DNA of 37,780 bases, taken from IMG/VR virus record IMGVR_UViG_3300034631_000072, positions 1 through 37,780 of that record. The stretch is one strand, 5' to 3'. The translations under genes and the position numbers were made by a program. Below the pieces are notes generated by a model. The model was not told the DNA's origin, did not search any database, and saw only the letters and a program-made list of their open reading frames with translations. The stretch comes from a virus. Shown here one piece after another: positions 1 to 37,780 of the stretch (position 1 is its first letter; every line of letters begins with the position of its first letter).

Positions 1-405
1 CTAAGAAATTGTAAGTTCAAACTGTTCTGGTAAAATATCTAACAGCTTCTTCATAGTGGCTTTGCTGCTGGTCACGTCCTTATACTTGTCACCGTTTAAA
101 TCAACATGCCTATCCCCAACTAACAGGCACCCTAAAATTTGTGTGTGGAAATTTCCTGAGTGAATCAAAATGTAGGAACGGTTTGGTACACTTAGAAGAT
201 GAAAATGTTCACCAAACTTTTGTGACTTCCTTTTTTTCACTTCATATTTCCCTGCAGGGATACAGCTAATCTTTTTCTGATTATTCAAATCAGGTAATTC
301 TAAGGTCACACAATCAAAAATTATTTTGTTGTGTTCATCCACCACTTTTAAAGAACCTAATGTTTGTCGGTCTTCATATAGGAAGCGTTTAATTAAAATT
401 TTCAT
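1..405 (-). CDS. DUF5675 family protein
   Basis: A 134-residue protein resembling the DUF5675 family, found in Bacteroidota phages and prophages, often near lysis or late genes. Visible family features are the central ISCIPAGKYEV segment (about residues 46-56), the ILIHSGNFHTQILGCLLVGD stretch (79-98), which carries the conserved IH.GN..T.GC..G pattern, and a C-terminal serine/helix segment. No signal peptide or membrane segment is visible. The conserved His and Cys could suggest an enzyme acting on peptidoglycan, but that is a guess: the biochemical role of the family is not known to me. Its start overlaps the stop of the upstream resolvase gene by 4 bases (ATGA), so the two are translationally coupled. 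The stop codon lies exactly at the window edge, so nothing can be said about what follows on this strand. Confidence 0.75.
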   Translation of the reverse strand: MKILIKRFLYEDRQTLGSLKVVDEHNKIIFDCVTLELPDLNNQKKISCIPAGKYEVKKRKSQKFGEHFHLLSVPNRSYILIHSGNFHTQILGCLLVGDRHVDLNGDKYKDVTSSKATMKKLLDILPEQFELTIS

Positions 406-776
406 TCATCGTTTTTATTTTTTATTTCAATCACCACCACATAGGAATTATGTTTTAGTGATGAATTTGGTGTAATGCTAACACCCAAATTATAACGCTT
501 ATCATCGTTGATTATAACACCCATTTCTTTTAAACAATCTTCAAATATTTTTAAAGCTGCTGCAACGTTTATAGCATCTAATTTAGAATTGTAATCAACC
601 TTTAATGTATACTGTTGTATCTGTTCAGGTATTTCTAATGCAGCAATTAATGGTTTGAATATATCTTTGTATTCGTTCTTTACTTTGGTTCTGGTAAACC
701 TATTAGAGTTATAAGCACCGTTAATTGAAAGCCATTTTCCTTTGTATGTAATCTGGTATGATTTAGCGTTATTCAT
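402..776 (-). CDS. RusA-like Holliday junction resolvase
   Basis: A 124-residue protein with the RusA layout, predicted to cut Holliday junctions or branched replication intermediates before packaging. The diagnostic block spans about residues 66-93: LDAIN, then a helix with K76 and D80, then GVIINDDK, matching the RusA pattern of acidic residues, a lysine and a DD pair after a glycine turn. The length matches the family (about 120 residues). One deviation: the usual DxDN is reduced to LDAIN, so one of the two first acidic positions is not obvious. It overlaps the DUF5675 gene by 4 bases and lies 6 bases after the HNH gene, consistent with one leftward operon. Function is by family analogy. 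Confidence 0.75.
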   Translation of the reverse strand: MNNAKSYQITYKGKWLSINGAYNSNRFTRTKVKNEYKDIFKPLIAALEIPEQIQQYTLKVDYNSKLDAINVAAALKIFEDCLKEMGVIINDDKRYNLGVSITPNSSLKHNSYVVVIEIKNKNDE

Positions 777-782
777 ACCAAT

Positions 783-1307
783 TTAAATATCTTTTTTAAT
801 ATTGTTTACTGGTGCTAATCCTAATTCAATTAACGCTTTATCATACGCTTCTGCAGCTTCTTCTTCTGTCTTGAAACTTCCAATGTGTTTATTTTTTCCA
901 TTTGTTTGTATGGTTGCTACATAGTTACTATTGGCTTTCTTGTAACATACACCAGAATATTTTGAAGTTGTTTTACCTTCTTTATTATGCTTTCTATTTT
1001 GGTTATTTTCTCTAATTGTTACCCATCTTAAATTTTCAGTTCTGTTATCTGTTCTAATATTGTTGATGTGGTCAACACACTTTTTATTTTCAGGATTATC
1101 AATAAAAGTTTCTGCAACTAATCTATGTACTTTTTTAAATTTTTGTTGATTACTATTTCTTAAACCAATACAATAATAACCATCATCATCTAATCTTGGT
1201 GACAGTATAATAATACCTTTACGCTTTAAACTTCTAACCTTACCAGTATTTGATATTTGATAATCTCCCGAATACCCTGTAATATCTTTCCATATTTCTT
1301 TTTTCAT
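783..1307 (-). CDS. NUMOD4-HNH-AP2 homing-type endonuclease
   Basis: A 174-residue free-standing endonuclease of the kind carried by phages as selfish homing genes. Domains in order: NUMOD4 (about 4-30, with EIWKDITGYSGDYQIS and VRSLK), HNH (about 61-105, with H61, VDHIN at 78-82 and NLRWVT at 92-97), then an AP2-like DNA-binding domain (about 116-160, with KYSGV, IGSF and EEEAAEAYD). All HNH landmarks appear intact. I chose the ATG at 1307, 18 bases inside the longest frame, because the third HNH protein in this window begins with the same MxxEIxKDI motif. It may simply occupy the intergenic space rather than serve the phage. It is closely similar to the protein at 31461-31985, so the two are probably recent paralogues. 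Confidence 0.85.
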   Translation of the reverse strand: MKKEIWKDITGYSGDYQISNTGKVRSLKRKGIIILSPRLDDDGYYCIGLRNSNQQKFKKVHRLVAETFIDNPENKKCVDHINNIRTDNRTENLRWVTIRENNQNRKHNKEGKTTSKYSGVCYKKANSNYVATIQTNGKNKHIGSFKTEEEAAEAYDKALIELGLAPVNNIKKDI

Positions 1308-1379
1308 ATGGCTTTTATATGCCACATGAAAAAAGTTTTGAAATTCTAAAAATATATTTTCAAAAAGGGTAAAAAATCA

Positions 1380-1408
1380 ATTTTCCATTTTTTGAACTTG
1401 ATATATAC
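1380..1408 (+). promoter_or_regulatory. Class E promoter-like motif, copy 1 (nuclease/sigma operon)
   Basis: A 29-nt block beginning ATTTTCCATTT and ending GATATATAC. It shares about 20 invariant positions, at identical spacing, with blocks at 30184-30212 (plus) and 29360-29388 (minus). Here it precedes the nuclease, membrane-protein and sigma-factor genes. The 3' half also forms an inverted repeat (GATATA, TACAT, TATATC at 1400-1416). Promoter function is inferred from position and recurrence. Confidence 0.55.
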
Positions 1409-1445
1409 ATTATATCAATCACTAAAAAATAATGAATTATGGAAA

Positions 1446-2273
1446 ATGGAAAAATTTATTTACAATCCTTCTACAATGGTTACAGTAGATGTAAAAGGGT
1501 GGATAAGGTTAGCACAATATGCTGGTACAGATATGATATTAGCAAAAGAGGGTACAGTAGGTTACAAAGAGTTTGATGAGAATGATAATGATAAAAGTTA
1601 TTTAACAACACCAAAACCAAATTGGGATTTCAGGCATTATAAAAGTTTTCACAAAGGGTTGATTGGTGAAATAGCATATGCATTAAAAGCAGGATTAAAC
1701 CCAAATGTGGAATTACTTTCTTTTGGTGATGGTAACAGTGACTTTACTGGTGGTGTAGATATTAAATCAACATGGACTAATAAATTAGATAATACAACAG
1801 ATTTATATTTAGTTGAAAATTGCTATAAGAAAGATAAAGGACAATTAGCAAAGTATTATGTAAAAGCTAATGTGAATTTAGAAAATGAAACTGTTGTATT
1901 GGTTGGCTGGTGTACTGCAGCTGAACTATGTAATGGTGAAATAAAAAATTATGGTAAAGGTGGTAAATATGGTGATAATGGTGATAGATATGCTTTACAC
2001 TACACCAAATTAAAACCATACTATACTTTACCACCATATATTTTAGCTGCAACAAATAAGCTAAAACAGGAGAGAGAAGAAACGTTAGCAACACTAACAG
2101 ATATAGATGATATAGCTATATATAAAGCTATGGTGAACAAAAGAATGGAGTGTTTGAAGAAACTTTATATTGAAAACACAAAACCAAAAACACCTAAACC
2201 AATTTTTGAATCACAATACTATGTAGGTGGTAAAGAATATAATGAGAGAAAAAAAAGCTGGTGGCAGCTATAA
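1446..2273 (+). CDS. PD-(D/E)XK-like nuclease (inferred)
   Basis: A 275-residue protein with no obvious named family, but with a PD-(D/E)XK nuclease signature. The sequence HKGLIGEIAYALKAG places a glutamate (E75) in the first helix. It is followed by FGDGNSDFTGGVDIKST, giving D99 and the D105-I-K107 pair, then a hydrophobic strand (DLYLVENC). Spacing E, D, D-x-K and the flanking strand fit the core of restriction-like and phage recombination nucleases. The C-terminal 60 residues are basic and probably bind DNA. I prefer ATG 1446 over a TTG start 54 bases upstream, because the TTG lies within the promoter-like block. An 18-codon frame starting at ATG 1432 overlaps the start in another frame. 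It is the first gene of a rightward operon leading to the sigma factor. Confidence 0.55.
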   Translation: MEKFIYNPSTMVTVDVKGWIRLAQYAGTDMILAKEGTVGYKEFDENDNDKSYLTTPKPNWDFRHYKSFHKGLIGEIAYALKAGLNPNVELLSFGDGNSDFTGGVDIKSTWTNKLDNTTDLYLVENCYKKDKGQLAKYYVKANVNLENETVVLVGWCTAAELCNGEIKNYGKGGKYGDNGDRYALHYTKLKPYYTLPPYILAATNKLKQEREETLATLTDIDDIAIYKAMVNKRMECLKKLYIENTKPKTPKPIFESQYYVGGKEYNERKKSWWQL

Positions 2274-2280
2274 AAAATAA

Positions 2281-2472
2281 ATGAATGTAATGGAAGAACA
2301 AAAACAAATATTAGTAGGAATACTAATCACACTACAGGCTTTAATAATAATATACTTTGGGTTTATATTTTTTCTTAAAGTGATTGGTGTAGGTGTGATA
2401 TTATCAATAGTACGTGGTTTGATTAAATCATTAGCTGGTGCTGTTGAAAAAAGGAAACCATATAAAAAATAA
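2281..2472 (+). CDS. small membrane protein, unknown
   Basis: A 63-residue protein made mostly of hydrophobic residues. One strong membrane segment spans about residues 9-33 (ILVGILITLQALIIIYFGFIFFL), with a second weaker one at 34-50, and the tail is basic (KRKPYKK). There is no cysteine motif or signal-peptidase site. The start AAATAAATG is the standard A-rich initiation context in this genome. It sits 7 bases after the nuclease gene and 10 bases before the sigma gene, so it is co-transcribed with both. I do not recognise a family. A small inner-membrane accessory protein, for example a superinfection-exclusion factor, is possible but unsupported. Confidence 0.6.
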   Translation: MNVMEEQKQILVGILITLQALIIIYFGFIFFLKVIGVGVILSIVRGLIKSLAGAVEKRKPYKK

Positions 2473-2482
2473 TTTAAAATGA

Positions 2483-3109
2483 TTGAAAACCAATAAACAA
2501 TTAGCAGATGAATTTATAATGATTGTAGCTGCAGATAAGGATATTAAAATGGATATGATATATCATGTAAAATTTAGAAACAAATCAAATCTTACAAATG
2601 ATTTTGATGATTTTTTCCATGATACAATTATGAAATGTTTTAATACGATAATAAAAAAAGGTGGTGATTTTACATATCCATCTGATTACAAAGGATACTT
2701 TTATAGGGCATTAGATAATAATTATATGGAACACCAACGTAAGCACAAAGATTATTATGAAAAGAATAAACCGTTGTGGTCTGAGAATGATTGGCAAACA
2801 GAATATATATCTACATCCACCATTGAAGATAAAGATTCTGATTTCATGGTAAAGCATGAAGAATACAATGAAAGGATAAAAAGAGAAAGATTAGAAGATA
2901 GACAAAAAGAAACTATGTTGAAGTACATGAATCTATTACCTGATACTTTGAAAGAACCTTTATTTCTTCACTATTGGGATAACAAAAGCTATAAAGATAT
3001 GTCCAGAATATTAGGAATATCTTTTAATGTTGTTAGAAATAGAATGTTTACAGCACGACAGGAAGTAAAGAAACTGATGGAACATGATATAAAAAATAAT
3101 TTGAATTAA
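2483..3109 (+). CDS. phage-encoded ECF-type RNA polymerase sigma factor
   Basis: A 208-residue protein with the two-domain ECF sigma layout. A region-2-like helical block spans about 35-90: DFDDFFHDTIMKCF, then the GYFYRALDNNYMEHQRKH segment corresponding to the -10 recognition and melting helices. After an acidic linker comes a region-4 domain (about 148-200), with LPDTLKEPLFLHYWDNKSYKDMSRILG and the recognition helix FNVVRNRMFTARQEVKKLM. It should redirect host RNA polymerase. Region 4 of ECF factors reads -35 boxes containing AAC. The TAAACA box before nine virion genes is a natural target, but this link is inference. The start is TTG, 4 bases after an out-of-frame ATG, in a gene that overlaps nothing. 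No late-type motif precedes the gene itself. Confidence 0.85.
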   Translation: MKTNKQLADEFIMIVAADKDIKMDMIYHVKFRNKSNLTNDFDDFFHDTIMKCFNTIIKKGGDFTYPSDYKGYFYRALDNNYMEHQRKHKDYYEKNKPLWSENDWQTEYISTSTIEDKDSDFMVKHEEYNERIKRERLEDRQKETMLKYMNLLPDTLKEPLFLHYWDNKSYKDMSRILGISFNVVRNRMFTARQEVKKLMEHDIKNNLN

Positions 3110-3110
3110 G

Positions 3111-3386
3111 ATGATAAAATTTTCTTGGGGTTTTTATGTTGCAACTATATTATATCTGTTAGTAGATGCTTTTGTTGTTAAACCAGAATATGAAATAGAA
3201 AAGCAAGTATTGAAAGCAGAAATAGTTGAATTAAAAATTGAATTAGCTGATAAGAAAATTACTAAAGATATAGCTAAAGAAATTACAACATTATCTGATG
3301 AACAATTAGAAAAGTATTTATTAGAACAATCATCTGATGATATAATGCAACAAACAGTATTAAATGAATATATAAAAAGAAATTAA
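3111..3386 (+). CDS. small membrane-anchored coiled-coil protein, unknown
   Basis: A 91-residue protein with one N-terminal membrane segment (about residues 5-22, WGFYVATILYLLVDAFVV) followed by a charged, probably coiled-coil helix rich in Glu and Lys (26-65) and a polar tail. The topology suggests an inner-membrane anchor with a soluble helix. The start lies one base after the sigma-factor stop, so the two are tightly coupled. A membrane-anchored partner of a sigma factor could be an anti-sigma factor, and the adjacency makes that worth testing. However, nothing in the sequence resembles a known anti-sigma domain, and this is speculation from position only. Confidence 0.6.
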   Translation: MIKFSWGFYVATILYLLVDAFVVKPEYEIEKQVLKAEIVELKIELADKKITKDIAKEITTLSDEQLEKYLLEQSSDDIMQQTVLNEYIKRN

Positions 3387-3392
3387 AAATAA

Positions 3393-3722
3393 ATGGATGA
3401 TGGATTAAAAAAAGCAGGTCGCCCACATGGCGCAAAAGCCCAAAAGAAAAAGATAGAAGATGTAATTGGTGATTTAGTAGAAAAGAATTTACCTATAATA
3501 AAGAAAGCATTAGCTGGTAATGAATTTACTGATAAGGAAAAAACTAAAATTATTGTTAATGATTTAATGCCTTATGCAGCTAAAAAGAAATCTGAAAAGA
3601 ATGATGTAATACCAGAACATTTAAAAACAGTAAGAATAGTTATTAAGGGTTATAAACCACATGAAAATCCTTTTGATGATAAAGATGAACCAGAAGAAGT
3701 TGATGAAGAAGGTGCTGAATAA
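3393..3722 (+). CDS. candidate small terminase subunit
   Basis: A 109-residue protein with a basic N-terminus (KKAGRPHGAKAQKKK, about 6-20) of the GRP-type DNA-binding kind, a helical middle and a very acidic C-terminus (DDKDEPEEVDEEGAE). No family signature is certain. The position, last gene before the large terminase subunit, and the bipartite charge pattern are typical of small terminase subunits that recognise packaging sites and contact TerL. The start is in the standard AAATAAATG context, 6 bases after the previous gene. Its last codons form the left arm of a 12-bp hairpin. It may instead be a regulatory DNA-binding protein. Confidence 0.45.
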   Translation: MDDGLKKAGRPHGAKAQKKKIEDVIGDLVEKNLPIIKKALAGNEFTDKEKTKIIVNDLMPYAAKKKSEKNDVIPEHLKTVRIVIKGYKPHENPFDDKDEPEEVDEEGAE

Positions 3723-3733
3723 GCACCTTCTTC
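3705..3733 (+). terminator. Hairpin overlapping the small-terminase stop codon
   Basis: Perfect 12-bp stem GAAGAAGGTGCT / AGCACCTTCTTC with a 5-base loop containing the stop codon. No clear T-tract follows, so it may be a pause or processing hairpin rather than an intrinsic terminator. The late promoter of the terminase gene begins 6 bases downstream. Confidence 0.5.
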
Positions 3734-3738
3734 ATTTA

Positions 3739-3770
3739 TAAACAGCAATAAATGAAGCCCTTTATAATAG
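3739..3770 (+). promoter_or_regulatory. Late promoter-like motif L1 (large terminase)
   Basis: TAAACA at 3739-3744, a 16-nt spacer, then TTTATAATAG at 3761-3770. One of nine sites with the same two boxes and spacing upstream of virion genes. The large terminase starts 19 nt downstream. Confidence 0.6.
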
Positions 3771-3789
3771 CAAATGGAAGATATTATAA

Positions 3790-5178
3790 ATGGGCAAAGT
3801 AAAGCAAATTACAGTAAAATGTAATCAATGGGTAATAGATAGAGTATTAAAAAGTAAGAAGCGTTATTTGGTTTGTAAAGGTGGTGGTTCATCAGGGAAA
3901 AGTAACGGCTTATTTATGAAAATAGTGCTAAGATTTTTTGGTGAAAAAAATCATCGTTTTCTGGTAGTACGTGCTGTATATTCTACTCTAAAAGAATCTT
4001 GCTACATGGATATATTAACCCATATTAATAACATGGGTTTAGGTTATCGTGTGGAAACATTCACACAACCACTTAGAATTAAAGATAAGTTTAACGGAAA
4101 TGAAATATTATTTGCAGGGTTAGATGATGTAGAAAAATTAAAATCTATCAAAGGTGTAACGGGTATAATGATTGAAGAAGCTTCTGATATTACTGAAGCA
4201 GATTTTGACCAACTTGATTTACGTTTAAGAGATAGAAGCAATAATTATAAACAGATATGTTTAGCTTTTAATCCAGTTTCTGAAGACCTATGGTTAAAGA
4301 AAAGATTCTTTGATGTTACAGACCCTGATGCAGACGTTGTTGAATCTACGTTTTTAGATAATGCTTTTTTAGATGAACAATCAAAAAAGGTATTAGAAAA
4401 GAAAGCAAAAACATCACCAGCATTTTACAGAATTTATGCACTAAATGAATGGGGAGTACCAGACCAGACAGGTTTATTTTATTCAAAATTTGATTTAGAT
4501 AAGCATATTAGAACACCTGATGAATGTACATACGACCCTGCAAAACACCTTTACCTTTCTTGGGATTTTAACGTTTTACCTACCACTACATGTTTAGTAT
4601 CACAATTATCTGATGATGAAAAAACTTTACATGTGATTGATGAAGTGTTATTACAATACCCTAATAATAATACACTTGCTATATGTCAGGAATTTAAAAG
4701 AAGATATGCAGCACATAGGGCTGGTATTACAGTTACTGGTGATGCAAGTGGTAAAAAACAGGATAGCACAAACGTTGCTGGTTTTAACAACTACACCATC
4801 ATAAAACAGGAATTAGAAGATTATAACCCTGTAATGCGTAACCCAAATGTAAACGCTGCAGTGCAACAAAGGGGAATGTTTATTAATCATATCTTTGAAG
4901 CAAATTATGAAGGATTAGATATTAAGATTAGTAAGAAATGTAAAAAATTAATTGAAGATTTAAGTTTTCAAAAGCAGACAAATATAGGAAAAGATAAATC
5001 TACAATTAAAGATAAAACTACTGGTTTGGTTTGGCAAAGATATGGTCACTGTTCAGATGCATTTGATTATGTAATTACACTACTGTTTCAATATGAATTT
5101 GATATATTCCAGAAAGGTAAAAGAGGCTTTTTATATGAACTTGGTACAAGGCAAACAAACACAAGGTATTCATTTTAA
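3790..5178 (+). CDS. terminase large subunit
   Basis: A 462-residue DNA-packaging motor with ATPase and nuclease domains, of the PBSX/Terminase_3-like type. The Walker A loop is GGGSSGKS (31-38). The Walker B strand is GIMIEEA (125-131), with the catalytic glutamate at the end. LAFNP at 158-162 is the coupling motif. The C-terminal RNase H-like nuclease carries D259 in LYLSWDFN, D318 in TGDASG, and D423/D426 in HCSDAFDY. All motifs expected for an active enzyme are present and the length is normal. A 16-codon frame starting at ATG 3752 in a good initiation context overlaps this start in another frame. The protein acts at the portal of empty proheads with the portal at 5636-6871. Confidence 0.95.
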   Translation: MGKVKQITVKCNQWVIDRVLKSKKRYLVCKGGGSSGKSNGLFMKIVLRFFGEKNHRFLVVRAVYSTLKESCYMDILTHINNMGLGYRVETFTQPLRIKDKFNGNEILFAGLDDVEKLKSIKGVTGIMIEEASDITEADFDQLDLRLRDRSNNYKQICLAFNPVSEDLWLKKRFFDVTDPDADVVESTFLDNAFLDEQSKKVLEKKAKTSPAFYRIYALNEWGVPDQTGLFYSKFDLDKHIRTPDECTYDPAKHLYLSWDFNVLPTTTCLVSQLSDDEKTLHVIDEVLLQYPNNNTLAICQEFKRRYAAHRAGITVTGDASGKKQDSTNVAGFNNYTIIKQELEDYNPVMRNPNVNAAVQQRGMFINHIFEANYEGLDIKISKKCKKLIEDLSFQKQTNIGKDKSTIKDKTTGLVWQRYGHCSDAFDYVITLLFQYEFDIFQKGKRGFLYELGTRQTNTRYSF

Positions 5179-5183
5179 ATAGG
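5152..5183 (+). promoter_or_regulatory. Late promoter-like motif L2 (connector/portal operon)
   Basis: CAAACA at 5152-5157 (one mismatch to TAAACA), a 16-nt spacer, then TTTAAATAGG at 5174-5183. The -10-like box overlaps the terminase stop codon. It drives the DUF1320, portal and head-morphogenesis genes if active. Confidence 0.5.
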
Positions 5184-5205
5184 TATATAAAATAAATTTA
5201 AATGA

Positions 5206-5613
5206 ATGTTTTTTCTTTTACAAAGTGATTTTGATGTTGCAATCAAAGCTGAAAATTTAGATAAGATATTAGTTAATAAGCCTATTAATTTGGATGCTGT
5301 TGTAATGGCAGCAGTTGAAGAAGTGCAATCATATTTACGTTCAAAATTTGATGTTGCTGATATATTTAATGCTGAAGGTGATGCAAGAAATCAGCAAATT
5401 ATAATGTATACAACTGATATTGCTTTATATCATTTACACACAAGTATTGCACCACGTCAAATACCAGAAATGAGATATGAAAGATATAATCAGGCTATTG
5501 AATGGTTAAAAGGTTGTTCTAAAGGTACAATAGTACCAAACCTACCACAACTACCAACAGAATCTTCTAACAAATTACAATGGGGTTCTAACCCTAAATT
5601 CAGGTTTGATTAA
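5206..5613 (+). CDS. DUF1320 (Mu gp36-like) head-tail connector protein
   Basis: A 135-residue protein of the DUF1320/Mu gp36-like type, expected at the head-tail connector. Supporting segments are the N-terminal Sxxx(A/I) helix region, VEEVQSYLRSKFD (about 38-50), and the conserved MYTTDIALYHLH...APRQIPEMRYERYNQAIEWLKG block (67-107), where the DIALYHL and PR.iP..R..RY..A..WL pattern matches the family. The start used is ATG 5206. An out-of-frame ATG four bases earlier opens an 8-codon frame. In Mu-like phages this gene neighbours the portal and virion-morphogenesis genes, as it does here. Confidence 0.8.
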   Translation: MFFLLQSDFDVAIKAENLDKILVNKPINLDAVVMAAVEEVQSYLRSKFDVADIFNAEGDARNQQIIMYTTDIALYHLHTSIAPRQIPEMRYERYNQAIEWLKGCSKGTIVPNLPQLPTESSNKLQWGSNPKFRFD

Positions 5614-5635
5614 ACCCAAAAAATAAGCCTATGAA

Positions 5636-6871
5636 GTGAATATATTTAATAAGATAACAGATGTTGTAACCAATCTAACAGCATCAAAGAACCAACCAGA
5701 ACAAACCAAATTAGATAAAAACATTAATGAACAGGCTATGACTGTTAGTAAACAGGATATAGCAACTCTAAAACAAGCATTAATATCAGCACAATCAGTT
5801 GTTAACCCATCAAGAAAGCAGCTATATGAAGTTTACAATAATATAGTATCTGATGCACATTTAAGTTCTATAATACAAAGCAGGATGAAGAAGGTGCTTA
5901 GTAAACCTTTCAGAATAGTAAATGAAGCTGGTGAAGAAGATGAAAAGGTTACTAAGATATTTGAAACAATGTGGTTTGATAAGTTCATGAAGCTTTCATT
6001 AGAAAGTATGTATTATGGGTATAGCCTTATCCAGTTAGGTGATATAGACAAAGGTAAGTTTAAGGATATTACTTTGATTGATAGAAGGCATGTTAAACCA
6101 GAGTTAGGTATTGTAGTTAAAAATGCTTTTGATGTTGTAGGTACTTCATATGCTGATGAACCCTTTAACACATGGTTAATTCCAGTAGGTGAGAAGAAAG
6201 ATTTAGGTATTTTGAAGAACGTTGCTAAGATTTTGCTATTCAAGCAAATGACGCTATCAGCATTTGCACAATATGTTGAAATCTATGGTATACCTACCAG
6301 AATAGGTTATTCAGGTTCATATAATGAAGATTCCCGTTTGCAAATGGTGAACATGTTGCAAAACATGGGTTCTGCAGCTTGGGGAATTTTTGATAAAGAA
6401 GATAAGGTTGAAATTGTAGATGCACCGTCAGGTGGTGGTGATATTTTTAAAATGTATTTGGATTACATAGATGCACAAGTATCAAAAGCTGTTGCTGGTC
6501 AGACTATGACCAGTGATAACGGTTCAAGTAAATCACAGGCAACGGTGCATGAAAACATGTTTGAAGAAATCATTGAATCAGATATGAAGTTTTTACAGTT
6601 CGTGATAAATGATGAACTTTTACCAAGATTAGAAAAATTAGGATTTCCAATTAAAGGTTATTCATTCAAATTTGATACAACAGAATATGTATCTGTTAAA
6701 GAGAAATTTGATATGGTAATTGGTTTATCTAAAAATGGTTATGAAGTAGATTTAAATTATATCATAGATAACTTTGGAATACCAGTAACAAAAAAAGAAA
6801 TACCTACTACACTAACAAAAGATAGTGGTAACTTATCTGAAGAAGAAGATGATACTGAAAATTTTATTTAA
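5636..6871 (+). CDS. portal protein, DUF935 (Mu gp29-like)
   Basis: A 411-residue portal of the DUF935 family, forming the dodecameric ring through which DNA enters the head. Family hallmarks are the SSIIQSRMKKVLSKPFRI region (about 78-95), the LIDRRHVKPE loop, FAQYVEIYGIPTRIGYSG (about 213-230), and VSKAVAGQTMTSDNGSSKSQATVHENMFEEIIESD, the DUF935 signature in the last third. The start is GTG, 5 bases after an out-of-frame ATG that meets a stop after two codons. Residues 243-255 (NMGSAAWGIFDKE) are nearly duplicated in a small early protein at 30931-31224. It is followed by the Mu F-like head protein, as in Mu. Confidence 0.93.
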   Translation: MNIFNKITDVVTNLTASKNQPEQTKLDKNINEQAMTVSKQDIATLKQALISAQSVVNPSRKQLYEVYNNIVSDAHLSSIIQSRMKKVLSKPFRIVNEAGEEDEKVTKIFETMWFDKFMKLSLESMYYGYSLIQLGDIDKGKFKDITLIDRRHVKPELGIVVKNAFDVVGTSYADEPFNTWLIPVGEKKDLGILKNVAKILLFKQMTLSAFAQYVEIYGIPTRIGYSGSYNEDSRLQMVNMLQNMGSAAWGIFDKEDKVEIVDAPSGGGDIFKMYLDYIDAQVSKAVAGQTMTSDNGSSKSQATVHENMFEEIIESDMKFLQFVINDELLPRLEKLGFPIKGYSFKFDTTEYVSVKEKFDMVIGLSKNGYEVDLNYIIDNFGIPVTKKEIPTTLTKDSGNLSEEEDDTENFI

Positions 6872-6888
6872 CCACTGTAAAAGATTAT

Positions 6889-7698
6889 TTGGTTTACAGT
6901 GGACATACTACAGATGCTGAAAATGATGATTTCTTTTCTAAGCTTTTACCGTTACTTTCTGGTTGGTTCAAATCAATCTGGAATGCAAAAGGTAAAGTTT
7001 CTAATTTACCAAATTATGATATATTTTCTACTGTATTTAGACATTTGAATAAAGCAGTTGAAAACAATTTTATCACTAAATACAAAACAGATAAGAAGGT
7101 AATTCAATCATTAAAAAAGAACATACATGTATTTAGTATATTTAAAACCCATCATCAGCAAAAAGAAATAGCTTCTTTATTGACTAAGGGTAATAAGTTT
7201 AGAAGCTATGAAGAATTTGAAAAAGAAGCTTTACAAATTAGTTTGAATTACAATAAGAATTGGTTAAAAGCTGAATTCAACACAGCTGTAGAACAATCTA
7301 AATTGGTTAGCTATTGGCAGAAGATAAAGAGAGAAGAAAAAGATTATCCTTATCTACAATATATAACACGTGATGATGATAGGGTACGTGATGAACATAG
7401 GATTTGGCACAACACAATTTTACCTGTTAATCATCCGTGGTGGAGTACCCACTTTCCAGTAAATGGATTTAATTGCCGTTGTTCTGTAAAGCAATTAACG
7501 AAAGCACAAGCTGAAGCAATTGGTATTACACAAAAGCCAAATGAAGAATCATATGGTAAAGAATTTTCATTTAATGCTGGTTTAACAGAAGAAATATTTG
7601 GTGAATATCATTCATACTTTCAAGATTTACCAGATGAAACGGTTGAATTACTACGTGAATATTCTGAAAATACTGGTATGACTAAAAAACGTTGGTAA
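6889..7698 (+). CDS. Mu F-like minor head morphogenesis protein
   Basis: A 269-residue minor head protein of the Mu F/SPP1 gp7 family, bound to the portal during prohead assembly. The C-terminal domain carries the family signature YPYLQYITRDDDRVRDEHR, then HPWWSTHFPVNGFNCRCSVKQLT, in which the D.RVR..H and P..G.NCRC motifs are diagnostic. The length is short compared with Mu gpF (over 400 residues) but usual for Bacteroidota homologues. The frame is closed by a stop at 6856-6858 and its only plausible initiation codon is TTG 6889, so a TTG start is required. It is 17 bases downstream of the portal gene. Confidence 0.9.
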   Translation: MVYSGHTTDAENDDFFSKLLPLLSGWFKSIWNAKGKVSNLPNYDIFSTVFRHLNKAVENNFITKYKTDKKVIQSLKKNIHVFSIFKTHHQQKEIASLLTKGNKFRSYEEFEKEALQISLNYNKNWLKAEFNTAVEQSKLVSYWQKIKREEKDYPYLQYITRDDDRVRDEHRIWHNTILPVNHPWWSTHFPVNGFNCRCSVKQLTKAQAEAIGITQKPNEESYGKEFSFNAGLTEEIFGEYHSYFQDLPDETVELLREYSENTGMTKKRW

Positions 7699-7704
7699 AT
7701 ATTA

Positions 7705-8112
7705 ATGATACAAAAAGATAGATTTGGTTTTCACAGACTACTAAACAATTTAAATAGAAAGTTTAAAAAAGATATTACTACTAAAGTAGGTCAACATTCA
7801 CTACTGTTTTTTAAGGTTCAATATCAGAAGCAGGGAACAGATAAAAGTGGTTTTATTCCGTGGAAAGATAGAAAGTATAAGGTTAATAGGAAGCTATTAG
7901 TTAAAACTAATGCAATGCGTAATAGCATGAAAATTACATCAAAAAGGTTTGAACGTACTGTTATAGCTATTACAGTTCCTTATGCAAAATATCACCAGTT
8001 TGGAACAAAGTATATACCGAAAAGGGAAATGCTTTATGAATCTGAAAAGCTTAATAAGCAAGTAAAAAGCATTATCACTAAAGAACTAAATAAATATTTT
8101 AACTCTAAATGA
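7705..8112 (+). CDS. virion morphogenesis protein (Mu gpG-like)
   Basis: A 135-residue protein of the phage virion morphogenesis family (Mu gpG, tail completion). Visible family features are W..RK.KVNRKLLVKTNAMRNSMKI (about 52-75), matching the W..R...R..LvkTG.LR.S pattern, and VPYAKYHQFGTKYIPKREML (about 92-111), matching YA..H..G....P.R. The usual TG becomes TN. It probably acts at the neck or tail terminus. The start is direct (AATATTAATG), 6 bases after the previous stop, and its end overlaps the next gene by 4 bases. Confidence 0.85.
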   Translation: MIQKDRFGFHRLLNNLNRKFKKDITTKVGQHSLLFFKVQYQKQGTDKSGFIPWKDRKYKVNRKLLVKTNAMRNSMKITSKRFERTVIAITVPYAKYHQFGTKYIPKREMLYESEKLNKQVKSIITKELNKYFNSK

Positions 8113-8567
8113 AAGCAATATATGATAGCATTGAAAACAGAATATTAATAGAAACAAATATAACGGATGTTAGAAGATTTAATAACCAACCATTAATGGT
8201 TGAATCAGGTGCTGATATACTTTATTTACCTTCTGCACTGGTTGAAATAACTGATGTTGAATATAATCATAGAGAAAGAACTAAAGCCTATGGAATATGC
8301 AATATAACAGTTCACATTGTAGAAGAAGTATATAATGGAGAAGACGTATCATTTGATTTATCTGAAGCCGTAGATACTGCTTTGAATCGTTATTCAGATG
8401 GTGTTAATTATCATCCACTTGAATTAATAGGTGTTACACCTGATGATAATTTTACAAACCTTCATGTAATTAAATTAAACTATAGATGTGCATTTGTTGA
8501 TTATATATCACCAAATGAATCTAACCAGCAACAAGTGCAATTAGGTTTAAATATAACACTTAAATAA
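8109..8567 (+). CDS. tail terminator/neck protein (DUF1834/gp37-like)
   Basis: A 152-residue protein whose position (after the gpG-like gene) and strand pattern suggest the Mu gp37/DUF1834 or tail-terminator class. Supporting segments are the N-terminal helix MKAIYDSIENRIL, the strands ALVEITDVEYNHR and YGICNITVHIV, and a C-terminal TNLHVIKLNYRCAFVDY. No catalytic motif is expected. It starts within ATGA, overlapping the upstream stop by 4 bases. The assignment rests on gene order and general fold features, so it is weaker than for its neighbours. An alternative is another head-tail completion protein. Confidence 0.55.
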   Translation: MKAIYDSIENRILIETNITDVRRFNNQPLMVESGADILYLPSALVEITDVEYNHRERTKAYGICNITVHIVEEVYNGEDVSFDLSEAVDTALNRYSDGVNYHPLELIGVTPDDNFTNLHVIKLNYRCAFVDYISPNESNQQQVQLGLNITLK

Positions 8568-8596
8568 ACAGGTATAAACCATACTCTTTATATAGG
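8565..8596 (+). promoter_or_regulatory. Late promoter-like motif L3 (baseplate J-like gene)
   Basis: TAAACA at 8565-8570, a 16-nt spacer, then TTTATATAGG at 8587-8596. Its 14-base 3' block ACTCTTTATATAGG is identical to that of L7 before the tape-measure gene. The next ATG is at 8621. Confidence 0.65.
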
Positions 8597-8620
8597 TGTA
8601 TAAAAAATTATAAACCATTA

Positions 8621-9445
8621 ATGGCACGTTCAATACAAGATAATTTAAACCAAATGATGGAAGTTAAATCTGGTGAACAAGATTTAACACAATTAACCTC
8701 TACTTCTAAGGTAAGTATATACCGTTTGTTCATGTATGTAATTTCAGTTATGATAAATGCACATGAACAATCATGGGAGTTATTTAAAAAGAAGCTGGAA
8801 CAAATAGCTGATGAAAGCAACATAGGCACACCACAATGGCTACAGCGTATGGTGTTGCTGTATCAACACGGTTCTACATTGGTAGTAAATAATGATACGG
8901 TGGTATATAATACCATTGATGAAAGCAAAAAGATTATTACAAGGTGTGCAGTTAAAGAGAATGATGTAAACCGTACTGTGATAGTGAAGGTAGCAAAAGA
9001 TTCAGCTGGTTCCTTAACAAAACTTACTGATGATGAAGTTGCTGGTTTACGTTCCTACATACGCCAAATCAAAATGGCGGGTACTAAAATTATTGTTACT
9101 ACTATGGATGCCGACCGTGTAGCCGTGAATGTTGAAATTTACTATGATGCTGCATATCTACCAGCTGATGTAAAGGCTGGTGTGATAGCTGCAATTAACA
9201 ATTACTTCAAAGAATTAGATTTTAGTGGTACTGTATACATTAGTAGGTTACAGGATTCAATACAGGCTGTGATAGGGGTGAAAGATGTGGTTGTTCACAA
9301 TATGGTTTGTAGGATAGATACAGATGCTATTGGTAATGCTACTACAATAGAAAGGTTCTATGAATCCTTTGCTGGTTATGTTCTACCAGAATCTACAACA
9401 GGTTACACATTAGAAGATACAATTATCATGCATCCATTCGAGTAA
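8621..9445 (+). CDS. baseplate J-like protein
   Basis: A 274-residue protein resembling the baseplate J/gp47 family. The middle and C-terminal part shows the repeated alpha/beta ring-forming pattern: LTDDEVAGLRSYIRQIKMAGTKIIVTTMDADRVAVNVEIYYD (about 139-180), then VKAGVIAAINNYFKELDFSGTVYISRLQDSIQAVIGVKDVVV (about 187-228), typical of gpJ wedges. The N-terminus is a Bacteroidota-type variant. Its location between the neck genes and the capsid, rather than after the hub, is unusual for Mu-like phages. It begins directly after late motif L3. Confidence 0.75.
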   Translation: MARSIQDNLNQMMEVKSGEQDLTQLTSTSKVSIYRLFMYVISVMINAHEQSWELFKKKLEQIADESNIGTPQWLQRMVLLYQHGSTLVVNNDTVVYNTIDESKKIITRCAVKENDVNRTVIVKVAKDSAGSLTKLTDDEVAGLRSYIRQIKMAGTKIIVTTMDADRVAVNVEIYYDAAYLPADVKAGVIAAINNYFKELDFSGTVYISRLQDSIQAVIGVKDVVVHNMVCRIDTDAIGNATTIERFYESFAGYVLPESTTGYTLEDTIIMHPFE

Positions 9446-9470
9446 TGAAGCATGAAATTTATACAACATA

Positions 9471-9965
9471 ATGATATATATGAATAAACTAAATTTTATA
9501 AAGTTAATACAGTTACTGTTACCACCACCTAAAAGAAAACCTAAAATAGTAGCATATCTAAATACATTAATAATACCAATTCAAACTTTCAATAATTGGA
9601 TTTCTGATGTGTATTATAAAGATGTTACAAGAAGAACAAGGTGGAACGCACAAACACTATTATTTAGTAAAGCCCTAAATGATTTACATAATGGTGGTTC
9701 ATTGATTAAGCAAATATATATTGATGGTTCAGTATCAGAAATGGAACAGATTTATTTTTATAATGAAGATGAAAACCAACCAGTATATTTTTTTAATGAA
9801 GCTGAAGCTAAACCTGTATATCTATTCAATGAATTAGAATATGAATCTGATTTTGATTTTGTTGTAATGTATCCTTCTGAATTATCTGTTATTGAAAAGC
9901 AAATTGAAGCATCAGTTAAGAAATATAAATTGGCTGGTGCTACTTATAAAATGCAAGCATATTAA
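9471..9965 (+). CDS. baseplate/tail protein with three 11-residue repeats
   Basis: A 164-residue protein that follows the J-like gene, the usual place of a gp48/tail protein I-type wedge protein. The N-terminus is basic and helical, and KDVTRRTRWNAQTLLFSKALNDL resembles tail-joining proteins. Residues 94-126 are three tandem copies of an 11-residue unit (IYFYNEDENQP, VYFFNEAEAKP, VYLFNELEYES). The C-terminal part ends in a predicted strand/helix with VMYP. Two in-frame ATGs (9471 and 9480) are possible; the second is preceded by a better A/T-rich context. The assignment to the wedge is by position; the repeats are seen directly. Confidence 0.5.
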   Translation: MIYMNKLNFIKLIQLLLPPPKRKPKIVAYLNTLIIPIQTFNNWISDVYYKDVTRRTRWNAQTLLFSKALNDLHNGGSLIKQIYIDGSVSEMEQIYFYNEDENQPVYFFNEAEAKPVYLFNELEYESDFDFVVMYPSELSVIEKQIEASVKKYKLAGATYKMQAY

Positions 9966-9982
9966 AAAATAAGAAACGATGA

Positions 9983-10885
9983 ATGAATAAGAAATTAATT
10001 ACTTCACTTCCTGCAGGTGGTGTGGGTTTTAACAATGAAGATTTTCTATTAGTCCAAAATGAAATACGTGAAGAAGTAGGTGCAATACTTGAAGGGTTAG
10101 ATACTGCAATGGTAGTAAAAGGATGTAATACATCCGTTAGTGGTGGTAATGTAACTATACAATCAGGTGTAGTATTTGTAGATAAGCAGATAATGTATTT
10201 TGGTGGTTATACTGGTACATATCCAGTATATGTTAAAGCAGGTGTAGAACAAAGAGAACAACGTTTATTTAAGGATGGATTTAGTAAAGATAAATATGTT
10301 ACTGTTCAGGCAATGGCACAAACAACAGTACCATTATCTGGTGGTTATATTACATTTAATCCAACACCAAATAAAGTATTTAAAGATTTAATTACAGCAT
10401 CAGAATCATCAGCACGTGCAACAGCTGTTACCAATCTACAAAACAATTTGAACACAGAAATTACAGCCCGTACTAACGCTGATACAAATTTACAAAATAG
10501 TGTTAATGCATTGAGTGCTGGTAAATTAGATGCTGCATTTAATTCAGGGTGGACTGAAATAACACCATATAATGCTGGTGCTTCATTATCAAACGCTTCT
10601 TCATACTGGAATTTAGCGTATAGAAGGGATGCAAGAGGACAAGTTTTTTTTAGGGGTAACATTAGATTAGCAGCTAATTTTAGTGGCGTTGCATTTCGCC
10701 TATCTGGTAGTTATACACCAACAAGAAATGCAATTCTTCGTGTACATGATTTAAGTTTAAACCCTTATCATGCAATAGTTGTAATTGCACTTAACACAAG
10801 TACGGGTGTATGTGATGTTAGTATTTCTGCTAATAATGTTGCTTCAGCGGAATTTAGTTTCGATGGTCAAAGCTATTGGATTTAA
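9983..10885 (+). CDS. tail fibre or baseplate tip protein
   Basis: A 300-residue protein. The N-terminal half (about 1-140) resembles a baseplate-attachment domain found after gp48-type genes: LPAGGVGFNNEDFLLVQNEI, then SGGNVTIQSGVVFVDKQIMYFGG. A middle coiled-coil follows (about 140-180, with NLQNNLNTEITARTNADTNLQNS). The C-terminal 115 residues are a beta-rich tip with Trp, Gly and Asn, starting WTEITPYNAG and ending FSFDGQSYWI, typical of receptor-contacting fibre ends. It starts at ATG 9983; an out-of-frame ATG four bases earlier opens a 3-codon frame. It is the first of three fibre-like proteins in the window, and the only one upstream of the capsid. Confidence 0.65.
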   Translation: MNKKLITSLPAGGVGFNNEDFLLVQNEIREEVGAILEGLDTAMVVKGCNTSVSGGNVTIQSGVVFVDKQIMYFGGYTGTYPVYVKAGVEQREQRLFKDGFSKDKYVTVQAMAQTTVPLSGGYITFNPTPNKVFKDLITASESSARATAVTNLQNNLNTEITARTNADTNLQNSVNALSAGKLDAAFNSGWTEITPYNAGASLSNASSYWNLAYRRDARGQVFFRGNIRLAANFSGVAFRLSGSYTPTRNAILRVHDLSLNPYHAIVVIALNTSTGVCDVSISANNVASAEFSFDGQSYWI

Positions 10886-10916
10886 ACAAATAAAAAATAA
10901 TGCTTTAAATATATAG
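10883..10916 (+). promoter_or_regulatory. Late promoter-like motif L4 (prohead protease)
   Basis: TAAACA at 10883-10888, a 15-nt spacer, then TTTAAATATATAG at 10904-10916, ending one base before the protease ATG. If used with normal spacing, transcription starts at or beside the ATG, giving a leaderless mRNA. Confidence 0.55.
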
Positions 10917-12122
10917 ATGGAATTTAAATATACACATATAAATAAATTAAAAAATACTGCTTCAATGTACATTGATGGTACTATTGGTGTAGATATTATT
11001 GGTTCTGAATTTGCAAAAGAATTAAGACAATTAGAAAATCTTAATCCTATTAGCGTTGATGTTAGAATTAATTCAGGTGGTGGTTCAGTAATAGATGGGT
11101 ATGATATTTTAGACGCAATATTAGAATCACCATTAAATGTATACACAACAGCATATGGTTTAGCTGGTTCAATGGCTGGTGTTATACTTATGGCTGGTAA
11201 GAAAGTTAGAATGACAGAGAACGGTATTTTTATGGTTCATTCTGTTAGTGGTCCTAAGAATCAAGATGTAGTAGATAAATACAATGCTTCATTGATTTCA
11301 ATATTTGCTGGTAGAACCAACGTAAAGCGTAATTACCTAAATAAGCTTATGAAAGGTGATAATTATTTTACGGCTATTGAATCACTATCTGCAGGCTTCA
11401 TAGATGAAGTATTACCAACAAAACAGAAAGTAAGTGTTGATATTAAAAATTCTTCTATTGATGAAATAGTAAACGTATTTAATAAAATTAAAAATGATGA
11501 TATGAATGATACTAATAATGAATTAGAAAATAATGTTGAACAAATTGTTGAAGTAATTAATGAAGTTGAAACAGCACCAGAAGTTGTTGAAGAAGTAGTT
11601 AATGAAGAAGAACAACCAGAAGAAGAAGCAACACCAGAAGCTAAACCAGAAGAAGTTGATTTAACAGAAATGAAAAAGCAATTAGAAGATTTAGTTAAAG
11701 TTAATGAAGACCTTTTAAAGCAATTAGCAGAAGTTAAACAGGCACATAATACATTAATTGAAAAAGAGAATACCAGAATTAAAGGTGAAAAAGAAGCATT
11801 GAAAGCACAAGTTGTTAATGCTGCAATTGAAGCTGGTAAATTTGGTGAAGATGTTAAATCTACATGGCTAAACTTTTTAGAAATTGATTTTGATGGTGCT
11901 AAAAAAGCTATTGATGTTATTGTAACAAATAAAGCAAGTGTTGATATAATGAATGTTGTTAATGCTGGTAAATCTGCTAAACCTGATATGACTTTAAGGC
12001 AATTAGAAAAGACAAACCCTAAAGAAGTAGCAAGAATTAAAACAGAAACACCAGAAATCTTTAATGAAATGTATAAAGAAGAATATGGTGTTTATCCTTC
12101 AAGTTACAAGCCTTCTATCTAA
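10917..12122 (+). CDS. ClpP-like prohead protease fused to scaffold domain
   Basis: A 401-residue head maturation protease with a scaffold tail. The N-terminal 180 residues are ClpP/S14-like: DVRINSGGGSVIDGYDILDAI (48-68) forms the oxyanion-side strand, GLAGSMAG carries the nucleophile S85, and GIFMVHSVSG carries H108. The GDNYFTAIESLSAGFIDEVLP segment closes the fold and contains the likely acidic partner. From about residue 190 the protein is acidic and coiled-coil (EEEQPEEEATPEAKPEEVD, then Lys/Glu/Gln heptads), as in capsid scaffolds. The last 70 residues look like a capsid-binding end. It lies directly before the capsid gene, as expected. Confidence 0.88.
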   Translation: MEFKYTHINKLKNTASMYIDGTIGVDIIGSEFAKELRQLENLNPISVDVRINSGGGSVIDGYDILDAILESPLNVYTTAYGLAGSMAGVILMAGKKVRMTENGIFMVHSVSGPKNQDVVDKYNASLISIFAGRTNVKRNYLNKLMKGDNYFTAIESLSAGFIDEVLPTKQKVSVDIKNSSIDEIVNVFNKIKNDDMNDTNNELENNVEQIVEVINEVETAPEVVEEVVNEEEQPEEEATPEAKPEEVDLTEMKKQLEDLVKVNEDLLKQLAEVKQAHNTLIEKENTRIKGEKEALKAQVVNAAIEAGKFGEDVKSTWLNFLEIDFDGAKKAIDVIVTNKASVDIMNVVNAGKSAKPDMTLRQLEKTNPKEVARIKTETPEIFNEMYKEEYGVYPSSYKPSI

Positions 12123-12162
12123 CAGCGCACTTTTATAATAGTCTTCCTTCATAGTGCTGTAT

Positions 12163-12188
12163 AAACCCTCTTTTCGGAGGGTTTTTTT
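12163..12188 (+). terminator. Intrinsic terminator after protease gene
   Basis: Perfect 8-bp stem AAACCCTC / GAGGGTTT with loop TTTTCG, followed by a T-tract. It separates the protease-scaffold gene from the capsid gene and stands just upstream of late motif L5. Confidence 0.85.
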
Positions 12189-12202
12189 ATGCCATATCTA
12201 AA

Positions 12203-12236
12203 TAAACAAATAACAGCTATCACTTTACATAGATAG
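12203..12236 (+). promoter_or_regulatory. Late promoter-like motif L5 (major capsid)
   Basis: TAAACA at 12203-12208, a 15-nt spacer, then TTTACATAG at 12224-12232. It follows the terminator at 12163-12188 and would give the capsid gene its own transcript with a leader of roughly 50 nt. Confidence 0.6.
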
Positions 12237-12282
12237 CTAACAAAACATAAAGGTTAGCAAACAAATTAAAAATTAAGCTAAC
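12236..12282 (+). promoter_or_regulatory. Competing inverted repeats in the capsid mRNA leader
   Basis: GCTAAC at 12236-12241 and again at 12277-12282 flank GTTAGC at 12253-12258. The central arm can pair with either copy, but not both. The second copy ends four bases before the capsid ATG. An additional AGCTATC / GATAGCT pair (12215-12221, 12232-12238) overlaps the promoter. A translation or decay switch is possible. Confidence 0.4.
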
Positions 12283-12286
12283 AAGA

Positions 12287-13195
12287 ATGGCATTAGAAAA
12301 AGAAATTTGGATTAAGGACATCCAAGAACGTATTACAGAAACTGTTGAATTTCTTCAATATACAACAGACCATAGCGAATACATTAAATACAAGTCTGTT
12401 CACGTACCACAGGCTGGTAATATTATGTCGGTTGAAGTTAACAGAAATAGTTTTCCAGCACCTTTAAAAAGACGTACTGACGATGAATTGATTTATAAAA
12501 CTAATCAGTATACAACAGACCCTGTACATATTCCATCAATTGAAGTATTTCAAATCAATTATGATAAAAGAATGAGTATGTACAAAGAAGGTTATGATTT
12601 TATGGCTGAAGTATTGGCAATGGATGCACTATATGCATATGCAAAAGATTCAGCAACAATTAGAACCACAGGTTCAAGTTCAGATTTTGCATTAGCCAAA
12701 GGTGCAACAGGTAATAGAAAAGCTATTACACTGGTGGATGTTAGAAAAGCAGCACAAATATTAGATAAACAAGGTGTACCATCTACAGATAGATATTTAG
12801 CACTTCCTTCTGATATGTACCATGAATTACTTGCTGTTGAAGCTGTTCAAAACAACGCTTTTAACGGCTACCTATTGGCAATGAAAGATGGTCAGGTTCC
12901 AGAAATCGCAGGTTTCAAAATTCTAAAAAGAAACAACTTAGTAACTACTGATGGTGCTGGTGTTGCATTGGCTTATGATAAAGATTATGCAGGTACAGCA
13001 ACTGATAACGTAGCTGCTATTGCATGGCATCCATCATTTGTTGCTAAAGCAATGGGTGCAACAAATGTATACTTCAAAGAACAAGACCCACAATTATTTG
13101 GTGATGCAATCAGCTTTGAACAATGGGCTGGTTTCTCTAAACTAAGAAAAGATAACAAAGGTGTTGTAGTAATTGCACAAGACGCTGTAGTATAA
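12287..13195 (+). CDS. major capsid protein
   Basis: A 302-residue protein placed directly after the protease-scaffold, in the major-capsid position. Supporting features are the helix DVRKAAQILDKQGVPSTDRYLALPSDMYHELL (about 145-176), a typical HK97-fold segment in which a 'P...R..vl.p..y..L' motif leads into the A-domain. The VPEIAGFKILKRNNL strand and the C-terminal AIAWHPSFVAKAM...QLFGDAISFEQWAGFSKLR block also fit. No large N-terminal delta domain is present, consistent with a separate scaffold on the protease. It is flanked by its own promoter-like motif and a strong terminator, fitting the need for high expression. Confidence 0.85.
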   Translation: MALEKEIWIKDIQERITETVEFLQYTTDHSEYIKYKSVHVPQAGNIMSVEVNRNSFPAPLKRRTDDELIYKTNQYTTDPVHIPSIEVFQINYDKRMSMYKEGYDFMAEVLAMDALYAYAKDSATIRTTGSSSDFALAKGATGNRKAITLVDVRKAAQILDKQGVPSTDRYLALPSDMYHELLAVEAVQNNAFNGYLLAMKDGQVPEIAGFKILKRNNLVTTDGAGVALAYDKDYAGTATDNVAAIAWHPSFVAKAMGATNVYFKEQDPQLFGDAISFEQWAGFSKLRKDNKGVVVIAQDAVV

Positions 13196-13221
13196 TCCTT
13201 TTTTTTAACAACTCTATAACA

Positions 13222-13257
13222 AAAGCCAACCAATGATTTTAGTTGGTTGGCTTTTTT
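13222..13257 (+). terminator. Intrinsic terminator after capsid gene
   Basis: Perfect 12-bp stem AAAGCCAACCAA / TTGGTTGGCTTT with a 9-base loop and a T-tract. No late-type motif is seen between it and the sheath gene, so the sheath and tube genes probably rely on read-through or on an unrecognised promoter. Confidence 0.88.
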
Positions 13258-13286
13258 ACTAAAATAAAAAATATATGAAATAAAAA

Positions 13287-14438
13287 ATGCCTACAAATGA
13301 TATAAAATTTGTGTTGTCTACAAATGGTTTAGGTAGGAGGTTAGCAAGTGTTGACGGTGTAACAGGTGTTGTATTTTACAGTGCTACTTTACCAAGTGGT
13401 TTTTCTGTTAATGATAGAATCAAAACAATTTATTCTACTAAACAAGCAGAAGCATTAGGTATTACATCAACCACATTTGGTTTAATCCATTACCAAATAT
13501 CAGAATTTTTCCGTGTTAATGCTGATGGTAAATTATACGTTAGTATTAATGCAGTTCCTGCAACAACTTATGATTTCAGTGAAGTAACTAAACTGGTAAA
13601 CTTTTCTGATGGTGAAATCAAAGTTGTTGGTGTATTGGCTAATGCATTGGTATATGCCACAACACAAGTTGCAACACTTAACACTATTGCAACAAATCTT
13701 TTCAATGAACATAAGCCTGTTTCAGTATTGTACGCTGCAGAATATTCAACATTCACAGCTGCTACAATCCCAACGGCTAAATCTAATGCACCTTATGTAA
13801 CAGTGGTATTAGCTGAAGATGGTGCTGGTGCTGGTAAAGCATTACGCACAAGTTCAGGTAAATCAGTAAGTGCTTTAGGTGCTTCACTTGGTGCTGTTAG
13901 CCGTGCTAAGGTAAATGAATGTTTGGGTTGGCGTAGAAAATTCAATATGTCAAACGGTATTGAATTAGAAGTACCTGCATTATGTACTGGTGAATTAGTA
14001 AGAGATATCACAACTACACAAAAGAATGATTTAAAAGATAAAGGTTTCCTTTTACTTGAAAAACAAACTGGTTACGCTGGTACATTCTATGTTGATTCCC
14101 TTACATCAGATATTTCAACATCTGATTTATCTACACTTGAAAATGTAAGAACTCTTAACAAGTCAATAATGGCACTTAGAACTGCTTTATTGCCTGATTT
14201 AATGAGTCCTTTAACATTAACTGATGGTAAATTATCAGCACTTACTATCGCACACTTTGAAGTGCTTGCAACACAAGCATTAGAAGCAATGAAAGCTGAT
14301 GGTGAATTATCGTATTTTGAAGTTCTAATTAATCCTGAACAAGATGTATTAGGTACTTCAAAATTAGAACTAACTGTAAAGCTAATTCCACAGGGTGTTG
14401 CACGTGAAATACAAGTAAATATTGGCTTTACAAAATAA
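13287..14438 (+). CDS. tail sheath protein (DUF2586-like)
   Basis: A 383-residue contractile tail sheath protein. The order capsid, sheath, tube, chaperone, tape measure is that of myoviruses. Internal features: an N-terminal domain with GVVFYSATLPSGFSVNDRIKTIYSTKQAEALG (about 26-57), a Rossmann-like middle with PYVTVVLAEDGAGAGKALR, and the conserved C-terminal assembly part (VRTLNKSIMALRTALLPDLMSPLTLTDGKL..., then EVLINPEQDVLGTSKLELTVKLIPQGVAREIQVNIGF), whose last strand inserts into neighbouring subunits in known sheaths. An ATG at 13275, in frame but separated by a stop, opens a 2-codon frame. The presence of a sheath makes this a contractile phage. Confidence 0.87.
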   Translation: MPTNDIKFVLSTNGLGRRLASVDGVTGVVFYSATLPSGFSVNDRIKTIYSTKQAEALGITSTTFGLIHYQISEFFRVNADGKLYVSINAVPATTYDFSEVTKLVNFSDGEIKVVGVLANALVYATTQVATLNTIATNLFNEHKPVSVLYAAEYSTFTAATIPTAKSNAPYVTVVLAEDGAGAGKALRTSSGKSVSALGASLGAVSRAKVNECLGWRRKFNMSNGIELEVPALCTGELVRDITTTQKNDLKDKGFLLLEKQTGYAGTFYVDSLTSDISTSDLSTLENVRTLNKSIMALRTALLPDLMSPLTLTDGKLSALTIAHFEVLATQALEAMKADGELSYFEVLINPEQDVLGTSKLELTVKLIPQGVAREIQVNIGFTK

Positions 14439-14457
14439 AAAATAATGTATAATATAA

Positions 14458-14874
14458 ATGTTAGTTAATGGTTTAACATATTCATGGGCAGATATTGTAT
14501 GTACTATTGCAAACGTTCCATTAAATGGTATCAGTGCAATTAAGTATAATGATAAACAAGAAAAAGTAGATAACCGTGGTGCAGGTTCAAAACCTGTTAA
14601 CCGTGGTTACGGTGCATATGAAGCAACAGCTTCTATAACTTTACATATTGATGAAATTTTAGCTTTACAAAAATCTTCTTCTACAGGTTCATTGTTGGAT
14701 ATTCCACCATTTACCATAACAGTAATGTTTGCAAAACCAAATGGTACTGGTGTTGTAGTTGATAAAATTTTGAATTGTGAATTTAAATCTAATGGTAGAG
14801 ATATGAAAACAGGTGATACACTAATTGAAACAGAATTAGAACTTATTGTATCTGAAATTGTGTGGAGTAAGTAA
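14458..14874 (+). CDS. tail tube protein
   Basis: A 138-residue protein immediately after the sheath, the standard place for the inner tail tube. It has the expected small beta-barrel character: SWADIVCTIANVPLNGISAIKYND, GYGAYEATASITLHIDEILALQ, PPFTITVMFAKPN and a final strand pair MKTGDTLIETELELIVSEIVW, resembling Mu-like and pyocin-like tube proteins. The start at ATG 14458 follows an out-of-frame ATG at 14445 that opens a 7-codon frame. The gene is followed by a strong terminator and the tail chaperone. Confidence 0.82.
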   Translation: MLVNGLTYSWADIVCTIANVPLNGISAIKYNDKQEKVDNRGAGSKPVNRGYGAYEATASITLHIDEILALQKSSSTGSLLDIPPFTITVMFAKPNGTGVVVDKILNCEFKSNGRDMKTGDTLIETELELIVSEIVWSK

Positions 14875-14896
14875 ATTAACAATACATAAAAGTCAT

Positions 14897-14927
14897 AAGG
14901 AAAACTGATAAACAGTTTTCCTTTTTT
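14897..14927 (+). terminator. Intrinsic terminator after tail tube gene
   Basis: Perfect 11-bp stem AAGGAAAACTG / CAGTTTTCCTT with loop ATAAA and a six-T tract. The TAAACA box of late motif L6 lies in its loop and right arm, so the terminator and promoter are interleaved. Confidence 0.88.
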
Positions 14928-14940
14928 CATTTATATAAGG
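14909..14940 (+). promoter_or_regulatory. Late promoter-like motif L6 (tail chaperone)
   Basis: TAAACA at 14909-14914, a 15-nt spacer, then TTTATATAAGG at 14930-14940. The chaperone ATG is at 14966. Confidence 0.6.
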
Positions 14941-14965
14941 GAAGATTAAAAAATAAAAGTGTATT

Positions 14966-15481
14966 ATGAATTATAACGTAGAAGTAAATGGTTTAAAAGC
15001 AATTATTGCTAAAGGTAGTGTAGATGATAGAAAAAATGTTATCACAAGTTTTATAAATGATGTTGATAATTATTTTGATGTAGCAGAAGATTTTGTTAGA
15101 AAATACTTTGTATCAGGTGATGATTTATTTTCTGATTCTGATGCTTTATTTAGTGTATGTACTAAACTTGGTGAAATGGTTGCTTTCAATTCAGCTAAAT
15201 ATTCACCTAAAAAAGATGGTGGTTTTATTGTTGAAGTTACAAAAGAAGATGGTACTAAATTGATAGCAGAATATTCAAAAGCTTCTGTTGATTTGAAAAA
15301 AGAATTATTCAAAGCAGCAAGAAAAGGATTAAGAAATAATTTTGCTATTGGTGAAATTATTTTATTGAAATCTTTTGTATCAGGTGATGATTTAATTTCT
15401 GATTCAGAAGTATTTGCTTCTGCAGCTTGGTTAGCAGCATTGAATGTTGAATTCAGTGATGTAACTATAAAAAAAAATTAA
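14966..15481 (+). CDS. tail assembly chaperone, short form (G-type)
   Basis: A 171-residue protein between tube and tape measure, the usual slot of the tail assembly chaperone. It has an acidic, helical composition and two similar FVSGDDLISDSE/FVSGDDLFSDSD elements (about residues 49-60 and 140-151), so the protein may contain an internal duplication. The gene ends in nine consecutive A residues just before its stop. A 60-codon frame without a usable start continues in the -1 frame, the classical arrangement for making a longer chaperone (GT type) by programmed frameshifting. The short form is made without the shift. It acts on the tape-measure protein during tail assembly and is not a virion component. 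Confidence 0.8.
   Translation: MNYNVEVNGLKAIIAKGSVDDRKNVITSFINDVDNYFDVAEDFVRKYFVSGDDLFSDSDALFSVCTKLGEMVAFNSAKYSPKKDGGFIVEVTKEDGTKLIAEYSKASVDLKKELFKAARKGLRNNFAIGEIILLKSFVSGDDLISDSEVFASAAWLAALNVEFSDVTIKKN
15469..15475 (+). other. -1 ribosomal frameshift slippery site (A AAA AAA)
   Basis: In the chaperone frame the bases read A-AAA-AAA at 15469-15475, within a nine-A run, two codons before the stop at 15479. Slipping back one base gives Lys-Lys, then continues into the open -1 frame to 15654. This is a standard slippery heptamer in the standard gene position. Confidence 0.75.
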
Positions 15482-15654
15482 TTGATAACGAAATAAGCAC
15501 CGAAAAAGGGTTAGACCATTTTAGAAAGATTGATGCATTGATAAGGTTTCATTTGCATTTAAATCCTGATGAATTGGAAGAAGATAATTATGTTGAAATA
15601 TGGCATGGTTTAAAATGGGTGTTGGTTGAACAGGGTATAATGAAATTTGAATAA
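15475..15654 (+). CDS. tail assembly chaperone, frameshift extension (T part)
   Basis: A 59-residue extension in the -1 frame relative to the chaperone gene, reading from KLIDNEISTEKGLDHF to VLVEQGIMKFE. It has no ATG near its beginning (the only one lies four codons before the end), no space for its own start, and overlaps the end of the chaperone gene. It is therefore best explained as the C-terminal part of a fused product of about 230 residues. Sequence features are those of tape-measure-binding T domains: RKIDALIRFHLHLNPDELEEDNYVEIWHGLKWVL, with a charged helix and conserved Trp positions. The mid-gene slippery run and gene order support translation by frameshifting. An intrinsic terminator overlaps its stop codon. 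Confidence 0.75.
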   Translation, partial: KLIDNEISTEKGLDHFRKIDALIRFHLHLNPDELEEDNYVEIWHGLKWVLVEQGIMKFE

Positions 15655-15678
15655 GGTAGTTTAACAACTACCTTTTTT
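15653..15678 (+). terminator. Intrinsic terminator after tail chaperone
   Basis: Perfect 9-bp stem AAGGTAGTT / AACTACCTT with a 4-base loop and T-tract, starting inside the stop codon of the frameshift extension. Late motif L7 follows 7 bases later. Confidence 0.85.
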
Positions 15679-15685
15679 CTTTTTA

Positions 15686-15717
15686 TAAACACAGAATTAG
15701 GTAACTCTTTATATAGG
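15686..15717 (+). promoter_or_regulatory. Late promoter-like motif L7 (tape measure and tail operon)
   Basis: TAAACA at 15686-15691, a 16-nt spacer, then TTTATATAGG at 15708-15717. It shares ACTCTTTATATAGG exactly with L3. The tape-measure start (GTG) is at 15736, leaving a leader of about 15 nt. Confidence 0.65.
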
Positions 15718-15735
15718 AAAATGAACCTGTTTTAA

Positions 15736-17391
15736 GTGGCTAATTTTGTTGATTATGTAATACAATTAAAAGATAGATTTACCACACCATTACAGAAAGC
15801 AAGTAAAGGTGTAGATGAATTAGAAAAGAGAGTAAATAAACTTGAACAAAGAAGTTCAAAAGCTGGTGGTTCTGGTGGTGGTTTAGGTGCAATGTTTGGT
15901 GGTTTTGCTGGTTTAGCTGCTGGTGCTGTAATAGCTGCTGGTGCTGCTGGTGCTGCTATAATAAACATGGGCGCTAACATGGAACAAACCCGTGTACGCT
16001 TTGAAACTTTCCTAAACAGTGCTGAAAAGGGAAACGCTTTAATAGCCGACCTGCAGAAGTTTTCACAGGTCACACCCTTCAAGGATGCAGAAGTAATACA
16101 AGCTGGTCAACAGCTATTAGCCTTTGGTGTAGAAGCTGATGATATTACCAATAAGCTAAACACCCTTGGTAATATCAGTAGTGCCACAGGGAAGAATTTT
16201 AATGAACTCGCTTCTATCTATGGGAAAAACAAGCTTTCGGGTGTAATACAAGCGGAAGACTTGAACCAGCTGGTGGAATCAGGTATACCAGTGATGGAAA
16301 GTTTTGCTAAACAGTTGGGTGTATCAACAGCCGAGGTTAAAAAGATGGGTAGTGAAGGCAAAATTAGTTTTGCTATGCTGGAAACAGCTTTTGAAGAACT
16401 TGGTGGTGCTGGTGGTAAGTGGGGTGATATGATGGATAAGCAATCTAAAACATTCAGTGGTAGAATGTCCACTATGTTAGGGGTAGCAGAAGGTTTAGGT
16501 GCATCACTTGGTGAAGCTGTTTTACCTTTCTTTGGAAAGTTTGTAGATGCTGGTGTTACCCTTGTAAACTTCATATCAAATAACAAAGCTGCTATTGGTT
16601 CTATGTTCGCACCGTTAGTTGATGCTTTCAGTCCGTTGTTTGATTCTTTTGATGAAGTGTTAGAAGTGTTTGGTATAACATCAGATAGTGGTTCATTCTT
16701 AGAAACAGTCTTTAATGGTATAGGTACAGCAATAGCGTTTATATCACCACTGATTAAAGTATTAGCAGAAGCTATTGGTTTTGTTTATGTGAAGGTAGCA
16801 GAAGTAGTTAAAGCTTTTGCTGATTGGTATCAGCGTACAGAATGGGTACAAAAGGGTGTTCAGTTCCTCTATGTAAGTATAACCAGTGTGTTTAATAAGG
16901 TAGTAGATAAGGCAACATCAACATTTGGTGCTGTTGCTGATATTATCACAAGTGTATTTAATGGTGATTGGGATAAGCTAAGTTTAAGCGTTGATAAACT
17001 TGCTGGTGAAGTGTTTGAATCACCTATTGATGTAGGTAGACAATTAGCAGAAGATATTGCTAAGGGTATGGAAGAACCTTTTGGTGGTTTGAACTTCTTT
17101 GATAAATCAAATTCTGCAATAGCTGATGCAGCCAATGGTGGTACAACTGGCAACACTGGTACACCAACAACACCAGCTGGTAATAAAGCAACTGATGCTA
17201 AATTATCTGATGCTATTGGTTCAGTAACGGGTAGTAAATCAAACACATATAATTTCAATATAGATAAGCTAATTGAAAACTACACTAATCACTTTACAAA
17301 TGTAAAAGAAGCAACAGATGATGTTAAAAGACAAGTGCTAAATGCAGTCTTATCTGGTGTATCAGATGTTACAACAAATTTAAGTAATTAA
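15736..17391 (+). CDS. tail tape measure protein
   Basis: A 551-residue tape measure protein that sets tail length and is ejected with the DNA. Residues 1-45 form a coiled-coil start (QKASKGVDELEKRVNKLEQRSSK), then a Gly/Ala-rich hydrophobic stretch (45-78, LGAMFGGFAGLAAGAVIAAG) likely to insert in the host membrane. The conserved TP901-type domain follows (about 80-260), with MEQTRVRFETFL, QVTPFKDAEVIQAGQQLLAFG and LNQLVESGIPVMESFAKQLG. Further membrane-like segments and a polar Gly/Thr linker end in a C-terminal helix. It starts at GTG 15736; an in-frame ATG 15 bases earlier is cut off by a stop after four codons. The length predicts a short tail of about 80 nm by the usual 1.5 A-per-residue rule. 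Confidence 0.9.
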   Translation: MANFVDYVIQLKDRFTTPLQKASKGVDELEKRVNKLEQRSSKAGGSGGGLGAMFGGFAGLAAGAVIAAGAAGAAIINMGANMEQTRVRFETFLNSAEKGNALIADLQKFSQVTPFKDAEVIQAGQQLLAFGVEADDITNKLNTLGNISSATGKNFNELASIYGKNKLSGVIQAEDLNQLVESGIPVMESFAKQLGVSTAEVKKMGSEGKISFAMLETAFEELGGAGGKWGDMMDKQSKTFSGRMSTMLGVAEGLGASLGEAVLPFFGKFVDAGVTLVNFISNNKAAIGSMFAPLVDAFSPLFDSFDEVLEVFGITSDSGSFLETVFNGIGTAIAFISPLIKVLAEAIGFVYVKVAEVVKAFADWYQRTEWVQKGVQFLYVSITSVFNKVVDKATSTFGAVADIITSVFNGDWDKLSLSVDKLAGEVFESPIDVGRQLAEDIAKGMEEPFGGLNFFDKSNSAIADAANGGTTGNTGTPTTPAGNKATDAKLSDAIGSVTGSKSNTYNFNIDKLIENYTNHFTNVKEATDDVKRQVLNAVLSGVSDVTTNLSN

Positions 17392-17392
17392 G

Positions 17393-17998
17393 ATGAATCA
17401 AGATTTTATATTCAAACCACAAATATTAACAGCTAAAAGTGCTGAATTTGCTGTATTAGGTTTAGCAGATTCATTTGTTAAACCATTGATATTTGAAAAA
17501 GCATTTGGTGATAATCCAGCTGCTTTTTTAGGTAGACAAATCAAAACAACTGTTAAAATTACCCTTCCTAAATGGTATAAAGAAAAAGTAAATATAAATA
17601 CAGGTAAGTATGAAAAAATACCAATACCAAGTTCTGAAATTATTTTAGATACTGTATTAGTAGATATTAAACGTTCAAAGAACATTGTTGAAACTGCTGT
17701 AAATGGTATGGATGGAACAGTAAAAGAATTTATCAGTAGTGGAGATTATCAATTAACATTTACTGGTGCTATTGTAAATAAAGCTGGTAAAGGTTACCCA
17801 TTTTCAGATGTTCAGAAGTTACAATATATACTTAATTCACCACCTGTTGTTTCCGTAGAATCAGAATTACTTTCACTTTTTAACATTTACAAAATGGTGA
17901 TTAGGCACGGTAGTTATCCACCACGTGAAGGTTTTACTAATACACAATTATTTGCATTTGATGCGGTATCAGATGAACCAATTGAATTAAAATTATAA
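17393..17998 (+). CDS. DUF6046-like tail protein
   Basis: A 201-residue protein directly after the tape measure (start one base after its stop), in the position of distal-tail or DNA-circularisation-type proteins that link the tube to the hub. In Bacteroidota prophages this slot is often a DUF6046 protein; the segments SEIILDTVLVDIKRSKNIVETAVNGMDGTVKEFIS and GDYQLTFTGAIVN resemble it, but I assign the family from memory of the pattern and position. The 'v..T.v.GrdGTVkE.I..gDy.i...G' pattern is typical of proteins that act as LysM-bearing tail connectors. No enzymatic motif is seen. Confidence 0.6.
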   Translation: MNQDFIFKPQILTAKSAEFAVLGLADSFVKPLIFEKAFGDNPAAFLGRQIKTTVKITLPKWYKEKVNINTGKYEKIPIPSSEIILDTVLVDIKRSKNIVETAVNGMDGTVKEFISSGDYQLTFTGAIVNKAGKGYPFSDVQKLQYILNSPPVVSVESELLSLFNIYKMVIRHGSYPPREGFTNTQLFAFDAVSDEPIELKL

Positions 17999-18005
17999 TT
18001 TATGA

Positions 18006-18980
18006 ATGAAGCGATTAACAAATAATATAAAAATAGGTGACCATGAATTTAATTTTGTAACAGAATTTGAAGCAGAATCAACATATGAATCTTTTACTGA
18101 TACATGTACTATTACATTACCTACAAAGATTCAATTTCAAGGTAAACCAATAGCTGAAGGTGTAAATAGTGTATTTAAGATAGGGGATAAAGTAAAGGTA
18201 ATGTTGGGATATGATTTCAATAATCAAACAGTTTTTCAAGGTTATGTAACTATGATAGGAACACAAACACCTTTACAAATTCATTGTCAGGATGCAATGT
18301 ATCTTTTTAAAAATGTATCATATCATAAGAGTTTCAAAAGTGTTACCCTGAAAGAACTTGTGAATTATCTAATGTCAAAGATTAGTGAACCATTAAAAGT
18401 AAACGTTACTATGGATGCATCATTAGGTAAATTCATGATTGATAGTTCTACTGGTACAGCAGTTTTTGAAGAACTAAAGAAAACATATGGTATCAGTTCT
18501 TTTATTAGAGATAATGAATTATTTGTTGGTTTATCATTCAATTCAAATAATACTGAATCATATAGAAAAGAAAAAGAATTTGTTTTTCAAAAACAGATTA
18601 TTGAAGATGATTTAGAATATAAATCAGAAGCTGATAGAAAGATTAAAGTTCATGCATCAAGTATAGATAGCAATAATAAAAAAATTGAATATACAACTGG
18701 TGATTCAGAAGGTGATAAAGTAGATGTATTTGCATTTAACTTATCATCAAGTGACTTAAAAAAGTTTGCTGATGAACAATTAGAACGTCAGAAATATAAT
18801 GGTTTTGAAGGTGATTTTTTAACCTTTGGTAATCCGTTGGTACGTCATGGTGATGTAGCTAAATTAGTTGATTTAAAGTATCCTGAAAGGGATGGTAAAT
18901 ACATAGTAAAAAAAGTAGTTACAACATTCGGTTCTGGTGGTTACAGACAGCGTATCAGCTTGGGTAAAAAATTAAGTTAA
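18006..18980 (+). CDS. baseplate hub protein (gpD/gp44-like)
   Basis: A 324-residue baseplate hub protein of the late-control gpD/Mu gp44/gp27-like type. It has the expected two beta domains: ESTYESFTDTCTITLPTKIQFQG and FKIGDKVKVMLGYDFNNQTVFQGYVTMIGTQTPLQIHCQDAMYLFKN (about 30-100), then a helix KSVTLKELVNYLMSKI. A second barrel follows, with GDFLTFGNPLVRHGDVAKLVDLKYPERDGKYIVKKVVTTFGSGGYRQRISLG (about 270-322), the common C-terminal pattern of hub proteins. It starts at ATG 18006, four bases after an out-of-frame ATG. It should trimerise on top of the spike encoded next. Confidence 0.85.
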   Translation: MKRLTNNIKIGDHEFNFVTEFEAESTYESFTDTCTITLPTKIQFQGKPIAEGVNSVFKIGDKVKVMLGYDFNNQTVFQGYVTMIGTQTPLQIHCQDAMYLFKNVSYHKSFKSVTLKELVNYLMSKISEPLKVNVTMDASLGKFMIDSSTGTAVFEELKKTYGISSFIRDNELFVGLSFNSNNTESYRKEKEFVFQKQIIEDDLEYKSEADRKIKVHASSIDSNNKKIEYTTGDSEGDKVDVFAFNLSSSDLKKFADEQLERQKYNGFEGDFLTFGNPLVRHGDVAKLVDLKYPERDGKYIVKKVVTTFGSGGYRQRISLGKKLS

Positions 18981-18985
18981 CATGA

Positions 18986-19411
18986 ATGAATTTAAGAACT
19001 GCAATACAGGAAATAGCAAAAACTAATGAACGCTATTATGATTCACTTGCAACTGTTATTAGTGTAGATGGTGATACTTGTGATGTTATGTTAGATAAAG
19101 AAGGGTTAGAACTTTGGGGAGTTCGTTTATCTGCAGATAAAGAAAAAGGATTTAGAATAATACCAAAGGTTGGTTCAAAAGTAATTGTTTCCTATCTAAA
19201 CAAATCAGAAGCATATGTATCAATGTTTTCAGAAGTGGATTTATATACTATTCAAAATGAAAATGAATCATTAAATACACTACTATCTGATTTGATTGGT
19301 GCAATAGAACAGTTAACAGTTAGTAATGGTGCTGGTGTTACTGGTGTACCAATTAACGTTACTGCATTTACACAAATCAAAACCAGATTGAAAAAATTAT
19401 TTAAAGAATAG
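18986..19411 (+). CDS. baseplate spike-like OB-fold protein
   Basis: A 141-residue protein following the hub, the position of the Mu gp45/P2 gpV spike. Residues 20-85 read as an OB fold (ATVISVDGDTCDVMLDKEGLELWGVRLSAD, then IIPKVGSKVIVSYLNKSEAYVSMFSEVDLYTI), which normally initiates the trimeric spike. The C-terminal half is helical (NTLLSDLIGAIEQLTV..., TQIKTRLKKLFKE) rather than the beta helix of a full membrane-piercing spike, so the tip is probably supplied by another protein. The start is ATG 18986, with an out-of-frame ATG four bases earlier. It is co-transcribed with the hub (5 bases apart). Confidence 0.75.
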   Translation: MNLRTAIQEIAKTNERYYDSLATVISVDGDTCDVMLDKEGLELWGVRLSADKEKGFRIIPKVGSKVIVSYLNKSEAYVSMFSEVDLYTIQNENESLNTLLSDLIGAIEQLTVSNGAGVTGVPINVTAFTQIKTRLKKLFKE

Positions 19412-19412
19412 T

Positions 19413-19622
19413 ATGGCACTAAATAAGGAAGTGTTAAAAGTAAATCTTTTAAAGATGATACAGGATTTAAGAAAGCAAACAGAACAAGATGATAATGCTT
19501 ATGCTGATGCACTTGCTGCTGTTATACACAACTATATATTGACTATTACAGTAAGTGGTACAACTACTTCAGCTTGTACGGCTGGTGGTGCTGTTGGCAC
19601 ATTTACAGGTACAGTATCATAG
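19413..19622 (+). CDS. small tail protein, possible spike tip
   Basis: A 69-residue protein with a helical N-terminal half (LLKMIQDLRKQTEQDDNAYADALAAVIHNYI) and a small Gly/Thr/Ala-rich C-terminus (TVSGTTTSACTAGGAVGTFTGTVS). Proteins with the same layout often follow the spike gene in Mu-like Bacteroidota and Proteobacteria prophages. The glycine-rich end could form a tip or an assembly strand. No metal-binding PAAR motif is visible. It begins one base after the spike gene's stop. Role inferred from order only. Confidence 0.55.
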   Translation: MALNKEVLKVNLLKMIQDLRKQTEQDDNAYADALAAVIHNYILTITVSGTTTSACTAGGAVGTFTGTVS

Positions 19623-19653
19623 TAAACTAAACCTAAAATATTATTTATATAAG
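19623..19653 (+). promoter_or_regulatory. Late promoter-like motif L8 (baseplate wedge/fibres)
   Basis: TAAACT at 19623-19628 (one mismatch), a 15-nt spacer, then TTTATATAAG at 19644-19653. The ATG of the gp25-like gene starts two bases later, so a transcript from this site would be leaderless or nearly so. Confidence 0.5.
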
Positions 19654-19654
19654 T

Positions 19655-19960
19655 ATGAAAGCCCAAGATTTTATGTTAGATGAAGATGGTGATTTATTAA
19701 TTGTCAACGGTGACTTTGTTATTGGTGAATCAGAAGAACAACACATAGTGGATATATTAAACGCTAATAAAGGGTTTTATAAAGAATTTCCACATGTTGG
19801 TGTAGGTATCATGCAATACTATAAAAGTTCAGGTATGCAGGATGAAATAAAAATGAATATCCAACTACAGTTAGAATCTGATAATTTTACTATTAATGAA
19901 ATAGTGGTTGGTGATATGGAAAAAATGCAAGTGTATATAGATGCAAGTAGAGATATATAA
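19655..19960 (+). CDS. baseplate wedge protein, GPW/gp25-like
   Basis: A 101-residue protein of the GPW/gp25 type, the lysozyme-related subunit that starts the baseplate wedge and contacts the sheath. The N-terminal FMLDEDGDLLIVNGDFVIGESEEQHIVDILNANKGFYKEFPHVGVGI (about 6-51) shows the 'GDl.v..G...v.g...q....il...kGe....p..G.g' pattern, followed by an amphipathic stretch and the strand pair INEIVVGDMEKMQVYIDA. The length is typical of this family. It overlaps the following LysM-like gene by 20 bases. Late motif L8 abuts its ATG. Confidence 0.75.
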   Translation: MKAQDFMLDEDGDLLIVNGDFVIGESEEQHIVDILNANKGFYKEFPHVGVGIMQYYKSSGMQDEIKMNIQLQLESDNFTINEIVVGDMEKMQVYIDASRDI

Positions 19961-20486
19961 ACGCAAAGATTCAGAAACAATATTTGATATAGCTTTAAAA
20001 GTTACTGGTGATGTATCAGAAGCTATTAATATTGCTTTTGTCAATGGTTTAGATATTGATGCTGATTTACCTGCTACACTTAATTGTGAATATCAAGATA
20101 ACTATATGGTTGATTACTTAGCTGATATTGAATTTACCACTGGTTCAACTTTGATAGATAAACCTGAAACTACATTAACTTATGTAAATACTGGTGCTGG
20201 TGATAATTATATAATGCCCAAACCAGAAATCAAAAGTTTTTATTTCGTTAAAGCTGAACAAACCATATTTGATATAGCATTGCAAATATCAGAAAACGTT
20301 GAAGATGCAATATCAATACTTGTTGAAAATAATCTAACGTTTGATTCAATATTAACAGTAGGTTCAGTAATTAAATTTTCAGGTGAATTACTTATACCAG
20401 AAGATATTACAACTGCTGGTGAAATGATAAGGGGTGTGACAAAAATTGGTGCATTTTCTAACGGGTTTAGCGTTGGATTCAATTAA
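19941..20486 (+). CDS. tandem LysM-like tail/baseplate protein
   Basis: A 181-residue protein with two copies of a LysM-like unit, at about residues 5-45 (KRKDSETIFDIALKVTGDVSEAINIAFVNGLDIDADLP) and 105-155 (KAEQTIFDIALQISENVEDAISILVENNLTFDSILTVGSVIKF). Both copies hold the T.FDIAL...g....a...lv..N.l....l..G pattern of tail LysM domains such as gpX or gp53-type joining proteins. Between them is an extended Asn/Gly segment. The N-terminus overlaps the gp25-like gene by 20 bases in another frame. It may stabilise the hub-tube junction or bind glycans; the domain type supports either, and the location favours the former. Confidence 0.65.
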   Translation: MQVEIYKRKDSETIFDIALKVTGDVSEAINIAFVNGLDIDADLPATLNCEYQDNYMVDYLADIEFTTGSTLIDKPETTLTYVNTGAGDNYIMPKPEIKSFYFVKAEQTIFDIALQISENVEDAISILVENNLTFDSILTVGSVIKFSGELLIPEDITTAGEMIRGVTKIGAFSNGFSVGFN

Positions 20487-20504
20487 AAAATATATTAACC
20501 TAAA

Positions 20505-21998
20505 ATGAATGTTGATGCAATTTTACAACTAATAGCAACACAAATACATGATAATACTCAAGGTGAAATCACACCATCAAGATTAAGAGAAGTATTAAAT
20601 ACTATGACTACTAATGCAGGTGCAAAAGTTGATGATACAGCAGTTGCATTAACATCAGTATTTTCTTCTTCAAAGGTTCAGAACCTTATTGATTCTACTG
20701 TTAAAATTAATGATAGTGTTGCATCAGGTACAACAACATATTCATCTAATAAAATAGCTGGTTTACTTTCAGCAGTTGAACAGGCTGCTTTACAAATTAA
20801 TGATACCACTGCATCAACATCAACTGTTTTTTCTTCTTCAAAGATTAATGCGTTGTTAACAGAAGTTGATTCAAAGATTGAAAGTAAGATTAATGATACT
20901 ACGGCTTCAACTACAACTGCTTATTCTTCTACAAAGGTAGATACTCTAATATCTACTGCTATGGCTAATGCTGGTGCAACCATTGATGATACTGCAGCCA
21001 GTGTGACCACAGTTTACAGTTCTACAAAAGTTAATGAACTGATTTCAGCCATACCAGCACCAATTTTTACAGCTTCTAACGGTTTAACAAAAATTGGTAA
21101 TGATTTTACATTAGGTGGTGAAATTGCTGAATGGACAGAATTAACTGGTGCTGGTGCATTAGAAATTTCAACTTCAGGTTTATGGTATTATGGTAACGGT
21201 GCTTTTGAAGTTATGAACACAGGTGATGCTGATATTAGTCCTGATGGTAACGTTATGCTTTACCCTTCTGGTAATGTTCAGATTTCAACCAACACTGGCA
21301 ATATCAACATTAGTGCAAATTTAATTACGATTGGAAGACATACACAGAAATTAGCCATTGATTCAACAGGTGGTTTAGTGACTCTTAGTGCTGGTACTTT
21401 GGCGTATGCAAGTGATTACAGTACAAGATATTCAACACGTTCCATAGTTGATAAAGGTTATGTTGATGCTGCTATTGCAGGTGCAAATGTTGTTGTAAAT
21501 GATGCTTCAACAAATGTTAAAGGTATAGTAAAGCTATCTGTAGCACCAGCAGTTGCAACAAATCCTATTGCACTTGCTGCCAATGATACCAATGTAGTAT
21601 TTAAAAATGTGGTAGCTAATTTTACAGCTACACCACAAATAAATGGTGTTAATATAGCAACTGTAAACCAGCTAACAGCAGCAGCAACAACACGTTCTGC
21701 AAATATCAATGATACAGATGCTAATGAAGATACTTTATTAGCTTATTCATGTGCATTAGATTCAGATGAAATAAGGCTAACAGTTAATACTAATTCAACA
21801 ATTACATTAACTGGTGGTAGTGCTGATAAGATTTATAAATTGGTGTTAATCCAAAACGCAACAGGTTACAAAACAGTAAGATTTTCAAACCTAAATAATA
21901 CGTCTAATACATTTAATATATTGCCTAATAGTAAGGACGTTTTAAGAATAAGATTTACAGAATCTGGTTACTATATAGAAGAACATTACAGCATTTAA
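20505..21998 (+). CDS. tail fibre/collar protein with five shaft repeats
   Basis: A 497-residue tail fibre-like protein. After a short N-terminal attachment helix (MNVDAILQLIATQIHDNTQGEITPSRLREVLN, about 1-35), five copies of a shaft repeat follow (about 40-185), each with (I/V)xDTxASxTTxYSSxKI..LI. The repeat starts are near KVDDTAVALTSVFSSSKV, KINDSVASGTTTYSSNKI, QINDTTASTSTVFSSSKI, KINDTTASTTTAYSSTKV and TIDDTAASVTTVYSSTKV. A middle region rich in Gly, Asn and Thr strands leads to a C-terminal beta domain (LDSDEIRLTVNTNSTITLTGGSADKIYKLVLI). No host specificity can be read. It likely works with the LamG-type protein encoded next. Confidence 0.75.
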   Translation: MNVDAILQLIATQIHDNTQGEITPSRLREVLNTMTTNAGAKVDDTAVALTSVFSSSKVQNLIDSTVKINDSVASGTTTYSSNKIAGLLSAVEQAALQINDTTASTSTVFSSSKINALLTEVDSKIESKINDTTASTTTAYSSTKVDTLISTAMANAGATIDDTAASVTTVYSSTKVNELISAIPAPIFTASNGLTKIGNDFTLGGEIAEWTELTGAGALEISTSGLWYYGNGAFEVMNTGDADISPDGNVMLYPSGNVQISTNTGNINISANLITIGRHTQKLAIDSTGGLVTLSAGTLAYASDYSTRYSTRSIVDKGYVDAAIAGANVVVNDASTNVKGIVKLSVAPAVATNPIALAANDTNVVFKNVVANFTATPQINGVNIATVNQLTAAATTRSANINDTDANEDTLLAYSCALDSDEIRLTVNTNSTITLTGGSADKIYKLVLIQNATGYKTVRFSNLNNTSNTFNILPNSKDVLRIRFTESGYYIEEHYSI

Positions 21999-22015
21999 AA
22001 AAATAAAATTATGAA

Positions 22016-25000
22016 GTGAAGGATAATAATTTAAAACCTGTTCAGCATTTATTAACGAAATTTACAGAACCAGTATCTGAAACTGGTAATATTAAAAGTG
22101 AGGTAGGGCAGGAAAGAAACGTAGTAGGTGGTAGGGCTTATAATTTTTCGGGTAAAGAATTGATACGTGATTTTGCTGGTGCATCCTTAACAACCACAAA
22201 AACATTTTCTTTTTGGTTTAAAACAATACAAACTTCAACAGGTCATTTTTTTAGTGGTGCGTCTGCATCTGCTGTTAGAGAGTTTAGAATTGTTTCAGGT
22301 AAAATAAATGCAGTTAGTAAAAGTATACAAGCAACAGGAACAACCAATTATAATGATGGTAAATGGCATTTCCTTTATGGTGAGATTACCAGAAATGCGA
22401 ATGTTAATATTATTATCAAAGTTGAAGTTGATGGTAATACTGAAATAGATAGAACAATATTATGGAGTGAATACGGTGCTGATGTTCCAACTGGTAATGC
22501 TATTTCATTTATCGGAAGTTGGGAAACAGTAGGTGTTGATTTTTATGTTGGACAATTATATGATTTTAGAATATGGAATAGTTCTTTAACTACAATAGAA
22601 AAAGATACTGTTAAAAATTTTGGTGTTGTTAGTAGAACATTAGAAAATCATTTTAAATGTGAAGAAGGTGCAGGTCTCGTTGCTTTTGATTGTTCATTAA
22701 ATAAAAATGGAACAATTAATTTAGGTGCTGGTACTGAAGCATCTTTCCACTACAAAGGTGGTGATGTTCCATTTAGTTATGCAGATTCAGAAGGCTATAA
22801 CGATAGTATAAAAGCAGGGCAATTACCAGATTATACAACACCTTCAACATCACATCCAACAGATATAACGATAACTAAATATGGTGATTATTTTACAGCA
22901 GAAAGGATTACAACTAACAGTAATTTAGGATTTCATATTAATACTAATAAAGTTTTCAAAGCTGGACATAGTTATAAATTAACCTATTTTGTTACATCAC
23001 CAGCACGTATTTTTCATAGACATAAAACCTTTAATAACTATTATAAAGCTGTTGTTGGTGGTGTAAATATGAGTGTTGTAGATGGTGATACTGTAATAAT
23101 TGCAAATGTTGGTGGTGTTGCAAGAAGTAAGGCTGAAGTTTGGTTTACCGCTTTACAGGATAATAGTTCTATTCCGTGGACAATAAACGGTGATACTAAT
23201 TTAGGTATAATAACCATTGAAGATATTATAATAGAATCAGTTGGTGTTACAATACCTGCAAAAAATGAAACACATGATGTATTAGGTAAACCACTACTTT
23301 ATAAAGGTCAAGCTAAACTAAATGCACAATTAAAACAAAGTGCAATGTTAGATTTTAATACTGGTGCATCAGTTGATTTTGGTGATGTACCTGCATTAAA
23401 TTTAAAAGAAATAATTATTTCTTTTTGGTGGAGGGTTGAAAGCTGGACAAGAACGGTATTTAGTATTCAGGGTGACCAACCAAAACAAACAACACCAACC
23501 GCAGGATATTGGTTATCACTTAGTTCTGGTGGTATTGGATTCAAAGGAAGTACAGATGCAACATTTTATTCAAGACACCCATTTGCAAATAAAGAATTGT
23601 TACACATGACATTAGTATATTATAGAAGTCCTGATGATACGTTAAAAGGGGTATCTAAAATATTTGTTAATGGTGTAGAAACAGCAACACATCAGGGTAC
23701 AAATATAAATGTTGATAATATAGTATTTGGTACACAAACCAGATTTAACCAGACATCATATAATGGTGCTTTATACAATTTTCAGGTAACACCATATTCA
23801 CAAGATAATTTAACTTATATATTAGCTAATAAGAACAGTATAAAACCTGTTTTTAGTGTACCATGTAGTGAGGGTAAGGGTAGGTTTATAACAGAATTAG
23901 TTGGTGGTAAACATGGTGTTGTTGTTCCAAATGGTGCTGCTGAAAATACATGGTGGAATATTCAAAATGATTTTCATTACAATGAAATTAACGGTTATCT
24001 ATCTTTAATTGGTGATTTTAAAGAAGTTACCATACCATTTACAACTGATGCTGATGGTTATAAAAATTTCAGCTTAAAAGGTAAGATATATGTTAATAAT
24101 GTTTCTACAACAGCAAGATTTATTACTAATAGACATATAAGTAATACAGATAGTGTAGATTTTGCATACGACCATACAGGTAAAGATTATCAAATCTATA
24201 CAAATGGTGCTGGTTCTGATACTTCTTTAACAGGTATAGTACCAAAAGTTGGTGACATTATTGATTATGAAATTGTTTATTCAGGCGCATCTAAAACAAT
24301 TAAAATTTCAGTAAATGGTGGTGCATGGTTTGAAAATAGAGTAAAAACAGTAGTTAATATTGCTAATGCTTATAATAAGTTTTTAATTAATGGTGGTTTT
24401 AACTCTACACGTAGCCAATCTTATATAACAGAAGATAATAATAAATTTGGTTCACATGATGTATTTGTACCAGCTAAATATTTTAATAAGTTGGTTTTAT
24501 TTAATGGAATTACACATTTAGGAACTCGTTATACTAACAAGCTTTCATCACTTGCTAAGATAGATTTAAACCCAAATAATACACCATTATTACCAAATGC
24601 TTCTGCTGTTAATTCAGTAGCGGGTGTGTTAGAAGGTCACTATAATAAAGATAATAGTAATATAATTAGCGTTGGAAAAGTTGAAAGTAAATGTGCAACC
24701 TTTACTGGTCACCAGTTTATAAGTTTTACAAATGTTCCTTTCTGGTATGCATCACATACATTAATATCTAAATTCAATTTTGAAACATTAGTAAGGATTG
24801 AAGGAACTAATACAGCTAAAACTTATAATAACTTTCTTTATTTAGATACAACAACCAGTACTGGTAACACTCCATTTATATTTGCAATACTTGCATCTAA
24901 CAGACAATTAGTATTAAAAAGATTTGGTAGTGATATTGAATCTACAACAATTACTTATTCTTATATTATGCCTTTAAATCAATGGGTATCAATCAAGATA

Positions 25001-25456
25001 GTTGATAATACGGTTTATGTTGATGGTATTGAAATTGGAAAATGTAATATAGTAGGTACAAAAGATATTGGTACACATGGTAATACAATTATTGGTAGTA
25101 ATCAAACTCATGCACAACACGCTGGCTTTGTTGGTAAAATAGCGTATGTTAAAGGTTATAAAGAAACAGGTAGTTTAATTAGGCAATTCAATTATGCATT
25201 AGATAGTAGTATTCCAACTGAATTAGTATCTGGTGTTACTGGTACATTCGGTAATACATCAGAAGGTAGTGCTTTACCTTTTGCATCATGGGGAACACAG
25301 AAACACTTTCATTACAGCAAAGTTTGGGGTGTTAAAGCAGATGGTACACCTTGTAAACCATTAACTTTTGATGGTGCTGTTAATCTAACAGAAGTAGCAA
25401 CAGTAGGTAGGCAAATATTAGCAGCAAACAACATTACCAATTCCAATTTATATTAG
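22016..25456 (+). CDS. large LamG-type tail fibre/adhesin
   Basis: A 1146-residue protein built from several concanavalin/LamG-like jellyroll domains, the likely main host-binding protein. Recognisable domains are at about 30-215 (FSFWFKTIQTSTGHF, DGKWHFLYGEITR, FYVGQLYDFRIWNSSLTTIE), 455-640 (IISFWWRVESWTRTVFSI, KELLHMTLVYYRSPD, YNGALYNFQVTPYSQ) and 915-1095 (FNFETLVRIEGTNTAKTY, PLNQWVSIKIVDNTVYVDG, HAGFVGKIAYVKG). A further, weaker beta domain lies at about 700-830. Short Cys-containing linkers (HFKCEEGAGLVAFDCS, FSVPCSEGKGRFI) resemble each other and follow domains. It starts at GTG 22016, five bases after an out-of-frame ATG. It sits at the end of the fibre block. Confidence 0.75.
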   Translation: MKDNNLKPVQHLLTKFTEPVSETGNIKSEVGQERNVVGGRAYNFSGKELIRDFAGASLTTTKTFSFWFKTIQTSTGHFFSGASASAVREFRIVSGKINAVSKSIQATGTTNYNDGKWHFLYGEITRNANVNIIIKVEVDGNTEIDRTILWSEYGADVPTGNAISFIGSWETVGVDFYVGQLYDFRIWNSSLTTIEKDTVKNFGVVSRTLENHFKCEEGAGLVAFDCSLNKNGTINLGAGTEASFHYKGGDVPFSYADSEGYNDSIKAGQLPDYTTPSTSHPTDITITKYGDYFTAERITTNSNLGFHINTNKVFKAGHSYKLTYFVTSPARIFHRHKTFNNYYKAVVGGVNMSVVDGDTVIIANVGGVARSKAEVWFTALQDNSSIPWTINGDTNLGIITIEDIIIESVGVTIPAKNETHDVLGKPLLYKGQAKLNAQLKQSAMLDFNTGASVDFGDVPALNLKEIIISFWWRVESWTRTVFSIQGDQPKQTTPTAGYWLSLSSGGIGFKGSTDATFYSRHPFANKELLHMTLVYYRSPDDTLKGVSKIFVNGVETATHQGTNINVDNIVFGTQTRFNQTSYNGALYNFQVTPYSQDNLTYILANKNSIKPVFSVPCSEGKGRFITELVGGKHGVVVPNGAAENTWWNIQNDFHYNEINGYLSLIGDFKEVTIPFTTDADGYKNFSLKGKIYVNNVSTTARFITNRHISNTDSVDFAYDHTGKDYQIYTNGAGSDTSLTGIVPKVGDIIDYEIVYSGASKTIKISVNGGAWFENRVKTVVNIANAYNKFLINGGFNSTRSQSYITEDNNKFGSHDVFVPAKYFNKLVLFNGITHLGTRYTNKLSSLAKIDLNPNNTPLLPNASAVNSVAGVLEGHYNKDNSNIISVGKVESKCATFTGHQFISFTNVPFWYASHTLISKFNFETLVRIEGTNTAKTYNNFLYLDTTTSTGNTPFIFAILASNRQLVLKRFGSDIESTTITYSYIMPLNQWVSIKIVDNTVYVDGIEIGKCNIVGTKDIGTHGNTIIGSNQTHAQHAGFVGKIAYVKGYKETGSLIRQFNYALDSSIPTELVSGVTGTFGNTSEGSALPFASWGTQKHFHYSKVWGVKADGTPCKPLTFDGAVNLTEVATVGRQILAANNITNSNLY
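25425..25456 (+). promoter_or_regulatory. Late promoter-like motif L9 (fibre-associated gene)
   Basis: CAAACA at 25425-25430 (one mismatch), a 16-nt spacer, then TTTATATTAG at 25447-25456. The -35-like box lies inside the end of the adhesin gene and the -10-like box at its stop. The next gene starts at 25475. Confidence 0.45.
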
Positions 25457-25474
25457 TAAATGGAATGTAATTAA

Positions 25475-26470
25475 ATGCTAATAAAATTTGATGGTGTTGC
25501 AAATGAACACGTAGAATTAATAAATAGATACTCTGTAATTTCAGATTCTAATTCACACTTAAAAGAAGGTAATTTATCATTTTGGATTCAAGATGATGAA
25601 TTACCTATTTCTGAAATAATTAAAATGTATCATCAGGGTATTCAGTTTAAATATCTTGTTGCATATATCTTGATTAAAGAAGATAATGCTGATAAGCTAA
25701 TACCATTAGAATTAGGATATGGTGTATCTACATGGCGTGAAATGGTTGCAGTAACAGCACCAGATGGTTTATATCATATAGCCTATACTAATGCACCTAA
25801 TGGTAATACTACGGTTGAACAATTAATGATTCTGGAACATGAACCATCTGTTGAACTCCTATCAGTTGCTGAATACCAACACCGTACCCATAGCTGGTAT
25901 AATGATGAACCTTTCTTTACTATCAGTAAGATAAATGCTGAATGGCGTAAATACTTTGATGATTATGCTATTGCCCGTAGTTACATGAAAGAATTAATGG
26001 TTGCTGCTGGTGGATTTGTAGCCCTACCGTTAGAAGAACAGAAAATTGTGGCAAAATGGAAGTGTACAACCACCAGTGATATTATCAGAGTGCTATCAGA
26101 ATACGAGTTACAAGCATCTGAAGCCTTATTTCAAAAGCATTCAACAGCAGCTAACAAACTTAGAATAGCTAAGTGCCAGTATCTACTGAAGAAGTGTGTA
26201 AACCCTTCTGATTTGCCTGTTATCATTCAGGATATAACAAAGTACAATCTGATAGAATCATTTACTGAACGTTTGGTGCAAGGAACAGAGACCGTAAACC
26301 ATGACGGTATACAAGATAGGGAAGGTGTGTTAGACTATATCAACGCTATTGCAGGTACTTCATTTGAAAGCACTGGTTTGAAGGTATCACCAGTTACTGT
26401 TAATGGCTATACTAAAGAACAAATATGTTACATGTTATCTAACATGATTAAAAAAGGTTCATTCATTTAA
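25475..26470 (+). CDS. unknown fibre-associated or lysis-region protein
   Basis: A 331-residue protein I do not recognise. The first 150 residues look beta-rich (MLIKFDGVANEHVELINRYSVIS, EGNLSFWIQDDELPISEIIKMYHQG, TWREMVAVTAPDGLYHIAYTNAP), and the rest is helical with conserved-looking Trp and Lys residues. Its location after the adhesin suggests a fibre-assembly or accessory tail protein. An ATG at 25460, in frame but stopped after four codons, precedes the start. It has its own late-type motif L9. Its stop overlaps the next gene's ATG by one base (TAATG), so the two are coupled. Confidence 0.5.
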   Translation: MLIKFDGVANEHVELINRYSVISDSNSHLKEGNLSFWIQDDELPISEIIKMYHQGIQFKYLVAYILIKEDNADKLIPLELGYGVSTWREMVAVTAPDGLYHIAYTNAPNGNTTVEQLMILEHEPSVELLSVAEYQHRTHSWYNDEPFFTISKINAEWRKYFDDYAIARSYMKELMVAAGGFVALPLEEQKIVAKWKCTTTSDIIRVLSEYELQASEALFQKHSTAANKLRIAKCQYLLKKCVNPSDLPVIIQDITKYNLIESFTERLVQGTETVNHDGIQDREGVLDYINAIAGTSFESTGLKVSPVTVNGYTKEQICYMLSNMIKKGSFI

Positions 26471-27015
26471 TGCAAACTATTCATGAAACACAATTACGTA
26501 CAGGTGATGTGCTTTTAGTACACAACTACTTTAACCCAAAGGATGCAGTAACATATATTAGTGCTGCTATCAGATTGTTCAGCAGGTGTTATTTTAACCA
26601 CAGTGCGATTATCTTAAAAGAAGATGGTGTTACATATGTGGTTGAAGCTGTTTACCCAAAGGTCACAAAAACACCTTTCAGTGAATGGATTAAAAAAGGG
26701 AAACGTGAAATACTTGTACAGAGAAGAAGCAAAGTAAACGTTACTTTTAAAGTATTGGCTGGTAGAATCAAAAGGCAAATAGGTAAAAAATATGATGTTG
26801 CTGCTTTACTAATTCATTTGCCGTTGATGTTAATTACAAAATGGTTAGGTGAAGAAAATTATACTGGTAAATCAGAATTAGATGCTATCAAACGTGTATA
26901 CTGTTTTGAAATCATAGCCAACGTTTATAGAGAGTTTTACCCAACGTGGTTTAAAGTTCTTCCTGCAGAACAAGTTAATAACCCAAATTTTACAAAATAT
27001 AAATTAGGCATATGA
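26470..27015 (+). CDS. YiiX-like permuted papain-fold peptidase/amidase
   Basis: A 181-residue protein of the permuted NlpC/P60 (YiiX/C92-like) type. The order His, Glu, Cys is visible: LRTGDVLLVHNY at the N-terminus, YFNHSAIIL with H44, TYVVEAVYP with E59, and RVYCFEIIANVY with the predicted nucleophile C145. The fold can hydrolyse peptide or amide bonds in murein or lipids. Placement before a holin candidate suggests a lysis or DNA-entry role. There is no signal peptide; a hydrophobic stretch at about 115-127 (LIHLPLMLITKWL) may dock to membrane. Its stop overlaps the next start by 4 bases. Confidence 0.7.
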   Translation: MQTIHETQLRTGDVLLVHNYFNPKDAVTYISAAIRLFSRCYFNHSAIILKEDGVTYVVEAVYPKVTKTPFSEWIKKGKREILVQRRSKVNVTFKVLAGRIKRQIGKKYDVAALLIHLPLMLITKWLGEENYTGKSELDAIKRVYCFEIIANVYREFYPTWFKVLPAEQVNNPNFTKYKLGI

Positions 27016-27311
27016 AGAAGCTAATACAATGGTTCACACCAGCATTTAGTGGTGATGATAATAAAGCTTCTGTTAGGAGAATATTAGCTTTTGTAATTGC
27101 AATATTATATATCTACATATCAGCAGTATTTGTATTAACAGGTGCTGATGATGCATACAAGTATTTTACAATTTTAACTGCTGCTGTTACATTTATGGTG
27201 TTAATGAATATTATATATCCACACCATATAATTCAAGCAATAAAGGCTGCTAAAAGCTTTAAAAAAGATACTGCTAATGCAGCCAATAAAGAAGAAGAAC
27301 AAAGTGAGTAA
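27012..27311 (+). CDS. holin-like two-membrane-segment protein
   Basis: A 99-residue protein with two membrane segments (about 24-43, ILAFVIAILYIYISAVFVLT, and 52-70, FTILTAAVTFMVLMNIIYP) and a charged, Lys/Glu-rich C-terminus. The size, topology and place between the peptidase and a spanin-like gene fit a class II holin, which makes the membrane lesions for lysis. It starts within ATGA, overlapping the upstream stop by 4 bases. No conserved holin family motif is recognised, so the call rests on topology and order. Confidence 0.6.
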   Translation: MKKLIQWFTPAFSGDDNKASVRRILAFVIAILYIYISAVFVLTGADDAYKYFTILTAAVTFMVLMNIIYPHHIIQAIKAAKSFKKDTANAANKEEEQSE

Positions 27312-27579
27312 TTTAACAGAAAACATTAAAATGTTGATGACTGCAGCAGGTTTAGTAATTGTCTTAATGGGTGGTTTAATTCATTTACATATCAAAGTGA
27401 ATACAAATACAGTTAGAGTTGAGAAAGTAGAGATTGAAGTAAAAGAATTAGAAAAAGAAAATCAACAAATACTAACCCTATTAAATAATATCAGAATTGA
27501 AAATTTAAATAACTTCAATGATATTAAGATTCAATTAAAAGATAAAGCAGATAGGGCAAATTCAGCAATACAGAAGTAA
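27304..27579 (+). CDS. spanin-like membrane-anchored coiled-coil protein
   Basis: A 91-residue protein with one N-terminal membrane segment (about 9-30, MLMTAAGLVIVLMGGLIHLHI) and a long coiled coil (35-80, VEKVEIEVKELEKENQQILTLLNNI). That is the layout of an inner-membrane spanin (Rz-like), which would bridge to the outer membrane of the Gram-negative host at lysis. I use GTG 27304, which overlaps the holin-like gene by 8 bases. An ATG at 27277 in the same frame is possible and would add nine residues. No lipoprotein partner (Rz1-like) was found nested in the gene. It ends the rightward late operon, before a palindromic terminator. Confidence 0.55.
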   Translation: MSNLTENIKMLMTAAGLVIVLMGGLIHLHIKVNTNTVRVEKVEIEVKELEKENQQILTLLNNIRIENLNNFNDIKIQLKDKADRANSAIQK

Positions 27580-27584
27580 AAGAA

Positions 27585-27612
27585 AAAAGCCAGTTAAATT
27601 TAACTGGCTTTT
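27585..27612. terminator. Bidirectional palindromic terminator ending the late operon
   Basis: A 28-base perfect palindrome with arms starting AAAAGCCAGTT and ending AACTGGCTTTT. It has A-rich flanks on the left and T-rich on the right, so it can stop transcription in both directions. It ends the late genes. A -10-like TTTATTATAGG follows, but without a TAAACA box. Confidence 0.85.
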
Positions 27613-27695
27613 ATTATAGGAAAATGAAACTCAATTAAAAGATTTGGCAGGTAAACCGAATCTATATTTATTATAGTCAGAAAAAAGAAAAAGTT

Positions 27696-27920
27696 TTATT
27701 CTGTTAGAAGATTTTTTATTTTATTTTTTCTTTCATCACTTTTTAATTCAAATAATCTATCTTCTAAAATTTCTATTTTACGTTCCTCTATTTTTTTATT
27801 AGTTCTTTTAAAAACATCTTTTGATATTTTTATGCATAATTTTATATAATTCACATCTGTTTCTTTACTATAAATTCTCTTAAAATATTCTTCTTGTTCA
27901 TGAAAAGGTTTATCAATCAT
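27696..27920 (-). CDS. small unknown protein with shared C-terminal tail
   Basis: A 74-residue charged, helical protein of unknown function, coded just downstream of the polymerase-like gene and overlapping it by 4 bases (ATGA), so co-translated with it. Its middle is rich in Lys/Glu (KISKDVFKRTNKKIEERKIEILEDRLFEL). It ends in ERKNKIKNLLTE, one of the best copies of the tail also found on proteins at 30227, 30696, 30931, 34590 and 35580. No catalytic motif is visible. Coupling to the polymerase gene suggests an accessory role in replication or transcription, but that is inference from order. Confidence 0.6.
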   Translation of the reverse strand: MIDKPFHEQEEYFKRIYSKETDVNYIKLCIKISKDVFKRTNKKIEERKIEILEDRLFELKSDERKNKIKNLLTE

Positions 27921-29341
27921 ATTTTTATTGTTGTATTAAATTTTGGTAATGGTAATTTGTAATAATCAAAAGCTTCTTTCATTTCTTGTTCAACTACAGG
28001 TAATTGTGAGGTAGGACACATTATAGAATCATGACGTGGTATTATCTTTAATCCAGAATCTAATAATATACTTACACACCTATTAATCATTACTGTACTT
28101 TCTAACTTCTGCATCAACCAAGAAACGTTAGTATAAGACCCTACACCAGCTTTATTTTTATCTGAAGGGTTTGCTTTACAGTATCTACCTTTGATTGTTT
28201 TAAAGGCTTCTGATACATCAGGAAAACGATTATCAAAGCATTCAGATACTACACAATTCTGTGACCCAAACAAAGGAAGATAAAATAACTTCTTAGCTAA
28301 ATTACGTGGTGTAATAGTTCTGTAATCAACTTCATTTTTTAACTTTTTATTTATTTCTTCATTAGCTTCTATTACCTGCATCCAGTCTATGCCAAAGAAT
28401 TTTTGTAGTGCTGCAACCCATGTTTCATAGATAGTACCATTTAAACACAATGCTTTGTATTCTTTCCAATCAGTAGTATTAAAATCAATACCAGTAACTA
28501 ATGCTGATTCTTCTGGTATCATTCTACCAATTACTTCTTCACTGATGATAGAAGAAAAATATGGTTGGCTATTTACAATATCTACTTCACCTAAATATTC
28601 ATCATCAAACCCTTTAAACCTTAATAATGTATGACTAACCTTTTTAAGTGTTACCCATGCATTATGCAGCCTACCAGAAAATTTATCTCTTTTGTACCAG
28701 TATAAGTCCCTATCATTTACCATTTTCAAATACCTGTAGTACGATACCTGATATTCATTCTGAATAAATAATTGGTTATCCTTCACCAGCTTTTTTGCTG
28801 CTGGTGAAGCCAAATCTAAATACAAATCTTTGTGTACCTCTAATAGCTTAGTAACTATACTATCATTTGATTTATTCATGAATTTTAGCTTTTCCCTTTT
28901 ATATGCCAATTCACAGTTAAAAGCTTTTTTGTTGTGTAAAGCTACTTTCCTGTAGTACTTATTCTTACCAAATAAATCAAACTGTAAATACTGTTGTGGT
29001 ATTCTAAATTTTCTTGTTGTACTGTTAGCTGGATTATCAGCATCATAATAGCATTCAACCATATCTATCAAATCCCTATCAACCATAAACTTTACTATGG
29101 TTGGTGCATCCCTTTCAGATAATAGCTTTTCAACCAGTGTTGAATGTATTTTAATGTATGCAGTATAATCTTTTTCTTCTGATACATCTGCATTATACAT
29201 ACTAAACACTGCTTTATAGAATAGCAGTATTCTTTCTTTGTATCCTGTACCATCTACCAAGTTTTTAAAGCTATCTGATTTTAAATTAATTGGTAGGTAA
29301 CCATATGTTAGTGGTTTAATGATTTTCTTTTTGCGTCCCAT
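27917..29341 (-). CDS. family A/single-subunit-RNA-polymerase-like polymerase
   Basis: A 474-residue protein with the three palm motifs of family A DNA polymerases and T7-like RNA polymerases. Motif A is LGEVDIVNSQP with D254. Motif B is R346-NLA-K350-KLF-Y354-LPL-F358-G359, matching R...K...(F/Y)...(Y/F)G of the O helix. Motif C is IIPRHDSIMC with D438. The metal-binding pair D254/D438 and the R/K of motif B are intact. Spacing of 96 residues from D254 to K350 resembles T7 RNA polymerase (94) rather than Pol I (53). The protein is much shorter than either class and lacks an exonuclease. F358 replaces the T7 sugar-discriminating Tyr, and Q259 stands at the Pol I steric-gate place, so the substrate (rNTP or dNTP) cannot be predicted. 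A class E motif precedes it. Confidence 0.65.
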   Translation of the reverse strand: MGRKKKIIKPLTYGYLPINLKSDSFKNLVDGTGYKERILLFYKAVFSMYNADVSEEKDYTAYIKIHSTLVEKLLSERDAPTIVKFMVDRDLIDMVECYYDADNPANSTTRKFRIPQQYLQFDLFGKNKYYRKVALHNKKAFNCELAYKREKLKFMNKSNDSIVTKLLEVHKDLYLDLASPAAKKLVKDNQLFIQNEYQVSYYRYLKMVNDRDLYWYKRDKFSGRLHNAWVTLKKVSHTLLRFKGFDDEYLGEVDIVNSQPYFSSIISEEVIGRMIPEESALVTGIDFNTTDWKEYKALCLNGTIYETWVAALQKFFGIDWMQVIEANEEINKKLKNEVDYRTITPRNLAKKLFYLPLFGSQNCVVSECFDNRFPDVSEAFKTIKGRYCKANPSDKNKAGVGSYTNVSWLMQKLESTVMINRCVSILLDSGLKIIPRHDSIMCPTSQLPVVEQEMKEAFDYYKLPLPKFNTTIKI

Positions 29342-29359
29342 TTTCTATATCTGTTTTTA

Positions 29360-29388
29360 TTATATATCAGCTTATAGAAATGGAAAAT
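29360..29388 (-). promoter_or_regulatory. Class E promoter-like motif, copy 2 (polymerase gene)
   Basis: Read on the minus strand: ATTTTCCATTT, nine bases, GATATATAA, at the same spacing as the copies at 1380 and 30184. It ends 18 bases before the polymerase ATG. Confidence 0.55.
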
Positions 29389-29661
29389 CAAAAAGTTGTG
29401 TGTTTCAGTAAAATATTTTAAAAATAAAACGCAAAATGTCGGGAAGAAATAGTTACTTCTCTTTACTCTTTAATCTCTTTATTCTATAATAAATGATTTG
29501 AAGAAATTTATAATAAAGAGAATTAGAAATAAAGATTCTGATATTCAATCATTTTAAATTATACTTATTTATATGTTTGTTGTTGGGTTTTCCCTTAAAG
29601 GAAACCCAACTATATAATTAATGTATCTAAATGATTCTAAACAAATAAGTTAAACTACCAG
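29389..29661. other. Intergenic region with long imperfect hairpin
   Basis: This gap lies between two minus-strand genes and holds no supported gene. At 29475-29520, CTCTTTATT pairs with AATAAAGAG and inner ATAAAT pairs with ATTTAT, giving a long AT-rich stem-loop. At 29582-29610, GTTGGGTTT..CC pairs with GGAAACCCAAC with one bulged base. The second hairpin could end transcription from the HNH gene to its right. The first could be a structured RNA or a replication or regulatory site. Confidence 0.4.
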
Positions 29662-30141
29662 TTAAATCAAAACCAATTCTTTTATCTTCTTCTGATAAGC
29701 AATAAATGCTTCTTCTGGTGTATTAAACCAACCTATACTTCTTCTATATCCTGCTATTTTAATTACAGCTTCAAACTTTTTAAAATAGGGTAGATACTGT
29801 ACACCTTTCATATCTACAGGCTTTTTACACTTATCCTTTTTACCCTTCACTATATCTTTCATGGTAACCCATTTAAGATTATCAGCAGCATAGTTTGATT
29901 TATCACCATCTATGTAGTGTATATAATTACAACCTTCTGGTTTATCAACAAATGCTTCTGCAACCAAACGTGTTGTATTTAATACCATTGGTTTACCATT
30001 AATTCTAACATAGCAACACCAATACCCTTTTCTGTTGTGGCTGGTTATCTCTTTATAACCCATTTTCATTTTCTTTCTGATACTACCAAGATTACCAATC
30101 TGGTAGCCATCATACCCGTTTATATCTTTGAATTCTTCCAT
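29662..30141 (-). CDS. NUMOD4-HNH endonuclease, partly degenerate
   Basis: A 159-residue protein with an N-terminal NUMOD4-like motif (EEFKDINGYDGYQIGNLGSIRK), an HNH region (about 57-95) and a C-terminal AP2-like tail (VQYLPYFKKFEAVIKIAGYRRSIGWFNTPEEAFIAYQ). Compared with the two sister proteins in the window, the first HNH histidine (HRLVAE) is replaced by Thr (TRLVAEAF). VDHIN is replaced by IHYID, and the expected NN is NY. One histidine (H75) remains. It may still be an HNH_3-type enzyme with shifted residues, or a decaying homing nuclease. I start at ATG 30141, eight codons inside the longest frame, because both paralogues begin MxxExxKDI. Confidence 0.7.
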   Translation of the reverse strand: MEEFKDINGYDGYQIGNLGSIRKKMKMGYKEITSHNRKGYWCCYVRINGKPMVLNTTRLVAEAFVDKPEGCNYIHYIDGDKSNYAADNLKWVTMKDIVKGKKDKCKKPVDMKGVQYLPYFKKFEAVIKIAGYRRSIGWFNTPEEAFIAYQKKIKELVLI

Positions 30142-30183
30142 AGATATAGTATAAAATAAAACCAAAAAGTTTTATGAAATCAC

Positions 30184-30212
30184 ATTTTTCATTTTCTGAA
30201 ATAGATATATAC
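30184..30212 (+). promoter_or_regulatory. Class E promoter-like motif, copy 3 (small-gene operon)
   Basis: ATTTTTCATTT, nine bases, GATATATAC, identical in spacing to the copies at 1380 and 29360 (minus). It ends 14 bases before the ATG of the first small gene of the 30227-31447 operon. Confidence 0.55.
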
Positions 30213-30226
30213 TATTATAAAACAAA

Positions 30227-30358
30227 ATGATGTATATGAAAAAGAAAAAGAAGATTCAAAAAGAATTAGATGATAAGAAAACAAAAATCAAAGAATTATC
30301 TGATGCTTTATTTCTGCAGGTTGAAAGAAGAAGAAAAATTAATTCACTTTTAGAATGA
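30227..30358 (+). CDS. small basic helical protein with shared tail
   Basis: A 43-residue gene directly downstream of class E motif copy 3. Three in-frame ATGs lie at 30227, 30230 and 30236. The protein is an extremely basic helix (MKKKKKIQKELDDKKTKIKEL) and ends VERRRKINSLLE, a variant of the tail shared with other small early proteins. Its stop overlaps the next start by 4 bases (ATGA), which supports real translation. Function unknown; a nucleic-acid- or partner-binding helix is likely. Confidence 0.55.
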   Translation: MMYMKKKKKIQKELDDKKTKIKELSDALFLQVERRRKINSLLE

Positions 30359-30561
30359 ATGATTTAGATAGAAGATTTGAAGAATTAAAGGTTATACAAA
30401 AGTATCTGGATGATGATTTAAGGAACCTATACAAGAAAATCATGGCAACAGAAGATGAATTAATACTAACAGGTCACCCTGAAGGTATTATACCATACAA
30501 AGAAAGATATATAAATGAAGTAAAAGAATACCTAATAAAAAAGAATATAAGAACATGGTAA
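30355..30561 (+). CDS. small helical protein, unknown
   Basis: A 68-residue soluble helical protein (DRRFEELKVIQKYLDDDLRNLYKKI, then PYKERYINEVKEYLIKKNIRTW), coupled by overlaps to the genes on both sides: ATGA with the 43-residue gene, and 7 bases with the membrane-protein gene. No family is recognised. Unlike its neighbours it lacks the shared KIKN[LI]L tail. The highly charged composition resembles many phage early proteins that bind host factors. Confidence 0.55.
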   Translation: MNDLDRRFEELKVIQKYLDDDLRNLYKKIMATEDELILTGHPEGIIPYKERYINEVKEYLIKKNIRTW

Positions 30562-30677
30562 CAGAAAATAAGGTACTGCTAAGTATATACAAATGGATTG
30601 GTATTATATTTATATCACTAACTATAATAGTATGTTTTTCTCTTATCATTTACGGTATATGGAATGGACTATATTAA
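30555..30677 (+). CDS. single-pass membrane miniprotein
   Basis: A 40-residue protein with one strong membrane segment (about 14-37, WIGIIFISLTIIVCFSLIIYGIW) and a short polar N-terminus (MVTENKVLLSIYK). It overlaps the preceding gene by 7 bases in a different frame, and the next gene starts 18 bases later, so it fits the operon. Function unknown. Confidence 0.5.
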   Translation: MVTENKVLLSIYKWIGIIFISLTIIVCFSLIIYGIWNGLY

Positions 30678-30695
30678 AAATATTAATTAAATGAA

Positions 30696-30938
30696 ATGAA
30701 TATAGAAATAGAGTATTTAAGGATATTAGGAAGAAGAGAATTTAGAATTTACATCAGTAATGTTAATTCTGATTTGAAAGTTGTAAAACAGAAACTATTT
30801 CAGCTACCATCAGATTATTTTAGATTTGGTGTTTCTGGTACAAGATTGTTTATAGATAAATATGAAGCTGCTGATATTATTGATGAAATATTGGCAGAAA
30901 GAAGAAGGGATAAAATAAAAAATATTTTAAATGAATAA
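30696..30938 (+). CDS. small unknown protein with shared C-terminal tail
   Basis: An 80-residue mixed alpha/beta protein (MNIEIEYLRILGRREFRIYISNVNSDLKVVKQKLFQLP, then a strand-turn region FRFGVSGTRLFIDKYEAADIIDEIL). It ends LAERRRDKIKNILNE, the best copy of the tail shared by about nine small proteins here. The start is ATG 30696; an ATG five bases upstream is stopped after two codons. It overlaps the next gene by 8 bases. No known fold or activity is recognised. Confidence 0.6.
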   Translation: MNIEIEYLRILGRREFRIYISNVNSDLKVVKQKLFQLPSDYFRFGVSGTRLFIDKYEAADIIDEILAERRRDKIKNILNE

Positions 30939-31224
30939 CTATAAAAAAGGACTATTAGCAAAAGACTATTTAAAGAATAGCCAACAGAAGAAACAGCCAA
31001 AGAAAGTACAAGCACCAGTATCATCACCACCATATGGTGTAATCTTTACTGATAGAAGGTCGGGTAAAACAGATTTTTATTTTCAAGAGATAATAAATAT
31101 GGGTAGTGCATCATGGGGTACATTTGATGATGAAGAAACACCAGATGAAAAAGCTAAAAGAATAGCTGCAGAGAGAACAGAAAAGATAAAAAATATATTG
31201 GCAAATGATGAAGAAGAGGAATAA
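30931..31224 (+). CDS. small early protein carrying portal-like segment and shared tail
   Basis: A 97-residue protein with a basic N-terminus (KKGLLAKDYLKNSQQKKQPKKVQAP), a proline/serine turn, then YGVIFTDRRSGKTDFYFQEIINMGSASWGTFDDEE. Residues 56-68 (NMGSASWGTFDDE) are ten of thirteen identical to residues 243-255 of this phage's own portal (NMGSAAWGIFDKE). The C-terminus is RTEKIKNILANDEEEE, a tail copy extended by an acidic end. It overlaps its neighbours on both sides. The function is unknown. Mimicry of the portal could let it bind the same partner. Confidence 0.6.
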   Translation: MNNYKKGLLAKDYLKNSQQKKQPKKVQAPVSSPPYGVIFTDRRSGKTDFYFQEIINMGSASWGTFDDEETPDEKAKRIAAERTEKIKNILANDEEEE

Positions 31225-31447
31225 GCAACGGTTAAAAGTATCAGCTAATGAAGATGCGTTTACTGGTTATAATTATTTTCTTCATGATATACCCGATGAA
31301 TTTAAAGCTGAATATATAGAGATACTAAGCCAACCAGCTAAAACAAAACTAACACCTGATGGTAAACCTGTAGAAGAAATTCAAAAGGAATTAGAAACAC
31401 TACAAAGGAAAATTAAGATAAGTAAAATAATATCAGAAGATGAATAA
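31205..31447 (+). CDS. small unknown protein with tail-like end
   Basis: An 80-residue soluble protein (KVSANEDAFTGYNYFLHDIPDEFKAEYIEILSQPAKTKLTPDGKPVEEIQKELETL) that ends QRKIKISKIISEDE, a weak variant of the shared tail. Its first 20 bases overlap the preceding gene, so it is the last member of the 30227-31447 operon. A bidirectional terminator starts at its stop codon. Two possible ATGs (31205 and 31208) differ by one residue. No family is recognised. Confidence 0.5.
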   Translation: MMKKRNKQRLKVSANEDAFTGYNYFLHDIPDEFKAEYIEILSQPAKTKLTPDGKPVEEIQKELETLQRKIKISKIISEDE

Positions 31448-31475
31448 AAAAGGTAGCCTATCAAGCTACCTTTTT
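31447..31475. terminator. Bidirectional terminator between convergent genes
   Basis: Perfect 11-bp stem AAAAAGGTAGC / GCTACCTTTTT with a 7-base loop. It serves the plus-strand small-gene operon and the minus-strand HNH gene. Confidence 0.88.
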
Positions 31476-31985
31476 AAAGTTTACAGGTTCTAAACCTATA
31501 TCAATTAATGCATCATCATAAGCAACAGCAGCTTCTTCTTCATCAACAAAGCTACCTAAATGTTTATTTTTTCCATTTACTTTAATTCCAGCACTAAATT
31601 TACCTGCGGATTTATTCCAATGAACACCAACATATTTTGATGAAGTGTTACCTTTTTTATTCCTTAACTGGTTTTGCTGGTTTTCTCTTAATGTCACCCA
31701 TCTAAGATTTTCAATCCTGTTATCTTCAGGTAAGTTATTTATATGGTCTACCATTGATTTATTTTCAGGATTAGGTATGAACGCTTCTGCTATCAACCTA
31801 TGCACTCCTTTATAACTTCTAATACCATTTTTAAATAAACCGTACTGTATGTAACCATTTCCTTTTATAGATATAGCTAAAACTTTTGGTTTTCTTTTTG
31901 GTAAAGTACTTAATACTGTTCCTTTATCTGATATTTGATACAATCCCTCATACCCAACAATATCTTTAAATATTTCTTCTTCCAT
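31461..31985 (-). CDS. NUMOD4-HNH-AP2 homing-type endonuclease
   Basis: A 174-residue endonuclease closely similar to the protein at 783-1307. NUMOD4 comes first (EEIFKDIVGYEGLYQISDKGTVLS), then HNH (HRLIAEAFIPNPENKSMVDHINNLPEDNRIENLRWVT, with H62 and VDHIN 79-83 intact), then AP2 (SSKYVGVHWNKSAGKFSAGIKVNGKNKHLGSF...EEEAAVAYDDAL). All landmarks are kept. Its terminator doubles as that of the opposing operon. Together with the two other HNH proteins it shows repeated spread of one homing family within this phage lineage. Confidence 0.85.
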   Translation of the reverse strand: MEEEIFKDIVGYEGLYQISDKGTVLSTLPKRKPKVLAISIKGNGYIQYGLFKNGIRSYKGVHRLIAEAFIPNPENKSMVDHINNLPEDNRIENLRWVTLRENQQNQLRNKKGNTSSKYVGVHWNKSAGKFSAGIKVNGKNKHLGSFVDEEEAAVAYDDALIDIGLEPVNFKKVA

Positions 31986-32084
31986 GAACTTTATAGAAGA
32001 AGTTTTATTAAAGTTTTATTTTGGTATTTCTTTTTTTAAATAATTTTATTTACCATTGTATTAAACATTTTAATTCTTTCAATC

Positions 32085-32312
32085 ATGGCAACATTAAAGC
32101 AGTATTTACAATCAGAAATTGATTCGCTTCAAATGCGAGTGGTGAAACAAGCAAATAACATTGATGAAGTTAAATCACTAATTGATTTCTTTGATAAGAT
32201 GAATAAAGTGGTTAGTGAAGCACCAGAAGTATCAACCACTATTACTGCAGGTAGTGAATCAACTGGTAAGAAAAGAGGAAGACGTAAGAAAGAAGAAGTA
32301 GTAGCAGCTTAA
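32085..32312 (+). CDS. small protein with basic RGRRKK C-terminus, unknown
   Basis: A 75-residue protein with a helical, coiled-coil-like N-terminal half (LKQYLQSEIDSLQMRVVKQANNIDEVKSLIDFFDKM), a polar linker and a basic motif (GKKRGRRKKEE, about 61-71) resembling an AT-hook or nuclear/DNA-binding basic patch. Helix plus basic tail suggests a DNA-binding dimer. It is isolated, transcribed away from the HNH gene, and followed by a strong terminator. I recognise no family. It may be a nucleoid-like or regulatory protein. Confidence 0.5.
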   Translation: MATLKQYLQSEIDSLQMRVVKQANNIDEVKSLIDFFDKMNKVVSEAPEVSTTITAGSESTGKKRGRRKKEEVVAA

Positions 32313-32330
32313 TTAGCTTATACATAATCT

Positions 32331-32368
32331 AAAACCCTATCAAATAATTATTCTGATAGGGTTTTTTT
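32331..32368 (+). terminator. Intrinsic terminator after 32085 gene
   Basis: Perfect 12-bp stem AAAACCCTATCA / TGATAGGGTTTT with an 11-base loop and T-tract. Confidence 0.88.
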
Positions 32369-32753
32369 ATGCCTAATTAATTCTAAATAATTATGATAGT
32401 GTACCAGCTGGTATTGCTTATAATGTGCCTTAGCACGTAATACAAGCATAAATGATAGTATTACTATCAAGCAAACCACAGCCACACATACCCACTTTCA
32501 AACTAAGCTTTTAGTTATAGATTTCACCAGCACCTAATACAGCCACATCAAGCCATAATTTCAGCTATATTTTACTATTAGTTTACTGAAAAGTGGTAGA
32601 AAAATGTGTAAGTAGTTGAACACCAGCGTATAAAGCTATTGTATTTAATTTACGACCCAAAATAAAGTGTTATTTCTGAAATATTTTTTATCTGGTTTAA
32701 AACTATTGGTATATGAGACTATACAATCACCATTAACAAATAAAATTAAAACA
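32369..32753 (+). other. Structured, ORF-poor leader upstream of antirepressor
   Basis: About 385 bases with no gene that I can support, C-richer on this strand than nearby DNA (e.g. ACCACAGCCACACATACCCAC around 32475). It is full of inverted repeats: TACCAGCTGGTA (32402-32413), GTGC..GCAC (32426-32436), TGATAGTA.TACTATCA (32453-32469) and AACTAA..TTAGTT near 32502. Short frames of 15-20 codons start at ATG 32393 and 32452, both ATGATAGT. This could be a regulatory or antisense RNA locus, as known for antirepressors of P22 and P1. Confidence 0.4.
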
Positions 32754-33422
32754 ATGAACGAATTAATTAAAATAACAGAACGTAATGGTGAACCTGTAGT
32801 ATCTATGAAAGAACTATATCAGGTATTAGAATTGGCTGAATCACAATATTCAAGGTGGATAAAGAATAACTTATTTTCTATGTTTGATGAACATAAAGAT
32901 TATATCCCTATTCGACCTGATGTCGTGAATAATTTTGGTAAACCTACAACTGATTATGCTGTTACCTTAGATACTGCTAAACAATTATCAATGCTTGCAA
33001 GAACAGATAAAGGTAAACAGGTTAGACAATACTTTATTGAGATGGAAAAGAAAGCCACTAAAGCGTTATCACCTGCTGAACAGTTATTAGCTAATGCACA
33101 AATGTTAGTGGATATGGAAAGAAAGCACCAGCAGATACAAAATGAACTGGCTGAAACTAAAAGTGAGTTAAAGCAGGATATACAGTTACTAACTAACAGT
33201 ATTACAAATCAAACACACCAGATTAATTATTATACTGTTGCTGGTTATATCTCTTTACATAAAAGAAAATCACAACCTAACCATATATTAGCCCAAATAG
33301 GCAAACAATGTGTGAGGGTTTCTAATGGTATGAACTATGAAACCTATGATACCAATAGTACCACCTTTGGTAAGGTCAAAACATACCATCAGGATATATT
33401 AAAGATTGTATTAGGATTCTAA
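32754..33422 (+). CDS. AntA/AntB-type phage antirepressor
   Basis: A 222-residue antirepressor-like protein. The N-terminal AntA domain spans about 12-100: EPVVSMKELYQVLELAESQYSRWIKNNLF, HKDYIPIRP, and the hallmark TTDYAVTLDTAKQLSMLARTDKGKQVRQYFIEMEKK. A coiled coil (about 115-150, RKHQQIQNELAETKSELKQDI) follows, then a C-terminal domain (158-222, YYTVAGYISLHKRKSQPNHILAQIGKQCVR... FGKVKTYHQDIL) of the kind paired with many phage antirepressors. I start at ATG 32754, which matches the usual MNELIKI beginning. The open frame runs 29 codons further upstream from a GTG. It probably counters a prophage repressor, which itself was not recognised in the window. A terminator follows. Confidence 0.85.
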   Translation: MNELIKITERNGEPVVSMKELYQVLELAESQYSRWIKNNLFSMFDEHKDYIPIRPDVVNNFGKPTTDYAVTLDTAKQLSMLARTDKGKQVRQYFIEMEKKATKALSPAEQLLANAQMLVDMERKHQQIQNELAETKSELKQDIQLLTNSITNQTHQINYYTVAGYISLHKRKSQPNHILAQIGKQCVRVSNGMNYETYDTNSTTFGKVKTYHQDILKIVLGF

Positions 33423-33428
33423 ATTATT

Positions 33429-33454
33429 AAGGTAGGTTAATAGCCTACCTTTTT
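33429..33454 (+). terminator. Intrinsic terminator after antirepressor
   Basis: Perfect 8-bp stem AAGGTAGG / CCTACCTT with a 7-base loop and a T-tract. Confidence 0.85.
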
Positions 33455-33458
33455 CTAT

Positions 33459-33605
33459 ATGAGAAGAAGAAGAAAGCATAATCCATATAACGGTGACTAT
33501 AATGGGCATTGGCTGCATAAGATAGCTTTTAAGACAGTATTAATATTAGTGGCACTATCTGCCCTATGGCATCTGTTGCAATGGTTATACGGGCTTATAA
33601 CATAG
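33459..33605 (+). CDS. small membrane protein, unknown
   Basis: A 48-residue protein with an Arg-rich N-terminus (MRRRRKHNPYNGDYNGHWLH) and one membrane segment (about 21-46, KIAFKTVLILVALSALWHLLQWLYGLI). The frame is bounded by the antirepressor terminator upstream and a bidirectional terminator immediately after its stop. Positive residues at the N-terminus predict an N-in orientation. Function unknown; the frame could be a chance reading, but its membrane segment and neat flanking make it likely. Confidence 0.45.
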   Translation: MRRRRKHNPYNGDYNGHWLHKIAFKTVLILVALSALWHLLQWLYGLIT

Positions 33606-33608
33606 AAA

Positions 33609-33632
33609 AAAGGGTTAATTATCTAACCCTTT
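33609..33632. terminator. Bidirectional terminator between convergent genes
   Basis: Perfect 9-bp stem AAAGGGTTA / TAACCCTTT with a 6-base loop, overlapping the last codons of the minus-strand gene at 33615. A- and T-rich flanks on both sides. Confidence 0.75.
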
Positions 33633-33875
33633 ATCTATTCTGCTGATTCGGCTACTTCTATTACGCTTCTTCCATTCATCAAAGCTTATACGCTGCTTAT
33701 GGTGTATGTAATCAATCCAGTATTCAACATCATCTTCTGTTATTCCAGCTGGTTCTTTACTTACCCACTCAACACGTTCAAGGTACTGCGCATTGGTCGC
33801 TACATGTTTGCCTATAAAGTGGTGTTGTATGCTGTTCAGAAGCTGGAACTTCTTTAATGTTGCTTCATCAACCAT
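33615..33875 (-). CDS. small unknown protein
   Basis: An 86-residue protein (KKFQLLNSIQHHFIGKHVATNAQYLERVEWVSKEPAGITEDDVEYWIDYIHHKQRISFDEWKKRNRSSR) of mixed helical composition, rich in His and Trp. It ends RSSRISRIDKGLDN, which weakly resembles the shared tail. It starts inside the previous gene with an 8-base overlap, so the two form a unit. It may be a small DNA-binding or regulatory protein of the control region, but no HTH is convincing by eye. Confidence 0.5.
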   Translation of the reverse strand: MVDEATLKKFQLLNSIQHHFIGKHVATNAQYLERVEWVSKEPAGITEDDVEYWIDYIHHKQRISFDEWKKRNRSSRISRIDKGLDN

Positions 33876-34215
33876 TTAATTTTTTTAATTTGGTTTTTCT
33901 TGCTTTCAATTTGGGGTTATAATACCAACCTTCATCTATATAATCACCAGTGCAAAGGATTTCACCTTTATTAAATTCAGCAACATCTTCTGGTGTTATC
34001 TCAAACTTATACCCTAATTCACCAGCGTAATATTTAGCCAGTTCTAATTGTTCTTCTGGTGTGTGGTATAGGAAAAGCCTGTAGACTGAATCCAGAATTG
34101 AAATAACACAGTCTTTACGGATTTCATCAGCACTAAATTCAAATACTTTCTTTGTAGCAACACCATCTTTGTATTCTACACCATTAATCTTTACTGTTTT
34201 GTCTTTCATAATCAT
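33868..34215 (-). CDS. unknown protein next to the control region
   Basis: A 115-residue protein (FEFSADEIRKDCVISILDSVYRLFLYHTPEEQLELAKYYAGELGYKFEITPEDVAEFNKGEILCTGDYIDEGWYYNPKLKARKTKLKKLNG) transcribed away from the 34216-34415 intergenic region. It is helical with a basic C-terminus that could bind nucleic acid. Its placement opposite a divergent gene, with palindromes in its own promoter region, is what one expects of a regulator, but no repressor fold is recognised. The first and third codons are both ATG. Confidence 0.5.
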   Translation of the reverse strand: MIMKDKTVKINGVEYKDGVATKKVFEFSADEIRKDCVISILDSVYRLFLYHTPEEQLELAKYYAGELGYKFEITPEDVAEFNKGEILCTGDYIDEGWYYNPKLKARKTKLKKLNG

Positions 34216-34247
34216 ATAGTAGTTGTTAATGGATGCAATTTACAACT

Positions 34248-34270
34248 ATCTATAGTCCCAAACTATAGAT
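34248..34270. repeat. Inverted repeat operator candidate
   Basis: ATCTATAGT, CCCAA, ACTATAGAT: a perfect 9-bp inverted repeat, 33 bases upstream of the minus-strand gene at 33868-34215. A poor Bacteroidota-type -33/-7 pair (TTTG, TAAATTG) overlaps it on the minus strand. Confidence 0.5.
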
Positions 34271-34293
34271 GTAACAACATATAAATGTACCTC

Positions 34294-34317
34294 ACAAATA
34301 TCTTATATATGTTTGTC
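34294..34317 (-). repeat. 24-nt repeated operator-like block (inverted copy)
   Basis: Read on the minus strand this block begins GACAAACAT and ends GATATTTGT; it differs by one base from the plus-strand block at 35441-35464. It contains the half-sites ACAAATAT and ATGTTTGT facing each other. Confidence 0.55.
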
Positions 34318-34330
34318 TGATTTTATGAAA

Positions 34331-34372
34331 GTTCTTTCCATAGTACTAAAGGTTCTTTACGTAGTACTAAAG
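34331..34372 (+). repeat. Two tandem 21-bp repeats with TAGTACTA palindrome
   Basis: GTTCTTT(CC or AC)(A or G)TAGTACTAAAG at 34331-34351 and 34352-34372, 19 of 21 positions alike, each holding the 8-bp palindrome TAGTACTA. They end 44 bases before the gene at 34416 and look like adjacent operator sites. Confidence 0.6.
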
Positions 34373-34415
34373 CCAGATTTCATTATTAATATATACTATA
34401 AACTAATCTGATATT

Positions 34416-34541
34416 ATGATTAAAGAACAAGAACCAGCAGGTGGAGAATCACCAAAGAAGAAGCAATTACAAGCCCTTAGAGAGAAGATAAGACAGAAGA
34501 AGGTGCTGATACTGGCAATGCTGGCAAGTAGTGACAGATAG
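34416..34541 (+). CDS. small basic helical protein, unknown
   Basis: A 41-residue protein with an acidic/Gly N-terminus (MIKEQEPAGGESPKKKQ) and a basic helix (LREKIRQKKVLILAMLASSDR). It is transcribed from the divergent control region, behind two tandem operator-like repeats and an AT-rich AATATATAC box. A bidirectional terminator follows its stop. The small size resembles phage early regulators. No family is recognised, and the REKIRQKK part only loosely resembles the tail of other small proteins. Confidence 0.45.
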   Translation: MIKEQEPAGGESPKKKQLQALREKIRQKKVLILAMLASSDR

Positions 34542-34561
34542 GCTTAAATAGGGCAAAAAAG

Positions 34562-34591
34562 AAAGGGTAGCTATTTGATTGGCTACCCTTT
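34562..34591. terminator. Bidirectional terminator between convergent genes
   Basis: Perfect 10-bp stem AAAGGGTAGC / GCTACCCTTT with a 10-base loop, between the plus gene ending 34541 and the minus gene ending 34590. Confidence 0.85.
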
Positions 34592-34868
34592 ATTCATTTA
34601 ATAGATTATCTATCTTATCTTTTCTAATTGCTGTTAGTATATCAGATATATCTAAGAACAATTTTTGAAAACTACCTAAACTTTCATCATCATTTTTTAT
34701 ATTCTTATCCTTTACTTGTTTTCTGATATACTTTAAATCTTTTACTGTTAAATCATCTTCCCATTTTAAACCAACTTCATCAACATGCCAATCTATTTTT
34801 ATTCTACCAGTACCACTAAATAATTTACCTAAGTAATTCTTTATAGTATCTTTTTCTTGTGTAGTCAT
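34590..34868 (-). CDS. small unknown protein with shared C-terminal tail
   Basis: A 92-residue protein (TTQEKDTIKNYLGKLFSGTGRIKIDWHVDEVGLKWEDDLTVKDLKYIRKQVKDKNIKNDDESLGSFQKLFLDISDILTA) ending IRKDKIDNLLNE, a close copy of the shared tail. The first part suggests a small alpha/beta domain. It overlaps its upstream partner (34865-35281) by 4 bases, and that protein also has a tail-like end. Function unknown. Confidence 0.55.
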   Translation of the reverse strand: MTTQEKDTIKNYLGKLFSGTGRIKIDWHVDEVGLKWEDDLTVKDLKYIRKQVKDKNIKNDDESLGSFQKLFLDISDILTAIRKDKIDNLLNE

Positions 34869-35281
34869 TGTCCTATCACATTATCAATTTTGATATTTCT
34901 GAAATGTGATACCACATCTTCACGTTCCATATCTGTTACAGCATATACATCATATCCACCATGAATTTTAAATGTGAATTCTAAATTGATAGCACCATTT
35001 TCTGATTCTGGATTAATAACATATCCATAAATTAATTTACCATCCCTATCTTCTAAGAAGAATTCTAATTTTGAGACTGGAATACAAACATCATATATTG
35101 GTTTTGAAAACCGTATATGTACATCAACTGTAATTGTATCAGTTAACCCCAATTCACTTTTAGTTTCTTCATCCATATATTCAGTAGATATATTAGCAGC
35201 TACCATACTATTAATATACTCATCCATTTTCAGCAATTGCTGCTGATACTCTTTCTTCACTTCTTCTTTAGTCTTTGCCAT
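34865..35281 (-). CDS. unknown protein with tail-like C-terminus
   Basis: A 138-residue protein with a helical N-terminus (KTKEEVKKEYQQQLLKMDEYINSMV) and a beta-rich middle (TITVDVHIRFSKPIYDVCIPVSKLEFFLEDRDGKLIYGYVINPE). The C-terminus SHFRNIKIDNVIGQ is a variant of the shared tail and also resembles SHIRSRRIDDL at the end of the 35978 protein. A good Bacteroidota-type promoter with an overlapping palindromic operator lies directly upstream (35307-35336), so this is probably a regulated early gene. No named family is recognised. Confidence 0.55.
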   Translation of the reverse strand: MAKTKEEVKKEYQQQLLKMDEYINSMVAANISTEYMDEETKSELGLTDTITVDVHIRFSKPIYDVCIPVSKLEFFLEDRDGKLIYGYVINPESENGAINLEFTFKIHGGYDVYAVTDMEREDVVSHFRNIKIDNVIGQ

Positions 35282-35294
35282 ACTGATTTATTAA

Positions 35295-35313
35295 ACATTT
35301 GTATCACAAATGT
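35295..35313. repeat. Palindromic operator candidate in an early promoter
   Basis: ACATTTGT, ATC, ACAAATGT: a perfect 8-bp inverted repeat covering the -7 box of the leftward promoter. The same half-site recurs at 35409 and, in variant form, at 35442, 35457, 35549 and 35939. Confidence 0.65.
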
Positions 35314-35336
35314 ACAGCAACATTTTGTATTGTCAA
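35307..35336 (-). promoter_or_regulatory. Bacteroidota-type promoter for 34865-35281 gene
   Basis: On the minus strand, TTGACA at 35336-35331 (TTG as the -33 element), 19 bases, then TACATTTG at 35314-35307, a perfect match to the Bacteroidota -7 consensus TAnnTTTG. The gene starts 25 bases further on. Confidence 0.7.
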
Positions 35337-35368
35337 TACCCAAAACACAATAAAATTAAAGATAAACA

Positions 35369-35384
35369 CGTTCCACGTGGAACA
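35369..35384. promoter_or_regulatory. parS-like palindrome
   Basis: CGTTCCACGTGGAACA holds a perfect 14-bp palindrome (35370-35383). It matches the widely conserved ParB-binding parS consensus TGTTnCACGTGAAACA at all but two positions. No ParA or ParB gene is seen in the window. Confidence 0.55.
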
Positions 35385-35440
35385 GGGAAGGGTAGATAGC
35401 GGAAAAGTACAAATGTATAAGCGGTTTTAGACCCTGAAAA

Positions 35441-35465
35441 GACAAACATTTATAAGATATTTGTC
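35441..35465 (+). repeat. 24-nt repeated operator-like block (direct copy)
   Basis: Starts GACAAACAT and ends GATATTTGTC. The ends GACAAA and TTTGTC are a perfect inverted repeat. It matches, with one mismatch in 24, the minus-strand block at 34294-34317, about 1.1 kb away. Confidence 0.55.
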
Positions 35466-35522
35466 TACACCTGTAATTTTAGTACAATTTGAAAATAAAT
35501 TTTAAAAATAATTTTAACAAAT

Positions 35523-35564
35523 TTTGGAAAAGTTGTAGCTAACACACGATATTTGTAATAGAAA
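35523..35564 (+). promoter_or_regulatory. Twin early promoter, copy 1
   Basis: TTTG at 35523-35526, 21 bases, then GATATTTG (near TAnnTTTG) at 35548-35555. The -7 box lies in a 23-nt segment (ACACACGATATTTG onward) that is repeated exactly before the gene at 35978. The gene at 35580 follows. Confidence 0.55.
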
Positions 35565-35579
35565 TTATAACTACTTCCT

Positions 35580-35909
35580 ATGGGTGCTACAACATTTTAT
35601 AAGGCGACAACTGAAAAAGGTTTTAGAAATAGAATAGCTAAAATCTTTATTGAATTAGAAAAGAAATTTGGCTACAATACATGGACAGGTGAAAGAAATG
35701 AAGACTGGTTAAATCGTATTAGCCATTTTACTTTAGATTATCAAAGAATGACATTCTATATAGACTACACACAGGTTACAACAACTAAAGAGAATTTAGA
35801 TTTATTAAAACCAATCTATTTGAATAAGACCGAACAGGTTAAAGAACTTTATAAATGGGCTGGTAGGGATAGAAAAGCAAAGATTGATAATCTATTAAAA
35901 GAATTATAA
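35580..35909 (+). CDS. small unknown protein with shared C-terminal tail
   Basis: A 109-residue protein (TTFYKATTEKGFRNRIAKIFIELEKKFGYNTWTGERNEDWLNRISHFTLDYQRMTFYIDYTQV) with a helix-strand pattern that I do not recognise. It ends GRDRKAKIDNLLKEL, a clear copy of the shared tail. It is expressed from its own promoter, whose sequence is repeated before the next gene, so the two genes are probably controlled in parallel. No catalytic residues are evident. Confidence 0.6.
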   Translation: MGATTFYKATTEKGFRNRIAKIFIELEKKFGYNTWTGERNEDWLNRISHFTLDYQRMTFYIDYTQVTTTKENLDLLKPIYLNKTEQVKELYKWAGRDRKAKIDNLLKEL

Positions 35910-35912
35910 GAT

Positions 35913-35954
35913 TTTGGAATTGATATTCCTTACACACGATATTTGTAATAGAAA
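35913..35954 (+). promoter_or_regulatory. Twin early promoter, copy 2
   Basis: Same layout as the copy at 35523: ATTTTGGAA at 35911-35919, then after the same distance the identical 23-nt segment at 35932-35954 containing GATATTTG. It precedes the gene at 35978. Confidence 0.55.
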
Positions 35955-35977
35955 CTTTAACCAAATCTCTATCTGAT

Positions 35978-36403
35978 ATGATTACCAGAAAAAAAGGTGA
36001 CCCGAAATTAAAACCAGCAGTGTTTTTTCCAACAGAAGGAATTGTTGTTGATATAATAAATAATAGCAGTAGTGCAAAAACAGAACATGAAGTAATTGTA
36101 TCTGGTGTACGATTCAAATTAGAAGAATTAGAATATGACGGTTACAGCAAAAGAGAAAATAAATACCTTTTTAAATATTGGTATAACAAAGTTTATTATG
36201 ATATACTACCAATTGAACAACGACCATTAAAACGTGGTGAAAAACAAAGATTAAACCAAAACGAATCAGACTGGTTATCTTTTGATATTTGGGTTAAAGA
36301 TGGTGTAATTCAGAATGTATTTTGTGAAGCTGTTAGTTATTATAAAACAGTAGTTGCAACTGTACAATCACACATCAGAAGCAGACGAATAGATGATTTA
36401 TAA
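35978..36403 (+). CDS. unknown protein with tail-like C-terminus
   Basis: A 141-residue protein (PKLKPAVFFPTEGIVVDIINNSSSAKTEHEVIVSGVRFKLEELEYDGYSKRENKYLFKYWYNKVYYDI) that looks beta-rich, with YxxxYW and GEKQRLNQNESDW segments. The end, SHIRSRRIDDL, resembles that of the 34865-35281 protein and is a degenerate form of the shared tail. It uses a promoter copied from the previous gene. A strong terminator follows. No family is recognised. Confidence 0.55.
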   Translation: MITRKKGDPKLKPAVFFPTEGIVVDIINNSSSAKTEHEVIVSGVRFKLEELEYDGYSKRENKYLFKYWYNKVYYDILPIEQRPLKRGEKQRLNQNESDWLSFDIWVKDGVIQNVFCEAVSYYKTVVATVQSHIRSRRIDDL

Positions 36404-36427
36404 TTACTATAAATACTTTACTAATAT

Positions 36428-36464
36428 AAAAGCCTTATCACCACCATATGATAAGGCTTTTTTT
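36428..36464 (+). terminator. Intrinsic terminator after 35978 gene
   Basis: Perfect 13-bp stem AAAAGCCTTATCA / TGATAAGGCTTTT with an 8-base loop and a T-tract. Confidence 0.9.
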
Positions 36465-36504
36465 ATGCCTTTTTAGCCTATCTAAGCAACAATAATAAAA
36501 AAGA

Positions 36505-36534
36505 AAGGGAATCTATCTAATGATAAATTCCCTT
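36505..36534 (-). terminator. Terminator of the integrase gene
   Basis: 8-bp stem AAGGGAAT / ATTCCCTT with a 14-base loop, 23 bases past the integrase stop. The flanking A-run on the plus strand gives a T-tract on the minus strand. Confidence 0.7.
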
Positions 36535-36556
36535 CTTTAAATCGTTTATATCTGCT

Positions 36557-37780
36557 TTACATTTCAAACGCTTTACTCAACATCAAAGCAGTATTAACAG
36601 GATATTTATTTGCATAATGCTGCATGATGGTGTCAATTTTCACATGACCAGACATTCCGCAAACAGTTGGTAGTGGTATACCAGCCTGAATACATAAATT
36701 CAAAAACGTCTTTCTTCCAATGCAATGTGAAGTCAATGTTGAATATTTAGGTACACTAACCTTTTCACCATCACTATCAATATAATCTATATTGTATTGT
36801 AGTTCTTCAATCTTGCTACACATATTCCGCAAATCAGCAGTAAATAGATGAACATATTTAACTGATTCTATTTTGTAATCATACTTATCTAAAACTGATT
36901 GAACTGCTTTTGAAATCGGAATTATAGCCCTTACTTTTTTCTTTTTAGTTTTGGTAGGCACTATATTAATTACGCCACCTGCACATGTATTTTTATTTAA
37001 TAAAGCTAAATCACCAATACGTATACCTGTATTACTTAAAACAATTACAATATTTTTAACATATTCTTCTTTTGAATTAACAGGCTGATAATTCATGATA
37101 GCTTCTAACTCGTCTCGTTCAAGACAAATCATATTTGTTTCAGCAGCATTTACTTTTTCCCAACTATTTGTTTTTATATTGTGCTTAATATCTTTTTTAT
37201 CAAGCCACAAAACAAATTCTTTAAAGGCTGCTAATCTAACGTTAAAAGAATTTGCATTTAATTTCTTCTTACGCTTATTTAAAAAGTAATCGGTGAATTT
37301 CTCAATGAAATTATAATCAATGGAATTTAACGTTATCTTCTTTTTATTATGCTTCTCAAATTCAATTAGATGTTCACCTAAATATTTTAAATTCTTTTCA
37401 CTACCTGTTACAGTTTTTCTTTTCTTTACAATTAGATATTCCTGAATTAAAGCGTGTATATCTTCACCATCTGTTTCAGGTTTATCTAATTCATTTTCTA
37501 TAAATTCTATTGGTGGTAAGGAATTGTATTTAAACTGGTAGGTGGTGATAATACTGCTGATATTGTTATAGAGAGAATCTACAGTTGCAGAATCTGTTGC
37601 TGATAGTCCGTTTTTCTTTGGCTGGTGGTTCTTAGCATCCCACTTATCAGCAGAGATTTTAACCGAAGTGTTCCAATGCTTAATTTTTCCAGCCTTACTG
37701 TAGTAGACTACAATATTACCCATCCCCGTTTTTTTGCTTACGTTGTGCAGGTAGCGTTTAATGTTTTTGCTTGCGTCCAT
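36557..37780 (-). CDS. int: tyrosine recombinase (phage integrase)
   Basis: A 407-residue tyrosine integrase. An N-terminal arm-type domain (VSKKTGMGNIVVYYSKAGKIKHWNTSVKISADKWD, about 14-48) and a SAM-like core-binding domain (about 110-200, with SFNVRLAAFKEFVLWL) precede the catalytic domain. The active-site residues are R254 (SNTGIRIGD), a Lys cluster near 278-282 in the beta turn, H352 and R356 (SHCIGRKTF), H379 (SGH) and the nucleophile Y389 (QHYAN). H and R are spaced by three residues instead of the usual two, an unusual point. The start codon lies at the last base of the window, so an upstream start cannot be excluded. It marks the element as temperate; no att core is identified. Confidence 0.9.
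   Translation of the reverse strand: MDASKNIKRYLHNVSKKTGMGNIVVYYSKAGKIKHWNTSVKISADKWDAKNHQPKKNGLSATDSATVDSLYNNISSIITTYQFKYNSLPPIEFIENELDKPETDGEDIHALIQEYLIVKKRKTVTGSEKNLKYLGEHLIEFEKHNKKKITLNSIDYNFIEKFTDYFLNKRKKKLNANSFNVRLAAFKEFVLWLDKKDIKHNIKTNSWEKVNAAETNMICLERDELEAIMNYQPVNSKEEYVKNIVIVLSNTGIRIGDLALLNKNTCAGGVINIVPTKTKKKKVRAIIPISKAVQSVLDKYDYKIESVKYVHLFTADLRNMCSKIEELQYNIDYIDSDGEKVSVPKYSTLTSHCIGRKTFLNLCIQAGIPLPTVCGMSGHVKIDTIMQHYANKYPVNTALMLSKAFEM

Follow-up and report, generated by a model that had tools for sequence, protein, structure and literature searches.

Eleven small proteins encoded in the early and accessory region of a phage genome end in one and the same short motif, R-x-x-[KR]-[IL]-[DKNS]-x-[LIVG]-[LIN], mostly followed by x-E and the stop codon. 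This C-terminal tail is real, and stronger than an earlier note on this DNA stated, and it is apparently an undescribed feature, as no description of such a tail was found in the literature. We consider the chances about even that it represents a short, portable docking helix, which would bring eleven different bodies to one common partner.

Results

The window, meaning the whole stretch of DNA analysed, is a 37.8-kb IMG/VR virus record with a GC content of about 0.30, and from its gene content we read it as a temperate phage of Bacteroidota. It encodes a tyrosine integrase (36557-37780), the matches of which among phages and plasmids all belong to Bacteroides, Porphyromonas, Parabacteroides, Phocaeicola or unnamed faecal phages, and in addition an AntA antirepressor, DUF5675 and a protein with sigma-70 region 4. 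The head and tail module lies on the plus strand, and the annotated phage matches of the portal protein include many Flavobacterium and Bacteroides phages. The nearest relative found, IMGVR_UViG_3300025138_000201 (G001), has a terminase of 71% identity, has almost all structural genes in common with the window, and also possesses a diverged version of the 474-aa replication-type protein encoded at 27917-29341. The latter is an orphan from a family without a Pfam match; several Bacteroidia genomes have relatives at 25-29% identity, and no relatives were detected in viral contigs. The sigma-70 region 4 protein (2483-3109), located directly upstream of the packaging genes and identical to its G001 counterpart at 74 of 176 residues, is a candidate late-gene sigma factor.

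The tail is carried by 11 of the 20 genes called, mechanically, at 27.6-36.5 kb, and the register is the same in all, with the first arginine placed three residues ahead of the lysine or arginine in every tail. Both of these positions are conserved in 11 of 11 tails and the isoleucine in 10 (leucine once), while the two residues after the invariant arginine vary freely. The carriers span 43 to 141 aa. Between 3 and 11 residues follow the conserved isoleucine or leucine, so the distance to the terminal carboxylate varies, and the last residue is E, N, G or Q in nine of the eleven tails, with L also among the ends.

In the following, proteins are named by their first coordinate, and tail coordinates include the stop codon. 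On the minus strand, downstream of the 474-aa replication-type protein, a 74-aa protein (27696-27920) ends RKNKIKNLLTE (27696-27731). Four carriers follow on the plus strand: a 43-aa protein (30227-30358) with RRRKINSLLE (30326-30358), an 80-aa protein (30696-30938) with RRDKIKNILNE (30903-30938), a 97-aa protein (30931-31224) with RTEKIKNILANDEEEE (31174-31224) and another 80-aa protein (31205-31447) with the weaker tail RKIKISKIISEDE (31406-31447). The minus strand then holds an 86-aa protein (33615-33875) with the weak tail RISRIDKGLDN (33615-33650), a 115-aa protein (33868-34215) with the likewise weak RKTKLKKLNG (33868-33900), a 92-aa protein (34590-34868) with RKDKIDNLLNE (34590-34625), adjoining a terminator-like hairpin, and a 138-aa protein (34865-35281) with RNIKIDNVIGQ (34865-34900). 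Finally, on the plus strand, a 109-aa protein (35580-35909) ends RKAKIDNLLKEL (35871-35909) and a 141-aa protein (35978-36403) carries the short tail RSRRIDDL (36377-36403). All nine tails of the earlier note were recovered in place, 33615 and 33868 are new, and the coordinates, which place the tails in several operons, bear out its description of separate gene clusters on both strands. The early-region genes without a tail are those for the 474-aa protein and AntA, two HNH-type endonuclease genes, 30355, 32085, 34416, and 30555 and 33459, the last two being short, hydrophobic and probably membrane proteins.

The similarity of the protein ends was assessed by ungapped BLOSUM62 scoring of C-terminal 16-mers from the 20 early-region genes, with 5000 within-tail shuffles as the null. 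Eighteen pairs scored at least 26, far more than in the shuffles, which averaged 0.52 pairs and never exceeded 5. The N-terminal 16-mers of the same 20 proteins, used as a control, yielded 1 pair, internal windows of the same early proteins averaged 0.61 pairs, and the late genes displayed no excess of similar ends (2 pairs vs 0.7 expected). The expression R..[KR][IL]..[LIVM], applied to the last 20 residues, matched 11/20 early and 0/36 late proteins, in line with the earlier observation that the late virion genes lack the tail. The same expression matched 2/546 small proteins of AT-rich background loci; binomial values for these counts are post hoc, and the comparison is meaningful only as a rate, 11/20 vs 2/546. 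When the window was scanned in its six reading frames with a tail profile, exactly the eleven tails and no other match came out above 11 bits. When each tail was left out of its own profile, nine of eleven still reached about 11 bits or more, the two weakest being 33868 (7.7 bits) and 33615 (8.8 bits). The motif was first noticed post hoc, which the shuffles and the leave-one-out scores deal with. No comparable sharing of ends was seen in eight other virus contigs or in ten Bacteroidota phages, among them several that are equally A+T-rich, the one exception being a pair in phage 11b that is evidently a duplication. That K- and I-rich C-termini of an A+T-rich genome simply look alike is hence hardly credible: K, I, N and L are indeed common at a GC of 0.30, but 0 of 5000 same-residue shuffles reached the observed pair count, and internal windows, late genes and similarly A+T-rich phages all failed to produce shared ends.

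With the last 16 residues removed, the carrier bodies exhibit no similarity beyond shuffles, the Smith-Waterman z being at most 2.5 and no pair ever scoring above the best of its 100 shuffles, which fits the earlier proposal that the set is not one duplicated gene. At identical tail residues the codons agree 73 times vs 55 predicted from usage (P about 0.03), and in pairwise codon sharing none stands out, the best pair having a P of 0.04 among 55 pairs. The synonymous positions are accordingly close to random, congruent with the earlier remark that the codons differ between tails. The peptide has been kept while the tail DNA drifted, which argues for selection at the protein level.

The main rival to the docking helix is ancient paralogy with a conserved last helix, or exchange of 3' ends, in which the carriers would be one small family or genes with swapped ends where only the C-terminal helix is still recognisable, perhaps serving a dimer or hetero-oligomer. 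We regard this as unlikely, if worth serious attention. The slight surplus of shared codons is in its favour, as are inverted matches at gene ends (55 nt at 75% and 35 nt at 89%) and the duplication of a 58-nt upstream element before 35580 and 35978, but the undetectable body similarity, the spread of carrier lengths and the near-random synonymous positions speak against it. Gene ends may have been copied, though long ago, and recent duplication as the source of the tails is disfavoured.

It is also very improbable that the tail is a nucleic-acid element at gene ends, acting in translational coupling, RNA processing or recombination and translated in frame by accident. Five of the 11 carrier genes overlap the next start codon, and the DNA consensus, allowing up to 3 mismatches, occurs 7 times vs 0.6 expected; all seven matches are however the tails themselves, in the same frame every time and directly before the stop, with synonymous sites that vary in codon. 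As there is no overlapping start at the other six tails, and 34590 is followed by the terminator-like hairpin, translational coupling provides no explanation for the tail.

The expectation that the tag would be found in related Bacteroidota phages did not hold, as no tailed set was present in any relative or survey genome examined. G001 has a single match to the expression, in a structural protein and in a different register, and G387, which has the same structural module, is without the tail. The ten Bacteroidota phages lacked a tailed set, as did Bacteroidia prophage regions located by terminase, sheath-like or replication protein, some of these regions being short or comprising structural genes only, which makes this a negative survey rather than a demonstration of absence. 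None of the searches made brought up a relative of the tailed proteins: for 34865, 35978 and 35580 no relatives were recovered from viral contigs, tblastn of 34865, 35978, 33868, 30931 and 30696 against annotated phages gave none, and a 23-aa tail query had no match, a query so short being weak evidence.

DNA patterns for the strict form of the tail, which a minority of the eleven tails meet, occur at the level of chance in viral and genome contigs; weaker forms may still occur elsewhere. Of the 11 matches to KIDNLLxE-stop in the viral collection, not one lay at a credible gene end. RxxKIxNLLxE-stop had 16 there, the real ends falling mostly in two cytosine-methyltransferase-like families plus two other proteins; among 84,980 species genomes it had 36, the majority of them in spurious frames. 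In six IMG/VR contigs, phage DNA cytosine methyltransferases (a family call made by eye from sequence) end RIQKIENLLNE or RIIKINNLLEE. Like the tail, these bear the strict DNA pattern at a true C-terminus; unlike the tail set, they represent one homologous enzyme family with one copy per contig match, and they show that such a tail form can arise independently on an unrelated protein. The tail is a lineage-specific feature rather than a general Bacteroidota phage tag.

An AlphaFold2 single-sequence model of 30696 has at its C-terminus one helix of 25 residues, 55-79, which includes the tail and has a pLDDT of 83-90; this is the best of five models (mean pLDDT 79), the only confident one, with the other four at 45-59. 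The C-terminal helix of the earlier note is therefore backed by one carrier, 30696; the 34590 model (mean pLDDT 46) was too poor to use. If the tail is helical, R (0), I (+4) and L (+7), all of them conserved, would share one face. A fold search with the 30696 model gave no match at E<=0.001 and none that was convincing. Against Pfam, PHROGs, PADLOC and NCBIfam, the carriers searched were assigned no family at curated cut-off, the sole low E-value being a coiled-coil-like match of 27696 to PADLOC LmuB at 17 bits, and the best match of the tail profile in the PDB was at an internal position (E=1.3).

Discussion

An invariant arginine, a fixed R-K-I-L spacing and a loose distance to the carboxyl end, on dissimilar proteins of several operons, are together consistent with a docking helix with one reader. 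The conserved C-terminal helix would dock on a single partner, with Arg, Ile and Leu presumably on the contact face, and different accessory bodies would be recruited to this partner via the tail. The invariant arginine, with the next two residues varying, looks less like an amphipathic helix of a generic kind than like a motif that is read out. Among the three functions guessed at earlier, the docking tag thus remains the best, generic dimerisation is a poor fit to the invariant arginine, and a degradation tag is disfavoured for the variable carboxylate distance and the polar ends.

The latter possibility, a tag for clearing early proteins as the phage turns to late functions, we consider improbable, more so than ancient paralogy. 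Its restriction to small proteins of the early region and absence from virion genes would suit such a role, and basic plus hydrophobic residues near the C-terminus resemble the C-motif 2 of MuA that is recognised by ClpX. As with the ssrA tag and MuA-type C-motif 2, the tail is a short C-terminal signal, basic and hydrophobic, that fits any body. ClpX C-degrons (ssrA-like LAA, MuA-like RRKKAI) are however read at or beside the C-terminal carboxylate, whereas the 3 to 11 residues after the conserved I/L and the mostly acidic or polar ends (E, N, G or Q in 9/11) give the tail neither a fixed placement nor a nonpolar end, and a ClpX-type degron is disfavoured on this account.

The capsid targeting sequence (CTS) of T4 is located N-terminally and is cut off by the prohead protease. 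It is one short conserved terminal peptide on highly diverse small internal proteins (PMC3012670). The present tail is similarly common to otherwise diverse small proteins of one phage, eleven in number and with bodies that are not detectably similar. Unlike the CTS, the tails are all C-terminal, with no excess among the N-terminal 16-mers, and the tail is unrelated in sequence and sits on early/accessory-region genes. Being C-terminal and unrelated in sequence, it is not classed as a CTS. As a docking helix, the tail would work as the T4 CTS does, but from the opposite protein end. Several tails end L-x-E, which we take to resemble the T4 gp21 prohead-protease site; a protease site was rejected, since almost nothing follows L-x-E. 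A sliding-clamp motif was dropped as well, the spacing not fitting the QLxLF type.

A candidate partner for the docking helix would be a host machine, which would then be the target of several takeover or counter-defence proteins; other candidates are the prohead or scaffold and a phage protein particular to this lineage. G001 and G387 share the structural module but are without the tail, so that the scaffold and other conserved structural proteins are not strongly favoured as partners. The head protease (10917-12122) has an acidic, scaffold-like C-terminal region with a net charge of -22, and this region as the tail partner is a guess, weakened by G001 keeping the protein without tails. More broadly, and somewhat more tentatively than the docking helix itself, we envisage a phage-specific C-terminal sorting code, where one helix on at least eleven unrelated early proteins would recruit all of them to one hub, of the phage or of the host, or into the capsid, and new bodies would become functional on gaining the tail; all evidence for the tail derives from one phage genome.

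Most accessory proteins that temperate phages encode are orphans without a testable hypothesis. A common terminal motif would offer one bait for the whole set, and its binder would assign all eleven unknown proteins to a single pathway. Should the tail prove to be a recruitment tag, it would join the T4 sequence as the second kind of terminal peptide that sorts diverse phage proteins, and small phage proteins would then merit a scan of their ends instead of their bodies.

The early region also contains repeats upstream of early genes: an inverted 25-nt repeat (96%) at 34294-34318 and 35440-35464, and a direct 58-nt repeat (79%) at 35514-35571 and 35904-35961, preceding 35580 and 35978. They contain GATATTTG, which resembles closely the -7 promoter element of Bacteroidota (TAnnTTTG), and are partly palindromic, and as judged from these features the repeats are likely common early promoters or operators. 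Between two operons, at 35369-35384, lies the perfect 14-nt palindrome GTTCCACGTGGAAC, not found in the other loci compared. It is presumably near the consensus of the chromosomal ParB site (parS), and could be a phage-borne site for partition or ParB binding. Three endonuclease-like genes (783-1325, 29662-30165 and 31461-31985), one of them confirmed as NUMOD4-HNH-AP2, are alike, and the C-termini of 783 and 31461 are similar; these are thus probably homing-type genes that have spread.
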